DNA from: Streptomyces sp. NBC_00536
GTDB lineage: Bacteria; Actinomycetota; Actinomycetes; Streptomycetales; Streptomycetaceae
Direction: 5' to 3'
Length of the DNA: 64,000 nt
Assembly (NCBI RefSeq): GCF_036346295.1
Contig: NZ_CP107819.1
Location: forward strand, 248,001 to 312,000
A program made the position numbers and the translations under genes. The notes beneath the pieces are model-generated. The model was not told where the DNA came from and ran no database searches. It worked only from the letters and a program-made list of their open reading frames with translations. This document shows positions 1-64,000 of this stretch, in pieces. Each line of letters starts with the position of its first letter. The first letter of the stretch is position 1.

Positions 1-40
1 CGTACGGGCGAGCACCGCCCGCTGTCCGGACGCGGCGGGA

Positions 41-74
41 GAACCCGGCCCGGGCTGAGCCCCGGACCGGGTTC
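41..74. terminator. Hairpin downstream of galK
   Basis: GAACCCGG at 41-48 pairs exactly with CCGGGTTC at 67-74, with further G/C pairing in the loop. It lies just past the galK stop codon and is a plausible factor-independent terminator without a U-tract, as is common in Streptomyces. The rest of 1-92 shows no gene. Confidence 0.5.
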
Positions 75-92
75 CCCCGTACGTCCGGCAGC

Positions 93-1280
93 TCAGCCGA
101 CGCGGCCCGCGCCCCGGGACGGGACGGCCGTCAGGACGGCCGGCGGGTGGTGGCCCGCGCGCGCGAAGGCGGCGGTGACGGCCCCGGTGACCGAGGGCGC
201 GAGGGCGGCGGGCACCAGGGCGATCACCGAGCCGCCGAAGCCGCCGCCGGTCATCCGGGCCCCCAGGGCTCCCGCCCCGACCGCCGTGTCCACGGCGAGG
301 TCGGTCTCCGGGCAGGACACCCGGTAGTCGTCCCGCAGGGACGCGTGCCCGGCCGTCAGCAACGGGCCGAGGGCGGGGGTGTCACCGGCCGCGAGGCGGG
401 CGGCCGCCTCGGCGACCCGCGCGTCCTCCGTGACCACGTGCCGGACCAGGGGCGCGAGTTCGGCCGGGAGCGCGGCGAGCGCCTCGCCCAGCCGGTCGGC
501 GGGGAGGTCACGCAGGGCGGGCAGCCCGAGCAGGCCGGCCGCGCGTTCGCAACCGGCGCGCAGGGCGGCGTACGCGCCGTCGCCCAGGTCGTGCTGCACG
601 CGGGTGTCGATGACCAGCAGCACCAGGCCGTGGGCCGCGAGGTCGAAGGGCACCTGCCGGTGCTCCAGGGTGCGGCTGTCGAGGTGGAGGGCGGCCCCTT
701 CGGCGCAGCACAGGGAGGCCATCTGGTCCATGATTCCGCAGGGCACGCCCGCGAAGGCGTTCTCGGCCCGCTGGGCGATCCGGGCGAGTTCGGGACGGGG
801 CAGCGCCAGTCCGTACAGGTCGTCGTAGGCGACGGCCACCGCGCATTCGAGGGCGGCCGAGGAGGAGAGGCCCGCCCCGGTGGGCACCGTGCTGTCGATG
901 TGGAGATCGGCGCCGCCCACCGGGTGTCCCGCCTCGGCGAGGGCCCAGACCGTGCCCGCCGGATAGCGGGCCCAGCCCGAGACCGTGCCGGGGGCCAGGT
1001 CCGCGACGCGGATCTCGGTGATCCGGTCGCCCTCGCGGGCGCTGTGCAGCCGCAGGACGCCGTCGTCCCGGCGCCGGGCGGCCACGCGGGTGGTCTGCGG
1101 CAGCGCCATGGGGAGGGCGAAGCCGTCGTTGTAGTCGGTGTGTTCACCGATGACGTTCACCCGGCCCGGGGCGGCCCAGACGCCGTCGGGGAGGCCGCCG
1201 TAGAGCGCGCCGAAGGCCCGCGCCGAGCGGGCTGCGTCCGGGGCGTCCGGAACGCGGCCGGGGTGGAGGTCGGGGCTCAC
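93..1280 (-). CDS. galK: Galactokinase
   Basis: Phosphorylates alpha-D-galactose to galactose 1-phosphate with ATP in the cytoplasm, first step of the Leloir pathway. The 395-residue product has the normal family length. Visible motifs are the galactokinase signature GRVNVIGEHTDYNDG (about residues 39-53), the GHMP ATP loop PTGAGLSSSAALE (about 133-145) and the C-terminal glycine motif MTGGGFGGS. I chose the GTG start at 1280 because it overlaps the galT stop codon (GTGA), giving translational coupling; a longer reading in this frame only shadows galT. Expression should follow galT from the shared promoter facing the DeoR-type regulator. No galE lies beside it, unlike many Streptomyces gal operons. 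Confidence 0.95.
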   Translation of the reverse strand: MSPDLHPGRVPDAPDAARSARAFGALYGGLPDGVWAAPGRVNVIGEHTDYNDGFALPMALPQTTRVAARRRDDGVLRLHSAREGDRITEIRVADLAPGTVSGWARYPAGTVWALAEAGHPVGGADLHIDSTVPTGAGLSSSAALECAVAVAYDDLYGLALPRPELARIAQRAENAFAGVPCGIMDQMASLCCAEGAALHLDSRTLEHRQVPFDLAAHGLVLLVIDTRVQHDLGDGAYAALRAGCERAAGLLGLPALRDLPADRLGEALAALPAELAPLVRHVVTEDARVAEAAARLAAGDTPALGPLLTAGHASLRDDYRVSCPETDLAVDTAVGAGALGARMTGGGFGGSVIALVPAALAPSVTGAVTAAFARAGHHPPAVLTAVPSRGAGRVG

Positions 1281-2308
1281 ATCGCCTCCCGCAGGCGTCG
1301 TGCGGCCGTCTCCGGCGCGATGTCGTTGATGAAGGCTTCCATGCCGGATTCGGTCCCGGCCAGGTACTTGAGCTTGTCGTCCGTCCGTCGCACCGTGAAC
1401 AGCTCCAGGTGCAGGGCGAGTTCGTCGCCGCCGCGGGCGGGCGCCTGGTGCCAGGCGGAGATGTACGGGGTGGGGTCGGGGCGGTCGAAGAGCCGGTCGA
1501 AGCGGCGGAGCAGGTCCAGGTAGACGCCGGGGAACTCGGCCCGTTCCGCCTCGGAGAGCCGGGTCAGGTCCGGGACCCTGCGGTGCGGGTAGAGGTGCAC
1601 CTCGTAGGGCCAGCGGGCGGCGTACGGCACGAAGGCGGTCCAGTGCTCGCCCCGCAGCACCACCCGCTCCTCGGCGGCCCGCGCGCGGGCGACGAGGTCC
1701 TCGAAGAGGTTGCGGCCGGTGGCCGCGCGGTGCGCCGCGGCCGCGGCCGTCATCTTCACGGTGCGCGGGGGCGCCGCCGTGAACGCGTAGACCTGGCCGT
1801 GCGGGTGGGCCAGGGTCACGCCGATCTCGGCGCCGCGGTTCTCGAAGCAGTAGACCTGCTCGACACCGGGGCGGGCGGACAGCTCCGCGGTGCGGTCGGT
1901 CCACACGTCCAGGACCAGCCGGGCCCGGTCCGGGGTGAGGTCGGCGAAGCCTCCGGCGTGCTCGGGGGTGAAGCAGACCACTTCGCACCGGCCCGCCTCA
2001 CCGGCCAGGGAGGGGAAGCGGTTCTCGAACACCGCGACCTCGTAGTCGGCCGCCGGGATCTCACTGAGCCTGCCCCCTCGGGAGGGGCACAGGGGGCACT
2101 CGTCGGCGGGCGGATGGTAGGTGCGGGCCTGCCGGTGGGCCGCGATGGTGACCCAGTCCCCGGTGGCCTCGTCGCGCCGGAGCCGGGGCCTGCTGTCCAC
2201 GGGGTCCAGCGGCCGGAGGTCGGGCGCGGCCTGGCGTGCGGGGCTGCCGTCGGCGTCGTAGTAGATCAGCTCACGACCGTCGGCGAGTTGCGCGATGCTC
2301 TTCTTCAC
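1277..2308 (-). CDS. galT: Galactose-1-phosphate uridylyltransferase
   Basis: Transfers UMP from UDP-glucose to galactose 1-phosphate (Leloir pathway, cytoplasm). The 343-residue protein carries the active-site motif HPHGQ (about residues 168-172), whose second His forms the uridylyl intermediate in this family, and a CPLC pair (about 71-74) suited to structural metal binding. It is the first gene of the galTK operon; its stop overlaps the galK GTG start. The ATG at 2308 sits about 60 bases from the divergent DeoR-type gene, so both probably share a control region. Confidence 0.95.
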   Translation of the reverse strand: MKKSIAQLADGRELIYYDADGSPARQAAPDLRPLDPVDSRPRLRRDEATGDWVTIAAHRQARTYHPPADECPLCPSRGGRLSEIPAADYEVAVFENRFPSLAGEAGRCEVVCFTPEHAGGFADLTPDRARLVLDVWTDRTAELSARPGVEQVYCFENRGAEIGVTLAHPHGQVYAFTAAPPRTVKMTAAAAAHRAATGRNLFEDLVARARAAEERVVLRGEHWTAFVPYAARWPYEVHLYPHRRVPDLTRLSEAERAEFPGVYLDLLRRFDRLFDRPDPTPYISAWHQAPARGGDELALHLELFTVRRTDDKLKYLAGTESGMEAFINDIAPETAARRLREAM

Positions 2309-2367
2309 CGAACAAGACTAAACAAACTTCCTCAAGAATCAACAGGTGCGGGTGTTATCTTGAGGCC
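2309..2367. promoter_or_regulatory. Divergent galT / DeoR control region with inverted repeat
   Basis: The intergenic region contains CCTCAAGA at 2330-2337 and its exact reverse complement TCTTGAGG at 2358-2365. The arms extend as AACA/TGTT with a two-base offset. The right arm covers the Shine-Dalgarno position of the downstream regulator gene. Location and symmetry suggest the operator of the DeoR-type regulator, repressing both directions; this is inference. Confidence 0.6.
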
Positions 2368-3162
2368 ATGCAACTCGCTCAGCAAAGACGCTCGTTCATC
2401 CTGGAGACGGTGCGCCGGGAGGGCGCGGTACGGGTGACCGAGCTGGTCGAGCAGCTCGCCGTGTCCGACATGACCGTCCGCCGGGACCTGGACGCGCTCG
2501 CGGCGCGCGGTCTGGTGGAGAAGGTGTACGGGGGCGCCGTCCGGGCCCCCGAGGCCCGCGGCGAGGAACCGGGGTTCGACGCCAAGACGCCCCTGGCCAC
2601 CGCCGCCAAGGCGGCCATCGCGGAAACGGCCGCCACCCTGGTCGAGCCCGGCAGCACGGTCGCGGTCTCGGCCGGCACCACCGCCTGCGCGGTCGCCGCG
2701 CGGCTGCTCGACGTCCCCCGGCTGACCCTGCTGACCAACTCTCTGCCCGTCGCCGAACTCGTCCGGGCCGCGTCCCGCGAGCGGGGGGAGGCCGCGGTTC
2801 CGTCCCTGCTCCTCACCGGCGGCTCCCCCACCCCGTCCGCCGCGCTGGTCGGCCCGCTCGCGGACATGGTGATCTCCACCCTCCATGTCGACCTGCTGAT
2901 CCTGGGCGTGCACGGAGCGAGCGAGGAAGCGGGACTGAGCACGCCGAATCTGGCCGAGGCGCAGACCAACCGGGCGCTGATCGGGGCGGCCCGGCGGATC
3001 GCCGTCGTCGCCGACCACAGCAAGTGGGGCACGGTCGCGCTGAGCAGCTTCGCCCCCCTCGACCGCGTCGACTGCTTCGTCACGGACGCGGGGCTCCCAG
3101 AACCGGCCCGCGAGGTCCTGGCGGCCACGGTCGGCGAACTCCTGATCGCCGGGGCCGAGTAG
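2368..3162 (+). CDS. DeoR-family transcriptional regulator (probable galactose repressor)
   Basis: A 264-residue protein with an N-terminal winged helix (about residues 5-57; RREGAVRVTELVEQLAVSD followed by MTVRRDLDAL, the DeoR recognition helix) and a C-terminal DeoR sugar-phosphate sensor domain (SAGTTACAVA, LTNSLPVAEL, LILGVHGAS, VADHSKWG). The ATG at 2368 precedes the conserved start of the HTH; an upstream in-frame extension lacks family similarity. It is transcribed away from galT, so it probably represses the gal operon and itself, released by a sugar phosphate. The effector is not visible from sequence. Confidence 0.9.
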   Translation: MQLAQQRRSFILETVRREGAVRVTELVEQLAVSDMTVRRDLDALAARGLVEKVYGGAVRAPEARGEEPGFDAKTPLATAAKAAIAETAATLVEPGSTVAVSAGTTACAVAARLLDVPRLTLLTNSLPVAELVRAASRERGEAAVPSLLLTGGSPTPSAALVGPLADMVISTLHVDLLILGVHGASEEAGLSTPNLAEAQTNRALIGAARRIAVVADHSKWGTVALSSFAPLDRVDCFVTDAGLPEPAREVLAATVGELLIAGAE

Positions 3163-3211
3163 CCCCTCGGGGCGGCGGCGCGGCCGATCCGGCGGCCGGA
3201 ACCGGCGGCGG

Positions 3212-4249
3212 TCAGGGACGGTCCGGGGCCTGGGTTCCGGTGACGAAGACGACGTCGAGGGTGCGGGTACGGGTACGGGTACGGGTACGGGCGCCACGGC
3301 GGGGAGTGGGCGCGGTCGTGGCCGTGGCCGTGGCGGGAGCCGTGATCCAGGTGACGGCCCGGTCCGGGGCGAGCAGCCGCCGGGCATCGGCGGGGCCGCC
3401 GACGGCCTCCGTCGCGTACAGGACGCAGATGTGGTGGCCCGGCAGCCTGCTGAGGGCCTCGCCGCCCTGGCTGGTGCCGCCGTCGACGAGGGCGATGTCC
3501 CCGGTTTCCGCGACGGCCAGGGCGCAGCCGGTGATCGCCGCGTCCGTGGCACCGAGCAGCCCCGGGGTGAGCGAAGGCCCCTCGGACCGCAGCGCCGTCG
3601 CCGCGGGCAGGGCGGAGAGCCACTCCCGCGGTACGTCGGCGGGTACGGCCACGCTGGACGCCGCGTGCCCGGAGACGAGGTCCGCGATGACGTGCGCGAG
3701 CCCGCGCGGGGTCGTCCGGTGTACGGCAACGGCCCGTCCGGCGGCGCGGGGCACCGGCCAGTCGCCGGACACGCTGGACGCGGGCGCGGGCATGCCGGGG
3801 GCGGGCGCGCCGAAGGCGGGCGCGGCTGGCGCGGGCACCCCGGGCTCTCGCACCGCAGGCGCGGCTGGCGCGGGCGCAGGCGCAGGCACCCCGGGGGCGG
3901 CCACGGGTACCGCGGGGGCAGGCGCGGGTACCGCGGGGGCAGGCGCGGGTACCGCGGGGGCAGGCGCGACGGGCGCGGGCATGCCGGGGGCGGATGCGGC
4001 AAGCGCGGGCATCCCGGGCTGCGGCACGGCGGGCACGATCACGCCGCGCGCGGGCGCCGCTGGCGCGGGCACGGGCATCCCGAGGGCAGGCACGGCGGGC
4101 GCAGGCGCGGCCATCCCGGGCGCGGGCACGCCAGGAGCGAGCACAGCAGGCGCTGCCACACCAGGGACGGGCACCGCAGGCGCGGGCATCCCCGGGGCAG
4201 GCGCGGGTACCGCGGGGGCGGGCGCGGCGGGACCGCGGTCCGGGGTCAT
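3212..4249 (-). CDS. LUD-domain (LutC/YkgG-like) protein with long Pro-Ala repeat N-terminus
   Basis: The C-terminal half (about residues 170-345) resembles the LUD domain of LutC/YkgG proteins, which take part in lactate utilisation: note TGCALAVAETGDIALVDGG and LPGHHICVLYATEAVG. The N-terminal half is a low-complexity PAPAVPAPGMPA-type segment of about 150 residues, which is not part of the family. Near the C-terminus an (Arg-Thr)n run precedes LDVVFVTG. The ATG at 4249 overlaps the stop of the upstream FUSC-like gene (ATGA), so the two are translationally coupled. LutA/LutB partners are not nearby, so a lactate role is unproven. Confidence 0.75.
   Translation of the reverse strand: MTPDRGPAAPAPAVPAPAPGMPAPAVPVPGVAAPAVLAPGVPAPGMAAPAPAVPALGMPVPAPAAPARGVIVPAVPQPGMPALAASAPGMPAPVAPAPAVPAPAPAVPAPAPAVPVAAPGVPAPAPAPAAPAVREPGVPAPAAPAFGAPAPGMPAPASSVSGDWPVPRAAGRAVAVHRTTPRGLAHVIADLVSGHAASSVAVPADVPREWLSALPAATALRSEGPSLTPGLLGATDAAITGCALAVAETGDIALVDGGTSQGGEALSRLPGHHICVLYATEAVGGPADARRLLAPDRAVTWITAPATATATTAPTPRRGARTRTRTRTRTLDVVFVTGTQAPDRP
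3265..3288. repeat. (GGGTAC)4 hexanucleotide repeat
   Basis: Four perfect tandem GGGTAC units inside the 3' end of the LUD gene, encoding alternating Arg-Thr on the minus strand. A degenerate fifth unit lies just before it. Confidence 0.9.
3905..3967. repeat. Three perfect 21-bp tandem repeats
   Basis: The 21-bp unit starting GGGTACCGCGGGGGCAGG occurs three times without a mismatch. It encodes a seven-residue APAPAVP-type unit of the LUD protein. Degenerate copies extend across about 3780-4230, indicating growth by in-frame tandem duplication. Confidence 0.9.
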
Positions 4250-5580
4250 GCGGCACCGTCCGCGGACGCGCGGCGCGGCCGGAAGGGGCGCCGCTGGAAG
4301 GGGTGCGTTCGGTGGCGGGGCCACACCACGTGGCCGAAGGCGAGCGCGACGAGGCAGGCCAGCAGAGTGTCCACGACCCGGGCGGCGGTCTCCGCCGGAC
4401 CGGCCACGGCGGCCGGGTTGGCGAGGACGAGGACTATGACGGTGGCGAGGGACGTGTGCCCTGCGTACGACCGGTCCGTCACCCCGGGCACCAGGGCGCC
4501 GACGACGACGGCGACCACGACCAGCACTCCCCCGTGCGGGGCGAGGACGGCCAGGGCGGCGGCGACCAGCACTCCGGCGAGGGTCCCGGCCGCGCGGTGC
4601 AGGGCACGCCGGTGCAGGGGCATGGCATCGAGCCGGAAGACGAGACAGGCGGTCAGCGGCAGCCACGAGGCGTGCCGGGGGTGCAGCGCGACGGCCACGG
4701 CCGCCGCGAGAGCGACGCACCCGGCGAGGCGCAGCGCGTGCCGGAGGTCCGGTGCGGTCGGGCGCAGCAGCGCCGCTGCCGTCCGCACGCGCGGGCCCAG
4801 CGACACCGCCACCCTCCGCACACGCGGGCGCAGCTCCACCACCGCCACCCGCACGCGCGGACCCGGCGACGCCGCCGCCCTCCGCAAACGCGGGCGCAAC
4901 TCCACCACCGCCACCCGCACGCGCGGGCCCCGCGACGCAGCTGGCTTCCGCAGGCGGGGGCCAAACGGCGCCGCTGCCTTCCACCGACGGGGCCCAAACG
5001 GCGCGGCTGCCGCGCGCGGGCGACGGCCGTCGTGCCGTCGCCCGTACGGTCGCCCCGCCCCGGCACGGGCAACCCCGCGCGGCCCGAACCGGTCGGCGAC
5101 CACCCCGGCCGCGACGAGCGCGAGCATCGGCGCGCAGCCCAGCAGGTAGAGCCCGGCCGCCTGCCCCACGGGAACCCTCGCACCGAGGCCGAAGCCGATG
5201 CACGTGAGGATCATCAGCTTCAGCCCGGCGAGCTGCGCCGCCTGGCCCTTGGGCCACAGCACTCCGGCGGCCAGGCCCGAAGCGGCCATCGCCGCGATCT
5301 GGCCCGGCCCGGAGGAGTGGACGAGGCAGCCGAGTACCGTCCCCGCCGCCCCGGCCGCCATCACCGCGGCGAGCCGCCCGGCGCGGGTCCGCGCGGGGCC
5401 CGTACCGTCGGCGTTGATCGAGCACAGGCCGCCGACCACGAGAGCGGAGGCGCCGTTCACACCGGTCGCGACGGCCACGGCCGAGGCGCAGGCGAGGGCG
5501 AAGGCGGCGCGGAGCGTCCGGTCGGAGCGCAGGAGGCACAGGAGGCGTCGGAGGCGCAGGGGGCGTCGGAGCGCGCGCAC
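4246..5580 (-). CDS. FUSC-family (aromatic acid exporter-like) membrane protein
   Basis: A 444-residue membrane protein with two halves of hydrophobic helices (about residues 20-150 and 275-400), the layout of FUSC/ArAE-type proteins that may export aromatic or other weak acids. Visible segments include AAFALACASAVAVATGVNGA and ASWLPLTACLVFRLDA. The GTG at 5580 starts just after the DsbB-like stop. The linker between the halves holds about 2.5 copies of a 22-residue Arg/Val-rich repeat (GPRVRVAVVELRPR...), unusual for the family. It overlaps the LUD gene by four bases (ATGA). Substrate unknown. Confidence 0.75.
   Translation of the reverse strand: MRALRRPLRLRRLLCLLRSDRTLRAAFALACASAVAVATGVNGASALVVGGLCSINADGTGPARTRAGRLAAVMAAGAAGTVLGCLVHSSGPGQIAAMAASGLAAGVLWPKGQAAQLAGLKLMILTCIGFGLGARVPVGQAAGLYLLGCAPMLALVAAGVVADRFGPRGVARAGAGRPYGRRHDGRRPRAAAAPFGPRRWKAAAPFGPRLRKPAASRGPRVRVAVVELRPRLRRAAASPGPRVRVAVVELRPRVRRVAVSLGPRVRTAAALLRPTAPDLRHALRLAGCVALAAAVAVALHPRHASWLPLTACLVFRLDAMPLHRRALHRAAGTLAGVLVAAALAVLAPHGGVLVVVAVVVGALVPGVTDRSYAGHTSLATVIVLVLANPAAVAGPAETAARVVDTLLACLVALAFGHVVWPRHRTHPFQRRPFRPRRASADGAA
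4785..4945. repeat. 66-bp tandem repeat inside the FUSC-like gene
   Basis: Unit boundaries recur 66 bp apart (for example GCGCAGCTCCACC at 4828 and GCGCAACTCCACC at 4894), with a partial third copy upstream. Each unit encodes 22 residues of the predicted cytoplasmic linker. Confidence 0.8.
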
Positions 5581-5582
5581 GG

Positions 5583-6167
5583 TCAGCCGAGGAATTCGAA
5601 GAGGCGGTAGCCGTCGGGGCGGTGGAGCAGCAGCAGGTGCAGGCCCTGCTCGGCGAAGCAGCTGATCAGGTTCGCGGCGATGAAGGCCGCGAAGATCCAC
5701 AGGACGGTCTTCGAGCCGGTGGTGAAGCCGGTGGCGCCCGGCGCCGCCTCGTCGCTCATCACGCAGGCCGCGCCCGCCACGAGTGCGGCGATGAAGAAGG
5801 TGACCAGCGCCCAGGTGTAGAGGTGCAGCCCCAGCAGCGGCGTGTCGAATCCGGGGTCGGTGGGGGCTATGTGGAGCAGCACCTGACGGCCGGAGACGAT
5901 CGCCGAGAGCAGCGCGGTGATGACGGACAGGCCGAAGCCCGTGGCGTAGTCGCCGCGGGTGATGGCGCCGTCGCGGGATTTCGCGATGATCCAGGCCGGC
6001 CCCATGGCGGTGAGCATCATGCCCATCCGCTGGAGCATGCAGAGCGGGCAGGGGTACTCCCATTTGCCGAACTGGAAGACGAAGCCACCCAGCATGACGG
6101 CGCACATGCCCAGGACGAAGAGGTGGGGCAGCAGCAGGCCGATGCGGCGAGTACTGGTGGTGGACAT
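5583..6167 (-). CDS. DsbB-like disulfide bond formation protein
   Basis: A 194-residue, four- to five-helix membrane protein. The CPLC motif about 45 residues in (EYPCPLCMLQRMGM) is the redox-active pair of DsbB, which reoxidises an extracytoplasmic thiol oxidase and passes electrons to quinone. A Cys in CFAEQG near the C-terminus is also present. The ATG at 6167 was chosen because it has a GGAG site about nine bases upstream; an upstream in-frame extension would only translate a GTCATG microsatellite as Met-Thr repeats. It follows the DUF5993-like gene and precedes the FUSC-like gene on the same strand. Confidence 0.85.
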   Translation of the reverse strand: MSTTSTRRIGLLLPHLFVLGMCAVMLGGFVFQFGKWEYPCPLCMLQRMGMMLTAMGPAWIIAKSRDGAITRGDYATGFGLSVITALLSAIVSGRQVLLHIAPTDPGFDTPLLGLHLYTWALVTFFIAALVAGAACVMSDEAAPGATGFTTGSKTVLWIFAAFIAANLISCFAEQGLHLLLLHRPDGYRLFEFLG

Positions 6168-6189
6168 GATCGCTTGCTCCGGGTTTCCG

Positions 6190-6219
6190 GTCATGGTCAT
6201 GGTCATGGTCATGGTCATG
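6190..6219. repeat. (GTCATG)5 hexanucleotide repeat
   Basis: Five perfect GTCATG units between the DUF5993-like stop codon and the DsbB-like start. On the minus strand each unit offers an in-frame ATG, so copy number could change spacing or create an N-terminal Met-Thr extension. Confidence 0.9.
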
Positions 6220-6220
6220 G

Positions 6221-6379
6221 TCAGAGGGAGATCGGGATGGCGCTGTGCGAGTGCACGAGGAAGGTCGCCAGCATCCAGACCGTCGAGACGGCGGTCATGA
6301 GGATCAGGGCGCGCTTGGTACGCCGGGTCACCGCGATCCACAGCGTGATGAGGATCAGCAGGAGGCAGAGGGATTCCAT
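6221..6379 (-). CDS. Small DUF5993-type membrane protein
   Basis: A 52-residue protein with two hydrophobic helices (LCLLLILITLWIAV and ALILMTAVSTVWMLATFLV) separated by a basic RRTKR turn. It resembles the short DUF5993 proteins found beside DsbB-like genes. The ATG at 6379 precedes the first helix. It is probably the first gene of a unit with the DsbB-like gene. Its function is unknown; membrane partnership with the oxidoreductase is inferred only from adjacency. Confidence 0.7.
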   Translation of the reverse strand: MESLCLLLILITLWIAVTRRTKRALILMTAVSTVWMLATFLVHSHSAIPISL

Positions 6380-6500
6380 CGAGGGGACGCCTTTCACACT
6401 TCGCCCCATTCGAACCGGAATGGGGGCCTTCAGTACAACATAGATACAAGCTTAGATGCAAGAATGTGCCCATCCATCGGAGAGCAGGGAGAATGGATCC
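6380..6500. promoter_or_regulatory. Divergent promoter region with TAGATACAAG direct repeats
   Basis: The gap between the DUF5993-like gene and the GntR gene is locally AT-richer and holds TAGATACAAG (6441-6450) and TTAGATGCAAG (6452-6462), near-identical direct repeats. They may be operators of the adjacent GntR regulator. A closely related copy occurs at 18855-18865. Confidence 0.45.
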
Positions 6501-7181
6501 ATGAGTCAGGGAAAGCCCGCCGCGGAGCGGGCGTACACGCACGTCAGGAACCGCTTGCTGGACGGCAGCTACCCGGGCGGGACGCTGCTGTCGGAGGGCA
6601 CGGTCGCGGACGACCTCGCCATCTCCCGCACCCCGGTGCGCGAGGCGTTCCTGCAGCTCCAGTCCGAGGGATTCCTACGGCTGTACCCCAAGCGCGGCGC
6701 CCTGGTCGTGCCCGTCACCCTGGCCGAGGGGCGCGAGACGATGGAGGCGCGCCTCCTGCTGGAACTGCACGCCCTCGACTCCACGGCCGCCCGCGGCGAA
6801 CAGGCCGTACGCGACCTCGGCGAGGCCCTGGCCACCGCGCTCGGAGACACCCGGGCGGAACCCCTCCCGCCGAGCGCGCTCGCCCTCGACGCGGGGTGGG
6901 GCTTCCACACCCGGCTGGTCGCCGCCTCCGGCAACACCATCCTCACGGGGATGTACGACCGCCTGTGGACCCGCCAGCTCCGCCTCGCCGCGGCCTCGAT
7001 CGCCACCACCGAGAACGCGGACGAGGACATCGAGGAACACGCCGCGATCGCCGAGGCGTTGCGCCTCGGTCACGCCGTCCGCGCACGCCGCCTGATCGGC
7101 CTGCACACCAACGCGATTCTGCGCCGCCTCGGACTCGGGGACCACGACCTGCGGCTGCCGCCCGAGCCCTCCGGGCGGTAG
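6501..7181 (+). CDS. GntR-family regulator, FCD (FadR-like) subclass
   Basis: A 226-residue protein with an N-terminal winged helix-turn-helix (about residues 8-72: LLSEGTVADDLAISRTPVREAF, LQLQSEGFLRLYPKRG, both hallmark GntR sequences) and an all-helical C-terminal FCD ligand domain with the metal-binding-type pattern in DAGWGFHTRLVAASGN and a later GLHTNA. The ATG at 6501 has an AGGGAGA site. It faces away from the DsbB-like operon and may regulate it. Ligand unknown. Confidence 0.88.
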   Translation: MSQGKPAAERAYTHVRNRLLDGSYPGGTLLSEGTVADDLAISRTPVREAFLQLQSEGFLRLYPKRGALVVPVTLAEGRETMEARLLLELHALDSTAARGEQAVRDLGEALATALGDTRAEPLPPSALALDAGWGFHTRLVAASGNTILTGMYDRLWTRQLRLAAASIATTENADEDIEEHAAIAEALRLGHAVRARRLIGLHTNAILRRLGLGDHDLRLPPEPSGR

Positions 7182-7221
7182 GCCCCGTCCCCGTCCCCGT
7201 CCCCGACGTCAGGCCGGGGCC
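7181..7221. terminator. Convergent hairpin with (CCGTCC)n repeat
   Basis: GGCCCCG (7181-7187) pairs with CGGGGCC (7215-7221) across a run of CCGTCC units. It sits between two convergent genes and probably terminates both. Confidence 0.55.
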
Positions 7222-8069
7222 GAGACCAGCAGGTCCGCCCACATCGACTTGCCCGGTGCCACGCCCCGCTGGTGCACGCCCCAGGCGACGGAGACCGAGT
7301 CGATGAGCATCAGTCCGTACCCGCCCCCGGCACGGCCCAGGGCGGGTACCGCGTCGGCGCCGAAAGGGTCGGCGTCCCGCCCGTCGTCCTCCGCATCGCC
7401 CACTTCGATCCGCAGGAGATCGCCGAGCGCCATCCGCAGTTCGAAGGCTCCCGCGAGCCCGTTCCCATTCCCGTTCCCATTCCCGTTCGGCACCCGGCCC
7501 GCGAGCAGTTCGGCGATCACCACCTCCGCCGCCTCCGAGCAGGCACCCCCGTGCGGGATCCCCCACTGCTCCAGTTGGTGCAGCGCGAGCAGCCGGGCGA
7601 TCCGCGCGCCGCGCCGGGTGGCCTTGAACCGCTGGGCGAATTCGGCCCCGGGACGGGCACCCGGCCGGCCGGGGTCCACGGAGCGGTCGATGTCGAAGAA
7701 ATGGTTCTCCATGCCGTACGGGACCAGGCTCCGCGTCTCGTCGAGCCACTTCGACAGCTCGCCCGCCGGGACCGCGAACAGGCAGGCGACCGCCGATTCC
7801 AGTTCGACGTAGACACGGTCCCCGCCGCCCGGCTCCGCGCCGCCCGGCCAGATCCGGATGCCCTCGTCAGCCACCGCCTCCACGCAGCCCCGGATCAGCA
7901 GGGCCCGCGAGACCACCCACGCGAGGCGGACGCCGTTGAAGATGCGGATCTCCACCTCGAAGGGCCGGGCCCGCTCGTAATGGAACGACCCCACGATGGG
8001 CACGGGCGCCTCACGCCCTCCCCGTCGTACGACGTCCACCTCGATGTTCCGGCACAAGCCCAGGGTCAC
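7209..8069 (-). CDS. SsgA-like domain fused to HATPase_c (anti-sigma-type) domain
   Basis: A 286-residue two-domain protein. Residues 1-135 resemble SsgA-like proteins that steer septation and peptidoglycan synthesis in streptomycetes: PVPIVGSFHYERARPFEVEI, a WVVSRALL segment, IRIWP and the ending VPYGMENHFFDID. Residues 150-286 resemble the GHKL ATPase fold of RsbW-type kinases: RRGARIARLLALHQLEQWGIP, ELLAG, and GGYGLMLIDSVSVAWGV. The N-box Asn expected after EL is Gly (about residue 191) and is followed by an (Asn-Gly)5 run encoded by a 12-bp repeat. The GTG at 8069 has a GGAG site. Convergent with the GntR gene and divergent from the kinase at 8310. Confidence 0.8.
   Translation of the reverse strand: MTLGLCRNIEVDVVRRGGREAPVPIVGSFHYERARPFEVEIRIFNGVRLAWVVSRALLIRGCVEAVADEGIRIWPGGAEPGGGDRVYVELESAVACLFAVPAGELSKWLDETRSLVPYGMENHFFDIDRSVDPGRPGARPGAEFAQRFKATRRGARIARLLALHQLEQWGIPHGGACSEAAEVVIAELLAGRVPNGNGNGNGNGLAGAFELRMALGDLLRIEVGDAEDDGRDADPFGADAVPALGRAGGGYGLMLIDSVSVAWGVHQRGVAPGKSMWADLLVSAPA
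7458..7489. repeat. 12-bp tandem repeat CCCGTTCCCATT
   Basis: About 2.5 copies of a 12-bp unit inside the ATPase half of the SsgA fusion gene, encoding alternating Asn-Gly exactly where the N-box should continue. Confidence 0.85.
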
Positions 8070-8309
8070 AGCACGAACTCCAGCGGGAGGGAAGAAGCCC
8101 CGCTCGTCGGCGGGGCACGGACACACAGGTCCCCATTCCATGCCGTGGACCCGCTCCTGCGCGGCCAGCGGCCTTCAACCTTGGTCGACGATCGGGTCGA
8201 CGAACGTCCCGCGCGCCGTTGACGAAGGACATCACCGTGCCGGGCGAAGGCGCGCGGGGCGGCGGTTAGCGTCGGCCAGTCCCCCAACCCCCCATCGACT
8301 GGATGGCGT

Positions 8310-9614
8310 ATGTCTCTTCTGCACCGGGCCATGGCAGCAACCACGGAAAGACGGCCGTGGGCGAGCGGACGTGCGGGACTCCGCGCGCCACGGACCGTCC
8401 GCTTCGTCCCCGGCCGCTGGGGCGACGCCGCCTGGACCGCTCTGATGGCCGTGTACGCGCTCCACGTCGGCATCACCGGCGACGAAGGCTTCCTCCACGG
8501 CAACACGGCCCGCAGCGCACTCTGTCTCACGGCCGCCCTGGGATTCCTGCTGCTCTGCCGCCGGTCGGCGTTCGCGTACTGCGCCCTGGCCGCGCTCGTG
8601 TTCGCGGCCACCGACTTCTACGTCCCGCTGACCGCGGCCGCCTTCGCCCTGGGCGTCGTGGACCGTGACCGTACGGGAAGGCGGCCCGGCGGCCGGGGCG
8701 CCGCCATCGTGGTCGGCGTCCTGCTCTCCGTACAGGCCGGGTTGCTGGGCGGCTACCGCCGGGCCGCCGTCGAGTGCCCGGCCGTGTCCGTCGACCCGCT
8801 CCTGCTGCCGTGCGGGTTCCTCGAATCGGCGTACCGGTCCGCCGCGGCCGTCATCGCCGCCTACGCCCTCGGCGCCTACTTGCGCCGCTCCGCGCAGATG
8901 CGCTCCCTGAACCGGCGGCTCGCACGCGAACACGACCTGCGGACCGAGCAGGCCAGGATCAGCGAACGCACGAGCATCGCCGGTGAGATGCACGACCTGC
9001 TCGGCCACCACCTCGCCCTCACCGGCATCTACGCGGGAGCCCTTGCACTCAAGACGTCGGTCTCCCCCGAGGTGAACCGGATGGCGCGGGTCGTCGTCGA
9101 CTCGAACACGACGGCGGCGCGGACCCTCCACCGCGTGGTGGAGATCCTGCGGCGCGAACCCACCGAAGACACCACGTCCGCACGGGACATGACGGCGCTC
9201 GCGGCCCGCGTCCGCGAGACGGGCTCCGAGGTGACCGGTCCCGAGAGCTGGGACGGCTTCGACGCACTGCCCGCGGTGACGCGGCGCGCGCTGAGCCGCA
9301 TGCTGCGGGAGGCGGTGACCAACATCGTCAAGCACGCCCCGGGGTCCCGCGTCGGCATCTCCTTCGTCCTGGACGAGGACACCGTCGAGCTGACCGTGAC
9401 CAACGGCCCCACCGCGCCGGGGCGCGCGACCGCCGCCCTGGCGGGCGGGTTCGGACTGGCGGGCCTGGAAGAGCGGATGGGCCTGCTGGGCGGCCTGCTC
9501 ACGGCCGGCCCGCGGCCCGGGGGCGCGTTCCGGGTCCGCGCCGTACTGCCCCTGCCGGACCCCTGCCCGGCTCTGTCCGCGCACACCGTCCCCCGCGGCC
9601 CGGAGGCCCCGTGA
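8310..9614 (+). CDS. NarL-type sensor histidine kinase
   Basis: A 434-residue membrane kinase. The N-terminal third has about five hydrophobic segments; the transmitter region has the HisKA_3 motif GEMHDLLGHHLALTG (phospho-acceptor His about residue 229) and a degenerate HATPase domain with an N-box (REAVTNIVKHA) and GGFGLAGLEERM. It autophosphorylates and should pass phosphate to the adjacent regulator. Its stop overlaps the next start codon by four bases. The region 8070-8309 upstream is the divergent promoter zone and shows no other gene. Confidence 0.88.
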   Translation: MSLLHRAMAATTERRPWASGRAGLRAPRTVRFVPGRWGDAAWTALMAVYALHVGITGDEGFLHGNTARSALCLTAALGFLLLCRRSAFAYCALAALVFAATDFYVPLTAAAFALGVVDRDRTGRRPGGRGAAIVVGVLLSVQAGLLGGYRRAAVECPAVSVDPLLLPCGFLESAYRSAAAVIAAYALGAYLRRSAQMRSLNRRLAREHDLRTEQARISERTSIAGEMHDLLGHHLALTGIYAGALALKTSVSPEVNRMARVVVDSNTTAARTLHRVVEILRREPTEDTTSARDMTALAARVRETGSEVTGPESWDGFDALPAVTRRALSRMLREAVTNIVKHAPGSRVGISFVLDEDTVELTVTNGPTAPGRATAALAGGFGLAGLEERMGLLGGLLTAGPRPGGAFRVRAVLPLPDPCPALSAHTVPRGPEAP

Positions 9615-10274
9615 TCCGGGTGTTGATCGTCGACGACGAACCGCTCATCCGCAGCGGTCTGCGCACCCTGCTCGCCGGGGCCGGCGACCTCGATGTCGTG
9701 GGCGACGCGGCGAGCGGAGACGAGGCGGTACGAAGATGCCTGCGCGACCCCGTGGACGTCGTCGTGCTCGACATCCACATGCCCGAGGCCAACGGACTGG
9801 CCGTCGCCGCCAAGCTCACCGCGCTGCCGCGCCCCCCCACGGGTCCTGATCCTCACCAACCTCGGCTCCGACCAGAACCTGCTGCAGGCGCTCGACGCGG
9901 GTGCGAGCGGCTTCGTCCTCAAGACCGCGGGCCCCGACTGCATCATCAGTGCGGTACGGCTGACCGCCGCCGGGGGCTGCGCGACGATGCCCGACCTCGT
10001 CAAGGGCCTCCTCGGCGCGGCCCGGCTGCAGAGCCCGCGCCGGGCCCGGACGGCCCGCGCCCGGCTGGACGTACTCAGCGACCGGCAGCGGGAGATCCTC
10101 GCGCTCGTCGCCCGCGGGGACTCCAACGCGCGCATCGGCCGGAAGCTGGGCATGACGGAGGGAACGGTGAAGACCTACCTCTCGCGCATTCTGACCCTCA
10201 TCCACGCCGAGAACCGGACCCAGGCCGCGCTCCTGATGTACGACGCGGGCTTCACCGATGAAGTCGGCAGCTGA
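9611..10274 (+). pseudogene. NarL/LuxR-type response regulator, frameshifted at a C7 run
   Basis: The first frame encodes a normal receiver start (MIRVLIVDDEPLIRSGL, phospho-acceptor in VVVLDIHMPEANG) up to ALPRPP; the rest of the receiver (RVLILTNLGSDQNLL, GASGFVLKTAG) and the LuxR-type DNA-binding domain (LSDRQREILALVARGDSN, GMTEGTVKTYLSRIL) continue in the +1 frame to 10274. The switch falls in CCCCCCC at about 9832-9838; one C fewer restores one continuous protein of about 220 residues. It may be a real frameshift, phase-variable tract, or sequence error. It is the cognate partner of the kinase upstream and lies directly before the TasA-like gene. Confidence 0.85.
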
Positions 10275-10426
10275 CCTTCTCAACAGTTCCGTTGACCTTG
10301 GTTGATTTTATGCGGCCGATACGGACAACGCCTTCTAGATTCATTCTCAGTCCACACGGACCGCATCCGATTCGGAATTCCGACCGGATGCCAGATATTT
10401 ACGAATACTTAAGAAACAGGATTATC
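10275..10426. promoter_or_regulatory. AT-rich leader upstream of the TasA-like gene
   Basis: A region of about 150 bases notably richer in A/T than its neighbours, with TTGACC near 10290 and an AGGA ribosome-binding sequence just before the GTG at 10427. It very likely contains the promoter of the TasA-like/SipW unit and perhaps sites for the adjacent response regulator. No defined operator is visible. Confidence 0.4.
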
Positions 10427-11011
10427 GTGAACGGCATCAAGCTCAAGACCCGCTTCAGCTCCAAGCGCGCCGCCGTGGCCGGTGCGGCCACCCTCATCGG
10501 CCTCGGCCTGATCGCGGGCGGCGGCTACTCGGCCTGGGACACCACCAAGGACGCTCCCAACAGCGGTACCGTCACCGCCGCCACGGTCACCCTCGACGCC
10601 GTCGAGAACCCCACGATGACCGACCAGTGGACGGCCAACCTGGACAACGCCCTTCCGGGCGCCTCGAAGGCCGGCTACCTCGACGTGTCCAACACGGGTA
10701 CGACCGACCTCACCGTGGCCGGCACCCTCAAGGCCGACACCAAGAGCAACGGCCTGGAGGGCGCGCTGACCCTCAAGGTCATCGAGAGCACCACCGCGTT
10801 CGACGACCAGGCCCACGTGCCTGGCGACGAGACCGTGATCTACGACACCGCGACGGTCGACCAGACCGGTGTGAACACCGACCTCGGCAAGATCGCTCCG
10901 AACACCAAGGTCTACCTGAAGATCGTCACCACCCTGCCGTCGGACGCCGACGCCACGTACCAGTCCCAGAAGGCGGCGTACGACTACGGGTTCGTCGGCA
11001 CCACCGCCTGA
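10427..11011 (+). CDS. TasA/CalY-family secreted protein
   Basis: A 194-residue protein with a basic N-terminus, a hydrophobic signal helix (AAVAGAATLIGLGLIAGGGYSAW) and a beta-rich mature region (TVTAATVTLDAVENPTMTDQW, LPGASKAGYLDVSNTGTTDLTVAGTL) typical of TasA/camelysin-type proteins, which in Bacillus form biofilm fibres and are processed by SipW. The GTG start at 10427 has AGGA five bases upstream. It is followed after a strong hairpin by a SipW-like peptidase gene, supporting the family call. A structural role at the hyphal or spore surface is inference. Confidence 0.8.
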   Translation: MNGIKLKTRFSSKRAAVAGAATLIGLGLIAGGGYSAWDTTKDAPNSGTVTAATVTLDAVENPTMTDQWTANLDNALPGASKAGYLDVSNTGTTDLTVAGTLKADTKSNGLEGALTLKVIESTTAFDDQAHVPGDETVIYDTATVDQTGVNTDLGKIAPNTKVYLKIVTTLPSDADATYQSQKAAYDYGFVGTTA

Positions 11012-11031
11012 TCCGGCACCCCGCCACACCA

Positions 11032-11062
11032 GCCGCCCCCGTCCTCCCCGGACGGGGGCGGC
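11032..11062. terminator. Strong hairpin between the TasA-like and SipW-like genes
   Basis: GCCGCCCCCGTCC (11032-11044) pairs perfectly with GGACGGGGGCGGC (11050-11062) around a five-base loop. Lying between two co-oriented, functionally linked genes, it probably attenuates readthrough so the structural protein is made in excess over its peptidase. Confidence 0.75.
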
Positions 11063-11119
11063 CCTCGTGCTTTCCCCCCACACCCCCTTCCCCCACCAGC
11101 AGAACCACAGGAGACCACC

Positions 11120-11680
11120 ATGGACGCGCAGACCCCGAAGGGTCCGGCGAGGACCACCTACCGCGTGCTCCGCGGGCTGCTCCTCGCCGCCCTCCTCACC
11201 GCGGTCACGGCCCTGGGCGTCGGCCGCTTCTGCTTCGACCTGCGGTACGTCCCCGTCCTGACGGGCTCCATGGCGCCGGGCATGCCCACCGGATCCCTCG
11301 TCGTGCTCGCCCCCCTCCACCCCAAGGACATCCGGGTCGGCGAGGTCATCGCCTTCAAGCCGCCGGCCCCGTACGGCGAGCCCGGTGGCGCGCCCGTCAT
11401 CCACCGTGTGCTGACCCGGACCCGGACGGACGGTACGACGGTGATCACGACCAAGGGAGACGCGAACCCCGTCGCGGACCCGTGGCGGATCCGGCTCGAC
11501 TCCGGCACCTTCGGCAAGGCCGTCACCCACGTCCCGTACGCCGGGGGCGCCGTGACCTGGATCCGCTCCCTCGGCGGGTTCGGCTCCGTCGCGATCGCCG
11601 CCGGGGTGCTCGTCCTCGCCCTGGGCCTCCGGGCCTTCCGCCGGGCCACTCGCATTCAGGCGGGCGATGCCACGGCGTAG
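11120..11680 (+). CDS. SipW/ER-type signal peptidase I
   Basis: A 186-residue membrane serine protease. The catalytic serine is in LTGSMAPGMPTGS after an N-terminal transmembrane helix; the downstream box has VIHRVL with His in place of the bacterial-type Lys, and TKGDANPVAD, both features of the SipW/archaeal-ER subgroup that process TasA-type proteins. A second helix closes the protein (SVAIAAGVLVLALGLRAF). Its position immediately after the TasA-like gene indicates that protein as substrate. Confidence 0.88.
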   Translation: MDAQTPKGPARTTYRVLRGLLLAALLTAVTALGVGRFCFDLRYVPVLTGSMAPGMPTGSLVVLAPLHPKDIRVGEVIAFKPPAPYGEPGGAPVIHRVLTRTRTDGTTVITTKGDANPVADPWRIRLDSGTFGKAVTHVPYAGGAVTWIRSLGGFGSVAIAAGVLVLALGLRAFRRATRIQAGDATA

Positions 11681-11709
11681 CCGCCGCGCCCGACCTCCTG
11701 AGAAATACC

Positions 11710-11748
11710 GAAGAGGCGCACGTCGATTCTTTCGACGTGCGCCTCTTC
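11710..11748. terminator. Perfect 17-bp inverted repeat terminator
   Basis: GAAGAGGCGCACGTCGA (11710-11726) is exactly repeated in inverted orientation at 11732-11748 with a five-base loop. It closes the TasA-like/SipW unit. Confidence 0.85.
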
Positions 11749-11874
11749 GACATTTCCCGGGATTCCGCCACCATGGTGTATCGATCTTCGACTTTCGTCG
11801 CCTGCCCGATCCTTAATGTGGTTCCCACGCCGGACACCAAGGCGCATTGCCCACTGCAAAAAGGAGTTCACGAA

Positions 11875-12300
11875 ATGTCGTACGAGCGAGAGGTACGGAG
11901 AATACTCACGGGGCGCTTGCGGCAGCTCACCGGCGGCGACATCGACGTGCACAGCGTCTTCACCTACCGGGCCGACGACCCCTTCGCCGTGTCCATCGGC
12001 TTCTCGTGTGCCGGAGAGCACATCGAGTGGTGGGTCGGACGGGAGGTCCTGCACGAAGGGCTGATGTGGCCGAGCGGGATACCGGGCGCGGACATCCGCG
12101 TCCTGCCATTGGGGCGCCACGGCATGTCGCCCAGCATCCTCCTGGCCCTCACGTCCCCCTTCGGGAGGGCCTTGGTCGAGTTCGCGACCCACGAGATCGT
12201 GGCGTTCCTCAACGCCACCGACCAACTCGTGCCGCAGGGCACGGAGTCGGCGGAGATCGACATGGACGGCGCGATCGCCGACATGCTGGGCAGCGCCTGA
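11875..12300 (+). CDS. SsgA-family sporulation/cell-division protein
   Basis: A 141-residue stand-alone SsgA-like protein (family length about 130-145): FTYRADDPFAVSIGFSCAGEHIEWWVGREVL, then a WPSG motif and VPQGTESAEIDMD, matching the family's conserved core and C-terminal acidic segment. SsgA-like proteins recruit septum and wall-synthesis machinery during sporulation. The ATG at 11875 follows a good AAGGAG site. It ends one base from the stop of the convergent penicillin-binding protein. Second SsgA-type gene in 4 kb; the other is fused to an ATPase. Confidence 0.88.
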   Translation: MSYEREVRRILTGRLRQLTGGDIDVHSVFTYRADDPFAVSIGFSCAGEHIEWWVGREVLHEGLMWPSGIPGADIRVLPLGRHGMSPSILLALTSPFGRALVEFATHEIVAFLNATDQLVPQGTESAEIDMDGAIADMLGSA

Positions 12301-12301
12301 A

Positions 12302-14560
12302 TCAGCCGGACGTCGGGCCGGGGTCGGGTGTGGGGGTCGGGGTCGGCGTGGGAGTCGGCGTCGGAGTGGGGGGCGGCGTCGGAGTCGGGGTGGGCGTAGG
12401 AGTCGGCGTCGGGGTGGGCGTCGGCGTCGGCGTGGGAACCGGAGGCCGCGGGCGGGGCGAGGAGCGGGTGGGCGAAGGGGTCGGTGTCACCTGGCCCGGG
12501 TCGCCCTGGCCCCAGCCCGGGGGCACGGTGAAGGGCTGGTTCCGCTGCCCCTCCAGAGCGCTGTTCATGTACGCGGTCCAGATGCCCAGGGGGTAGCCCG
12601 AGCCGTTGACCCGGTCACCGCCGCCGAGTCCGGCGAGGGACATGTGGGCGTGCGTGCGCGGGTCCTCCCGGAAGAGCCCCACCGTCGTGGCCAGCGTGGG
12701 CGTGTAGCCCGCGAACCAGGCGGAGGTGCCGTCGTCCGTGGTCCCGGTCTTGCCCGCGGATCCTCCGGGGCGGTTCAGGGCCCGCGCGCCCCGGCCCGTA
12801 CCGTCCTCGTCCCAGATGACTCCCTTGAGCGTCTGGTTCACCTCGTCGGCCACCGTCTTGCTGAACGCCCGCTCCGTGTCCTCCGTCGGCAGGTCCACCT
12901 GGTCGTCGCCGTGCGCGAGCCGGCTCACGGTGTGGGCGGGGGCGTGCACGCCTCGGGCCGCGAAGGTGGCGTACGCGCCGGCCAGGTCGATCGCGCTCGG
13001 GGTGACCGTGCCGAGCGAGGTGACCGGATCGCCCGTCAGGCTGGGCAGGTCCGGGAGGCCTGCGTCGAGCGCCGCCTGGCGGACCTTCTCGCCGCCGATG
13101 TCGGCGGCGAGTTGCGCGTAGACCGTGTTGGACGAGACGTCCATGGCCCGGCGCAGGCTGATGCGCCCGTACTGGCCGTCGTCCTCGTTGCTCAGGACCC
13201 AGGGCGCGCCCGAGTTCAGCACCGGTGTGCCGTCGGGGTTGCGGATGGTGACGTGGCTGTTCCCGTTGTAGGTGGCCTCGGGCGAGGTCCCGGCGCGCAG
13301 GGCCGCGGCCAGGACGAAGGCCTTGTAGGTGGAGCCGATCGGGATGTCGCGGCGGGTGGCGTCGTCGTAGTACTGGGTGAGGTAGTCGGGGCCTCCGTAC
13401 ATCGCGACGACCGCGCCGTCGCCGGGCACCACCGACGCGGCCGCCACGCGCACCTGCTCGTCGACCGCCCGGCTGCCGACGTCCAGCCCGGCGCGCAGCT
13501 CGCTGTCGACGGCCGCCACGAGCGCGTCCTGCTTGTCCTTCTCGAAGGTGGTGGTCACCTGGTAGCCGCCGGCCGCCCACTGCTGCTCGGTCAGCACCTT
13601 CCGGTCGCGGATCAGGTACTGCTTCACGGCGTCGACGAGATAGCCCGCCTGCCCCTTCAGCCCCGGCGCCACCTGGGGTGCCAGGGGCTCCGGGAAGGTC
13701 ATCCCGGCCCGGTCGGTGGCGGACAGCCAGTGGGAGCTGACCATGCCGTCGAGGACGTAGTTCCAGCGGGCGATGACCCGGGCGCGGGTCTGCGGTCCGG
13801 CCTGGCTGACGTCGTACACGCTCGGTGCGTTCAGCAGGGCCGCGAGGTAGGCGCCCTGTTCGGTGGTGAGGTGTTCGGCGTCCACCCCGTAGTAGGCGCG
13901 GGCCGCCGCCTGGATCCCGTCCGCGCCCCGGCCGAAGTAGCTCGTGTTGAGGTAGGCCTCCAGGATCTCGTCCTTGCCGTACCGCTGCTCGGTCTTGACG
14001 GAGAGCACCAGTTCCTTCGCCTTGCGCAGCGCGGTCCGCTCCTGGGTCAGGTAGTAGTTCTTGACGAACTGCTGGGTGATCGTGGATCCCCCCTGGGCGG
14101 GACCACCGCCCCGGACGTCGGCCCAGAGCGCCCGCGCGGTCCCCGAGGCGGAGAATCCCGGCTCCTTGTAGAAGTTGCGGTCCTCGGCGGCCAGGACGGC
14201 TTCCTGGACCGGCTTCGGAACGCGTGCGAGCCGGACGTTCTCCCGGTTGGTCGACCCCGTGGAGGCGATGGGGGTGACGCCGTCGCTGTAGAAGAAGGTG
14301 TTCTTCTGTGCCTGCACCTCGGCGTGCGCGTCGGGCACGGGGGTCAGTACGTAGAACGCGGCGCCCGCCCCGACCGCGCCGAGGACGGTGAGACCGAAGG
14401 TCGTGACCACCTGCCGGACCGACGGGATCCAGCGGGTCGCGCCGGTGCGTCTGCTCCGCGGATAGTCGACGAGCCGCCGAGTCCGCCCCCCGCCCTTGCT
14501 CCCGCTCCGCCGACGGGCGGTACCCCGGGATGGTGACGGACGACGGTCTTTGTTCCTCAT
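12302..14560 (-). CDS. Bifunctional class A penicillin-binding protein
   Basis: A 752-residue membrane-anchored wall synthase. After a basic cytoplasmic tail and one transmembrane helix come the GT51 glycosyltransferase domain (EAVLAAEDRNFYKEPGFS, then GGSTITQQFVKNYYL) and a transpeptidase domain with the three motifs IGSTYK (SxxK), SSNT (SxN) and GKTGTT (KTG). It polymerises and cross-links peptidoglycan outside the membrane. The C-terminus is a long Pro-Thr repeat tail encoded by 6-bp units. The ATG at 14560 was preferred over one at 14584 because of the AGGA site before it. Convergent with the SsgA-like gene. Confidence 0.92.
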   Translation of the reverse strand: MRNKDRRPSPSRGTARRRSGSKGGGRTRRLVDYPRSRRTGATRWIPSVRQVVTTFGLTVLGAVGAGAAFYVLTPVPDAHAEVQAQKNTFFYSDGVTPIASTGSTNRENVRLARVPKPVQEAVLAAEDRNFYKEPGFSASGTARALWADVRGGGPAQGGSTITQQFVKNYYLTQERTALRKAKELVLSVKTEQRYGKDEILEAYLNTSYFGRGADGIQAAARAYYGVDAEHLTTEQGAYLAALLNAPSVYDVSQAGPQTRARVIARWNYVLDGMVSSHWLSATDRAGMTFPEPLAPQVAPGLKGQAGYLVDAVKQYLIRDRKVLTEQQWAAGGYQVTTTFEKDKQDALVAAVDSELRAGLDVGSRAVDEQVRVAAASVVPGDGAVVAMYGGPDYLTQYYDDATRRDIPIGSTYKAFVLAAALRAGTSPEATYNGNSHVTIRNPDGTPVLNSGAPWVLSNEDDGQYGRISLRRAMDVSSNTVYAQLAADIGGEKVRQAALDAGLPDLPSLTGDPVTSLGTVTPSAIDLAGAYATFAARGVHAPAHTVSRLAHGDDQVDLPTEDTERAFSKTVADEVNQTLKGVIWDEDGTGRGARALNRPGGSAGKTGTTDDGTSAWFAGYTPTLATTVGLFREDPRTHAHMSLAGLGGGDRVNGSGYPLGIWTAYMNSALEGQRNQPFTVPPGWGQGDPGQVTPTPSPTRSSPRPRPPVPTPTPTPTPTPTPTPTPTPTPPPTPTPTPTPTPTPTPDPGPTSG
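12317..12440. repeat. GGCGTC/GGGGTC hexamer array encoding a Pro-Thr tail
   Basis: About 120 bp of GTCGGN-type six-base units at the 3' end of the penicillin-binding protein gene, encoding (Pro-Thr)n. Degenerate at the third positions, so likely maintained at the protein level. Confidence 0.85.
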
Positions 14561-14839
14561 GCGGCGGTCCTTTCGCTCCGGCAATGTCCGGTAATGCTCC
14601 TTGTGTGGTCTGGGCCGAAAGTGCCGGAGCGTGTCAACCGGAGGGAGGAGGTACCGGGCCGGGAGTTGCGCGGCCGCGGCCCACGGCGCCCGTCAGGGGA
14701 CTTTCGTTTACAAGCGGCGCTGCTCCGCGCCCACTTTCGTTGCAGGACGCGCGAAAGACTGGACCGGTCGAAAGGACGACACGCCTGCCGCGGAACGACC
14801 GGCGCGTGGACGTCACGCAAGCACCCTGAGGAGATCACC
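14561..14839. promoter_or_regulatory. Regulatory region with ACTTTCGTT repeats
   Basis: The divergent region between the penicillin-binding protein and a response regulator contains ACTTTCGTTTAC (14700-14711) and ACTTTCGTTGC (14733-14743), 33 bases apart, about three helical turns. CTTTCG of the second copy also forms an inverted repeat with CGAAAG at 14752-14757. The same ACTTTCGTTTAC recurs at 15569-15580. These look like binding sites for the neighbouring NarL-type regulator; inference. No gene seen in this stretch. Confidence 0.5.
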
Positions 14840-15502
14840 ATGCTGACCGTTGCGCTCGTCGACGACGAGGCCCTGGTACGGGTCGGTCTCCGCAGCATCC
14901 TGGAGTCCGATCCCGACATCAAGGTGATCGCCGAGGCCGAGGACGGCGTCGGGGCCCTGCAGGCCGTGCGGCAGCACCACGTCGACGTGCTCGCCCTCGA
15001 TCTGCACATGCCGGGCATGAACGGGATGACCTTGCTCAAGGAGATCCAGCGCACTCCCGGCGCGCCCCCGGCCCTCGTCCTCACCTCCTTCGCCGGTGAC
15101 GACCAGCTGTACGAGGCCCTGGAGACGGGCGCCAGCGGATTCGTCCTCAAGGCGGACTCGCCGGAGGAACTGATCCGGGCCGTACGGACCGTGGCCGAGG
15201 GGCGGATGGCCATGTCGGCGCCCGTGCTGAGCCGCGTCGTGAAGGGCGCCCTCGCGCTGCGCGGCAGCATCGTCGACCCCACCAGCCGCAGCCGCATCGC
15301 GTCGCTGTCCGTGCGGGAGCGGGAGGTGTTCCTGCTGCTGGGGGAAGGACTCAGCAACGCGGAGATGGCCCAGCGGCTGATGATGAGCGAGGGCACGATG
15401 AAGTCGTACGTCTCCCGGGTCCTGGCGAAGCTCAAGGCCGCCAACCGCACCCAGGGCGCCCTGCTCTCGGCCCGCCACACGGCGCGCAGCCGGGAGTACT
15501 GA
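14840..15502 (+). CDS. NarL/LuxR-type response regulator
   Basis: A 220-residue regulator: receiver domain (VALVDDEALVRVGL, phospho-acceptor Asp in LALDLHMPGMNG, Thr/Ser in LVLTSF, Lys in GFVLKADS) and LuxR-type helix-turn-helix (LSVREREVFLLLGEGLSNAEMAQ, MSEGTMKSYVSRVLAKL). The ATG at 14840 follows GAGGAG. No kinase gene is directly adjacent on this strand, so it is an orphan or may share the kinase at 17639-18814. ACTTTCGTT repeats upstream of it and of the next gene suggest autoregulation plus control of that gene. Confidence 0.9.
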   Translation: MLTVALVDDEALVRVGLRSILESDPDIKVIAEAEDGVGALQAVRQHHVDVLALDLHMPGMNGMTLLKEIQRTPGAPPALVLTSFAGDDQLYEALETGASGFVLKADSPEELIRAVRTVAEGRMAMSAPVLSRVVKGALALRGSIVDPTSRSRIASLSVREREVFLLLGEGLSNAEMAQRLMMSEGTMKSYVSRVLAKLKAANRTQGALLSARHTARSREY

Positions 15503-15681
15503 CGGCCCTCGGAGGCTGCCTGTGCCCTCGGGCGCGCCTTCGGCTCCACTTCAGCTGCCGTCGGCTCCACTTTCGTTTACCCGGCCGGTGATGGGGTGGG
15601 GTTCCGGGTGCCCGACCGGCAGCCCTCGCCCCTCTCCTCCTCCCCCTCCCCCGACTCACCGCCCGCTCCCAGGAGTTCACC
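15503..15681. promoter_or_regulatory. Promoter region with third ACTTTCGTTTAC copy
   Basis: CGGCTCCACTT occurs twice 21 bp apart (15541 and 15562), the second merging into ACTTTCGTTTAC (15569-15580). This lies upstream of the unknown gene at 15682 and matches elements before the response regulator. Confidence 0.45.
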
Positions 15682-16653
15682 GTGACCACAGCCGCAACGC
15701 CCGACACCGCCGTCCACGAAGCGTCCTACCGGGAAGCCTTCCTGCCCCCGACGACCGTGCTGCTGCCCCACCGGTGGCGGCCGCTCCACGACCTGGTGCA
15801 GATCGCCGGTGCGGCGCCGACGGCCGAGGACGCGGTGCGGGCCGTCGTCGAGGCGGAGCCCCGCATGCACCGCGAACTGCCGGACCTGCGCAACAGGTAC
15901 CGCTGGACCACCGAGATGACACAGGGCCTGGCCCGGACCCTCGCCCTGCTCGCCGCGCAGTGCGGTCAGGACCGGCTGCCCGAGCGTACGCCGGCGCTGA
16001 CGGCCCTCTGGGAGGCCGTCACCACCCGCCTCGACACCACCAGGCTGGTGTCCTGGCCGGTACTGCTCTGCCGGGCCAACGCCGCGCTGCCGACCGCCCC
16101 TCCCCTGTCCATCACCCGTTTCGGCACCCTCATCAGGACCGCTGCCGAGATGGAGCGGCTGGCGGCCCGCACCCTGTCACCGGTGCTGTCCACCCTCACC
16201 GCAGCCGCCACACATCCGTCCGCCACGACCTGCGCCGTCCGTGAAGTGGCCACGCTCAGCCGCGAGATCCGGCTGCACCTGCGCCGCGCGGCGGGGCACA
16301 TGGCCACCCTCCCGGCCCACCCGGGTGAGCGGCGCGTACTGGACGTCCTGGCCGCGACGGTGCCCATGCAGGGCGCGCTCCCGTCCCGCTTCGAGCCGCC
16401 GGCCCTGCAGATGAGCGACGCACTGCTCGGGCTGTACGAGCCCGGCCCCGGGTCCGCCGTACGCGAACCAGCCCTGCGCTGCCTGAACGCCGAGCAGCTC
16501 ACCCTGCTCCGCCAGGCCCGGCGGATCGGCCGGAAGGTCCGGGCGACCGCCGCCACCCACCCGACCTGCGCCCAGCAGTGCCGCACGACGCTCACCCAGC
16601 TGGCGCACGCCCGGGTGGCGTTGCGGGAGTTGGCCGCAACCGCGCGCGGCTGA
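15682..16653 (+). CDS. Unrecognised 323-residue protein
   Basis: I do not recognise this protein. It is soluble-looking and rich in Ala, Arg, Leu and Thr, predicted mostly helical, without signal peptide or membrane segments. Cys residues occur singly (LLAAQCGQD, LLCRANA, TTCAVRE, LRCLNAEQ, HPTCAQQCRTT). The GTG at 15682 follows AGGAG ten bases upstream. It sits between two NarL-type regulators and shares the ACTTTCGTTTAC element with the first, so it may be that regulator's target. Codon use is like its neighbours. Confidence 0.75.
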   Translation: MTTAATPDTAVHEASYREAFLPPTTVLLPHRWRPLHDLVQIAGAAPTAEDAVRAVVEAEPRMHRELPDLRNRYRWTTEMTQGLARTLALLAAQCGQDRLPERTPALTALWEAVTTRLDTTRLVSWPVLLCRANAALPTAPPLSITRFGTLIRTAAEMERLAARTLSPVLSTLTAAATHPSATTCAVREVATLSREIRLHLRRAAGHMATLPAHPGERRVLDVLAATVPMQGALPSRFEPPALQMSDALLGLYEPGPGSAVREPALRCLNAEQLTLLRQARRIGRKVRATAATHPTCAQQCRTTLTQLAHARVALRELAATARG

Positions 16654-16827
16654 AGCCACATCGTTCGTGTACATGGAAGCAACTTCGGTTGCACCACCGG
16701 CACATAGCCTGCGATCACCGGTGGCCGTGGCACCCGGCCACGACGATGGGGCAGGTCAGCGTGGCCCGGGGTAGCGCGCTGCGGCCACCGGTCCGACGGC
16801 CCGCGCCGCCCGCAACGGTGCGGGCCG
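16654..16827. other. Intergenic spacer with UUCG tetraloop hairpin
   Basis: GCAAC-TTCG-GTTGC (16679-16692) forms a compact tetraloop hairpin just after the unknown gene's stop, likely a processing or termination signal. GTGGCACCCGGCCAC-type pairing follows near 16730. No gene seen. Confidence 0.45.
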
Positions 16828-17583
16828 TCACCCTTCGGAAGGCAGACATTCATGACCGCTCGTCAGACCATCGCCCTGATCCTGGCCGATCGCCGTCCGC
16901 GCCGTGACCCCGTCCGGTCCGGTGGCCGTGGGCGGGACCGCGAAGCCGGGGCCCGCTTCCACGGCCAGCTGGGTGCGGTTGTGGACCCTCAGCTTCCGCA
17001 GGCACCTGGACACGTACGCCTTGACGGTGCCCTCCGCCACGCCGAGCCGCGCGGCGATCTCCCGGTTCGACAGTCCCTGGGCCACCCCGGCGGCCGTGCT
17101 CCGTTCGCGCTCCGACAGCGTGCCCATGCGCCGTTCGAAGCCTGTCGGCCACGGCGTCTCCTCGGCCGCGAAGCGGTCCATGAGGGTGCGGATCAGGGAC
17201 GGTGCCAGGGCGGGCCTGCCCGCGGCGACGGAGGACACCGCGTGGACGAGGTCGGCCGGGGACGCGGACTTCAGGAGGAACCCGTCGGCCCCGGCCCGCC
17301 AGGCCCGTATCAGCGCGGCCTCGTCGCTGACGGTCGTGAGCACGAGGATCCCGGGGCCGGGCGGCAGCTCCCGAAGGCGCCGGATCACCGAGATCCCGTC
17401 CATGCCCGGCATGTCGAGGTCCAGGACGAGGACGTCCGGTACGTGGTCACGTACCGAGGTCAGGGCCTGGGCCCCGGAGCCGACCGCGTCCACGACCGCC
17501 AGGTCCGCTGCGGCGTCCAGGACCCCGCACAGCCCGGCCCGGACGATCTCCTCGTCGTCGGCGAGTACGACTCTGATCACCAT
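16828..17583 (-). CDS. NarL/LuxR-type response regulator
   Basis: A 251-residue regulator with a receiver (IRVVLADDEEIVRAGL, Asp in LVLDLDMPGMDG, Thr in LVLTTVS, Lys in GFLLKSAS) and a LuxR DNA-binding domain (LSERERSTAAGVAQGLSN, GVAEGTVKAYVSRCLRKL). The ATG at 17583 follows GAGGAGG. The C-terminus is about 35 residues longer than usual (PTATGPDGVTARTAIGQ). It is 55 bases downstream of the histidine kinase on the same strand, forming a standard two-component pair. Confidence 0.9.
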   Translation of the reverse strand: MVIRVVLADDEEIVRAGLCGVLDAAADLAVVDAVGSGAQALTSVRDHVPDVLVLDLDMPGMDGISVIRRLRELPPGPGILVLTTVSDEAALIRAWRAGADGFLLKSASPADLVHAVSSVAAGRPALAPSLIRTLMDRFAAEETPWPTGFERRMGTLSERERSTAAGVAQGLSNREIAARLGVAEGTVKAYVSRCLRKLRVHNRTQLAVEAGPGFAVPPTATGPDGVTARTAIGQDQGDGLTSGHECLPSEG

Positions 17584-17638
17584 CCGTGTCCTCCTCGTCG
17601 TTTCCATCGTCCTCGTCGGCCTCGTCTTGCGTCGCCGC

Positions 17639-18814
17639 TCATCCGCCGCTCCCGGTGGCGGCCCTGAGCACGGCCCGGACGCGGTAGCGGCCCGTCCCGT
17701 CGGGGCCCGCGTCGAGCGTGCCGCCGACGCTGCGCATCCGTGCGCGCATCCCGGTCCCGCCCAGGCCTCCGGAGCCGCCCGGGGGCGCCGCCGTCATGCC
17801 CGGGATCCCGGGCAGCGGGTTGCTGATCTCGATCACCAGGTCCCGGCCGTCGGCGGCTTCGGAGATCCGTACCGTGGCCGCGCGGCCGGGTGCGTGCCGG
17901 GCCGCGTTGGTCAGGCCCTCCTGCACCACGCGGTAGAGCGCCGCCTGTTTGAGCGGGCCCAGAGCATGGGCCCGGTCGCAGACCTCCAGGTCCACGGGGG
18001 TGCCCGCAGCACGGCAGTTGGCGGCGAGGGCCGCCAGGGCGGCCACCCCCGGGGCCGAGGCGCCGTCCCTCCGGGACAGCACCAGGTCGCCGAGCTGCTC
18101 GTGCGCCTCGCGGGCGAGCCCGGCGAGCACCTCGTAGCCCTCCTTGGCCTCGGCGTCGCCGTGCCGGGTGGCCATGAGCCGGGCCCGCAGTGCCAGGAGG
18201 GTGAGCGAGTGGCCGAGGAAGTCGTGCGCGTCCTGGGCGATGCCGCTGCGTTCACTCCGTACGGCCTCCCGCACATCGCGGTCGGACCGCTCCCGGGCGT
18301 GCACCGCCACGTGATGCCCGCGCCCCACCGCGAGCCCGAGCGCGAGGGGCAGCAGCCCCAGCAGGAGGTGGTGGCTCGCCCACCGGATCTGCGTCGCCGC
18401 CATCGCGGCTGCCGGCAGCAGGTCAGGGCACGCCCACAAAGCGATCAGGAGGGCTCCGTACACCGAGAAGGCGGCACAGGCGGCACGTTCACCGCGGAAG
18501 CGGGCGACGGCGTAGATCGCGAACAGCATCGGGGCCACCTCACCGGCGAGGACGAGCACGACGGCCGCGGCGCCCACGGTGGCCCACCGCAGGCGCCGCC
18601 GCAGCAGCAGGCTCACCGCCCCGAGGACGTACAGGGTCAGGGTCGCCGCGACGCCGAGGTGCGCTCCGGGCCGCCACCGGGCGGCGAGGTCCGGGAGTAC
18701 GGCCACGAGGCATCCGGCGACGGCGGCCAGGTCGCCCGCGGTCGCGTTTCGAGTCCTTCGAGTCCTTCGAGTCCACCCGCGCAGGCTGCGACCGGACACA
18801 TCCGGACATGTCAT
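17639..18814 (-). CDS. NarL-type sensor histidine kinase
   Basis: About 391 residues: N-terminal block of hydrophobic helices (residues about 25-190), HisKA_3 motif AQDAHDFLGHSLTLLALRARL with the phospho-acceptor His, and a HATPase domain with N-box (VQEGLTNAARHA) and glycine-rich lid (GGSGGLGGTGMRARM). It partners the response regulator 55 bases downstream. The start is uncertain; ATG 18814 gives MTCPDVSG and then a (Thr-Arg-Arg)n segment encoded by a 9-bp repeat. The signal sensed is not evident. Confidence 0.85.
   Translation of the reverse strand: MTCPDVSGRSLRGWTRRTRRTRNATAGDLAAVAGCLVAVLPDLAARWRPGAHLGVAATLTLYVLGAVSLLLRRRLRWATVGAAAVVLVLAGEVAPMLFAIYAVARFRGERAACAAFSVYGALLIALWACPDLLPAAAMAATQIRWASHHLLLGLLPLALGLAVGRGHHVAVHARERSDRDVREAVRSERSGIAQDAHDFLGHSLTLLALRARLMATRHGDAEAKEGYEVLAGLAREAHEQLGDLVLSRRDGASAPGVAALAALAANCRAAGTPVDLEVCDRAHALGPLKQAALYRVVQEGLTNAARHAPGRAATVRISEAADGRDLVIEISNPLPGIPGMTAAPPGGSGGLGGTGMRARMRSVGGTLDAGPDGTGRYRVRAVLRAATGSGG
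18751..18774. repeat. 9-bp tandem repeat GAGTCCTTC
   Basis: About 2.7 copies near the 5' end of the kinase gene, encoding a basic Thr-Arg-Arg repeat. Confidence 0.8.
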
Positions 18815-18997
18815 CTCTCTCACTCGCACACATCCTACACGCTTACATGCATCCTTAGATACAAGTTCGCCACGCGGTGGATGTGGTGAAAATTGTGCCA
18901 CTCTCGCACGCATGTCATGATCACGAACAAATGGCCGATATGCCGGAACCATCCGCTATATCACCGGCCTTGTTCTTCGGATGTGTGGGGTGTGGTT
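18815..18997. promoter_or_regulatory. Divergent promoter with TTAGATACAAG
   Basis: The AT-richer gap between kinase and SPFH genes contains TTAGATACAAG (18855-18865), sharing ten bases with the site at 6441-6450 near the GntR gene. It may be a distant operator of the same regulator. No gene seen here. Confidence 0.35.
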
Positions 18998-20158
18998 GTG
19001 TCGCAAGCGTCATCGGGGGGACCGGGGGTACCAGGCGAAGAGATACCTCGGGTGCCCGTCCCTCCACCGTCCGCCCCCGCGCCGCCGGAATTCGTCATAC
19101 GGCCTTACCGCAGCCCCCTCGTCCTGGACCCGCTCTTCCGCGAGGACGCCGACACCGCTTCCCTCCCCGCGTGGCGGGACCCGGCCCCCGGCCCCGCCAC
19201 CGCCGCCGCACCGGGCGGCGCCGCCGGGGCGCGGCCGCCCGTCCCCCACCCGGTCCTTCCCGTACGCATACCGGATCCCGACCTCGCCGAACGGCCCGCG
19301 CGTGCCTGTTCCGGCTGGTGGGCGGTGCTCGTCCTGCTCCTCTGCGGCGCCGGAGCCGTCTTCGTGGTCCGCCACGAACCCCTGCGCCTCTCCACCACAC
19401 CGGCCGACGCGTGGCCCGTCGGCGCCCTGGCCGGCTGTGCGGTCGCCGCGCTGCTCGCCCTCACGGGGCTGCGGCGCGGCCGTGTCGGGCACGCCCGGGT
19501 GCTGACCCTCTTCGGCCGCTACCGGGGCACGGTCCGGCGGACCGGTCTCCTCTGGCACAGCCCGCTGCCGTCCCGCGCGCGGATCGACGTACGCCTGCGG
19601 CACTGGCGCAGCGATCCGCTCCCGGTGGTCGACTCCGAGGGCACCTCGCTCCGCGTGGTCGTCCTCGTCGTGTGGCGGGTCAAGGACACCGCCCGCGCCC
19701 TGCTCTGCGTCGATGACCACGCCTCCTACCTGCGCGAACAGGTGGAATCCGGCACGGCCCGGGTGCTCTCGCGGCTACCGGCCGACTCCTTCGCACCGGG
19801 GGACGGCGCCGAGCCCGGGGGAACCCTGCGCGACACCGAGGCCCTCGGATCCGAACTGACCCGGGTGCTGGCCGCCGAGGCGCGGGCCGTCGGCATCCAG
19901 GTCTTCTCCGCCCACCCCGTGCACATCGACTACGCCCCGGAGGTCGCCGCCGCGATGCAGCGCCGCCGCGTCGCGGCCATCGACGCACGGCACCGCGACT
20001 CCGTCCTCACCTCCGTCATCGACGCGGTCGACGAAACCGTCCACCGCATGTCCGACCGCGGACTCGTGAGCCTGGACGACTACGAACGCAAGGCCCTGGT
20101 CAAGGACTTGACCGTGGCCTTCTACACGGCACGCGGTACGGCCGCCGACGCCCGCTGA
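18998..20158 (+). CDS. SPFH/band-7 domain membrane protein
   Basis: About 386 residues: a Pro-rich cytoplasmic N-terminus, two hydrophobic helices (WWAVLVLLLCGAGAVFVV and AGCAVAALLALTGL) and an SPFH/prohibitin-type domain (ARVLTLFGRYRGTVRRTGLLWHSP, then TSLRVVVLVVWRVKD and LREQVESGTARVLSRLPAD). Such proteins form membrane microdomain scaffolds. Several GTG codons could start it; 18998 has a G-rich sequence at a suitable distance, so the first residues are uncertain. It ends about 80 bases before the NlpC/P60 gene, co-oriented. Confidence 0.75.
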   Translation: MSQASSGGPGVPGEEIPRVPVPPPSAPAPPEFVIRPYRSPLVLDPLFREDADTASLPAWRDPAPGPATAAAPGGAAGARPPVPHPVLPVRIPDPDLAERPARACSGWWAVLVLLLCGAGAVFVVRHEPLRLSTTPADAWPVGALAGCAVAALLALTGLRRGRVGHARVLTLFGRYRGTVRRTGLLWHSPLPSRARIDVRLRHWRSDPLPVVDSEGTSLRVVVLVVWRVKDTARALLCVDDHASYLREQVESGTARVLSRLPADSFAPGDGAEPGGTLRDTEALGSELTRVLAAEARAVGIQVFSAHPVHIDYAPEVAAAMQRRRVAAIDARHRDSVLTSVIDAVDETVHRMSDRGLVSLDDYERKALVKDLTVAFYTARGTAADAR

Positions 20159-20235
20159 CGCTTCGGCACCGCCGGACCAGCGCACACCACCACCGCCACA
20201 ACCCACAACCCACAATCCGAGGAGAAGGATCCCGC

Positions 20236-21120
20236 ATGCCCGCACCCCGATTCACCGACGACATACCCACGGACTGCACTTGCGCGGGCTGCGCCACCAC
20301 GGGCCCCGGCTCCGGGGCCGAGTCCTGGTACCGCAGCTGCCGCCCCGTGCGCGGGGCCGTGGTCGCGGCCGTCGGGGCCACCCTGCTGATCGGCGCGGGC
20401 GCCGGGAGCGCCGCGGCCGAACCTGCGCCCGCCGGGGCGGGCTGGGACGGGTCGAAGTACTGGTACAAGGACGGCTCGGGCTGGTGGCGCTGGACCTCGC
20501 ACTACGACAAGTACGTCGCCCACAGCGGCCGTACGGACAGCCCGGCGCCGTCCACCGCACGGACCGGGGAGCCGACCTTCCGGGGCCGGGCCGGCTGGGA
20601 CTCCACGGACCGCGTCTACTGGTACCAGGACCGGACGGGCTGGTGGCGCTGGACGAGCCACCGCGACAAGTACGAACGCAACACGGGTGGTTCGGGCGGC
20701 TCGGGCGGCTCGTCGACCCCCTCCGGAGGCTCCTCGGGCTCCGGCACCCCCGTACGCCAGGGCACCGAGTCCGCCATCGCCTTCGCCAACTCGCACCTCG
20801 GCGACCCGTACGTCTGGGGCGGCAACGGCCCCCACGGATGGGACTGTTCCGGCCTGGTCCAGGCTGCGTACCGCAGTGCCGGGATCAACCTCCCCCGGGT
20901 CGCCGACGACCAGTACCGGGCCACCACCCCCATCTCCCGGTCCGAACTGCGCCGCGGCGACCTGGTGTTCTGGAGCTCCGACGGCTCCGCCTCCGGCATC
21001 CACCACGTGGCCGTCTACCTGGGCGACTCCCGGTACCTGGAGGCCCCCCGCCCCGGCAAGCAGGTCCGGATCTCCACCTTCGACGCCTACAACCCGAACC
21101 TCTACGGCCGGGTCCGCTGA
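20236..21120 (+). CDS. Secreted NlpC/P60 peptidoglycan hydrolase
   Basis: A 294-residue exported cysteine peptidase. After a hydrophobic signal region (GAVVAAVGATLLIGAGAG) come two aromatic repeats of the form GW-D-YWYxDxxGWWRWTSHxDKY (about residues 70-95 and 120-145), a Gly-Ser linker and a C-terminal NlpC/P60 domain with catalytic Cys in GWDCSGLVQAAY and His in IHHVAVYLG. It should cleave stem-peptide bonds in the wall. The tryptophan-rich repeats are probable wall- or glycan-binding modules. Start ATG 20236 follows GAGGAGAAGG. Confidence 0.88.
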   Translation: MPAPRFTDDIPTDCTCAGCATTGPGSGAESWYRSCRPVRGAVVAAVGATLLIGAGAGSAAAEPAPAGAGWDGSKYWYKDGSGWWRWTSHYDKYVAHSGRTDSPAPSTARTGEPTFRGRAGWDSTDRVYWYQDRTGWWRWTSHRDKYERNTGGSGGSGGSSTPSGGSSGSGTPVRQGTESAIAFANSHLGDPYVWGGNGPHGWDCSGLVQAAYRSAGINLPRVADDQYRATTPISRSELRRGDLVFWSSDGSASGIHHVAVYLGDSRYLEAPRPGKQVRISTFDAYNPNLYGRVR

Positions 21121-21137
21121 CCGAGCCTGACGATCCC

Positions 21138-21469
21138 TCAGGTCTGAGGCCTGCGCAGGAGCGGGGGCGCCGGGTGGGACAAGGGGCTGGCGGCGGTGGG
21201 GTTCAGGCCGTCCATGAGCAGGGTCACGTACCGCCGCCAGCCGTCCTCGGCCGGGTCCATGGTCCACAGGACGCTGACGAGCATGCTCATGATGCGCTTG
21301 AGGTCGTCGGGCACGAGGTCCGCCGGGCCGCCGTCAGCAAGTGGTGCTCGGCGGCGGCCAACGTCAGGGCGGCTTCGATGGCGCCAGTCAGACCCCGGAG
21401 GAGGGCGGCCTTGTCCGGGAACCGGCGGAAGAGCGTCGCGATCCCGACGCCTGCCCGCCGGGCGTTCCG
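21138..21469 (-). pseudogene. TetR-family regulator remnant
   Basis: One frame carries the second half of a TetR helix-turn-helix (ARRAGVGIATLFRRFPDKAALL); after a one-base frameshift near 21328 another frame continues with a TetR C-terminus (LVPDDLKRIMSMLVSVLWTMD, WRRYVTLLMDGLNP). The N-terminal 30 or so residues are missing because the sequence switches directly to the 3' end of a WD40-like gene. It is therefore truncated and frameshifted. Confidence 0.75.
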
Positions 21470-23467
21470 TCAACGGGGCGGGCAGATCTCGGCCGGCAGG
21501 CCGTTGGGAAGCCCGTCCCGCTCGTCGTCCGTCAGGTCACGGCCGAGGACCGCACACAGGTGGCGCTTCCACAGGGATGGGTCGAGGCGGAGCAAGGAGA
21601 GGCGCCCTCCTGACACAGGCGCGCGCAGGAGCGCCTTGCCGCCGTTGGCCGTTGCCAGGAAGCCCTGGTCCGACGCGAATTCGTACGTCTCCCGGTATCC
21701 GGGATCGTCGGCTTTGAGGAAGCGTACGGAACTCTTGTTGGCCAGGAAGAATCCCGCGCCCCTGGTGAGTCCCGCCGCCCACCGGTCCTCCTTCAGCGGC
21801 CCGAGCGGGCCCGCCACTCTCTTCGGTGCCTGCCCGGGACCGCGTACCGACCACAGCTCCACCATGCCGCCCTTGGTCATCACCGCCACATAGCGCGGAT
21901 CGGTCAGGAACACGGCCACGTTCAGATCGTCGCCGAGACGAATCCGAAGTCCCTTGTTCTCCTTGCCTGTTTTCAGATCGATGGCGTGCACCTCCGGCTC
22001 GCCACCCACGGTGACGCTGACATACCCCGGCTCGGGGTGGCGGCCCACGAAGTAGTCCGGTTTGTCCTTCGTGGTGAGCCGCAGGTCACGCAGGTCGAGA
22101 GGCTCGGACAGGCGGCGTCCCGCGCGAGCGTCCCAGTGCTCGACGTGCGTGCCGGAGACGGTCACAAGCTGGTCGTCGTCATGGAAGATGAACTGCAGCA
22201 GGGCCGACTTCCCGTTCTTGTCGACGGGCGGCTGCGCCGTGGTGAACTCTGCCACTCGACGCAGCGAGGGCAGCTCGTGGACCGTGATCCGGTTCCGGTC
22301 CGAGACGTCCGCCACCAGGGTCTGGGCCTTGTTGACCTGGATTTGCTGCTTCGCGTCCGGGGGTGTCCCGGCGTCGTTGTGCACCGAGGCGAGGACTCGT
22401 TCCTCACCTTCCGTCTCCACGACGCGCAGGGTGTCGCCCTTCTCGCCCATGCGGACCACCATCGTGCTTCCGTCTCCGAGCAGGGCGGGAGGGCTGTATG
22501 CGGCGACGCCGTCGTCCTCTGCCAGCCCCCACCCGGTCACCGCGTTCTTGCCCCGGGTGACGAGGGTCGGCTCGCTCGACGTACCGAGGAGGGGCAGACC
22601 GGCGATGACGGCCGAATAGTCGAGGTCGGGGCCTAGGAAGGGCTGCGCTTTCGCGCCTTGTCGCGTGTCGACAAGGGTCCAGTCGCTCCCCCGGGCCTCC
22701 ACCGCGAAATGCTCACCCGCCCTGTCGACCGTGGCATCCGTGCACGAGCTGTCGGCCCCCCGACTGAAGGTGCTGAGCACCTGCCCGTCCGCTACACGTA
22801 CAGCCTGGTAACGGGCCTCTTTCGTCTCCGGGTTCGTCAACTTGTCCTGGCAGGCGATCACCACACTTCCGTCCCCGGAGACCGCGGTGCCCGACCACGC
22901 GGTGCCCTTCGCCAGTTCACGCAGCGTCCCGGTGCGGATGTCGACCGACGCCACCGAGGACTCCAGCTTCGCCTCCCCCACAATGCGCGCGGCCACCAGG
23001 GTGTTCCCGTCCGGCCCGAACCACACCTCCTGAACCCCCGTGACCTGCTGCGGCAGTATCCGGAGCCCGCCCGTGTCCAGGTCCCACACGCGTACCGCCT
23101 CCTGCGTCGGCGCTCCGGCCCCCTTCGATGACACGCCCACCAACCGGCGTGCGTCCGGCGAGAAGCCCATGATCTTGGAAGAGCCCTCCAGCGCACTGAA
23201 CGTGAAGTGCGTGATCTCACCACCGCGAAGGGGGTGCGGAGGCCCCAGCAACTGCTTGCCCGAAGGCGTCACGTCGTGCCAGACCACCACCCCGTCCGCC
23301 TCGCGCAGGTAGGCGATCCGCTTCCCGTCCTGGCTGACCACGGGCGACAGGACATTGGCGGCGAGGGCGAGTTGTTCCTGCCTCACGCCGCCTTTGGCGG
23401 TCCGTATGAACACGGTGGCGCGACCGCCCTCGGTCGTCGCCAGCGTCACCGCACCGTCCGCGCTCAT
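21470..23467 (-). CDS. WD40-like beta-propeller fragment of a large STAND/WD40 protein
   Basis: About 665 residues of beta-propeller-like repeats (VSQDGKRIAYLREADG, GFSPDARRLVGVSS, VRVWDLDTG, FGPDGNTLVAAR, VSGDGSVVIACQ, HWDARAGRRL). The end, WKRHLCAVLGRDLTDDERDGLPNGLP, is characteristic of streptomycete proteins with HTH or protease, NTPase and WD40 parts. None of those N-terminal parts is present: the plausible ATG (23467) lies immediately at the junction with an opposite-strand gene fragment. I regard it as the C-terminal remnant of a larger gene, possibly not expressed. Confidence 0.65.
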   Translation of the reverse strand: MSADGAVTLATTEGGRATVFIRTAKGGVRQEQLALAANVLSPVVSQDGKRIAYLREADGVVVWHDVTPSGKQLLGPPHPLRGGEITHFTFSALEGSSKIMGFSPDARRLVGVSSKGAGAPTQEAVRVWDLDTGGLRILPQQVTGVQEVWFGPDGNTLVAARIVGEAKLESSVASVDIRTGTLRELAKGTAWSGTAVSGDGSVVIACQDKLTNPETKEARYQAVRVADGQVLSTFSRGADSSCTDATVDRAGEHFAVEARGSDWTLVDTRQGAKAQPFLGPDLDYSAVIAGLPLLGTSSEPTLVTRGKNAVTGWGLAEDDGVAAYSPPALLGDGSTMVVRMGEKGDTLRVVETEGEERVLASVHNDAGTPPDAKQQIQVNKAQTLVADVSDRNRITVHELPSLRRVAEFTTAQPPVDKNGKSALLQFIFHDDDQLVTVSGTHVEHWDARAGRRLSEPLDLRDLRLTTKDKPDYFVGRHPEPGYVSVTVGGEPEVHAIDLKTGKENKGLRIRLGDDLNVAVFLTDPRYVAVMTKGGMVELWSVRGPGQAPKRVAGPLGPLKEDRWAAGLTRGAGFFLANKSSVRFLKADDPGYRETYEFASDQGFLATANGGKALLRAPVSGGRLSLLRLDPSLWKRHLCAVLGRDLTDDERDGLPNGLPAEICPPR

Positions 23468-23798
23468 GGCCGCATGGGGGCGGCACATCACCGAGAGCCT
23501 GCGCGCCCGCGCCACGGCCCACCCTGACCCCGAACTCGACGCGTTGCACGAGGAGTTGGCCTCATATCTCCCGCCGACCGCCCCCGCCTCCGCCTCCGCC
23601 GAACACCTCGGCTTCGCGGTACCGCTGCGGCTGCGCACGGCGGAGGGCGAGCTGCGACTGCTCACCACCCTGACCTCGTTCGCGACCGCCGTGGACGTCA
23701 CCCTGGCCGAGCTGCACCTGGAGGCGTTCCTGCCGGCCGACACGGCGACCGCCGATCTGCTGCGGCGCCGCGAGGAGGGTCGCCGGGTCGCCGTGTAG
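23466..23798 (+). pseudogene. C-terminal fragment of an XRE-type regulator
   Basis: About 110 residues (GRHITESLRARATAHPDPEL, GFAVPLRLRTAEGELRLLTT, VDVTLAELHLEAFLPAD) that I recognise, from memory, as the C-terminal effector half of a class of actinomycete XRE regulators. The helix-turn-helix half is absent; the reading begins at the breakpoint shared with the WD40-like fragment on the other strand. Treated as a truncated gene. Confidence 0.6.
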
Positions 23799-23808
23799 GT
23801 TTCCCGAT

Positions 23809-23994
23809 ATGACTGATGACTGGCGGATGGACCGGATCGGGAGTGCTCTCCGGGGCGAGAACCCTGCCGTGCTGCGGCGTTTGGACGCGGGTTTCGCGGT
23901 GGCCGGGGACGTGCAGTTCCTGCCGGGATACTCGGTCCTCCACAACCCTCTGCGCGAGGCGATCTGCGCAGAACTGGACGGCCTGCGAGCCTGA
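23809..23994 (+). pseudogene. HIT-family hydrolase remnant with the catalytic core deleted
   Basis: A 61-residue open frame whose first 44 residues ([19 protein letters not shown], then [17 protein letters not shown]) match the N-terminus of a streptomycete diadenosine-tetraphosphate hydrolase-like HIT family, and whose last 17 ([17 protein letters not shown]) match its C-terminus. The roughly 100 residues between, including the His-x-His-x-His motif, are missing in frame. It should be inactive. Family recognition is from memory. Confidence 0.65.
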
Positions 23995-24018
23995 GTTACG
24001 CCCTTCCAGCGGTCACCA

Positions 24019-24063
24019 CCTCGGGCCGGACCATCCGGGGCACCCGGACGGTCCGGCCCGAGG
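24019..24063. terminator. Near-perfect 20-bp-stem bidirectional terminator
   Basis: CCTCGGGCCGGACC begins a 20-base arm at 24019 that pairs, with one mismatch, with an arm ending GGTCCGGCCCGAGG at 24063, around a five-base loop. It separates the convergent HIT remnant and metE. Confidence 0.8.
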
Positions 24064-24094
24064 GCGGATCAGGCGGTCGGACCAGACCGTTGGG

Positions 24095-26419
24095 TCAGAC
24101 GGTCGCGGTGCCGGTCTCCGCGCGGACCTCGCGGGCCGCGGCGACGAGGTTCTCCAGGGAGGCCCGGGTCTCGGGCCAGCCGCGCGTCTTCAGCCCGCAG
24201 TCGGGGTTGACCCAGAGCCGCTCGGCCGGGATGGCCTCCAGCCCCTTGCGGAGCAGGGCCGCCGCCTCCTGGGTGGAGGGGATGCGCGGCGAGTGGATGT
24301 CCCAGACGCCCGGCCCGGCTTCGCGCGGGTAGCCGTGCCCGGCGAGTTCGCGCGCCACCTGCATGTGGGAACGGGCGGCTTCCAGGCTGATGACGTCGGC
24401 GTCGAGGTCGTCGATGGCCTGGACGATGTCACCGAATTCGGCGTAGCACATGTGCGTGTGGATCTGGGTCTCCGGCCGGACGCCCGAGGTCGTGAGGCGG
24501 AAGGACTCGGTGGCCCAGGCGAGGTAGTCGGCGTGCCCGTCGGCGCGCAGCGGGAGGGTCTCGCGCAGGGCGGGCTCGTCGACCTGGATGACCGAAGTAC
24601 CGGCCGCCTCAAGGTCGTTGACCTCGTCGCGCAGGGCCAGTCCGACCTGCCGGGCGGTCACCCCGAGGGGCTGGTCGTCGCGGACGAAGGACCAGGCGAG
24701 CATGGTGACGGGGCCGGTGAGCATGCCCTTGACCGGCTTGGCGGTCTGCGACTGGGCGTACGTCGTCCAGCGCACGGTCATCGGCTCGGGGCGGGAGATG
24801 TCCCCGGCCAGGACCGGCGGGCGCACATAGCGGGTGCCGTACGACTGGACCCAGCCGTGCTGGGTGGCGAGGTAGCCCGTGAGCTGTTCGGCGAAGTACT
24901 GGACCATGTCGTTGCGTTCGGGCTCGCCGTGCACGAGGACGTCGATGCCGGTCTTCTCCTGGAAGGACAGCACCTCGCGGATCTCGTCCTTGATGCGCTC
25001 CTCGTAGCCGGCGGTGTCGATGCGTCCGGCCCGCAGGTCGGCGCGGGCCACCCGCAGTTCGTTGGTCTGCGGGAAGGAACCGATGGTCGTCGTCGGGAGC
25101 AACGGCAGGCCCAGGTGGGCACGTTGGGCCACGGCGCGGTCGGCGTACGGCTGTGCGCGGCGCCCGTCGGCGTCCGTGATCGCGGTGGTACGGGCCCGGA
25201 CGGCGGGGTCGTGGGTGATCGGGGAGTGGGCGCGGGAGGCCAGGTCGGCGCGGTTGGCGGCGAGTTCGGCGGTGATCGCGTCGGTTCCCTGGGCGAGCCC
25301 GCGGGCCAGCGTGGTGATTTCGACGGTCTTCTGGCGGGCGAAGGCGAGCCAGCGCCGGATCTGCGGATCGATGTCCCGTTCGGCGTCGGCGTCCAGCGGG
25401 ACGTGGAGCAGCGAGCTTGAGGCGGAGACGTCGACCCGGTCGGCGAGCCCGAGGAGGGTGCCGAGGGTGGTCAGCGACTTCTGGAGGTCGTTGATCCAGA
25501 TGTTGCGGCCGTTGACGACACCCGCGATCAGGCGCTTGCCGGGCAGGCCGCCGACGGCGGCGAGGTCGGCGAGGTTGGCGGCCGCGGCGTCGGTGAAGTC
25601 GAGGGCGAGACCCTCCACCGGAGCCTTCGCCAGGACCGGAAGGGCGTCACCGAGCCGGTCGAAGTACGAGGCGACCAGCAGCTTCGGGCGGTCGGTGAGG
25701 CCGCCGAGGTCGCGGTAGGTGCGGGCGGCGGCGTTCAGTTCGGCCGGGGTGCGGTCCTGGACCAGGGCCGGTTCGTCCAGCTGGACCCACTCGGCGCCCG
25801 CCGCGCGCAGCTCGGCGAGCACCTGTGCGTAGACGGGGAGCAGCCGGTCCAGCAGGGTCAGCGGCTCGAAGTCGGCGGCCACGCCGGGGGCGGGCTTGGC
25901 CAGGAGCAGGTAGGTGACCGGTCCGACCAGTACGGGCCGGGCGGTGTGCCCCTCGGAGAGGGCTTCGGTGAGTTCGGCGACCTGCTTGGCGGCGTCGGCG
26001 GTGAAGACGGTATCGGGGCCCAACTCGGGGACGAGGTAGTGGTAGTTGGTGTCGAACCACTTGGTCATCTCCAGCGGGGCCACGTCCTGGGTGCCGCGCG
26101 CCATCGCGAAGTACCCGTCGAGTGCGTCCGCTTCGACGGCGGCGCGGTGGCGGGCGGGGATCGCGCCGACCATGACCGTGGTGTCCAGGACGTGGTCGTA
26201 GTACGAGAAGTCGCCGGTGGGCACCTCGGTGATGCCGGCCCCGGCCAGCTGGGCCCGGTTGGCCCGGCGCAGGTCGCGGGCGGTCTCCCGGAGGGTGTCC
26301 GCGGTGACGCGGCCCTTCCAGTAGCCCTCGATGGCCTTCTTCAGTTCACGGCGCTGGCCCTGGCGGGGGTAGCCGTACACGGTGGCCCGTACTGCCGCGG
26401 CTGCGGACTCGGTGGTCAC
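24095..26419 (-). CDS. metE: Cobalamin-independent methionine synthase
   Basis: 5-methyltetrahydropteroyltriglutamate-homocysteine methyltransferase, 774 residues (family about 760). Visible hallmarks are the N-terminal [20 protein letters not shown] and the C-terminal zinc/homocysteine site residues in [21 protein letters not shown] and [11 protein letters not shown]. It makes methionine without B12. The GTG start at 26419 follows AAGGAG. An upstream cobalamin riboswitch on the same strand should shut it off when B12 is plentiful and a B12-dependent MetH can act; that regulation is well established for metE in actinomycetes. Confidence 0.96.
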
Positions 26420-26609
26420 GGAACTCTCCTTCGCGAGTGTGTCTCCATGGACCCGGTGACGGGCCGAGGGTGCGAAGGGTGCCGGAACGGGCGGCCCGCC
26501 GTGGTCCCGTACGGCTGGTGGTACGCCTGGTACGGGACGGGAGGATCCGCCCTGAGCACGCCGACCCGCCCACGAGGTCACCGGGAAACCGGGCGCGGTC
26601 GATCGCGCT

Positions 26610-26870
26610 CGGGCAACGGGCAGGTCTTCGGACTCGCGGGCGCGCAGGCCACTGGGGCCGGCATCTACTGGCCGTCGCTTCCCAGGACCGGTTCGGGTCC
26701 CAGTGCGTATGACGGCGGTCGTTCCCGCTCACCGCTGCGGGGCAGTCCCGGATTCTCACCGGGTTCCCTCTTACGACGCATCCCGCCTGGCGGACGGGGC
26801 GAACCAGCTGCGAGGCCAACGGTAAGGCGTCGACCGGTGGATGAACACCGGTTTCCACATACCGGACGGT
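26610..26870 (-). ncRNA. Cobalamin riboswitch upstream of metE
   Basis: On the minus strand the leader has the conserved core GGTGAGAATCCGGGACTG, CCCGCAGCGGTGAGC and, near 26619-26637, the B12 box GAGTCCGAAGACCTGCCC, in the right order and spacing. The downstream segment before metE (26420-26610) contains CCCGTAC/GTACGGG pairing that could form the expression platform. Boundaries are approximate. Confidence 0.92.
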
Positions 26871-26882
26871 GAAATGAGACAC

Positions 26883-26932
26883 GCCGGGGGTGCGGTGACA
26901 TCAACGGTGACACCGCTCACCGCACCCCCGGC
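26883..26932. terminator. Perfect 16-bp inverted repeat after aceB
   Basis: GCCGGGGGTGCGGTGA (26883-26898) is exactly complementary to TCACCGCACCCCCGGC (26917-26932). It should terminate aceB transcription just before the metE riboswitch. TTGATG within the loop (minus strand) could serve as a -35 for metE, so terminator and promoter may overlap. Confidence 0.75.
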
Positions 26933-27004
26933 CTTCTCCTGTGTCTCCGGTCCTCCCTCGGCCCGGAGACCTGCCGGGCCCCCTCAGGCCCGGCCCGGGC
27001 CCCC

Positions 27005-28585
27005 TCAGGCCCGGCGGACGAGGTGGCGGGCGTAGGCCTCGGGCGTGAAGAAGGCGGGGAGGCGCACCGACAGCGCCGTGTCCACGAAGACCTCGCGCGC
27101 TTCGAGGGCGAGCGAGCGCGGGTCCTCGGCCTCCAGGGCCGCGCATTCGGCGTCGAGGAGGTCGATGACCGTGCTCCGGTCCACCCGCTCGTGGCGCAGC
27201 CACTGCCAGATCTGGACGCGGGCGATCTCGGCGGTCGCGGCGTCCTCCATCAGCCCGTTCAGGGCGACGGCGCCGCTGCCGCGCAGCCAGGCGTCGAAGT
27301 AGCGCAGGGCCACGGCCACGTTGGAGCGGATGCCCTCGGAGGTCGGCGGGGCGGCGATCCGGCGTACGGACAGCAGGTCGGCGGCGGTGACCTCGACGTC
27401 CTCGTGGGTGCGCTCCAGCTGGTGCGGCCGCTCCCCCAGGACGTTGTCGAAGACCGCGCGGCAGACGGGGACGAGTCCGGGGTGAGCGACCCAGGAGCCG
27501 TCGAAGCCGTCCTCGGCTTCGCGTTCCTTGTCGAGCCGGACCTTCGCGAACGCGGCGGTGTTCGCGTCCGGATCCTTGCTCGGGACGTGGGCGGCCATGC
27601 CACCGATGGCGTGGGCGCCGCGCCGGTGGCAGGTCCGGACGAGGAGTTCGGTGTAGGCCCGCATGAAGGGGGCCGTCATGGTGACCGCGGCCCGGTCGGG
27701 CAGCTGGAAGTCGGTGCGGTGGCCGAAGGTCTTGATCAGGCTGAAGAGGTAGTCCCAGCGGCCCGCGTTCAACCCCGCGCTGTGCTCGCGCAGTTCGTAG
27801 AGGATCTCCTCCATCTCGAAGGCGGCGGTGATCGTCTCGATCAGGACGGTCGCGCGGACCGTGCCGCGCGGGATGCCGAGGAGGTCCTGGGCCAGGACGA
27901 ACACGTCGTTCCACAGCCGTGCGTCATTGCGGTTCTCCAGCTTGGGGAGGTAGAAGTACGGGCCGTGCCCGGCGTCGATCTGGCGCTGGGCGCAGTGGAA
28001 GAAGTACAGGCCGAAGTCGACCAGCGAGGCGGGCACGGGGCGGCCGTCGATCTCCAGGTGCTCTTCCAGCAGGTGCCAGCCCCGGGGGCGCACCATGATC
28101 GTGGCGAGGTCCTGGCCGAGCCGGTACTCCTTGCCCTCGGGCGTGGTGAAGCCGATGCGGCGCTCGATGGCGTCCAGCAGGCTGAGCTGGCCGCCGACGA
28201 TGTTCTCCCACGTGGGGGCCGTCGCGTCCTCGAAGTCCGCCATCCACACCTGGGCGCCGGAGTTGAGGGCGTTGACCGCCATCCGCCGTTCCGGCGGGCC
28301 GGTGATCTCGACCCTGCGGTCGGTGAGCCCGGGGGCGGGCGGGGCGACCCGCCATGCGGCGTCGGCGCGCACGCGGGCGGTGGCCCGGGAGAAGTCCAGC
28401 GGCGAACCGGAAGCCAGGTGGGCGCTCCGGCGGCGGCGCTCCTTGAGTACCTCCAGGCGGCGCTCCGCGAACGCGGCGTCGAGCCGGCCGATGAACTCCA
28501 GGGCCTGGGGGGTCAGGATCTCGTCGTGGCGCTCACCGGGTGCGCCGAGAACCCGGACGCTGCTGGTCAGGGGCGTGAGTGACAT
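27005..28585 (-). CDS. aceB: Malate synthase (AceB/A-type)
   Basis: Condenses glyoxylate and acetyl-CoA to malate, second step of the glyoxylate shunt. The 526-residue length fits malate synthase A. Motifs: VWMADFEDATAPTWEN, the catalytic-site stretch VLIETITAAFEMEEILYELREHS split over residues about 246-270, AGRWDYLFSLIK, and AAHVPSKDP. The ATG at 28585 follows AGGAGCAG. It lies 32 bases downstream of aceA on the same strand, so the two form an operon controlled from the aceA/ScfR-type regulator gap. Confidence 0.95.
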   Translation of the reverse strand: MSLTPLTSSVRVLGAPGERHDEILTPQALEFIGRLDAAFAERRLEVLKERRRRSAHLASGSPLDFSRATARVRADAAWRVAPPAPGLTDRRVEITGPPERRMAVNALNSGAQVWMADFEDATAPTWENIVGGQLSLLDAIERRIGFTTPEGKEYRLGQDLATIMVRPRGWHLLEEHLEIDGRPVPASLVDFGLYFFHCAQRQIDAGHGPYFYLPKLENRNDARLWNDVFVLAQDLLGIPRGTVRATVLIETITAAFEMEEILYELREHSAGLNAGRWDYLFSLIKTFGHRTDFQLPDRAAVTMTAPFMRAYTELLVRTCHRRGAHAIGGMAAHVPSKDPDANTAAFAKVRLDKEREAEDGFDGSWVAHPGLVPVCRAVFDNVLGERPHQLERTHEDVEVTAADLLSVRRIAAPPTSEGIRSNVAVALRYFDAWLRGSGAVALNGLMEDAATAEIARVQIWQWLRHERVDRSTVIDLLDAECAALEAEDPRSLALEAREVFVDTALSVRLPAFFTPEAYARHLVRRA

Positions 28586-28617
28586 GCGGTTCTGCTCCTC
28601 GGCGTGGGGGCGGCGGA

Positions 28618-29982
28618 CTAGTGGAACTGCTCTTCTTCGGTGGAGCCCGCGAGCGCGGTGGTCGAGGAGGTGGGGTTGACGGCGGTGGAGACCAGGTCGA
28701 AGTAGCCCGTGCCGACCTCGCGTTGGTGCTTGACCGCGGTGAACCCCTGGGCCTGGGCGGCGAATTCCCGCTCCTGGAGGTCGACGTACGCGGTCATGCC
28801 CTGGTCGGCGTAGCCGCGGGCGAGGTCGAACATGCCGTGGTTGAGGGAGTGGAAACCGGCCAGGGTGATGAACTGGAAGCGGTAGCCCATCGCGCCCAGC
28901 TCCCGCTGGAACTTGGCTATCTGGTCGTCGTCCAGCGCGGCCTTCCAGTTGAAGGACGGCGAGCAGTTGTAGGCGAGCATCTGGTCCGGGTACCGCGCGT
29001 GGATCGCCTCGGCGAACTCGCGGGCCTGGGCCAGGTCCGGGGTGCCGGTCTCGACCCAGATGAGGTCGGCGTACGGGGCGTAGGCGAGGCCGCGGGCGAT
29101 GACCGGAGCCATGCCGCCCCGGACGTGGTAGAAGCCCTCCGCGGTGCGCTCGCCCGTGCAGAACTCGGCGTCGCGCTCGTCGACGTCGCTGGTCAGCAGG
29201 GTGGCGGCGAGGGCGTCGGTGCGGGCGATGATCAGGGTCGGGATGTCCGCGATGTCGGCGGCGAGGCGGGCCGCGTTCAGGGTGCGGATGTGCTGTGCGG
29301 TGGGGACGAGCACCTTGCCGCCGAGGTGGCCGCACTTCTTCTCGGAGGCCAACTGGTCCTCGTAGTGGATGCCGGCCGCACCCGCCGCGATCATCGCCTT
29401 GGTCAGCTCGAAGGCGTTGAGCGGGCCGCCGAAGCCGGCCTCGGCGTCCGCCACGATCGGGGCCAGCCAGTCCGTCGTGTCGCTGCCGCCCTCGGCGGTG
29501 GCGATCTGGTCGGCGCGCAGCAGTGCGTTGTTGATCCGGCGGACCACCTGGGGAACGGAGTTGACCGGGTAGAGGCTCTGGTCCGGGTAGGTGTGGCCGG
29601 CCTGGTTGGCGTCGGCCGCGACCTGCCAGCCGGAGAGGTAGATCGCCTGGAGTCCGGCCCGGACCTGCTGGACGGCCTGGCCGCCGGTCAGTGCGCCGAG
29701 GGCGTGGATGTAGTCCCGCTCGTGCAGCTGGCGCCACAGCCGTTCGGCGCCGCGCCGGGCCAGGGTGTGCTCCTCCCGGACGCTGCCGGAGAGCCGGACC
29801 ACGTCCCCGGCCGTGTAGGTGCGCTCGATGCCCACCCAGCGCGGGTCGTCCGCCCACCTCCGGGCCAGCTGCTCGGCCGCCGCCATCGCGTTCGCCGTCG
29901 TAGTCGCCGTCGCGTTCGCCGTCGTAGTCGCCGTCGTGTTCGCCGTCGTGTTCGCCTCTGCCATGACCGTCACCGTTTCCAT
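28618..29982 (-). CDS. aceA: Isocitrate lyase
   Basis: Cleaves isocitrate to glyoxylate and succinate. The 454-residue protein has the catalytic motif [14 protein letters not shown], with Cys as the proton donor, plus [19 protein letters not shown] and YNCSPSFNW. The first 35 or so residues are a Thr-Ala-Asn repeat tail encoded by a 24-bp tandem repeat; the family proper starts near [20 protein letters not shown] 29982 is chosen; ATG 29964 is a possible alternative. Control probably comes from the divergent ScfR/RamB-type regulator. Confidence 0.94.
29888..29956. repeat. 24-bp and 12-bp tandem repeats at the aceA 5' end
   Basis: Two perfect copies of a 24-bp unit (29888-29911, 29912-29935) starting GCGTTCGCCGTCGTAG are followed by GTGTTCGCCGTC-type 12-bp units. 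They encode the Thr/Ala/Asn-rich N-terminal tail of isocitrate lyase. Confidence 0.9.
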
Positions 29983-29998
29983 CCGTTGCCGCTTGTCC

Positions 29999-30164
29999 TG
30001 CCAAGGCCGTGGACGGGAGTACACGACCTTGGCACCCTGTGCCTTTGCTGGTGAGGCGAGCCGTCAAACCCGCCTGCAGAAAGGACTCTGGCATTGGCAC
30101 TCGGTGCCATCAAGGAGGTACATCTGCCAAGGTGTGCGAATCTTCCCCGCCGTATTTGCCAAGC
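29999..30164. promoter_or_regulatory. aceA / regulator divergent promoter with TGCCAAGG sites
   Basis: TGCCAAGG at 29999-30006 and its inverse CCTTGGCA at 30027-30034 form a perfect inverted repeat; further copies are TGCCAAGG (30125-30132) and TGCCAAGC (30157-30164), the last two 32 bp apart. The last copy also contains the palindrome CAAGCTTG. These are strong candidates for operators of the adjacent ScfR/RamB-type regulator. Confidence 0.6.
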
Positions 30165-30235
30165 TTGCGAAGGTCCGTGGGCGCGTGCTGTCGGCCTATG
30201 CTGACGGTCTGTCCGATGGCGGGTGGAGGAGTCCG

Positions 30236-31651
30236 GTGAGCAAGACGTACGCGGGCGCGCGGCTGCGCAGGCTGCGCGAGGAGCGCCGCATGACCCAGGC
30301 CGACCTGGCCAGGATGCTCGGCATCTCGCCCAGTTACCTCAACCAGATGGAGCACGACTCCCGCCCGCTCACCGTCCCGGTGCTGCTGCGGCTCACCGAG
30401 GCCTTCGGGGTCGACCCCGGGTTCTTCTCGGAGCGCGACACCAGCCGGCTGGTCGCCGACCTGCGCGAGGCCCTCGCCCAGCAGGTGGCCGAGGCCCGCG
30501 TGTCCCCTTCCGACCTGGCGGAGCTGGCCACCCGGATGCCGGCGGTGGCCTCGGTGCTGTTGGACCTCGGGCGGCGCGGCCAGTTGCTGGCCGAGCGGCT
30601 GTCCGACGCCGCCGACGGCCGGGACGGGGCGGCCGAGGCGCCGCGCTCGCCCCACGAAGAGATCCGCGAGTTCTTCTACCGCCGCCAGAACTACCTCCAC
30701 GACGCCGATCTCGCGGCCGAGGACCTGGCCCGCGAGATCGGCATCCGCCCCGGGGACGTCATCCGCGCGCTCACCCGCCGGCTCGCGGACCGGCACGGCG
30801 TCCGCCTCTCGGCGGACTGCGACCGGCTGCACCACTACGACGCCGACGCCCGCGTCCTGCACCTGTCGAACCGGCTGCGCCCGGGGCAGCAGGCCTTCCG
30901 GATGGCCACCCAGCTCGCCCTGGCCGAGTACGGGGACGAACTCGACCGCCTCGCCACCGAGGACTTCCCGCCCGGCTCCCCCGCGCACGCCCTCGCCCGC
31001 ATCGGCATCGCCAACTACTTCGCGGCCGCGCTGATCCTCCCGTACACGGCGTTCCACACCGCGGCGGAGGAATTCCGGTACGACATCGAGCGGCTCACCG
31101 ACCACTTCGGTCTCGGCTACGAGACGGTGTGCCACCGCCTCAGCACCCTGCAACGCCCCAGGCTGCGCGGGGTGCCCTTCTCCTTCGTCCGGGTCGACCG
31201 GGCGGGGAACATGTCGAAGCGGCAGTCCGCCACCGGGTTCCACTTCTCCCGCGCCGGAGGCACCTGCCCGCTCTGGAACGTCTACGAGGCCTTCGCCGCC
31301 CCCGGCCGCATCCACGTCCAGGTCGCCGCCATGCCCGACGGGCAGCGCCACCTGTGGACCGCCCGCGCCGTCACCCGCCACCGCGGCGGCTGGGGCGAAC
31401 CCGGCAAGACCTTCGCCATCGGTCTCGGCTGCGAGATCCGCCACGCCTCCCGGCTCGTGTACGCCGACGGCCTCGACCTCGACAACACGGCGGCCGCCAC
31501 CCCCATCGGCATGGGCTGCCGCCTGTGCGAGCGCCTCGACTGCCCCCAGCGGGCCGCGCCCCCGCTCGGCCGGACCCTGGCCGTGGACGAGAACAGCAGC
31601 ACCTTCATCCCGTACCCCGTCCGGGACGCACGCCCCGTCGGCCGCGACTGA
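30236..31651 (+). CDS. ScfR/RamB-type XRE regulator of acyl-CoA / glyoxylate metabolism
   Basis: A 471-residue regulator with an N-terminal Cro/C1 helix-turn-helix (residues about 5-60: LRRLREERRMTQADLARMLG, SPSYLNQMEHDSRPLT), an IrrE/ImmA-type middle region (AEYGDELDRLATEDF, ARIGIANYFAAALILPY) and a C-terminal Cys-bearing domain (GGTCPLWNVYEAF, GCRLCERLDCPQRAAPP). RamB and ScfR regulate acetate and glyoxylate-cycle genes in actinobacteria. The GTG at 30236 follows GGAGGA. It is divergent from aceA, its likely target. Confidence 0.88.
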   Translation: MSKTYAGARLRRLREERRMTQADLARMLGISPSYLNQMEHDSRPLTVPVLLRLTEAFGVDPGFFSERDTSRLVADLREALAQQVAEARVSPSDLAELATRMPAVASVLLDLGRRGQLLAERLSDAADGRDGAAEAPRSPHEEIREFFYRRQNYLHDADLAAEDLAREIGIRPGDVIRALTRRLADRHGVRLSADCDRLHHYDADARVLHLSNRLRPGQQAFRMATQLALAEYGDELDRLATEDFPPGSPAHALARIGIANYFAAALILPYTAFHTAAEEFRYDIERLTDHFGLGYETVCHRLSTLQRPRLRGVPFSFVRVDRAGNMSKRQSATGFHFSRAGGTCPLWNVYEAFAAPGRIHVQVAAMPDGQRHLWTARAVTRHRGGWGEPGKTFAIGLGCEIRHASRLVYADGLDLDNTAAATPIGMGCRLCERLDCPQRAAPPLGRTLAVDENSSTFIPYPVRDARPVGRD

Positions 31652-31682
31652 CCGGCGACGGCGGGCGCGCGGGCGGCGGGTC

Positions 31683-31710
31683 TGGACTTACTAGGACGTC
31701 CAACTATATG
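31683..31710 (+). promoter_or_regulatory. Promoter of the riboswitch/valine operon
   Basis: TGGACT (31683-31688) and TATATG (31705-31710) are spaced by 16 bases. The spacer contains the perfect palindrome GGACGTCC (31694-31701), a possible operator. The riboswitch begins a few bases downstream. Confidence 0.5.
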
Positions 31711-31715
31711 TTCGT

Positions 31716-31885
31716 GCCACAAGGTCCGCGGTGCAGGGAAGCCGGTGAGAAACCGGCACGGTCCCGCCACTGTGACCGGGGAGTGTGCTGCCATCCACAC
31801 GTCACTGACGAGGTCCGTCGGGAAGACGGGCGGCACGCGGGGATCCGGGAGTCAGGATACCGGCCGCGGAACGTTCCGTGTTGTC
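31716..31885 (+). ncRNA. Cobalamin riboswitch upstream of the valine-catabolism operon
   Basis: Conserved elements occur in order: GGGAAGCCGGTGAGAAACC, then CCCGCCACTGTGACCGG, and the B12 box GAGTCAGGATACCGGCC near 31850-31867. A strong hairpin at 31947-31972 follows as a possible termination platform. The next substantial gene is mmsA at 32071. Boundaries approximate. Confidence 0.93.
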
Positions 31886-31907
31886 CACGAGGATGGAGCA
31901 GACACGC

Positions 31908-31976
31908 ATGGCACCGGTTTGTACCCACGACCCTGGTGATCCGGCGGAGCGCGCGCACACTTCCGCGCGCTCGTAG
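31908..31976 (+). CDS. Possible short leader peptide after the riboswitch
   Basis: An open frame of 22 codons (MAPVCTHDPGDPAERAHTSA...) starts at ATG 31908 with GGAG eight bases upstream; an in-frame ATG at 31893 would add five residues. Its 3' half is the terminator-like hairpin. It may be a translated leader coupling translation to termination, or be non-coding. No family is recognised. Confidence 0.25.
   Translation: MAPVCTHDPGDPAERAHTSARS
31947..31972 (+). terminator. Riboswitch-linked hairpin
   Basis: GAGCGCGCG (31947-31955) pairs with CGCGCGCTC (31964-31972) around an eight-base loop, about 60-80 bases after the B12 box and before mmsA. It lacks a U-tract. It is the best candidate for the expression platform. 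Confidence 0.55.
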
Positions 31977-32070
31977 TTCCCACGGCCTTCCGCGGCGGCG
32001 CACCCCACCGGGTGCGGACCGCCGGTCCGTCGTGCCATCCCCGGATCCAACCTGACGAGAGCAGGCACCC

Positions 32071-33566
<1,496 letters not shown>

Positions 33567-33570
<4 letters not shown>

Positions 33571-34715
33571 GCGCGGTGACCACCCTGACCGAGGACCAGC
33601 TCGCCCTCGCCGAGGTCACCCTCGACTTCGCCCAGGAGCAGCTCGCCCCCCACGCCGTCGCCTGGGACCAGTCCAAGCACTTCCCCGTCGACGTCCTGCG
33701 CCGGGCCGCCGGACTGGGGCTCGGCGGTGTGTACGTGCGCGAGGAGCACGGCGGTTCCGGCCTCAGCCGCAGCGACGGGGTCCTCGTCTTCGAGACCCTC
33801 GCCACCGGCTGCCCCTCCATCGCCGGATACCTCTCCATCCACAACATGGTCGCCTGGATGATCGACCGTTACGGGGACGGCGCGCAGCGCGGGCGATGGC
33901 TGCCCGGCCTGTGCGCGGCCACCACCCTGGGCAGTTACTGCCTCACCGAACCGGGGGCCGGCTCGGACGCCGCCGCCCTGCGCACCCGCGCGGTGCGCGA
34001 CGGCGACCACTACGTCCTGACCGGGGTCAAACAGTTCATCTCCGGAGCGGGCGCCGCGGCCGTCTACGTGGTGATGGCCCGCACCGGAGGGAGCGGGCCC
34101 GGCGGGATCTCGGCCTTCGTCGTCGAACGGGACGACCCCGGCGTCTCCTTCGGCCCCAACGAGCGGAAGATGGGCTGGAACGCCCAGCCCACCCGGCAGG
34201 TCGTCCTCGACGGCGTACGGATCCCCGCCGACCGGCGTCTCGGCGCCGAGGGCGACGGTTTCCGCATCGCCATGACCGGCCTCAACGGCGGCCGCCTCGG
34301 CATCGCCGCCTGTTCGCTGGGCGGCGCGCAGAGCGCCCTGGACCGCAGCCTGTCCCACCTCGCCGACCGCGAGGCCTTCGGCGGCAAGCTCCTGGACGCG
34401 CAGGCACTGCAGTTCCGGCTCGCGGACATGGCCACCGAACTGGCCGCCGCCCGCGCCCTGGTCCGCCAGGCGGCCGAGGCGCTCGACGCGGGCGATCCGC
34501 TGGCCCCGCGGCTGTGCGCGATGGCCAAGCGGTTCGCCACCGACACCGGCTACACGGTCGCCGACCGGGCCCTCCAGCTCCACGGGGGCTACGGCTATCT
34601 CAGCGAGTACGGCATCGAGAAGATCGTCCGCGACCTGCGGGTCCACCAGATCCTGGAAGGCACCAACGAGGTCATGCGCGTCATCGTCGCGCGCGGACTG
34701 ACGGAGAACTTGTGA
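33567..34715 (+). CDS. Acyl-CoA dehydrogenase (probable isobutyryl-CoA dehydrogenase)
   Basis: FAD-dependent dehydrogenase of 382 residues, normal for the family: SYCLTEPGAGSDAAALRT, QPTRQVVLDGVRIPADRRLG, and the C-terminal LHGGYGYLSEYGIEKIVRDLRV with QILEGTNEVMRVI. The catalytic Glu should be the one in LEGTNEVM. In this operon its natural substrate is isobutyryl-CoA, giving methacrylyl-CoA, though 2-methylbutyryl-CoA is also possible. Start overlaps the mmsA stop. Confidence 0.9.
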
Positions 34716-34728
34716 CGGAGAACCTGTG
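34701..34728 (+). repeat. 14-bp tandem duplication at a gene junction
   Basis: ACGGAGAACTTGTG (34701-34714) is followed directly by ACGGAGAACCTGTG (34715-34728). The first copy ends the dehydrogenase gene; the second supplies the GGAG site for the next ATG. Confidence 0.9.
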
Positions 34729-35814
34729 ATGAACCACTCCTCCCCCGAAGAGAACGATCACGTCCTCCTGCGCACGGAGGGCCGCGCCGCCTACATCACC
34801 CTCAACCGCCCCAAGGCCCTCAACGCCCTCACCCATCCCATGGCGCTCCGCATCGACGGCGCCCTCACCGCCTGGGCGGACGACCCGCGCGTGGAGACCG
34901 TCGTCATCGAGGGCGCGGGAGAGCGCGGCCTGTGCGCGGGCGGCGACGTCCGCGACATCCACCACGACGCGAAGACCGGCGGCGCCGCCTCCGCGGACTT
35001 CTGGCGCGACGAGTACCGGCTCAACGCCCGTATCGCCCGCTACTCCAAGCCGTACGTCGCCCTGATGGACGGCATCGTGATGGGCGGCGGGGTCGGGGTC
35101 TCCGCCCACGGCAGCGTCCGGATCGTCACCGAACGCTCCCGGGTCGCCATGCCCGAGACCGGCATCGGCTTCGTCCCCGACGTCGGCGGCACCTACCTCC
35201 TCGCCCTCGCCCCCGGCGAACTCGGCACCCATCTGGCCCTGACGGGGGCCGCCGTCGGGGCGGCGGACGCGCTGCTGTGCGGGCTCGCCGACCACTTCGT
35301 CCCCTCCGCCGCCCTGCCCGCGCTGGCCCGGGAGCTGGCCGCGGACCCGGTGCACACCGTGCTGGAGCGGTACGTGGAGCAGCCGCCACCGGGTGAACTC
35401 CCGGCCGCACGCGAGTGGATCGACCGCTGCTACACGGCGGAGAGCGCCGAGGAGATCGTCGCCCGGCTGCACGCCACCGACGCCCCTGCCGCGAAGCGGG
35501 CGGCCGCCACCCTGCTGACGAAGTCCCCCACCGCGGTCAAGGTCACCCTGGCCGCGCTCCGCCGGGCCCGGCGGCTCGGCCCGCTGGAACGGGTCCTGGA
35601 ACAGGAGTACCGCGTCTCCCTGGCCGCGCTCTCCTCCCCCGACCTCGTGGAGGGCATCCGCGCCCAGGTCATCGACAAGGACCGCGACCCACAGTGGTCC
35701 CCGGGTACCTTCGAGGCCGTGGGCCCGGCCGACGTCGAACGGTTCTTCGCCCCGCTCGGCGACCGCGAACTGCGGCTCGCCGAGACCGCACCGTCCACGG
35801 AGGTCGCCTGGTGA
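34729..35814 (+). CDS. 3-hydroxyisobutyryl-CoA hydrolase
   Basis: A 361-residue crotonase-fold protein, longer than plain hydratases and with features of 3-hydroxyisobutyryl-CoA hydrolase: [57 protein letters not shown] split across residues about 105-130, and [14 protein letters not shown], where Glu is catalytic. It removes CoA in valine catabolism, giving 3-hydroxyisobutyrate for the next gene product. ATG 34729 has a duplicated GGAG site; GTG 34726 is also possible. Confidence 0.9.
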
Positions 35815-36761
35815 CCAGCACCGTCGCATTCATCGGACTCGGCCACATGGGCGCACCCATGGCGGCCAATCTGGTCAAGGCCGGCCACCGCGTCCTCGGC
35901 TTCGACCTGGTACCGGAGCTGCTGGCCGCCGCGGTCACGGCCGGTGTCGAAGCCGCCGCGTCGGCGGCCGACGCCGCCGCCGAGGCCGATGTGGTGATCA
36001 CCATGCTGCCCGCGGGCCGGCACGTCCTCGCCCTCTACCGGGAACAGGGACTCCTGGCCGCCGCCCGCCCCGGCACCCTGTTCATCGACTGCTCCACCAT
36101 CGATGTCGCCGACGCCCGCACCGCGCACGAGGCCGTCGTCGCGGCCGGTCACCGGGCGCTGGACGCCCCGGTGTCGGGCGGGGTGGTCGGGGCCGAGGCC
36201 GGCACGCTCACCTTCATGGCGGGCGGCGGGGCGGCCGAATTCGCCGCCGCCGCGCCCTTGTTGGACGCCATGGGGAAGAAGGCCGTGCACTGCGGACCGG
36301 CCGGTGCGGGGCAGGCCGCGAAGATCTGCAACAACATGATCCTGGCCGTCTCGATGATCGGGGTCAGCGAGGCCTTCGTGCTCGCCGAGAGCCTGGGACT
36401 CGACCACCAGGCCCTCTACGACGTGGCCTCCACCGCCTCGGGGCAGTGCTGGGCGCTCACCGTCAACTGCCCCGTGCCCGGGCCCGTACCGGCGTCCCCC
36501 GCCAACCGCGACTACCGGCCGGGCTTCGCCGCGCCCCTCATGGCCAAGGACCTGGGCCTGGCCGCCAACGCCCTGCGCGCGGGCGGGGTGGACGCCCCGC
36601 TGGGCCTGAAGGCCGCCGAACTCTACGCGGCCTTCGCCGAGGGCGAGGGCGCCGACCTGGACTTCTCGGCGATCGTCCGCACCCTCCGACCGCAGGTCCA
36701 ACCGCAGCTCCGACCGCCGATCCAACCGCCGATCCGACCGCAGAACGGGACTCCCGCATGA
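35811..36761 (+). CDS. mmsB: 3-hydroxyisobutyrate dehydrogenase
   Basis: NAD-dependent oxidation of 3-hydroxyisobutyrate to methylmalonate semialdehyde, the substrate of MmsA. The 316-residue protein has the N-terminal dinucleotide motif [33 protein letters not shown], and the catalytic Lys region [14 protein letters not shown]. The GTG at 35811 overlaps the previous stop (GTGA). The last 20 residues are a repetitive Arg/Pro/Gln tail encoded by CCGATC-type units, not part of the family fold. Confidence 0.93.
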
Positions 36762-37543
36762 CCGACACCGCGCCGTACGAGACCATCCTGCTGGAGCGCA
36801 AGGGCCGGGTGGCCGTGCTCACCCTCAACCGGCCGGAGGCCCTCAACGCCCTCAACCTCCAGGTCATGACCGAGGTCGTGGCCACCGCGGAGGCCCTGGA
36901 CCGGGACCCGGAGGTGGGCTGCATCGTCCTGACCGGCTCCGCGAAGGCCTTCGCGGCGGGCGCGGACATCAAGGAGATGCGGCCGCGGAGCTACATGGAC
37001 ATGTACCTCTCCGACTGGTTCACCGTCTGGGACCGGCTCGGCCAGGTCCGCACCCCCACGCTCGCCGCCGTGTCGGGCTACGCCCTGGGCGGGGGCTGCG
37101 AGTTGGCGATGATGTGCGACATCCTCCTCGCCGCCGACACCGCGAAGTTCGGGCAGCCCGAGATCAAGCTCGGGGTCATCCCGGGCATCGGCGGCTCGCA
37201 GCGCCTCACCCGGGCCGTGGGCAAGGCCAAGGCGATGGAACTGTGCCTGACCGGGCGCACCATGGGCGCCGAGGAGGCCGAACGCGCCGGGCTGGTCTCC
37301 CGGATCGTCCCGGCCGACGAGCTGCTCGCGGAGGCCCTCTCCGTAGCCGAAACCGTGGCCGGGATGTCCAAGCCGGTCGCGATGATGGCGAAGGAGGCCG
37401 TGAACCGCGCCTTCGAGACGACCCTCACCGAAGGCGTCCGCTTCGAACGCCGCCTGTTCCACGCGGTGTTCGCGACCGCGGACCAGAAGGAGGGCATGTC
37501 CGCCTTCGTGGACAAGCGCCCGCCGCGCTTCACCCACGGCTGA
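36758..37543 (+). CDS. Enoyl-CoA hydratase
   Basis: A 261-residue crotonase with both catalytic-region hallmarks: [11 protein letters not shown] (oxyanion hole), [16 protein letters not shown] and [19 protein letters not shown] with the two catalytic Glu residues. In this operon it should hydrate methacrylyl-CoA to 3-hydroxyisobutyryl-CoA, completing a self-contained valine pathway. The ATG overlaps the mmsB stop (ATGA). It is the last gene before a strong terminator. Confidence 0.92.
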
Positions 37544-37558
37544 GCCCGGGACGCGGAT

Positions 37559-37586
37559 CCGGGGACGGCGCCCCGGCCGTCCCCGG
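37559..37586. terminator. Convergent terminator after the valine operon
   Basis: CCGGGGACGG (37559-37568) pairs exactly with CCGTCCCCGG (37577-37586) around an eight-base loop, between the hydratase gene and the convergent permease gene. Confidence 0.8.
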
Positions 37587-37598
37587 AGCGGGATCAGG

Positions 37599-39044
<1,446 letters not shown>

Positions 39045-39122
39045 GGATCTCTCCAGGAGGGATGGCAGGGAGACGCAGGCGGCCGGTGCGCCACCGGAGG
39101 GACGTCAACTCGGCTCGGGACG

Positions 39123-39150
39123 GCTTAAGTTAGGAAGCTTTACTTACTAC
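39123..39150. promoter_or_regulatory. Probable ROK operator
   Basis: The AT-rich TTAAGTTAGGAAGCTTTACT stretch with a central AAGCTT and TAAGT/ACTTA half-sites lies between permease and ROK genes. Similar GTTAGGAAA-type elements are common before ROK-controlled genes in streptomycetes (from memory). Confidence 0.45.
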
Positions 39151-39199
39151 GTCAAGGGGTTCTGCGCTGCGAGCGGCCCCGATGCCCGAGAATGGGCCG

Positions 39200-40387
39200 A
39201 TGAGCAGCAGCGACGATCCCACCGAGCAGCCCTGGAGCCTCCCCCGCCTGCGCAGCACCAACGAGCGGCTGCTGCTCGACCGGCTGCACGCGCGGGGAGC
39301 GGCCTCGCGGGCCGAACTCGCCCGCCTCACCGGCCTGTCCAAGCCCACGGTCTCCAGCGCGCTCGCCTCCCTGGAGCAGTCCGGCCTGGTCCGCGAGGCC
39401 GGCCGGATCGCCCCGGCGCTCGGCCGGACGGCCGTCCTCTACGAGCCCGACCCGACGGCGGGCTACGCCCTGGGCATCGACATCGGCCGGTCGTGGCTGC
39501 GCGTGGCGCTCGCCGACCTGTCGGGCACGGTCGTCGCCCGGTCCGACGTCCGCAACCGGGCCCGCAGTTCGGCCGCCATCGCCGACCTGGTCGCGGCCAC
39601 GGCCGGGGAGCTGATCGCGAGTTCGGGGGCCGCCGCCGACAAGGTGGCGCACGCGGTCGTCGGCACCCCCGGGATCTACGACGCCCGGAGCGGGCAGGTC
39701 CGGTTCGCACGGAACCTGCCGGGCTGGGGCAAGGCCGGCCTCTTCGACCGGATCCGGAAGGACCTGGGCGTCCCCCTGTCGGTGCACAACGACGCCAATC
39801 TCGCGGCCCTGGGCGAGTACACCTCGGGCGCGGGGGCGGGCAGCAGGCTCTTCGTCTACCTGATGGCCGGAACCGGCCTGGGAGTGGGCGTGGTCAACGA
39901 GGGACGGCTGTTCACCGGCGCGCACGGCGGCGCCGGAGAGATCGGCTTCGTCCCCTGGTTCGGGGGCCCGGGCGAGCCGTGCCGGGACAAGCCCGAGACG
40001 CTGGAGAGCATGACGTCCGGACACGCCGTCACCGAGGCCGCGCGCGGCTTCGGCATGAAGGGGGCGCCGACGGCCCGGCGGGTCTTCGACGCCGCCCGCG
40101 CCGGAGACCCGGCCGCCCTGCGGGCGGTCGAGCTGGAGGGCAGCCGCCTCGCCCACGCGGTCGCCGTGGTCACGGCCCTGTTCGACCCCGACCTGATCGT
40201 CCTGGGCGGCGGCATCGGTCACAGCGGCGACCTGCTCCTGCGCCCGCTCCAGGACACCCTCCGCTCCATCACCCCGCTGCGCGCGCGGGTCGTCGGCAGC
40301 GCGCTCGGGGACGACGCCGTACTGCTCGGCGCCCTGGCCACCGCCCTCGACGCGGCCCGCGACCTCACCTTCGAAAGCCGCTCGTAG
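39200..40387 (+). CDS. ROK-family transcriptional regulator
   Basis: About 395 residues: an N-terminal winged helix (LHARGAASRAELARLTGLSKPTVSSALASLEQSGLV in pieces) followed by a ROK sugar-kinase-like domain (GIDIGRSWLRVALADLSG, VVGTPGIYDARSG, VHNDANLAALGEY, GTGLGVGVVNEGRLFTGAHGGAGEIG). The usual ROK zinc-site cysteines appear largely absent; only PCRDKPETLE is seen. ATG 39200 is used; 39182 is an alternative. It faces away from the permease and may control it. Confidence 0.88.
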   Translation: MSSSDDPTEQPWSLPRLRSTNERLLLDRLHARGAASRAELARLTGLSKPTVSSALASLEQSGLVREAGRIAPALGRTAVLYEPDPTAGYALGIDIGRSWLRVALADLSGTVVARSDVRNRARSSAAIADLVAATAGELIASSGAAADKVAHAVVGTPGIYDARSGQVRFARNLPGWGKAGLFDRIRKDLGVPLSVHNDANLAALGEYTSGAGAGSRLFVYLMAGTGLGVGVVNEGRLFTGAHGGAGEIGFVPWFGGPGEPCRDKPETLESMTSGHAVTEAARGFGMKGAPTARRVFDAARAGDPAALRAVELEGSRLAHAVAVVTALFDPDLIVLGGGIGHSGDLLLRPLQDTLRSITPLRARVVGSALGDDAVLLGALATALDAARDLTFESRS

Positions 40388-40572
40388 CCGACCCCCTGGA
40401 CGGCCGGGCGGCCGGTCACCGGTCAGGGGCCGGTCAGGGGCCGACGGCGCATCCCGCCCGGCGTACGACATGCGCGGGTGCCGGGTGTGCGGGCATCCTG
40501 GAGTCGGTCGCCACGCGCCGTAGCGGCCTGCGCTCGCGCTGGTGAGGGCGACGGAGCAGAGGAGGGCGGTTC
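40388..40572. other. Intergenic region with tandem CCGGTCAGGGG
   Basis: CCGGTCAGGGG occurs twice in tandem just after the ROK stop, with GGCCGGGCGGCC-type pairing that could act as a terminator. The remainder should hold the promoter of the hydrolase at 40573. No gene seen. Confidence 0.4.
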
Positions 40573-41292
40573 ATGACCGACCCGGCCTACGTGCTGGTGC
40601 CCGGTGCGGGCGGAGAGGCCTGGTACTGGCACCGGGTGGCGGCGGACCTCCGTCGGCGGGGCCGGGACGTGGTCTCGGTGGACCTGCCCGGGGACGACGA
40701 GAGCGCGGCTCTGCCCGAGTACACGCGGCTGGTCGTCGAGGCGGCCGGCCCCGACCGCCGCACCGGTCTGGTCGTGGCCGGCCAGTCCCTGGGCGCCTTC
40801 ACCGCCTCCCTGGCGTGCGCCCGCCTTCCGGCCGCACTGCTCGTACTCGTCAATCCGATGATCCCGGGCCCGGGCGAGACTCCGGGCCAGTGGTGGGAGA
40901 ACACCGGCCAGGCCCGGGACATGCGGGAGAACGACACCCGGGAGGGGCGGCGGGCCGGGGCGGAGTTCGACGCGGCGACGTACTTCCTGCACGACCTCCC
41001 GCGGGAACTCGTGGAGGAGGCCGCGGCCCACGAACGCCCCGAGTCCGACGCGGTGTTCGCCTCCCCGTGGACGCTCCCCGCCTGGCCGGCGGTGCCGACC
41101 CGCGTGCTGATCGGGCGGGACGACCGGCTGTTCCCCGTCGCCTTCCAACGCCGGGTGGCACGGGAGCGCCTGGGCATCGTCCCGCAGGAGATGCCGGGCG
41201 GGCACCTGATGGCGCTCAGCCAACCGGCCGAAGTCGCCGATAGGCTGGAGGAGTACTGGGCCGAGGTCGACGGGCCGACGGCGATGGGGTGA
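40573..41292 (+). CDS. Alpha/beta hydrolase
   Basis: A 239-residue soluble hydrolase with LVPGAGGEAWYWHRVAADL (oxyanion-hole region), the nucleophile elbow GQSLGAF, an acid-bearing IGRDDRLFP and the catalytic His in PGGHLMALSQPAEVADRL. This resembles esterase/hydroxynitrile-lyase-like small hydrolases. ATG 40573 follows GGAGGGCGG. The next gene starts nine bases downstream. Substrate unknown. Confidence 0.85.
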   Translation: MTDPAYVLVPGAGGEAWYWHRVAADLRRRGRDVVSVDLPGDDESAALPEYTRLVVEAAGPDRRTGLVVAGQSLGAFTASLACARLPAALLVLVNPMIPGPGETPGQWWENTGQARDMRENDTREGRRAGAEFDAATYFLHDLPRELVEEAAAHERPESDAVFASPWTLPAWPAVPTRVLIGRDDRLFPVAFQRRVARERLGIVPQEMPGGHLMALSQPAEVADRLEEYWAEVDGPTAMG

Positions 41293-41301
41293 CGGGGCAC
41301 G

Positions 41302-42453
41302 GTGTCCGAGCGGGACAAGTCCGAGCAGGGCGGGCTGGAGGCGCGGCTGCGCGCCACGGAAGAGGCGCTTGAGCGCATCGGTACGTCCTCCGACGAGCGG
41401 GAGACCTGCCGGGAGCTCGCCGCCTTCCTCGTCCGTACGCTGTGTGACGCCGCGGCGGTGGAGCTGACCGGCCGGGGCGCCGGGCACGAGCGTGTCGCGG
41501 TGGCGGGCGCGGCGGACCTGCTGGCCGGACCCGTGCCGGAATCCGCCTCCGTGGCGCGGGCGCCCGCGTACCTGGTGTCGGTGCCCCTGACGACCGGCTC
41601 CGGCGAGATCCACGGAAGGCTGCTGGCCGCCCGTACGCACCCCGCCTTCGACGATCACGAGCTGGCGACGATGCGCTTCGCGGCGCGGCTCGCGGGCCTC
41701 CACATCGGCCATGCCCGGCTGCTGGCGGCCACGGAGAAGACCGCGGTCGATCTCCAACGGGCCCTGGTGACCGAACCCGGCCGGCCGCATCCCAATCTGG
41801 AGATCGCCAGTCGCTACCTGCCCCTCGGAGGCCGCGCGCTGGTCGGCGGCGACTGGTTCGAAGCGGTGCGACTGCACTTCGGCCGCACCCTGCTCGTGGT
41901 GGGTGACGTGATGGGACACGGCCTGGATGCCGCCGTCGACATGAACGCCTACCGCGCCGTCCTGCGCGAGATCGCCGCCACCGATCTGGCCCCGCACCGC
42001 GTGCTGCGCCAGATGGACGCGCTGTCCGCTGCGGACGAGGCGCGTCGGCCGGCGACCTGTCTGCTCGTCCGGGTCGATCCCGCCCGCGGTGTGGCCGTCT
42101 ACGCCAGCGCCGGCCACCTGCCGCCCGCCCTGTTCACCCACGACGGCGGCGGCGAGCTGCTGGACGTCCCCGTCGGCCCGCCGCTCGGTACGGGCATCGG
42201 CGGCTACGAGGCACTGACCAGGCCGATCAGCGCCGAGCAGATCCTGTTGCTCTACACGGATGGCCTGGTGGAGCGCCGCGGCGAAGACATCGACACCTCA
42301 CTGGCCAGGCTCACGGCCCTGCGCGTGGGCGCCCGCGCGGGGCTCGCGGACGTGGTGGACGCGGTGTGCGACGGACTCGACGCGCGGCACGCCGAGGACG
42401 ACGTCGCGGTCGTCGCCGCCCGGCTGCGCCCCCGGCCGGTCACCGGCCGGTGA
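41302..42453 (+). CDS. GAF-SpoIIE (PP2C-type) protein phosphatase
   Basis: A 383-residue protein: short coiled N-terminus (LEARLRATEEALERIGTS), a GAF-like sensory region (about residues 30-135) and a SpoIIE/PP2C phosphatase domain with metal-binding Asp residues in GGDWFEAV, VVGDVMGHGLDAAVDMNAYR, YASAGHLPPALF, LYTDGLVERRGED and EDDVAVVAARL. Such phosphatases dephosphorylate STAS anti-anti-sigma factors. No STAS gene is adjacent. GTG 41302 lies just after the hydrolase stop. Confidence 0.9.
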   Translation: MSERDKSEQGGLEARLRATEEALERIGTSSDERETCRELAAFLVRTLCDAAAVELTGRGAGHERVAVAGAADLLAGPVPESASVARAPAYLVSVPLTTGSGEIHGRLLAARTHPAFDDHELATMRFAARLAGLHIGHARLLAATEKTAVDLQRALVTEPGRPHPNLEIASRYLPLGGRALVGGDWFEAVRLHFGRTLLVVGDVMGHGLDAAVDMNAYRAVLREIAATDLAPHRVLRQMDALSAADEARRPATCLLVRVDPARGVAVYASAGHLPPALFTHDGGGELLDVPVGPPLGTGIGGYEALTRPISAEQILLLYTDGLVERRGEDIDTSLARLTALRVGARAGLADVVDAVCDGLDARHAEDDVAVVAARLRPRPVTGR

Positions 42454-42469
42454 GCACGGGTCATCCACG

Positions 42470-42500
42470 CACGTCATCCGCGCACGTCATCCGCGCACGT
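42470..42500. repeat. 13-bp tandem repeat CACGTCATCCGCG
   Basis: Two perfect copies (42470-42482, 42483-42495), a partial third copy and a degenerate upstream copy, in the intergenic space after the phosphatase gene. Confidence 0.85.
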
Positions 42501-42568
42501 CGTCCTCCTCGGCCCGGACCGGCCCCGGCGGTCCGCTCGGGTACACCGTCACGGGCTGAGGCCGGGGC

Positions 42569-43105
42569 TCAGCGTCCGTCCGCCCTGGACAGGGCGTCCG
42601 TGACTAGGCGGGTGGCGAAGTCGGGGTTGTCGGCGATGCGGTTGATGTGCTCCGCGAGCAGGAAGGCCGTGGCTTCCAGCGGGTTCATCTCCTCCTCGGT
42701 CCACTCGCCGTACTGCCTGCGCCACAGGCTGGGGCTCAGCCCGGTGCCCGCGGCGATCACCAGGCCCGCCATCGTGGGGATGGCTTCGGGCCGGACGCTC
42801 TTCGGCATCATCCGCAGCGAGGCCACCAGGTGGGGCACGACGTACTCGATCACGTCCTTGCCGTGCTCCTCGTGCGCCTTCCGCAGCCACGTGGTGAACA
42901 TGTAGACGAGCGTGCACGCCCCGTCCAGCACGTCATTGGCGCCCTTGGGTCCCAGTGACGCGGCGAACTGCTCGATCAGGAGCTGCTGTTCGGGGTCCAC
43001 TCCGGCCTTGCCGTCGTGGATGGCCTTGAGGCGCGAGTCGATCATCATGAGCGCCGCGCCCACATCGCCGGCGGGAGCGTGCTGGGGGTCGTAGTCCGAT
43101 GACAC
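42569..43105 (-). CDS. Unrecognised 178-residue soluble protein
   Basis: I do not recognise it. The protein is acidic, mostly helical, without signal peptide: GAALMMIDSRLKAIHDGKAG, then EQQLLIEQFAASLGPKGAND, VYMFTTWLRKAHEEHGKDVIEYVVPHL in pieces, and a C-terminus with ATAFLLAEHINRIADNPDF. The GTG at 43105 follows GGAGGAA. It is divergent from another small unrecognised gene at 43254, so the two may share regulation. Confidence 0.75.
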   Translation of the reverse strand: MSSDYDPQHAPAGDVGAALMMIDSRLKAIHDGKAGVDPEQQLLIEQFAASLGPKGANDVLDGACTLVYMFTTWLRKAHEEHGKDVIEYVVPHLVASLRMMPKSVRPEAIPTMAGLVIAAGTGLSPSLWRRQYGEWTEEEMNPLEATAFLLAEHINRIADNPDFATRLVTDALSRADGR

Positions 43106-43253
43106 GCGATTCCTCCATTGGGGCGGCGAGGTGTTTCGTGGTGCCCATGCGTACCCAGCGCCCGCTCGTTCGATGCGTCGCCCGGGAGGTGACAGCGGTT
43201 CCCTTGTGGCTACCATGGGGAGCAGTACAGGCACGGTGTGTAATGGAGGCGCA

Positions 43254-43586
43254 ATGCTGGGTCTGGTTCCCGGCGCCAAGCCCGAACAGGGTGGCAGCGC
43301 CCCGGGACTCGGCGAGATCGGTCCGAGCCCCTGGGTCGTCAAGTGCATGGGCCGCAGATACAGCGCCGCGCGGTCCGGCGGGGCGGTCGTCATCCAGGAC
43401 GTCACGGACATCACCCGCCCCTTCCCCGTCGGCCTGGCCGAGCCGGATTCCGAGAGCCTGTGGACCGTCCGCACGCCGCGGGGGCTGCTCGCCGGGCGTA
43501 CGGGCGGCACGCTCCACGCGATCGCGGCCCTCCGGGAGGCGTCCCTGCCGCCCGCGGTCCCCTCCCCCGGAACCGAGCAGGCGTAA
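43254..43586 (+). CDS. Unrecognised 110-residue protein
   Basis: A small soluble protein (MLGLVPGAKPEQGGSAPGLG, WVVKCMGRRYSAARSGGAVV, LWTVRTPRGLLAGRTGGTLH) with no recognised family. ATG 43254 follows GGAGG. Divergent from the 178-residue protein. Confidence 0.65.
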   Translation: MLGLVPGAKPEQGGSAPGLGEIGPSPWVVKCMGRRYSAARSGGAVVIQDVTDITRPFPVGLAEPDSESLWTVRTPRGLLAGRTGGTLHAIAALREASLPPAVPSPGTEQA

Positions 43587-43639
43587 CCGCGACTGCGGCG
43601 CGCCGCTCGGCGATGGTTCGCTACCGCGCTGCGTCGGGC

Positions 43640-44118
43640 CGCGGTCGCGCAGCCGGTCCAGGTAGACGGCCGGGTCGGCGCCGTGGGCCCGGTCCTGGAC
43701 ACCGGCGCGGACGTGGGCCAGGTCGCCGTTGCGGGAGATCCGCAGCATGGTGGTCGCGGCGTGGGCCGTGCCCGGCTCCCGCAGGGGGTCGCCGTCGGTG
43801 ACCGGAGTGCCGGGCCCGAACATGGCCGCCGCCTCCGCGGCGGTGGCGGCGGGCGCCCTGCCGGTGCGGTTGGCGCTGCTGACATACAGGCGGGGGAACC
43901 GCTCCAGCAGCGCGGCCAGGGGGTGCCAGCGGACGCCGAAGAGCAACAGGTGGCCGTCGCGCAGGGCGGGGGCGGCCCAGGCGGGGTGCGGGACGTCGGT
44001 GCGCACGGGTGCCAGCAGGGTGACGAGTTCGGTGCGCAGCAGGGTCAGGGCGCTCCGCAGGGCCGTCGGCGCGAGGTCGAGTGCCGGGGCGAGGTCGTCC
44101 CAGGTGGTGTCGTCGTGC
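43640..44118 (-). pseudogene. YrdC/Sua5-like fragment
   Basis: Residues resembling the C-terminal half of a YrdC/Sua5-type nucleotide-binding protein: FPRLYVSSANRTGRAPAATAAEAAAMFG and TTMLRISRNGDL. The N-terminal half is missing and replaced by hairpin and palindromic repeat DNA; the probable original start (ATG at 44248, TGATG overlap with the gene before) is still present but disconnected. No stop appears at the expected 3' end. Listed as a remnant of the last gene in the leftward operon. Confidence 0.6.
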
Positions 44119-44162
44119 CGGCCGGAAGTCCGCGTACTGGTTGTACGTGGGCTTCCGGCCGG
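44118..44162. repeat. Long imperfect hairpin with 11-bp perfect arms
   Basis: CCGGCCGGAAG (44118-44128) and CTTCCGGCCGG (44152-44162) are perfect inverted repeats; inner GTAC segments continue the pairing. It lies inside the disrupted YrdC-like gene. Confidence 0.8.
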
Positions 44163-44170
44163 TGCGGCGA

Positions 44171-44215
44171 AGGGGGTACCTCCCTGCTCGAGCGAAGCCG
44201 AGAGCTTGGGGGGAG
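44171..44215. repeat. Streptomyces-type palindromic intergenic repeat
   Basis: Elements of the form GGGGGTACCTCCC...GCTCGAGCGAAGCCGAGAGC...GGGGGGAG; I recall these palindromic repeats as widespread in Streptomyces intergenic regions. Here one interrupts the first codons of a gene. Confidence 0.65.
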
Positions 44216-44247
44216 CGTGCCGGGCGTCGCGACGCCGCGGAGATCCA

Positions 44248-45074
44248 TCAGACACCCCCTAGCCGTTCGGCGACCGCCCGGAGCACGCGACGGCTGGCCA
44301 GGTGGGTGAGTACCACGGTCGGGGCCAGGCCGAGGTGGAGCTCGGGGTCGTAGGGCTGGAAGGTCCGCGGGCGGGTGAAGGGGGTGGCCGTGGAGATCGT
44401 GGCGACTCCGGTGCCCACGACGGGGGTGGTGACCGTCAGCGGAACCCCGGTCTCCGCCGACACCATCCGCGCGATCCCCGGCAGCCGGGTCAGGTCGGGC
44501 GCGGTCCACCACGGCTCGGCGTCGCGCCCGAGGACCTGCGCGGCCTTGTCCGGGTCGTGGCCGAGCAGGAACAGCAGCTGCTCGGTGGCCACCATGCCGC
44601 TGCGCTCGGCCATGCCCAGCCAGGAGCAGGCCGCCACGCGCACCCCGCTCTCCAGCGCCGCCAGGGTGTTGGCCAGGACCAGACCGAGGTCGTTGTGCAG
44701 GTGCGAGACCAGGACGGTGTCGGGCCCGCCCCCGCGGCGACGCGCCGGAACAGGGCCCGCGTCCGCTCGGGCAGCAGGTCTCCGACGGTGTCGGCGAGTA
44801 CGACCGTACCCGCGCCCTGGGCCGTCATCGACCCGGCGTATTCGGCCACCAGGCCGTGATCGGCGCGGGGCGCGTCCACCAGACACACGTCCACCGCGAC
44901 GCCGTCCGCCCGCTGCACCGCCTCCTTGACCACGGCCAGTCCCTGCTCCAGGGCCCGGCGGGCGCTGCTGTGCACCAGGGCGTCGGCGGTGGCCTCCGAA
45001 GCGGCCACGATCACCATCACCCGCGCGTGCGCCGCGCCGCGCACCGCGTTCAGCGCGAGCCGTACGTCCTCCAC
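44248..45074 (-). pseudogene. HMGL/isopropylmalate-synthase-like gene, frameshifted and short
   Basis: The 5' part (VEDVRLALNAVRGAAHARVM, VVLADTVGDLLPERTRALF) and the 3' part (TVLVSHLHNDLGLVLANTLAALESG split, ACSWLGMAERSGMVATEQLLFLLG) are in different frames, meeting near a C5/G5 run at about 44725-44735. The HxHND metal-binding motif and the GxGERxGN-like motif (here LGMAERSG) identify the HMGL-like family (LeuA, homocitrate synthase). The usual N-terminal D-T/G-L-R-D-G-xQ region is absent. Part of the leftward operon. Confidence 0.7.
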
Positions 45075-45216
45075 GGTGCCCCGGCCGAATCGCGCACCAC
45101 GTCCGCTGCGGACACTCCGTCACACCTCCGCGCCCGTACGGCACTTGTGCGCCACGCTGCGTGAAGACCTTCTCACGTGGAGTGTGGGCGAGGGCGCGGG
45201 CGCGGATCGGCGGCTG

Positions 45217-46158
45217 TCAGTCCCGGACCACGGTCACCGTGACCCCGCTGAGGAAGTCCGCGCGGTACGGCGCCACGTCCACGTCCGCCCGTGAGGCGAG
45301 GACGTGCAGCCCGAGCCTCGGCGGGCCGCCCCCGACGGAGTCGGCGGACTCGGTGCCGTACGTCAGCAGGAGTGCGGGATCGGTCAGGGCGCGCAGGGAC
45401 ACGAAGCGGTCCGCCTCGTCGCCGCCCGCACCGGGGTCGACGCTCCCCGAGGGCACCGGTGCGAAGCCGAGCCGCTTCTTGAACCCGTAGAGACCGGGGG
45501 AAGTGACGTGCCCGTACAGGGAGGTGTCGTTGCCGAGGGACATGCGGGCGCAGCCCAGCTCCCGCCCGGCCTGGAACGCCGCCATGTACAGGGCGCGGGT
45601 CAGGGCGCCGCGCTGGTCGACGGCCGCGGTGGCCACGTAGCGCAGTTGCAGGAGCGAGTCCTCCGTCCGGACCCAGCAGACGCACCCGCCCACCATGCGG
45701 CCGGCCTCGTAGGCGTAGACGCCGAGGTGGGAGGCGGACCGCTCCAGGAGCGTCCGCTGCTCGCCCCGGGCCAGGTTCACGCCGTTGCGCATGCCCGCGA
45801 CCTGCGTCTCGTACACGCCCAGGAACTCTTCGAGCGGGCCCTCCTCCAGCTCCGGCCGCATCCGCACGCGCAGTCCGGCCGAGGCCGCGAGGTCCAGGCC
45901 CCGGCGCACCTTGCGCCGCTCGGTGGCTCCGAGCGCGCCGAGGAAGGCGGCCTCGGAATCCCTGAGCGGAGCGACCCAGTTGACCCAGCCGGGCTTCACG
46001 GCGAACCCGGCGGCCGTGAGGGCGGCCCGGGCGTGGGGCGGTGGATCGACCACGCGCAGCAGGTCGACGTCCGGCCCGCGCCAGGGTCCGCACGCGTCGA
46101 GGGCCTCGCCGGTGGTGAGTTCGGCGACGGTGAGTCCGTAGCGGTCGACGATGTCCAT
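45217..46158 (-). CDS. FemAB/GNAT-like acyltransferase
   Basis: A 313-residue protein resembling BioF2/FemAB-like GNAT acyltransferases: FLGALGATERRKVRRGLDLA, FLGVYETQVAGMRNG, LGVYAYEAGRMVGGCVCWVR, and GRELGCARMSLGNDTSLYGH with GLYGFKKRLGFAPV. It probably transfers an acyl or aminoacyl group to a small-molecule or peptide amine. ATG 46158 overlaps the kinase stop (TGATG). Substrate unknown; part of the candidate biosynthetic operon. Confidence 0.75.
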   Translation of the reverse strand: MDIVDRYGLTVAELTTGEALDACGPWRGPDVDLLRVVDPPPHARAALTAAGFAVKPGWVNWVAPLRDSEAAFLGALGATERRKVRRGLDLAASAGLRVRMRPELEEGPLEEFLGVYETQVAGMRNGVNLARGEQRTLLERSASHLGVYAYEAGRMVGGCVCWVRTEDSLLQLRYVATAAVDQRGALTRALYMAAFQAGRELGCARMSLGNDTSLYGHVTSPGLYGFKKRLGFAPVPSGSVDPGAGGDEADRFVSLRALTDPALLLTYGTESADSVGGGPPRLGLHVLASRADVDVAPYRADFLSGVTVTVVRD

Positions 46159-47162
46159 CAGTGCCGCCGCTCCTCTCGGTCGTGCAGGAGCCCGAGCAAG
46201 TGCTCCGCGCGTGCGGTCAGGACCTGGGCGCGCCGGGCGTCCGGGGCCACGCTGTGGAAGACCAGCGCGAGCATGACGGCGGTGTCCAGGCGGTACAGCA
46301 GGGCGGCCGGGGAATCCAGGTCGGGTACGGCTCCGTCGGATGCGCCTCCGTGGGGTGGCGCGGCGCCCGGCTCCGCGTATCCGGCCAGGATGGCGTTCGC
46401 GTCGATCCCGTTGTCGGGGAGCAGGGCATATTCGGCCACCCGTGCGAGTTCCATCAGGGGCGGCCCGATGAGGGCGTTGGACCAGTCGACGACCGCCGCG
46501 AGCCGGCCCCGGCGGCTCAGCAGGTTCTGCCGCCGGACGTCGAGGTGGAGCAGCCGGTGCGGGGTGCGCACGGCTTCCAGGGTCGCGGCGATGCGGTCGG
46601 GTGCGGGCAGCGGCGGCAGGGACGGCGCCGCACGCAGCAGGTTGGCGTGGCGGTCGCCGAGCCGTTGGACGAAGAAGGCGGTGAAATTGCCCGGTGACTG
46701 GTAGGCGAGCGGTATCTCCGGGGGCGTGATGGCGTGCAGCGCGGCGAGGAAGCGGCCCACGTCGCGGCCGTCGAGGGGGTCGTCGTCGTGTTCGACGTGC
46801 GCGGCGAGGGAGACGAGGAGGCCATCCGGCTGCTGGATGCGCTGGAGCGGCGTCGCCACGGGCAGCCCGAGCGGGCCGAGGTGGGCGGCTATCGCGTGCT
46901 CCTGGCGGATCAGGTCCGCGCTGTCGACGTCGCCGTACGGGGAGCGGTACAGCCGGTGGCGGGGGATGCGCAGCACCGCGTCGGCGAGTCCCGGGCGGCC
47001 GACGCGGTGGACCACGAAGTCCACGCCTTCACCGGCCGGTCCGTGCGGTACCAGCCCGTGCGCGGCCACGACGGAGCGGGCCACGGCATCGGTGTCGACG
47101 GCCGTGTCGAGGGGGGTGGCGTCGAGTGGGGTGTCGTCGATGTGGGTCGGGTGGTGCGTCAT
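46158..47162 (-). CDS. APH-family phosphotransferase (aminoglycoside/homoserine kinase-like)
   Basis: A 334-residue kinase of the APH/ChoK fold. The catalytic loop LLHLDVRRQNLL (HxDxxxxN) and the metal-binding LAAVVDWSN (Asp) are intact; an N-terminal Arg/Lys-type nucleotide region is around VVHRVGRPGLADAVLRIPR. It may phosphorylate a pathway intermediate, perhaps opposed by the adjacent HAD phosphatase. The ATG overlaps the HAD stop (ATGA). Resistance kinase is an alternative role. Confidence 0.8.
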   Translation of the reverse strand: MTHHPTHIDDTPLDATPLDTAVDTDAVARSVVAAHGLVPHGPAGEGVDFVVHRVGRPGLADAVLRIPRHRLYRSPYGDVDSADLIRQEHAIAAHLGPLGLPVATPLQRIQQPDGLLVSLAAHVEHDDDPLDGRDVGRFLAALHAITPPEIPLAYQSPGNFTAFFVQRLGDRHANLLRAAPSLPPLPAPDRIAATLEAVRTPHRLLHLDVRRQNLLSRRGRLAAVVDWSNALIGPPLMELARVAEYALLPDNGIDANAILAGYAEPGAAPPHGGASDGAVPDLDSPAALLYRLDTAVMLALVFHSVAPDARRAQVLTARAEHLLGLLHDREERRH

Positions 47163-47893
47163 CGTGCGTTCTCCGGTACGGCGAGCGGCAGTTGGGCCAC
47201 GAGGTCCACGAGCGTCTCCAGCGAGGTGATCCGGGGGCCGGGGTGGTCGGGAAAGCGGGCGTAGCGGTCGATGAGGAGGGGGTGCATGCCGGCCTCCCGG
47301 GCGCCGTCGATGTCGACGACGAGCGAGTCCCCGATGAACACGCATTCCTCCGGGGGCCGTTGGAGCCTGCGGCAGGTCAGGGCGAAGATCTCGGGGTGCG
47401 GCTTCTCGTGGCCGACCTCGCTGCTGATGACGATCTCGTCGAAGCGGTCGGTGAGCCGGTGCGCCGTGAGGATCTCGCGCAGCCATCCGTCGAAGTTGGA
47501 CACCAGGGCGAGTTGGTGGCCGGCGGCCCGGAGCGCGTCGAGGCAGGGCAGGACGTCGGAATACAGGCGGTAGTTCGCGGGGTCCAGGGCATGGCGGGCC
47601 GCGCGCAGGGCGGCCGGGTGGGAGTCGGCGCCGCCCGCGCGGCGCAGGGCGTCCTGGAAGAACGCGGTCCACATGGTCAGCCGGGCGTCCGGGTCGGCCT
47701 CGTCGTCGGGCCAGTGGCCCTCCGCGCCGATGGCCCACAGTGCCTCGCGGACGTCCTGCGCCGAGGGGGCTCCCTCGGCGCCGAGCCAGGAGACGGAGAG
47801 CAGTTCGGGGAAGGCGGGGGCGAGTTCGAGCAGGGTGTCGGCTGCGTCGAACAGTACGGCGGGCAGTACGGCGGGCAGGGGGGTGCGGGTCAT
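47159..47893 (-). CDS. HAD-family hydrolase
   Basis: A 244-residue phosphatase-type HAD protein: motif I AVLFDAADTLLE (one catalytic Asp followed by Ala-Ala-Asp), motif II LALVSNFDG, motif III Lys in GHEKPHPEIF and motif IV CVFIGDSLVVDIDGAREAG. Note motif I reads FDAADT rather than FDxDGT, still with two Asp. Overlaps both neighbours by four bases (ATGA), so it is tightly coupled in the operon. Substrate unknown. Confidence 0.85.
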   Translation of the reverse strand: MTRTPLPAVLPAVLFDAADTLLELAPAFPELLSVSWLGAEGAPSAQDVREALWAIGAEGHWPDDEADPDARLTMWTAFFQDALRRAGGADSHPAALRAARHALDPANYRLYSDVLPCLDALRAAGHQLALVSNFDGWLREILTAHRLTDRFDEIVISSEVGHEKPHPEIFALTCRRLQRPPEECVFIGDSLVVDIDGAREAGMHPLLIDRYARFPDHPGPRITSLETLVDLVAQLPLAVPENAR

Positions 47894-49065
47894 TGCAGGC
47901 CTCCGTCGGCGATGAGCAGGGTGGACAGGCCCCCGCGGTCGGCGGGGAGTCCTTGGCGCAGCCCCTCCGGGGTGCCGTGGAGGAACACGGTCTCCTCCTC
48001 GCTGGAGAAGTGGTTGCTCATCAGCACGGCGGACTTCTCCTGGCCGCAGAGCCGGACGGCTTCGAGGGCGAGGTCGACGTCGCCCTTGTGCATCTCCACC
48101 AGGACGCAGGTGATGCCCGCGGACAGGTAGCTGGTGAGCTCGCCGAGGAACTGCTGGGGCGGCAGGCTGTGGCGGCCGTGGAGCCCCGAGAGGTAGGCGA
48201 AGGACCGGGCGAAGGGGTCCTCCCGGAAGTACCGGCCGGTCCGCGCGGCGGCGAGGAGGCCGATGGGGACGCCGGGTGTCACGTGGATCTCGCGGCCGGT
48301 GAGCGGGAGGCCGTCCAGGACGTCGTAGGTGTCGGGGTTGCCCTCGACGAGCAGGCCCACGCGGTCGTGGCCGGCGGCGTGCAGTGCGCTGAGCGCCTCG
48401 TCCACCTGGTCGATGTTCTGGTCGAAGTCGCCGTAGCGGTACGGGAGTACGTGCGCCGGGAACCGTTCGTGGCCCGGGGTCCGGGTGAAGGTGTGGCGGT
48501 ACGTCCAGTCGGTCATGACCACGGGACAGCCGGTGTCCAGGGATCCGAGGGCGGCCTCTCCCCCGGCGGGGGTCCACGGCCCCACCCCCACCGCGCGGAC
48601 GCACTGGGGCGTCGAAGGGTGTCCGGCATCCAGTGGTCCGGCGTTCACCGGTGCGGCGGCCAGCGGGTGCGGGTCCGGTGCGGCGGCTCCGCGTCGTTTC
48701 GTCAGCCGCCGTTCGATCGATCCGGCCCGGCGGCTGCGGAACAAGGTGGGCACGACGAAGGCGACCGGCTCGGTACCGTCCTTCGCGGCGGGGAGGTATT
48801 CCGACTCGGTGGCCGCCGCGGCGAACTCGGCTAACCCGCAGGCGTCTTCGACGAACGCCACGGGCCGGCCCCAGCCGAGTGCGCCGAGGGCCGTGGTCAT
48901 GTCCTCCTTGAATCCACGGGGGCGGATGGTGACGAAGCCACTGGAGACGGGCGAGAGCGGGTGCGTCTCACCGGCGACGTCCACGCAGTGCAGGTGACGC
49001 ACGTCGGCGGCGGCACGGAAGACCTCCATGCCGACGAGGGACGTCCTGGTACCGGGTGCGGTCAT
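47890..49065 (-). CDS. Tetrapyrrole-methylase-type (SAM-dependent) domain protein with extra N-terminus
   Basis: A 391-residue protein. Residues about 156-391 resemble the tetrapyrrole methylase (CobJ/CobL-like) fold: RAVGVGPWTP (GxGPG-like), LLVEGNPDTYDVLDGL (GDP-like SAM loop), IHVTPGVPIGLLAAA and CVLVEMHKGDVDLALEAV. The first 150 residues (SLVGMEVFRAAADVRHLHCVD, GFKEDMTTALGALGWGRPVAF) are not recognised. No corrin genes are near, so it probably methylates something else, as known for borosin and other peptide N-methyltransferases of this fold. ATG 49065 is tentative. Confidence 0.65.
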   Translation of the reverse strand: MTAPGTRTSLVGMEVFRAAADVRHLHCVDVAGETHPLSPVSSGFVTIRPRGFKEDMTTALGALGWGRPVAFVEDACGLAEFAAAATESEYLPAAKDGTEPVAFVVPTLFRSRRAGSIERRLTKRRGAAAPDPHPLAAAPVNAGPLDAGHPSTPQCVRAVGVGPWTPAGGEAALGSLDTGCPVVMTDWTYRHTFTRTPGHERFPAHVLPYRYGDFDQNIDQVDEALSALHAAGHDRVGLLVEGNPDTYDVLDGLPLTGREIHVTPGVPIGLLAAARTGRYFREDPFARSFAYLSGLHGRHSLPPQQFLGELTSYLSAGITCVLVEMHKGDVDLALEAVRLCGQEKSAVLMSNHFSSEEETVFLHGTPEGLRQGLPADRGGLSTLLIADGGLQ

Positions 49066-49203
49066 GGTGGTCTCTCTCTTCGATGGGCGGGCATGCGGAC
49101 CCGGCCCGGACACGGCGGTGTGCGCACCGGGTGGCCGGATCGGGCCCGGTGCGGTGGAGGTCGCGGCGCGCCGTGGGGGACGGGGCGCCGTCGTGGGCTC
49201 CGG

Positions 49204-50445
49204 TCAGGAAGCGGGGTACGTGCCCTCGGCGGCGGCGATTTCCCGCTCTTCGAGGTCCGAGCGGAGGGCCGCGGCCGCGCCGAGGGCGTGGTGCAGGTGG
49301 GGGTCGGCCGCACGGAAGTAGGTCACGAGCCGGGTCAGCCGGCACCCCCGGGCCGTCTTGGCGCCGTAGGTCGACTCCCCGTAGTGGATGCGGAATCCTC
49401 CGCCCCGTGCCGCGTGGGCGATGAGTTCGTAGTAGGCCAGGTTGAAGTAGCTGCCCCGGTCGTCGGTGCTGAACGCGCCGAGGCGGGGGACGAGGCGCCG
49501 GTGTGGAAGGTCCTCGTAGAAGGCGACGAACCCGAGCGGGCCGCCTTCGCCGTCGGCCCGCAGGACGCGCAGTCCCGGGATCGAGGCGGCACGCCGGAAC
49601 CGGTCGCGGACCGCGTCGGCGTCGGCCTCGTGCCCGTAGCGCCGGTAGCGGTCGAGCTGGAGTTCCACCAGGTCGGGGGTCAGGCCGTCCGCGCCCAGCA
49701 CCTCGACGCGGGGGTTGCGGTCCAGGAACCGGGCGCGCTCCTTGCGGAGCACCTTGCGCCGGTGGGAGCGGAAGCCGTCGAAGTAGGCGTCGAGCCCCTC
49801 GGCGGGCGCGTCGAGGACCGCATCGGCTCCGGTGGTCACCGGTACGTACCCCCGCTCGCGCAGGATCCGGTGCAGCGGAGCCCATGCGGGTTCTTCGCGT
49901 ACGTTGCCGAACTCCACGACGGGGAGGCCCTGTTCGGCCGCGATCCGCTCGGCGCCGGAGACCAGCTCGGCCAGCTCGGCAAGCTCGGCCAGCGGACCGG
50001 ACCCGCCCGCGCCCGGGGTCACACCCGGCCGCGTCGATCCGGGCGAGACCACGGCGAGGGTGTCGGTGCCCTCGGCGGGCAGGCGCCGCCCGAGGTCTGC
50101 CGCCGCCTCCCGCAGACGGTCCGCTTCCGCGGCGTCCGGCAGCCGGTCCAGGAGGTCCCGCAGCGGGGAACCGAGGAGGACGGACCGGGTGGCGTAGGTG
50201 GTATGCGGGCAATCGTGCGGAATTACATAACAGGTCGCGCATTGCGCTCCTGTCCCGCCTCCGGCCGACGGCACGCCGGGAATTGTGGAATCAGCCGGTG
50301 CGGAAGCGAGGACGTACTGTTCCCGGCTGATCCTTCCTTCTTCGGCGGTCAGCCACGCGATGGTCCTCTCGATTTCCGGTGCCGGTAATCCCGGCGACAT
50401 GTCCCGGGCCCAATCGGCCACACTGGAATAGCGGGTGACCGGCAT
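49204..50445 (-). CDS. FemAB-like GNAT acyltransferase
   Basis: A 413-residue protein of the FemAB/BioF2 (peptidoglycan-type) acyltransferase class: YFDGFRSHRRKVLRKERARFL, LVELQLDRYRRYGHEADADAV, YFNLAYYELIAHAARGG and IHYGESTYGAKTARGC are the family's usual C-terminal block. A Cys-rich element (TGAQCATCYVIPHDCPHTTYAT) near residue 70 may bind metal. ATG 50445 overlaps the exporter stop (TGATG). It is the second gene of the operon and paralogous to the one at 45217. Confidence 0.8.
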   Translation of the reverse strand: MPVTRYSSVADWARDMSPGLPAPEIERTIAWLTAEEGRISREQYVLASAPADSTIPGVPSAGGGTGAQCATCYVIPHDCPHTTYATRSVLLGSPLRDLLDRLPDAAEADRLREAAADLGRRLPAEGTDTLAVVSPGSTRPGVTPGAGGSGPLAELAELAELVSGAERIAAEQGLPVVEFGNVREEPAWAPLHRILRERGYVPVTTGADAVLDAPAEGLDAYFDGFRSHRRKVLRKERARFLDRNPRVEVLGADGLTPDLVELQLDRYRRYGHEADADAVRDRFRRAASIPGLRVLRADGEGGPLGFVAFYEDLPHRRLVPRLGAFSTDDRGSYFNLAYYELIAHAARGGGFRIHYGESTYGAKTARGCRLTRLVTYFRAADPHLHHALGAAAALRSDLEEREIAAAEGTYPAS

Positions 50446-51755
50446 CAGGATTCTTCTCCGGATTCTCGCTCTTCGTTCCCCGACCGCACGGTTTCGGCCG
50501 GGGAACGAGGACCGAATTCACGCAGGGCACGGTCCGAAACCAGTGCGCCGACGGAGGCGAGCGTCCAGACGGCGGCGATCCACAGCAGCGGCTCGGGGCC
50601 GACGACGCCTGCGAGCAGCGGGGCCAGCACGTATCCGAGCGGCAGGAAGGCGAAGGAGCCGATCGAGGAGATCGCCCCGACCCGCGAGAGCCGGTCGGCG
50701 GGGACGGTCTGCTGGATGGCGGTGTTGACGAGCACGCCGTAGGCGGCGATGCCCGCGCCCGCGAGGAACTGCGCGGCGCACAGGGCCGGGACCCCGGCGC
50801 CCGCGGCGAGCAGCAGGGGCGGCAGGCCCATCGCCAGCAGTCCGAGTGCGGCGGTCAGGATCGGGCGGCGCAGCCGCAGACGGCCGCAAGCGAGGCTGCC
50901 GAGCAGCTCGCCCAGGGCGAAGGAGACCATCAGCAGGGCCCACCCGTTGGGGCTGAGGTGCTGCACGATGCCCGGCCCGAGCACCATGAAGGGTGCGGCG
51001 ACCAGGAGCAGGATGAGGCTGTCGACCACGGTCATCCGCAGCAGCCACGGCAGGCCGCGCAGCGCCTGCCAGCCCTCGCGCAGCCCGGCCCCCGCGGGCT
51101 GGGGCGGCCCGCCGGCCTCCCCGCGCGGCAGGCCTGCCAGGAGTGCGGCGCTGACCAGGAAGGACGCCCCGTCCGCGGCGAGCGCGGCGGAGGGCGGCCC
51201 GAGCGCCGCGCTCACCGCGGCCACGGTGGGCCCCAGCAGGGAGGCGGCCCCGGTCCAGGCGCCGACCAGGGCGTTGGCGGCGCCGAGGTCCGCGGGCTCG
51301 ACGCAGTGCGGCAGGTACCCGAAGGTCGCCGGGTATCCGATGGCCATCGACATGCCGAAGACGGCCTGGCAGGCGAGCGCCCACCACAGGGACAGGCCGG
51401 CCATGAAGACGGCGGCCGTACCGATCTGGGTGAGCCCGCACACGATCGAGGAGGCGGCCATCAGGGGCCGTTTGGGCAGCCGGTCGGCGGCCACTCCGCC
51501 GAGCGCCAGCAGGAGGACCTTGGGCAGGATCGCCGCGGCCATCATGGCGCCGAGCCAGACGGCGGAGGCCTCGCGCGCCACGAGGCTGAGGGCCAGGGCG
51601 GTCGGCACGACCGCGTCACCGATGAGGGAAATGGCCCGGCTGATGAAGAAGCGCCGGAATACCGGGGCTTTGAAGAGGGGTGTTAACTTCGGATTCGGTT
51701 TCTCTAAGCTGGTCACCGACACGATGTCGAGCTTTCGGACCGCAAACCCGGACAT
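50445..51755 (-). CDS. MFS exporter
   Basis: A 436-residue, about twelve-helix major facilitator: FFISRAISLIGDAVVPTALALSLV at the first helix, GGVAADRLPKRPLM at the loop 2-3 signature, and ANALVGAWTGAASLLGPTVAA. It resembles MFS drug/peptide exporters of the enterobactin-exporter-like class. It heads the leftward operon and probably exports the product or gives self-resistance. Confidence 0.85.
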   Translation of the reverse strand: MSGFAVRKLDIVSVTSLEKPNPKLTPLFKAPVFRRFFISRAISLIGDAVVPTALALSLVAREASAVWLGAMMAAAILPKVLLLALGGVAADRLPKRPLMAASSIVCGLTQIGTAAVFMAGLSLWWALACQAVFGMSMAIGYPATFGYLPHCVEPADLGAANALVGAWTGAASLLGPTVAAVSAALGPPSAALAADGASFLVSAALLAGLPRGEAGGPPQPAGAGLREGWQALRGLPWLLRMTVVDSLILLLVAAPFMVLGPGIVQHLSPNGWALLMVSFALGELLGSLACGRLRLRRPILTAALGLLAMGLPPLLLAAGAGVPALCAAQFLAGAGIAAYGVLVNTAIQQTVPADRLSRVGAISSIGSFAFLPLGYVLAPLLAGVVGPEPLLWIAAVWTLASVGALVSDRALREFGPRSPAETVRSGNEERESGEES

Positions 51756-51954
51756 CGGAAATCAAGAGCAACTGCCTGCGTTGTGAACACTGTTACCACA
51801 TTCCCCCGTGCGGGTCGAACCCGCAAATGATATCGCTAAGCGATCATGAGGCTAAGCGTCCACCAGCTGAGACGTCAAGGGGGTGTACTCGGCCCCGGGA
51901 CGGGACGGCCGGACTTCTGGCCGAATCCCGCACCGGCTGTCCAAAAGCAATCCG
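51756..51954. promoter_or_regulatory. Operon leader with hairpins and GCTAAGCG direct repeats
   Basis: TGCGGG/CCCGCA (51809-51825) forms a hairpin; TCGCTAAGCGA is an 11-bp palindrome; GCTAAGCG is directly repeated 17 bp later. This region should contain the exporter operon promoter and lies head-to-tail with the secreted hydrolase stop. No gene seen. Confidence 0.45.
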
Positions 51955-54753
51955 TCACCCAGCTGTTCCCCCGCTGACGGGTCCGTCCGTGACCCGGCCC
52001 GTGAGGAGCGGGCCGTTCGGCCACTCGCCCTCCTCCTGGTAGATCTTCACCTGCATCCGCAGGGTTTCCTCCGGCTCGGTCACCGTGTCGGTGATCGTGG
52101 GTACGGACACCTCGGTGCTCGTCTGGCCCTTGCGGATCTGGATCCAGAGGTACGAACCGTTCTCGGACAGGGGGCGTTCCGGGTCGGCGGCCTCGCCGAG
52201 GCCGGAGAGCCAGTCCTTGTCGACGTCCTTCGTGGACAGTTCCGGGCCCGCGCCCACCGGAACGATGACGAACGGGGTGTCGATGTCGGTGTCGGCGGGC
52301 TGGGAGAGTTCCACCTTCCAGACGAGCTTCTGCCCCTCGGTGACCGTGTCGGCGACCGCTCGTACGGAGACCGTGGGCATCGGGTCGTCGTTCTTGACCA
52401 GGACGCCCCCGGAGGCGCTGCCGACCACCGCGCCGCGCACGGCCTTGGCCGCGACCTCGTGGTTGCGGTCGAGGTCGTAGCGGGAGTTGCCCTGGACCGT
52501 GATCGACACCTCCTCGGAGCCACCGGCTCCCACCGTGACGGTGCGGACCGTGGACCGGTGGGTCTGCGGGTCGCGGACCGCGAGCTTGATCACGCCCGTG
52601 CCCTGGCCGGTGACCTGGACGGGGACGCGGTACGTGCGGGTGCCGGAGTCGCCCTCCTGGACCGTCAGCCGGCCGATGTCGACGCGCGGGAGCGCGACCG
52701 GGTGGACCGCCGGGGTACCGGGGCGCCAGCCCCAGGCGTCCATCAGCCAGAGCGCGCCGGAGCCGCTGCGCGGGGTGAGTTCGAGCGACCGCGTCCGCTT
52801 CAGGTCGACTCCGGCGGGCAGGGCGGCCGTCAGCGGGACGCGGACCTCGCGCGCCCAGTGTGACGCCGTCGAGGCGGAGCCGGGGAGGCCGTCGACGGTG
52901 ACCTGACCGAGCGTCACCCTCTTGCCGGAGGTGTCGGTGAGCGCGACGTCCAGCAGGGTGCCCCGGGTGTTCGGCGGCACGATCACCCGCAGCGCGAGCG
53001 CGTCGGAGCCCGCCAGCGAGAAGGCGCGCTCCGGCGTCAGCCGGACCGGGGTGCCCGGTGCGGACCAGCGGGCCGTGACGGCGTTGCGGTCCGGCTCGCC
53101 GTCGGTGACCGCCCAGGGAGCGAAGTGCGGCGACTGTCCGGTGTCGGCGTCCGTCATACAGGCCTGGGCGCTGTCCGTCGTCACCTGCCGGCACACCCGC
53201 CCGTTGGTCACCGCGAGCGGGGCGTCGGGCAGGATCGCCGGGGTGCGGTTGCCGCCGAGGGCGTGGGTCAGTACACGGGCGGGGTCCGCCGACGGCGCGC
53301 GGCGGCCCGAGCCGTCGAGCAGCGGGCGGACCCGGTCGTCGCCCGCGAGGAAGAGCCGCGCGGCGGCGGCGATGTACGTGCTGCCCGCCTTCTGCTGCTG
53401 CGCGGCGGTCAGCCGGGTCGCGGACCGGGTCGAGCAGACCGGATCCGGGGTGGCGCCGTCCCGGAAGTCGTCGGCGGCCGGGCCCTCGGACTGGCCCGGG
53501 GTCCACTGCGTGTTGAAGAAGTTGTGGTTGGCGCCGACCATGTACACCGCGCTGTGGAGCGCCGCGCCCTGGCCGATGCCCCGGGTGCCGTCGAGGTAGA
53601 GCTGGCCCTGGAGGTTGTTCACGTCGCCGTCACAGCCGGGCAGGATGGTCATCGAGGGAACGTCCGGCACGGGGTTCTGGCCGAAGAGGGTGGGGCCGAT
53701 CATGACGGTGCCGCGGATCTGCCAGCCGACCGGTCCCCGGTAGCCGTCCTCGGCGGGGGGCGGCGGGGACATGCTGTCGAGGGCCGCGCGGTTGACGCCC
53801 TCCCCGCCCCGGGAGTGGCCGACCAGCAGCACCCTCGTCAGGTCCGCGGACCGCATCGCGCGCACGGCCTCGGGGGCCTGCCCCGGGTTCGTGCTCCACT
53901 GTGCCCAGCGGGCGAGGTGCTGACGGATCAGGGAGGAACGGGCCTGCGCCCCGGAGTCGGCCGTGCGGCCGTCCTGTGCACTGACACCGTTCGCGGAGAT
54001 CGAGACGGTCACATAGCCCTGGGAGGCCAGGAGCGTCTGGTCGTGCAGATGGCCGCGGTAGCTGGGCAGTTCCTTGGATCCGGGCTTGCACGGCCACTGC
54101 ATGCCCGCGCTGTTCCTGCCGGGCTCGTAGCAGGTGGCGTTGCGGCCGTGGAGGAAGAGCGCCAGCGGTCGTTTGCCCGGCGCGTCCGTCGGACCGACGA
54201 CGGTGGCGCGCATCTCCACGGGCTCGGGATAGCCCGGCAGCCGCACCGGCTCCAGGAGGTACTCACCGCTGCTGGTGCGGTACGTCCCCGGGACGCCGGG
54301 GTCGACCGGGTTGGCGGGGAGCGGGTCCGGCGGCCCGTCCGCGGTGAGGGAGCGCTGCTGCCCCGGCGCCCGCCCCGTCGCCTCATCGGTCCCCGGCGCG
54401 TCCAACCGCCGTGAACCGGCGACCACTTGGAGGTCACCCGGCGGTCCGATCCGCGCCCCGTCGAGGCGGAGCCGGAAGGTGCGCTGGTCGGGGGATGCCT
54501 CAGGGACGCCCAACGGCCGCTTCCCCGAACGGAATTCGACCAGGGCGCCGCCCATGCCCACGGGTTCGGGCGATCTCCAGACCAGGGCCCCGCCCTCGAT
54601 GCGCCACCCCTGCGGCAGCCGCTCCCCCGGGGCTCCGGTGCGGGTGTCGGATATGGAGTCGGCGGTCGGCCGCGCGAGCGCCGGTCCTGGTACGACCGCC
54701 GTCAGTGCCACGGCCGCGAGGGCCGCGGTCAGCGCACGTAGAACCATTCTCAC
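51955..54753 (-). CDS. Large secreted alpha/beta hydrolase
   Basis: A 932-residue exported protein. Signal peptide LTAALAAVALTAVVPGPALA; alpha/beta-hydrolase domain (about residues 200-470) with ALFLHGRNATCYEPG, the nucleophile elbow VLLVGHSRGGEGVNRAAL and MVGANHNFFNTQW as the His region; the C-terminal 300 residues are beta-rich with Calx-beta-like phrases (VQEGDSGTRTYRVPVQV, VTEGQKLVWKVELSQPAD). Probably a secreted esterase or polyester/polysaccharide-ester hydrolase. Confidence 0.82.
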   Translation of the reverse strand: MRMVLRALTAALAAVALTAVVPGPALARPTADSISDTRTGAPGERLPQGWRIEGGALVWRSPEPVGMGGALVEFRSGKRPLGVPEASPDQRTFRLRLDGARIGPPGDLQVVAGSRRLDAPGTDEATGRAPGQQRSLTADGPPDPLPANPVDPGVPGTYRTSSGEYLLEPVRLPGYPEPVEMRATVVGPTDAPGKRPLALFLHGRNATCYEPGRNSAGMQWPCKPGSKELPSYRGHLHDQTLLASQGYVTVSISANGVSAQDGRTADSGAQARSSLIRQHLARWAQWSTNPGQAPEAVRAMRSADLTRVLLVGHSRGGEGVNRAALDSMSPPPPAEDGYRGPVGWQIRGTVMIGPTLFGQNPVPDVPSMTILPGCDGDVNNLQGQLYLDGTRGIGQGAALHSAVYMVGANHNFFNTQWTPGQSEGPAADDFRDGATPDPVCSTRSATRLTAAQQQKAGSTYIAAAARLFLAGDDRVRPLLDGSGRRAPSADPARVLTHALGGNRTPAILPDAPLAVTNGRVCRQVTTDSAQACMTDADTGQSPHFAPWAVTDGEPDRNAVTARWSAPGTPVRLTPERAFSLAGSDALALRVIVPPNTRGTLLDVALTDTSGKRVTLGQVTVDGLPGSASTASHWAREVRVPLTAALPAGVDLKRTRSLELTPRSGSGALWLMDAWGWRPGTPAVHPVALPRVDIGRLTVQEGDSGTRTYRVPVQVTGQGTGVIKLAVRDPQTHRSTVRTVTVGAGGSEEVSITVQGNSRYDLDRNHEVAAKAVRGAVVGSASGGVLVKNDDPMPTVSVRAVADTVTEGQKLVWKVELSQPADTDIDTPFVIVPVGAGPELSTKDVDKDWLSGLGEAADPERPLSENGSYLWIQIRKGQTSTEVSVPTITDTVTEPEETLRMQVKIYQEEGEWPNGPLLTGRVTDGPVSGGTAG

Positions 54754-54999
54754 TGCGTTCTCTTCTCATCGTTGGTTGTCGACCTGGGTACCCGGTAGAC
54801 GTTCCGGCGCATGATCGGTTGCCGCGCCCGGGAAGGGAGTTGACACCACCCCGCGCACCACCCCTTCCATTCGTCACGGGGTGGCCGGGGGGAGTTCAGC
54901 TCGCGATCAACCTTCGTTCAAATGCAATGTGAAATATCACATGACATAAGCACTGCCCGTGGATGAGCCTCGGACGGTGCCCACACCAAGGAGAACCCG
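54754..54999. other. Divergent intergenic region
   Basis: Between the secreted hydrolase and the small secreted protein. GTGAAATATCAC near 54930 is an AT-rich imperfect palindrome and AAGGAG precedes the ATG at 55000. No gene seen. Confidence 0.4.
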
Positions 55000-55455
55000 A
55001 TGAACCGCTTGGCCCTGCTCGTGGCGGGTACCGCCGTCCTGGCCGTTTCCACGATCACCCCCGCCGGCGCCGCCGCCCTGCCGACCGGCAGCACCGAGAC
55101 CGTGACCTCGTGCGGGTACTCGGGCCTCCAGGCCGGCCTGAACACGCGCGTGTGCGCCGAAGTCACCGGTACGACCGTCGAGTTCTACGGCACGGTCGGC
55201 CTGGCCGGCCCGCCCTCCCCGGGCGGCCCGTGGCCCGACCCGAAGGAGCTGATCACGACCCTGTCCACGGAGGTCGTCGGCGGCGTCGCGCTCAGCACCC
55301 GGACCAGCCAGGTCATCTTCACCGCCTCGACCCTCCAGCTGCGCGGTCCGGCGAGCACCGTCCCGTGCGGCTCGACCGTACGCGCCACCTTCGCCGCGGC
55401 CTCGTACCCCCGGCCCGCCCAGCCGGTGGTCCACGAGGTCACCATCGCCTGCTGA
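55000..55455 (+). CDS. Small secreted protein
   Basis: A 151-residue exported protein: signal peptide MNRLALLVAGTAVLAV ... TPAGA, then a beta-rich mature part with four Cys (TSCGYSG, RVCAEV, VPCGST, TIAC), probably two disulfides. No family recognised. AAGGAG before the ATG. Confidence 0.75.
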   Translation: MNRLALLVAGTAVLAVSTITPAGAAALPTGSTETVTSCGYSGLQAGLNTRVCAEVTGTTVEFYGTVGLAGPPSPGGPWPDPKELITTLSTEVVGGVALSTRTSQVIFTASTLQLRGPASTVPCGSTVRATFAAASYPRPAQPVVHEVTIAC

Positions 55456-55622
55456 GCACGGGTCGCCGAGCCGGGGGGAAAGCGGAACCGGGGGCGGGCG
55501 CCCGAGCCGGGCCGGGGGTTATCCCCCGTAATGTCGGAGGAGAACCCCAGCGCGCGGCACCGCCGCCCCGGGCCATGATCGTTTCACTGCCCAGTGGAAC
55601 ACCGGACCGAGGAGCGACCCCC

Positions 55623-56996
55623 ATGAGCGCGTACCAGCAGACGATCGGCCGACGGGGGCTGCTCGCGGCGACGGCCGGGCTCGCGGCCACCGCCCTGCTC
55701 GCCCCGGCGGCCGCCGCCGCGACCGGCACCGGAACCGCCACCGGCCCGGCGACGGCCGCGGACGGCGGGCAGGCCGCCGCGATCCGGGCCCTGGAGCGCG
55801 CCGCCCAGCCCCTGCGGTCGACGGAACCCGGCGGCCGCACCACCGACTTGCGGGCACTGAGCGCCATGATCGGCGACGCCCAGGTGGTCGGGCTGGGCGA
55901 GGCCACCCACGGCTCGCACGAGTTCTTCGCCATGAAGGAACGCGTCTTCCGCCACCTCGTCGAGGAACAGGGCTTCACCACCTTCGCCCTGGAGATGAGC
56001 TGGACGGCGGGTCTGCGCATCGACGAGTACCTCCAGGGCGGCGCGGGTGACGCCCGGCGGATCGCCGGGGAGACACTGGCCGGATCCCCCTGGGAGCGCG
56101 AGGAGTTCGTCAGTCTCATCGCCTGGATGCGCTGGTACAACGACCGGCACCCCGGCCGCAAGGTCCACTTCATGGGCAACGACATCGGAGCGCCCCGGCT
56201 CGGCGACGCCGCCTTCGAGCGGGTCCTGTCCCACGCCCGCACGAGCCACCCGCAGGACGTCGCGCGCCTCGAAGGGCTGTACGCGGGCCTGCGCCCCCTC
56301 GACGACGCCTTCGCCTACCTGCGTACCCCGGTCGCCGACCGCCGGGCCAAAGCCGCCACCGCCCAGCAGGCTCTCGATCTGGTCACGGCGCACGAGAACG
56401 CCGGTGACGACGCCTGCGCCTGGGCCGCCCAGCACGCCCGCAACATCGCCCAGACCTTCGCCTTCGCCTCCCTCGACCTGTCCGATCCGCAGTCGGTGTC
56501 CGCCGCGGAACACCTGCGGGACCGGGTCATGGCCGACAACACCACGTGGTGGCACCGCCGCACCGGCCACAAGATGCTGCTGTCCGCCCACAACGGCCAC
56601 GTGGGGTACCTGTCCACGGACCCGGTGATGTACCCGACCACGCAGGGCGTCTTCCTGCGCAACGCGCTCGGCCGCGGTTACGCCGCCATCGGATTCACCT
56701 TCGGCCGCGGGTCGTTCCTCACGTCGACCTCCTTCGACGGCACCTGGAGCAAGGTCACCGTCCCGGCGGCCACCCCCGACATGCAGGAGTACACCCTCGG
56801 CCGGGTCCGCCACCGCGACTACTACCTCGACCTGCGCACGCTGGGGGCGGCGGGCCGTAGCTGGCTCGACACGGCCCGCCCGGTCCACGATGCCGGCTCG
56901 ACGTACACGAACGACCCGATGCCCACGCTCGCGATCGGCCGGGCCTACGACGTCCTCATCCACCTCGACCAGGTCCACGAAGCCACCAAGCTCTGA
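55623..56996 (+). CDS. Exported erythromycin-esterase-family protein
   Basis: A 457-residue protein with a twin-arginine-type signal (GRRGLLAATAGLAATALLAPAA split) and an erythromycin-esterase-like domain: VGLGEATHGSHEFFAMKERVF (catalytic Glu/His motif), FALEMSWTAGLRIDEYLQG, FMGNDIG and LSAHNGHVGYLS. Members hydrolyse macrolide lactones or other esters, but many are of unknown role. ATG 55623 follows GAGGAG. It may be an extracellular hydrolase; resistance is not established. Confidence 0.85.
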   Translation: MSAYQQTIGRRGLLAATAGLAATALLAPAAAAATGTGTATGPATAADGGQAAAIRALERAAQPLRSTEPGGRTTDLRALSAMIGDAQVVGLGEATHGSHEFFAMKERVFRHLVEEQGFTTFALEMSWTAGLRIDEYLQGGAGDARRIAGETLAGSPWEREEFVSLIAWMRWYNDRHPGRKVHFMGNDIGAPRLGDAAFERVLSHARTSHPQDVARLEGLYAGLRPLDDAFAYLRTPVADRRAKAATAQQALDLVTAHENAGDDACAWAAQHARNIAQTFAFASLDLSDPQSVSAAEHLRDRVMADNTTWWHRRTGHKMLLSAHNGHVGYLSTDPVMYPTTQGVFLRNALGRGYAAIGFTFGRGSFLTSTSFDGTWSKVTVPAATPDMQEYTLGRVRHRDYYLDLRTLGAAGRSWLDTARPVHDAGSTYTNDPMPTLAIGRAYDVLIHLDQVHEATKL

Positions 56997-57027
56997 CCAC
57001 CACCATCCCGGGAGAAAGCCGCGGCCG

Positions 57028-58263
57028 TCAGCGCATCTTGAGCGGGTGTCCGGGGGCGAGCGCGTCGGAGATGCGTTCGGCGATGGTCTGGGCCGAGTTG
57101 CCCTGGGGGCTCTTGGGGCCCTGCGTCACGCTGACGGAGATCGCCAGCTTCTGCGCCGGGAGATAGGCCTGGATGGCCGCGTAGCCGGAGAAGGACGGGT
57201 TCGTCAGGATCCAGCCGTTGACGACGATCAGTCCCAGCCCGAAGTGGTGGGCCGCCGTGTTGGTCAGCTGGCAGACGGTGGCCGGGCAGGTGGACGTCGC
57301 GTGGCCGAGGCCGATGGTGCCCGGGTCGAGCTGGGTCTTGAAGGACTGCGCGGACAGCAGCTTCCCGGTCCCGATGCCCCGCGCGGACCGGTCGAGGTCG
57401 CAGATGTTCTGGACGAGGACGGCGCCGGGAGCGGTGGTCCACGACGGGTTCCAGAAGGTGGATTCCTCGTAGGTGCCGCGTTCGGAGGTGAAGGCGTGCT
57501 GGACGGGTTCCGGGATCTGCGGGGTGCTCTGGTTGGTGGTCTCGGTCAGCCCGAGCGGTTTCATCACGCGCTCCGACAGCAGCCGGTCCAGCGGGAGTCC
57601 GCTGATCTTCTCCAACGCGGCGCCGAGGAGTGCGAAGTTGGCGTGCGAGTAGCTCCAGTTGGTCCCCGGCTCGTACAGCAGCGGTTTGCCCGTTACGAGG
57701 CCCGTGACCTGGGCCGGAGTCCACGCGCGGAAGGGTGCGGCTTCGAGTTCCTTGAGGAAGGTGGGGTCCGTGACGTAGTCGTGCAGGCCGGAGGTGGAAT
57801 CGGCGAGCATCCGCAGGGTTATCTCCGAGCCGTGCGGCAGGTCCGGCAGCCAGCGGGCCACCGGGTCGTCGAGCGAGGCCTTGCCCTGCTCGACGAGCTG
57901 CAGCAGTACGTCGCCCATGTAGACGATGGCCACGGAACCCGTCCGGAAGTGCATCGACGGATCGGCCGGGACGCCGGTCATCGATTCCCCGAGGGCCGTG
58001 GTGAGCACGTCCCGGTCACCGGAGGAGACCTTCAGGATCACCGAGTTCAGGCCGAACTCCCGCTGCGCCTGCCGGGCGATGGCGAGGACCTTCCGGGCAT
58101 CGCCCTGGGCGGGGCCGGGCGAGCTGACGCAGGCTTCAGCTGAAGGAGCGGCCGCCGCCGATGGCGATGGCGACGCCGACGCCGGACTGACGAACGCACC
58201 GGCTGGGAGGGTTGCGCCCAGCACGCCGGCGATGCACAGCATGACCGTACGAGTACGCCTCAT
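57028..58263 (-). CDS. Secreted S12-family serine-hydrolase homologue lacking catalytic motifs
   Basis: A 411-residue exported protein with signal peptide (VMLCIAGVLGATLPAGAFV) and the overall fold of class C beta-lactamase/D-Ala-D-Ala carboxypeptidase relatives (LDDPVARWLPDLPHGSEITLRMLADSTSGL in pieces, WSYSHANFALLGAALEKISG). Ser is present in FRTGSVAIVY (about 110), but the Lys of SxxK is Ile, the YxN motif reads YSH, and the HxG-type motif is replaced by NPSFSGY. Likely a non-catalytic pseudoenzyme. ATG 58263 fits the signal peptide. Confidence 0.8.
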   Translation of the reverse strand: MRRTRTVMLCIAGVLGATLPAGAFVSPASASPSPSAAAAPSAEACVSSPGPAQGDARKVLAIARQAQREFGLNSVILKVSSGDRDVLTTALGESMTGVPADPSMHFRTGSVAIVYMGDVLLQLVEQGKASLDDPVARWLPDLPHGSEITLRMLADSTSGLHDYVTDPTFLKELEAAPFRAWTPAQVTGLVTGKPLLYEPGTNWSYSHANFALLGAALEKISGLPLDRLLSERVMKPLGLTETTNQSTPQIPEPVQHAFTSERGTYEESTFWNPSWTTAPGAVLVQNICDLDRSARGIGTGKLLSAQSFKTQLDPGTIGLGHATSTCPATVCQLTNTAAHHFGLGLIVVNGWILTNPSFSGYAAIQAYLPAQKLAISVSVTQGPKSPQGNSAQTIAERISDALAPGHPLKMR

Positions 58264-58366
58264 CCCCTCAGTATGGGCAGGCCCCGCGCACTCCGCGCGG
58301 CGTGACGGTGGACACCACGGCCGCCCCGTCCGCAACCAACACCCCCACGCGCGCGTCGGACCCCCC

Positions 58367-58792
58367 ATGGAACGTGAATGGCTCTTCTCGCTCATCCCGC
58401 TGACGATCGGCGCGCTCTTCCTCTGCTTCGGCGTGTACGGACTCCGCCGCGCCGGCGCGTTGCGGCGCGACGGAGTCACCGCCCGGGCCTGGATCGTCCG
58501 TCACGATGCCCGGCGGGACGACGAGGGGGCCACGTTCCATTACCCGGTCGCGGCCTGGACGACCCCGGACGGGCGGGCGTGCGAGTACGCGTCCCGCTTC
58601 GGGCGGGGTTCCGTCGGATCCCGTGCCCGCGTGGGGTCCTCCGTCCTGGTGCGCTACGACCCGGAGGACCCCCGGCGGTTCGCGATCCAGGGCTGGGACA
58701 CCCCCGCCGTCGACCGGCTGTTCACCGTCCTGGGCGCCCTGCTCACGTCCGGCACCCTGACCGCACTGCTCGTCCGGCTACTGACCCCCTGA
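58367..58792 (+). CDS. DUF3592-type membrane protein
   Basis: A 141-residue protein with an N-terminal helix (LIPLTIGALFLCFGVYGL), a soluble beta domain (ATFHYPVAAWTTPDG, VLVRYDPEDPRRFAIQGW) and a C-terminal helix (LFTVLGALLTSGTLTALLV), the usual DUF3592 layout. Function unknown. Convergent with the cupin gene. Confidence 0.75.
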   Translation: MEREWLFSLIPLTIGALFLCFGVYGLRRAGALRRDGVTARAWIVRHDARRDDEGATFHYPVAAWTTPDGRACEYASRFGRGSVGSRARVGSSVLVRYDPEDPRRFAIQGWDTPAVDRLFTVLGALLTSGTLTALLVRLLTP

Positions 58793-58796
58793 GCGG

Positions 58797-59171
58797 CTAC
58801 TGGGCCCAGGGCGGTGTGATGGTGGCGCCGTCGGCCAGTTTCGCGGTGAGCCCGGCGCGGGTGGTGACCCACATGTGGGCGGGCTCGTCGGTGGTGTTGG
58901 CGACCCCGAGCGTGGAGCCGGCCGGCGCCACCGCCGCGTCACCGGCGCCGAGTTCGGCGCTGTCACCGTCGATGGTGAGCCGGAGGCGGCCGGAGAGGAC
59001 GTAGAAGGTCTCCTCGGCGCTGATCGTGTGGGCCGGAGCCACCATCGCGGCCGGGATCTCGACGCGCCAGGCGGCGAGGTCGCGGCTGCCGGTGTCCGTG
59101 CGGACGTAGGAAACGAACCGGCCACCGTGGATCTCGTGCACCACGGCCTCGTCACTGCGGATGAACGGCAT
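58797..59171 (-). CDS. Cupin-domain protein
   Basis: A 124-residue single-domain cupin (SAEETFYVLSGRLRLTIDGDS, LGAGDAAVAPAGSTLGVANT). Metal-binding positions include His in APAHT and Glu in SAEETFY; the last metal His is not obvious. ATG 59171 has GGAGG six bases upstream. Divergent from a MarR gene across a pair of palindromic operators, so it is the likely target. Confidence 0.85.
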   Translation of the reverse strand: MPFIRSDEAVVHEIHGGRFVSYVRTDTGSRDLAAWRVEIPAAMVAPAHTISAEETFYVLSGRLRLTIDGDSAELGAGDAAVAPAGSTLGVANTTDEPAHMWVTTRAGLTAKLADGATITPPWAQ

Positions 59172-59188
59172 GCCAGCCTCCATGTAGA

Positions 59189-59220
59189 CAAGTAGCTTGT
59201 CCACATAGACAAGCAGCTTG
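59189..59220. promoter_or_regulatory. Tandem MarR-type operators
   Basis: CAAGTAGCTTG (59189-59199) and CAAGCAGCTTG (59210-59220) are palindromes spaced exactly 21 bp, each preceded by TAGA. They lie between the divergent cupin and MarR genes. Confidence 0.7.
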
Positions 59221-59239
59221 ACGAGTTATAGTCAAGGTC

Positions 59240-59680
59240 ATGGATGACGCCCTCGCCTTCTCCGCACTCGTACTGGCCCTCTCCGGACAGCTGGTACAGG
59301 AGATCCACACCCGTGTGATCCACCAGGGGTTCGAGGACCTGCGACCAGCTCACGGCTTCGCCTTCGCCCGCATTTCCCACGGCGACGCCACCACGGCCGA
59401 TCTGGCCGAACACCTGGGCGTGACCAAGCAGGCCGCCGCCCAGCTGGTCGAAGAGCTGGTCCGCAAGGGGTACGTGGAGCGGCATCCGCACCCGCGCGAC
59501 GCCCGCGCCCGCCTCCTGGGGCTGACCGGGACCGGCTGGGCCGCCACGCGCGCCGCCGACGGGGCGGCCCGGGCCGCCGTCGCGCCGTGGCGGGAAACCC
59601 TGGGCGAGGCGCGCTTCGGCGCGCTCGTCGCCGACCTGACCCGCATCACACCGCCGGGCCCGGTCCGCCCCGCCTGGTGA
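59240..59680 (+). CDS. MarR-family regulator
   Basis: A 146-residue regulator with the MarR winged helix: FARISHGDATTADLAEHLGVTKQAAAQLVEELVRKGYVERHPHPRDARARL in parts. Probably represses itself and the cupin gene through the CAAGNAGCTTG sites. Ligand unknown. Confidence 0.88.
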   Translation: MDDALAFSALVLALSGQLVQEIHTRVIHQGFEDLRPAHGFAFARISHGDATTADLAEHLGVTKQAAAQLVEELVRKGYVERHPHPRDARARLLGLTGTGWAATRAADGAARAAVAPWRETLGEARFGALVADLTRITPPGPVRPAW

Positions 59681-59748
59681 GCGGGGTGGACCGGACCCGG
59701 GGGGCGGCCATCAGGATCGGCCGCGCAACATGTCAGCGAGTCAACGAG

Positions 59749-60462
59749 TCAGCGCGGCACCGATTCCGCGTCCGGCGTGCGCGCCGGGGCGGTGCCGGGG
59801 GCGGCGGACCGGCGGGGCAGGAGGCAGGTCAGGGCGCCGAGGGCGAAGCCGTACGCGGCCACCAGGCCGTGGCCGTTGGACTGGGCGAACCACAGCGTCA
59901 GGCCCAGGACGGGCGCACCGAGGGCGAGCAGCGCCTCCTTCGCGTTGACCCCGCTCCGCCCGGCCCGCAGGGCGCGCAGGAGCAGGGGCGCGGCGAGGGT
60001 CGCGGCGAGGAAGTAGGTCGCCCCGGAGCTGCCCGCGAAGTTGCGCGGGTCGGTGCTGCGGTCGCTCTGGCCGAACAGCATGTCGACGTACGTCGGCAGC
60101 AGGATTCCGGCGGTGAACAGGCCCAGCATGAGGGGGCCGCCCCAGAACCACTCCGCGAGCGCGGCGATGACGGCGATGGTGGCGATGTTCCACGCGTCGC
60201 CGGCCGGGCCGCCGTTCTGCATGAAGACCGAGGTGACGATCCGCCACCAGCCCGACCGGGCGGGGTCACTGTCGAAGGTGTCCATCGCACCCGACCAGGT
60301 CAGCTGCGTCACCAGTCCGGCGACGACGAGGGCGGTCAGCCCCACCGCCGCCCAGGGGGTGCGCCGTCCCCGCAGGGTGCCCTCGCCGAGCAGGGCCAGC
60401 GCCCCCTTGAACATCAGAACCATCAGTGCCGCCGTGGTCACGCTGAACACCAGTGCGCCCAT
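59749..60462 (-). CDS. Rhomboid-like intramembrane protein
   Basis: A 237-residue protein of about seven hydrophobic helices. AGSSGATYFLAATLAAPLLL matches the rhomboid GxSG serine motif and SNGHGLVAAYGFALGAL supplies a possible catalytic His with a GxxxG-like helix. ATG 60462 follows AAGGGGGG. It is probably an active or divergent rhomboid protease. Divergent from the TetR gene. Confidence 0.65.
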   Translation of the reverse strand: MGALVFSVTTAALMVLMFKGALALLGEGTLRGRRTPWAAVGLTALVVAGLVTQLTWSGAMDTFDSDPARSGWWRIVTSVFMQNGGPAGDAWNIATIAVIAALAEWFWGGPLMLGLFTAGILLPTYVDMLFGQSDRSTDPRNFAGSSGATYFLAATLAAPLLLRALRAGRSGVNAKEALLALGAPVLGLTLWFAQSNGHGLVAAYGFALGALTCLLPRRSAAPGTAPARTPDAESVPR

Positions 60463-60566
60463 CGTCACCACCCCCCTTCGATCCCCGTCGCTTGTCTCGG
60501 GGACGAGAGTAGCCCGACACACGGGCAAATTCAAACAGTGTTAGAAAACCGCGTTAGACTCGCCCC

Positions 60567-61196
60567 ATGAAGCTGACGACGGAACGGATCATCGACGCGG
60601 GAATGGCGGTCTTCGCCGAATCGGGCTACCACGGCCTGTCCATGCGCAAGGTGGCACAGCGGCTCGACGCCCAGGCCGGGAGCCTCTACTACCACGTGCC
60701 CGGCAAGGACGCCCTGGTCCAGCTGATGGCGGACCGGGTCGCCCGGCAGGCGTACGAGGCGGGCACCGCGGCCCTCGCCGCGCTGGAACCCGGGGCCCCC
60801 TGGCAGGAACGCGTCGAGGCCCAGCTCGTCGCCCTGCGCCGGACCATCCGGCGCCACCCCGGCGGGGCGGTGATGCTCGCCGACAGCCCCAAGGTGCTCA
60901 GCACCGGGGCGCTGGCCCTGATGGAGCGGCTGCTGGAAACCCTGCACGAGGCGGGCGTGCCCGCGGTGGACGGCGGCATCGGCGCGGACGCCCTGCTCGG
61001 CCACGTCACCGGATTCGTCCTGCAGGAGCAGAGCGCGCCACCCGCCGTGGCCATCGGCCCCGAGGAGGCCGCCGCGCTGCACGAGCGGTTCCCGATGACC
61101 GTCGCCGCCGCCTCGGCCGTCGGCGAGGACGAGAAGTACGTCCGCAGCGTGCGGCTCCTGTGCGCGGGCCTCGGAACCCTCCTCACCCCGCCGTGA
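60567..61196 (+). CDS. TetR-family regulator
   Basis: A 209-residue regulator: N-terminal helix-turn-helix (RIIDAGMAVFAESGYHGLSM, VAQRLDAQAGSLYYHVPGKDALV) and a TetR_C-like ligand domain (GFVLQEQSAPP). GTTAGA occurs twice, 13 bp apart, just before the start (60540-60545, 60553-60558). It may control itself, the rhomboid-like gene or the downstream gene. Confidence 0.88.
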   Translation: MKLTTERIIDAGMAVFAESGYHGLSMRKVAQRLDAQAGSLYYHVPGKDALVQLMADRVARQAYEAGTAALAALEPGAPWQERVEAQLVALRRTIRRHPGGAVMLADSPKVLSTGALALMERLLETLHEAGVPAVDGGIGADALLGHVTGFVLQEQSAPPAVAIGPEEAAALHERFPMTVAAASAVGEDEKYVRSVRLLCAGLGTLLTPP

Positions 61197-61239
61197 GCGG
61201 CAGGCCGGCGATGACCGCGGCGGCGGCCCGCACGCGGTT

Positions 61240-61257
61240 TGACTGAATGTTCAGTCA
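61240..61257. promoter_or_regulatory. TetR-type operator palindrome
   Basis: TGACTGAA-TG-TTCAGTCA is a perfect 8+2+8 palindrome, the usual shape of TetR/AcrR operators. It lies between the TetR gene and the agmatine-deiminase-like gene. Confidence 0.7.
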
Positions 61258-61424
61258 GTGGGACAGTGGCGGCACGTGGCCGCTCCGCTCTCCGTACCGA
61301 GCGGCCGTCGCCGTGCCGAGCGCGCACTCTGGTCCGTAGAGCCCGGTTTGTGGCCCTACGCCCCATCCCGCGCGCCCGCCCCGGCCGCACGCACCCCGCG
61401 GCCGGCCCACGATCGGAGTCCTCC

Positions 61425-62588
61425 GTGCCCTTTCCGCCCCCCACCCGCCGGACCGCCCTTCGCACCCTCGCCGGAATCGGCGCCGTCGTCGCGGGCGCCT
61501 CGGCCTGCGGCCCCTCCGCCTCCGGAGCGCGGGCCGGAGCCGTTGCCGCGCCCTCCCCGACCGCGGCGGCGGGTGGCGGGCGCCGCCTGGGCGCCGAGTG
61601 GGAGAGCCACACCCGCACCTTCATGGCCTGGCCCGCACTCAGCTCCGTCTGGAAGGAGGACCTGAGTTACGTGCGCGAGGACATCGCACGGATCGCGCGG
61701 GCCGTCGGGGACTACGAGGCGGTGGTGATGATGGCCCGGCCGGACCAGGTGGACGCGGCCCAGCGGGCCTGCGGCGCCCGGGTCGAGGTCATCCCGCTGG
61801 CCGTGGACGACCTGTGGGCGCGCGACACCGTACCGGTCTTCGTCGAGCAGGGCGGCAAGCTCATCGGCGTCGACTTCAACTTCAACGGCTGGGGCAACAA
61901 ACAGGAACACAAGAACGACGGAGCGGTCGGCCGCACCCTGCTCCAGAAGTACGGCATCCCCCGCGTCCAGGCCCCCCTCGTCGCCGAGGGCGGCTCCATC
62001 GAGACCGACGGCGAGGGCACCCTGCTGATCACCGAGAGCTCGATCGTCAACGACAACCGCAACCGCGGCAAGAACCGGGACGCGGTCGAGGCGGACCTCA
62101 AAGCCACCCTGGGCGTGCAGAAGGTGGTCTGGCTGGCCGGAGTGCGCGGCCAGGACATCACCGACGCCCACGTCGACAGCCTCGTACGCTTCACCGCCCC
62201 CGGCGTCGTCCTGCTGGACCGCGCCCACCCCGACACCCCGCCGGACTCCTGGTCCCGCTCCGCCGACCAGGCCAAATCCGTCCTCTCGAAGGCGACCGAC
62301 GCCCACGGCCGCCGCTTCGAGATCATCGACCTCCCCCAGCCCGACCTCAACCGCATCAAGGGCGCGGGCGACGACTTCGTCTCCACCTACGCGAACTTCT
62401 ACGTGGCCAACGACGCCGTCTTCATGCCCAAGTTCGGCGACACCAAAGCCGACGACCGCGCCCGCGGCATCCTCCAGGACCACTTCCCCAAGCGCGACGT
62501 CGTCCCGGTCTCCATCGACACGATCGCCTCCGGCGGCGGCGGCATCCACTGCTCCACCCACGACCAGCCCGGCAAACCCGCCGCCTGA
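61425..62588 (+). CDS. Exported agmatine-deiminase-family protein
   Basis: A 387-residue guanidine-modifying enzyme homologue. The deiminase domain has WESHTRTFMAWPALSSVWKED, VDDLWARDTVPVFVE, GWGNKQEHKNDGAVGR and the catalytic Cys in GGGGIHCSTHDQP. Agmatine deiminase yields N-carbamoylputrescine and ammonia. Unusually, it begins with an Arg-Arg signal and lipobox-like end (RRTALRTLAGIGAVVAGASAC), suggesting an exported lipoprotein. GTG 61425 follows CGGAG. Confidence 0.85.
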   Translation: MPFPPPTRRTALRTLAGIGAVVAGASACGPSASGARAGAVAAPSPTAAAGGGRRLGAEWESHTRTFMAWPALSSVWKEDLSYVREDIARIARAVGDYEAVVMMARPDQVDAAQRACGARVEVIPLAVDDLWARDTVPVFVEQGGKLIGVDFNFNGWGNKQEHKNDGAVGRTLLQKYGIPRVQAPLVAEGGSIETDGEGTLLITESSIVNDNRNRGKNRDAVEADLKATLGVQKVVWLAGVRGQDITDAHVDSLVRFTAPGVVLLDRAHPDTPPDSWSRSADQAKSVLSKATDAHGRRFEIIDLPQPDLNRIKGAGDDFVSTYANFYVANDAVFMPKFGDTKADDRARGILQDHFPKRDVVPVSIDTIASGGGGIHCSTHDQPGKPAA

Positions 62589-62751
62589 CCGAGCGGGGGA
62601 TTCGCGACGGCCCACACCTACCGCCGACGGGCTGAACTTGATCACCCATTAGCCATAAACGATCACCGTGAGGTCCTCATCATGCCTATTTGTGTGAATA
62701 GCTGACCGCACCGCTCCACCCTGAGGAGCCGGATTCTCCGAAGGGCGCCCG
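62589..62751. other. Intergenic region before the DUF11 gene
   Basis: AT-richer (CCCATTAGCCATAAACG near 62645) with GATCACC repeated; probably the promoter of the DUF11 gene. A GAAGGGCG site precedes ATG 62752. No gene seen. Confidence 0.4.
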
Positions 62752-64000
62752 ATGCGACGTGTCTCCCAGAACCGGCCAGGCGGGTCGTACGGGCGGGCCC
62801 TCACCGCGTTCTGCGCGGTGGCGGCCTGCTGGTGCCTGCCCCTGACGCCTTCGGCCGCGGCGGAACCCGCCCCGTCGACGCCCGCCGCGCCGGCCCCGGC
62901 CGCGGCGACTCCGGCCGCGGCGACTCCGGCCGCGGCGACTCCGGTACCGGTACCGAGCGGCTCGGACCCGGCGGTGCGTACGCCCGTACGTCCCCCCGTG
63001 GACGCGCAGGCGCCGGAGAGCGCCGATCTCGCGGTGTCGGGCGTGCTGCGGCCCGCCGTCTCCGGTGCCCCGGAGCAGCGGGAGCACTCCGCCTCCGTGG
63101 TGCGCGAAACGTTCGACTACATCGTGTCGGTCACCAACCGCGGGCCGTCCACCGCCCGGCAGGTCCGCGTCACCGACCGGCTGCCCGCTTCGCTGGAGTT
63201 CGTGTCCTCCCGCGACGGCTGCACCGCGAGCGGCAGGACGGTGGTGTGCGGGCCGTTGTCCACACTGCCGGTGGGCCTGTCCCACGCGTGGGTGATCACG
63301 GTGCGGCTGGCGGCCGACTACCGCGGGGACGGCGAGGACATCGTCAACGAGGCGATCGTCGACGCGGCGACGCCGGACCCCGATTCCCAGAACAACTCGA
63401 CCTCCCTGGCGGGCCTGAAGATTCCGCCCAACACGCGCACGGCCGACCTCTCGCTCCGCAAGACGGCGGTGCTCGCGAAGGGGCGCAAGCACGTCAGGCC
63501 GGGTGAGAAGTTCACGTACCTGATCTCGGTGCACAACCAGGGCCCCGCGACGGCGCGGCAGATCACGGTCACCGACAGGCTGCCGTCCACGCTGACCCTG
63601 CTCTCCTCGCCCGACGACTGCGTGATCGCGCCGGGCGAGGACCGGCTGGTGGTGTGTCCGCCGCGCGAGCGGCTGGCCGCCGGGGAGACGGCGGAGTTCC
63701 GGATCACGGTGCGCGCCGCCACCGAGGACCGGGCCGCGCATCCCCCGGCGAGCAAGTGCACGCCCATCGACAACATCGCCCACGTCACGAGCGCGAGTTC
63801 CGATCCCGACCTGTCGGACAACTCCAACGCACCGGATACGACGGGTCCGGACGGCGGACGGCTGTGCCTGCTCCCCGCCGGGGGCGAGGAGCACCACGGC
63901 GGGAACGGAGACGACGACGGTGACGACGGTGGTGACGGCGACGACGGCGACGACGGTCACGGCGACCACCACGGCGACCACGGCCGCGAGGACCAGCACG
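62752..64000 (+). CDS. Secreted DUF11-repeat protein (partial, runs off window)
   Basis: At least 416 residues. Signal peptide (ALTAFCAVAACWCLPLTPSA), a Pro-Ala repeat linker (AAATPAAATPAAATP), then two DUF11-type beta domains (ADLAVSGVLRPAV ... VTNRGPSTARQVRVTDRLP, and ADLSLRKTAVL ... VHNQGPATARQITVTDRLP). The end is an Asp/Gly/His-rich stretch. It is open to the window edge. Likely a cell-surface or secreted adhesin-like protein. Confidence 0.85.
   Translation, partial: MRRVSQNRPGGSYGRALTAFCAVAACWCLPLTPSAAAEPAPSTPAAPAPAAATPAAATPAAATPVPVPSGSDPAVRTPVRPPVDAQAPESADLAVSGVLRPAVSGAPEQREHSASVVRETFDYIVSVTNRGPSTARQVRVTDRLPASLEFVSSRDGCTASGRTVVCGPLSTLPVGLSHAWVITVRLAADYRGDGEDIVNEAIVDAATPDPDSQNNSTSLAGLKIPPNTRTADLSLRKTAVLAKGRKHVRPGEKFTYLISVHNQGPATARQITVTDRLPSTLTLLSSPDDCVIAPGEDRLVVCPPRERLAAGETAEFRITVRAATEDRAAHPPASKCTPIDNIAHVTSASSDPDLSDNSNAPDTTGPDGGRLCLLPAGGEEHHGGNGDDDGDDGGDGDDGDDGHGDHHGDHGREDQH
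62898..62942. repeat. Three perfect 15-bp tandem repeats
   Basis: GGCCGCGGCGACTCC occurs three times in tandem within the DUF11 gene linker, encoding AAATP units. Confidence 0.9.

Follow-up and report, generated by a model that had tools for sequence, protein, structure and literature searches.

SsgA-like proteins (SALPs) steer FtsZ and spore-wall synthesis. The family (PF04686; SsgA to SsgG) has a small, single-domain architecture. The published link between the ssg genes and whiJ is transcriptional, as described in PMC4457907: a whiJ point mutant alters the ssgG, ssgE and ssgF transcripts, and ssgRA is independent of whiJ.

A second family is formed by the AbaA (OrfA)-type ATPases of the whiJ/bldB clusters, which the excerpts of PMC4255298 and PMC10294661 describe as anti-sigma-like and for which these excerpts name no sigma factor as target. 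In S. venezuelae, according to the excerpt of PMC10294661, loss of BldB raises the five abaA paralogues. When these five and iosA were overexpressed one at a time, a white phenotype was seen with abaA6 and with iosA, and no obvious effect with the remaining four genes (PMC10294661, same excerpt). The abaA6 phenotype was sporulation-deficient, so a division-related target is plausible. DUF397 proteins have been described as toxins in XRE-DUF397 pairs (excerpt of PMC7159879), with no bearing on the protein analyzed here.

In this Streptomyces genome, a SALP domain and an AbaA-type ATPase domain are encoded together in one gene, a rare combination of two already known Streptomyces developmental families. 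No published report of a SALP-AbaA fusion was found in our literature searches.

The fusion gene and its locus

The window, i.e. the whole 64-kb stretch of DNA that was analyzed, carries the fusion as a single open frame on the minus strand (Table 1). GC at codon positions 1, 2 and 3 is 0.76, 0.51 and 0.90 overall, and GC at the third position (GC3) is 0.93 for residues 1-135 and 0.88 for residues 136-286; thus, both halves read as coding. The frame can be extended upstream to an ATG at 8141, where GC3 is 0.58, and this extension is probably not coding. The GTG start is supported by the block CTGGAGTTCG..CTGTG, which contains both GGAG and GTG and shows conservation with G324, another Streptomyces genome.

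Table 1 Features of the fusion gene and its neighbourhood (positions in the window; identities are to the G324 counterpart)
Feature	Position	Strand	Evidence or remark
FCD/GntR-family regulator, convergent with the fusion	6456..7181	+	69 % identity
SALP-AbaA fusion gene, 286 aa, GTG start, stop at 7209-7211	7209..8069	-	ORF analysis; full-length orthologue G324:C1:7593303-7594151
AbaA-type GHKL ATPase domain, residues 142-286	7212..7646	-	Alignment A4 and tree
Insertion NGNGNGNGNGLAGA, residues 195-208 (about three residues here in relatives)	7446..7487	-	12-base repeat at 7458-7488; alignment A4
Junction at the lost N-box residues NAVTH, falling between residues 190 and 191	7499..7500	-	Comparison with 42 stand-alone relatives; intact in G324
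SsgA-like (SALP) domain, residues 28-121 by Pfam; SALP-like part overall about residues 1-130 (7680-8069)	7707..7988	-	PF04686, 52 bits; profile A5
GGAG, likely ribosome-binding site, 8 bases ahead of GTG	8078..8081	-	Within the block kept in G324
Sensor histidine kinase, divergent from the fusion	8310..9614	+	52 % identity
Response regulator, split over two frames	9611..10274	+	59 % and 70 % identity in two pieces
Secreted-looking protein	10292..11011	+	52 % identity
Signal peptidase I, archaeal/SipW-like type	11120..11680	+	62 % identity; TIGR02228 77.6 bits (cut-off 51.85)
Second, single-domain SALP, 141 aa	11875..12300	+	PF04686, 79.3 bits

When the same architecture was sought in other genomes, G324 was found to contain a full-length fusion (47-49 % identity; 49 % over residues 5-284) without stops, with a canonical ATPase motif and in a syntenic locus. 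The sequence-only reading had named a gene unique to this assembly and split by a stop elsewhere as grounds for rejecting the fusion, and neither part applies. Coding GC3 in both halves and the syntenic full-length orthologue also rule out an open frame arising by chance and two adjacent genes read as one. We are nearly certain that a SALP domain and a GHKL-type ATPase are joined in one frame, as that reading had proposed. A structure model of the fusion, built from a three-row alignment, has a mean pLDDT of 43.2, too low for the model to be of use.

A single faulty assembly thus does not account for the fusion, which is nevertheless rare. Two genomes carry it in all, the present one and G324, and no third was found in overlapping draws of 392 Streptomyces genomes, 296 relatives of G324 (72 genera), 394 genomes of the family (17 genera) and 246 of the genus, where an independent SALP-AbaA fusion would fall under the E-value limits. 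With a loose limit, no fusion other than that of the window was present among the matches listed from 61 genomes. On plasmids, 80 % cover of the fusion was reached by none of the 4 and 39 matching records (of 72,556), and 80 % cover of the locus DNA by none of 43.

The order FCD regulator, fusion, kinase, response regulator, secreted protein and signal peptidase is common to both loci. The response regulator changes frame at a run of seven C (approximately 9832-9838) and its G324 counterpart is intact; decay and sequencing error are both compatible with this. The secreted-looking protein matches no Pfam or NCBIfam family at an E-value of 0.01. The signal peptidase scores 42.8 bits against the SipW equivalog (cut-off 190) and is present in two of 150 genomes at an E-value of 1e-20, the present genome included. 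In each locus a SALP adjoins the peptidase, and the two are of different kinds (29 % identity). The stretch 10292-12300, in which peptidase, secreted-looking protein and second SALP lie beside the two-component pair, may be a surface-protein locus using SALPs; the same set with a differing SALP occurs in G324.

Repeats are also found nearby. Hexamer arrays lie at 3259-3292, 6188-6224, 7181-7207 and 12315-12433, some of them encoding dipeptide runs, and the stretch 3780-5010, which has several long overlapping frames, is densely filled with tandem repeats (15 to 66 bases). We counted three hexamer arrays in the window vs. five in 211,144 bases of 58 other loci (approximately 1.5 per 64 kb; an earlier density of 3.8 had been inflated by loci fetched for carrying such a repeat). 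The arrays are perhaps twice as dense here as in the 58 loci, but these numbers are too small to claim more, and the repeats were not retained as a special feature. Four copies of GGGAAY occur in 8 of 61 genomes.

Relatives of the two halves

The N-terminal half matches SsgA (PF04686) with an E-value of 7e-14, well above the cut-off of 25 bits, and the SALP half of the G324 fusion scores 79.5 bits, in line with the earlier assignment to the SsgA-like family. A profile made from the fusion SALPs and their relatives (A5) matches solved SsgA (6slc; E-value 2e-35) and an SsgA-like structure (3cm1; E-value 1e-30). The invariant Y..PF, W, R, LL and G of this alignment are present in the window copy. 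At 44.3 bits the fusion is far below the SsgD equivalog cut-off (185 bits), as are other SALPs tested from its own genome.

The tree's 13 closest relatives (L058-L070) stop at the domain, whereas the fusion carries a second one, and with 286 aa and two domains it departs from the SALP architecture. SALPs close to that of the fusion were found in 15 genomes besides the two with fusions; 14 end at or near the domain (including L072) and one (L071, in genome G295) extends for 115 residues. This tail is low-complexity and repeat-rich, and the AbaA profile matched nothing in that locus; L071 was thus ruled out as another fusion.

The C-terminal half of the window copy alone has no Pfam match even at an E-value of 10, so that the earlier provision that one half might fail its family holds in form only: four stand-alone relatives tested match HATPase_c_2 (33.7-44 bits; cut-off 27.4), and the G324 fusion lies just below the cut-off (24.1 bits). 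In the draw of 392 Streptomyces genomes, the window half is 44-52 % identical to stand-alone proteins in 14 ATPase-only rows, and among the matches listed from 61 genomes with a loose limit weaker stand-alone relatives reach down to about 31 %. The F.QRF..TRRGARLAR.LA..QL..WG.P motif and the GK..WAD end of the AbaA (OrfA) type (SCO4544 type) are both present in the window half.

We examined the neighbours of 42 stand-alone ATPase loci, which are the best matches of their genomes and not a random sample. Within about 1.5 kb, a WhiJ-like gene was found in 39 and a DUF397 gene in 38 of them; example neighbours used as seeds were assigned by Pfam to HTH_31 and DUF5753 (WhiJ-like) or to DUF397. The three loci without a WhiJ-like gene are L013 and L021, both cut by contig ends, and L026. 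These neighbours identify the stand-alone ATPases as AbaA-type proteins of whiJ/bldB clusters, and by sequence relationship it is with these, and not with RsbW proper, that the fused half belongs. The plain RsbW assignment of the sequence-only reading was replaced on this ground.

The fusion differs from this family in being joined to a SALP, in its missing N-box (see below) and in its neighbours. Neither a WhiJ nor a DUF397 gene turned up in the window, in loci L047 and L048 or in the 20 kb around the G324 fusion, and the fused ATPase has thus left its usual setting. Unfused SALP and AbaA genes are not neighbours: over a distance of about 1.5 kb, a SALP was found in none of the 42 ATPase loci, and AbaA, WhiJ and DUF397 genes in none of 20 SALP loci (15 from other genomes and five from the present one). 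A pattern search of low sensitivity returned an ATPase stretch of Streptomyces ficellus (L031) as the sole relative among named genomes, and none was confirmed among 44 candidate stretches in viral contigs.

The N-box and the divergence of the window copy

In GHKL ATPases, the N-box Asn binds the Mg ion of Mg-ATP. At this place the stand-alone relatives have AELAANAVTHGRVPGRDFEL or a close variant, and N[ASR]..[HY] is kept in 41 of 42. The G324 fusion is intact (ELTANAVTHAG). In the window copy the order is AELLA, GRVP, NGNGNGNGNGLAGA and FEL: NAVTH is absent. An in-frame gain of about 11 residues is due largely to a perfect 12-base repeat (2.6 copies, 31 bases). The Asn-Gly run had been attributed to a DNA repeat and the N-box described as lacking its Asn, and both observations stand. 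A second natural N-box loss is seen in L026, where a stand-alone AbaA-type protein has Lys instead of the N-box Asn; its locus lacks both WhiJ and DUF397 genes.

The Asn had been read as replaced by Gly, and the global MAFFT alignment alone does show a substitution. However, GRVP corresponds to the stretch after the N-box of relatives (pattern N....GRV in 27 of 42, HG[RHQ][VI] in 37 of 42), and its retention makes a deletion simpler than a substitution. The spacing from AEL to F is 20 residues in the window vs. 14 in the 40 stand-alone rows (of 42) in which the pattern gave a measurement (the pattern begins 8 residues early in some rows, giving 22). Deletion of the Asn together with AVTH, plus an in-frame Asn-Gly insertion, is thus the best reading, and we substituted it for the Asn-to-Gly change. 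Either way, the loss of the Mg-binding Asn means that nucleotide binding should be lost, and we hold it very likely that the window copy no longer binds nucleotide. Its ATPase half is probably a pseudo-ATPase.

In the tree, the two fusions group on one branch by their ATPase halves (support 99/97, from a bootstrap that had not settled); the window copy is flagged as a long branch (1.14 vs. 0.38). The SALP halves form one branch with G324's second SALP (100/99). The two SALP halves are sisters in 24 % of bootstrap trees; it is the presence of that second SALP in the same cluster that leaves them unsupported as a pair. The tail of this second SALP (L047:7564-8229) weakly resembles the first AbaA helix (11.8 bits, E-value 0.014; maximum of 6.4 bits in 2000 shuffles), and this SALP may have arisen by duplication of the fusion and loss of the ATPase.

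Distances to outgroups are larger for the window copy than for that of G324. This is so for the ATPase half in 40 of 42 comparisons, or 38 of 42 when N-box and repeat are left out, and for the SALP half in all 21. As the outgroups are related to each other, these are not independent tests. It appears, as judged from these distances, to evolve faster in both halves.

Explanations and significance

The best explanation overall, to which we assign a probability of about 0.6, is a genuine fusion of a SALP with an AbaA-type ATPase in which the ATPase would act as a clamp. The fusion would have arisen once, or spread by transfer, in a rare accessory Streptomyces locus. Through its SALP half the protein would be located, like other SALPs, at the machinery of division or of the cell wall. 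In the intact form of G324, the ATPase half may clamp the SALP half or a partner in a nucleotide-dependent way, freeing or masking it, a model patterned on partner switching by GHKL anti-sigma proteins. In the window genome the clamp lacks NAVTH; it would not be expected to bind Mg-ATP and would be either locked in a single state or inactive. The switching mechanism itself is drawn by analogy, and we rate it as less likely than not. Points against the explanation as a whole are the unsettled bootstrap and long window branch of the ATPase tree, the lack of sister support for the two SALP halves, the separate locations of unfused SALP and AbaA genes and the lack of an obvious effect of four of the six genes overexpressed in S. 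venezuelae.

A substantial possibility, though not the one we favour, is that the window copy is a decaying remnant in a drifting locus, a protein without a current role. The missing N-box, the greater distance from outgroups than G324's copy in both halves and the split response regulator close by all fit decay. On the other hand, the gene runs for 286 codons without a stop or frame change, with coding GC3 throughout; the repeat unit is a multiple of three, so that the frame is kept; and many conserved SALP positions are retained. Function in G324 and decay in the window genome can both hold.

We consider it rather unlikely that the window copy is a working pseudo-ATPase whose AbaA half serves as a nucleotide-independent binding arm, the fusion being a constitutive scaffold in this species. 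Such an arm would agree with the loss of the N-box while the frame is kept together with VGD, GYGL and GK..WAD, which we take to be the other core motifs of the ATPase half. However, the faster evolution of both halves and the Asn-Gly loop fit relaxed rather than redirected constraint.

An anti-sigma kinase of the RsbW/SpoIIAB type, binding a sigma factor directly, is improbable. RsbW and SpoIIAB are GHKL ATPase relatives, profile A4 (10 stand-alone relatives and the G324 domain, with the window ATPase half) weakly matches RsbW 6m36 (E-value 4e-4), and HATPase_c_2 is found in the four stand-alone proteins tested. The window half itself is below that cut-off, is closer to the AbaA-type proteins of whiJ clusters and has no N-box, and the window contains none of the 10 STAS and none of the 50 Sigma70_r2 matches of this genome (partners may be encoded elsewhere). 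The suggested direct link of division steering to sigma/anti-sigma-like signalling was therefore not sustained as worded, and with the N-box gone, signalling by the window copy is itself doubtful.

Least probable of all is a local assembly error hiding a normal N-box, for although the lesion lies at a short repeat and a gene close by has a homopolymer frame change, the missing NAVTH precedes GRVP, outside the repeat itself, and the repeat is short (31 bases) in a contig of 8.66 Mb.

A natural SALP-AbaA fusion is a concrete and testable hint at a possible target of AbaA proteins. AbaA-type ATPases are numerous in Streptomyces and at least one can block sporulation, and the excerpts of PMC4255298 and PMC10294661 give no molecular target. 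The fusion suggests that AbaA-type ATPases act on SALPs, but that it reveals the target of the whole family we regard as unlikely. If true, AbaA proteins would bind SALPs (such as SsgA or SsgB) in a nucleotide-dependent manner and keep septation in check up to the point at which the whiJ/bldB circuit sets them free. This would account for the block of sporulation by AbaA6 overproduction, and the fusion would represent both partners in one chain. The window copy offers a natural loss of the ATP-binding motif for comparison with the intact form of G324.
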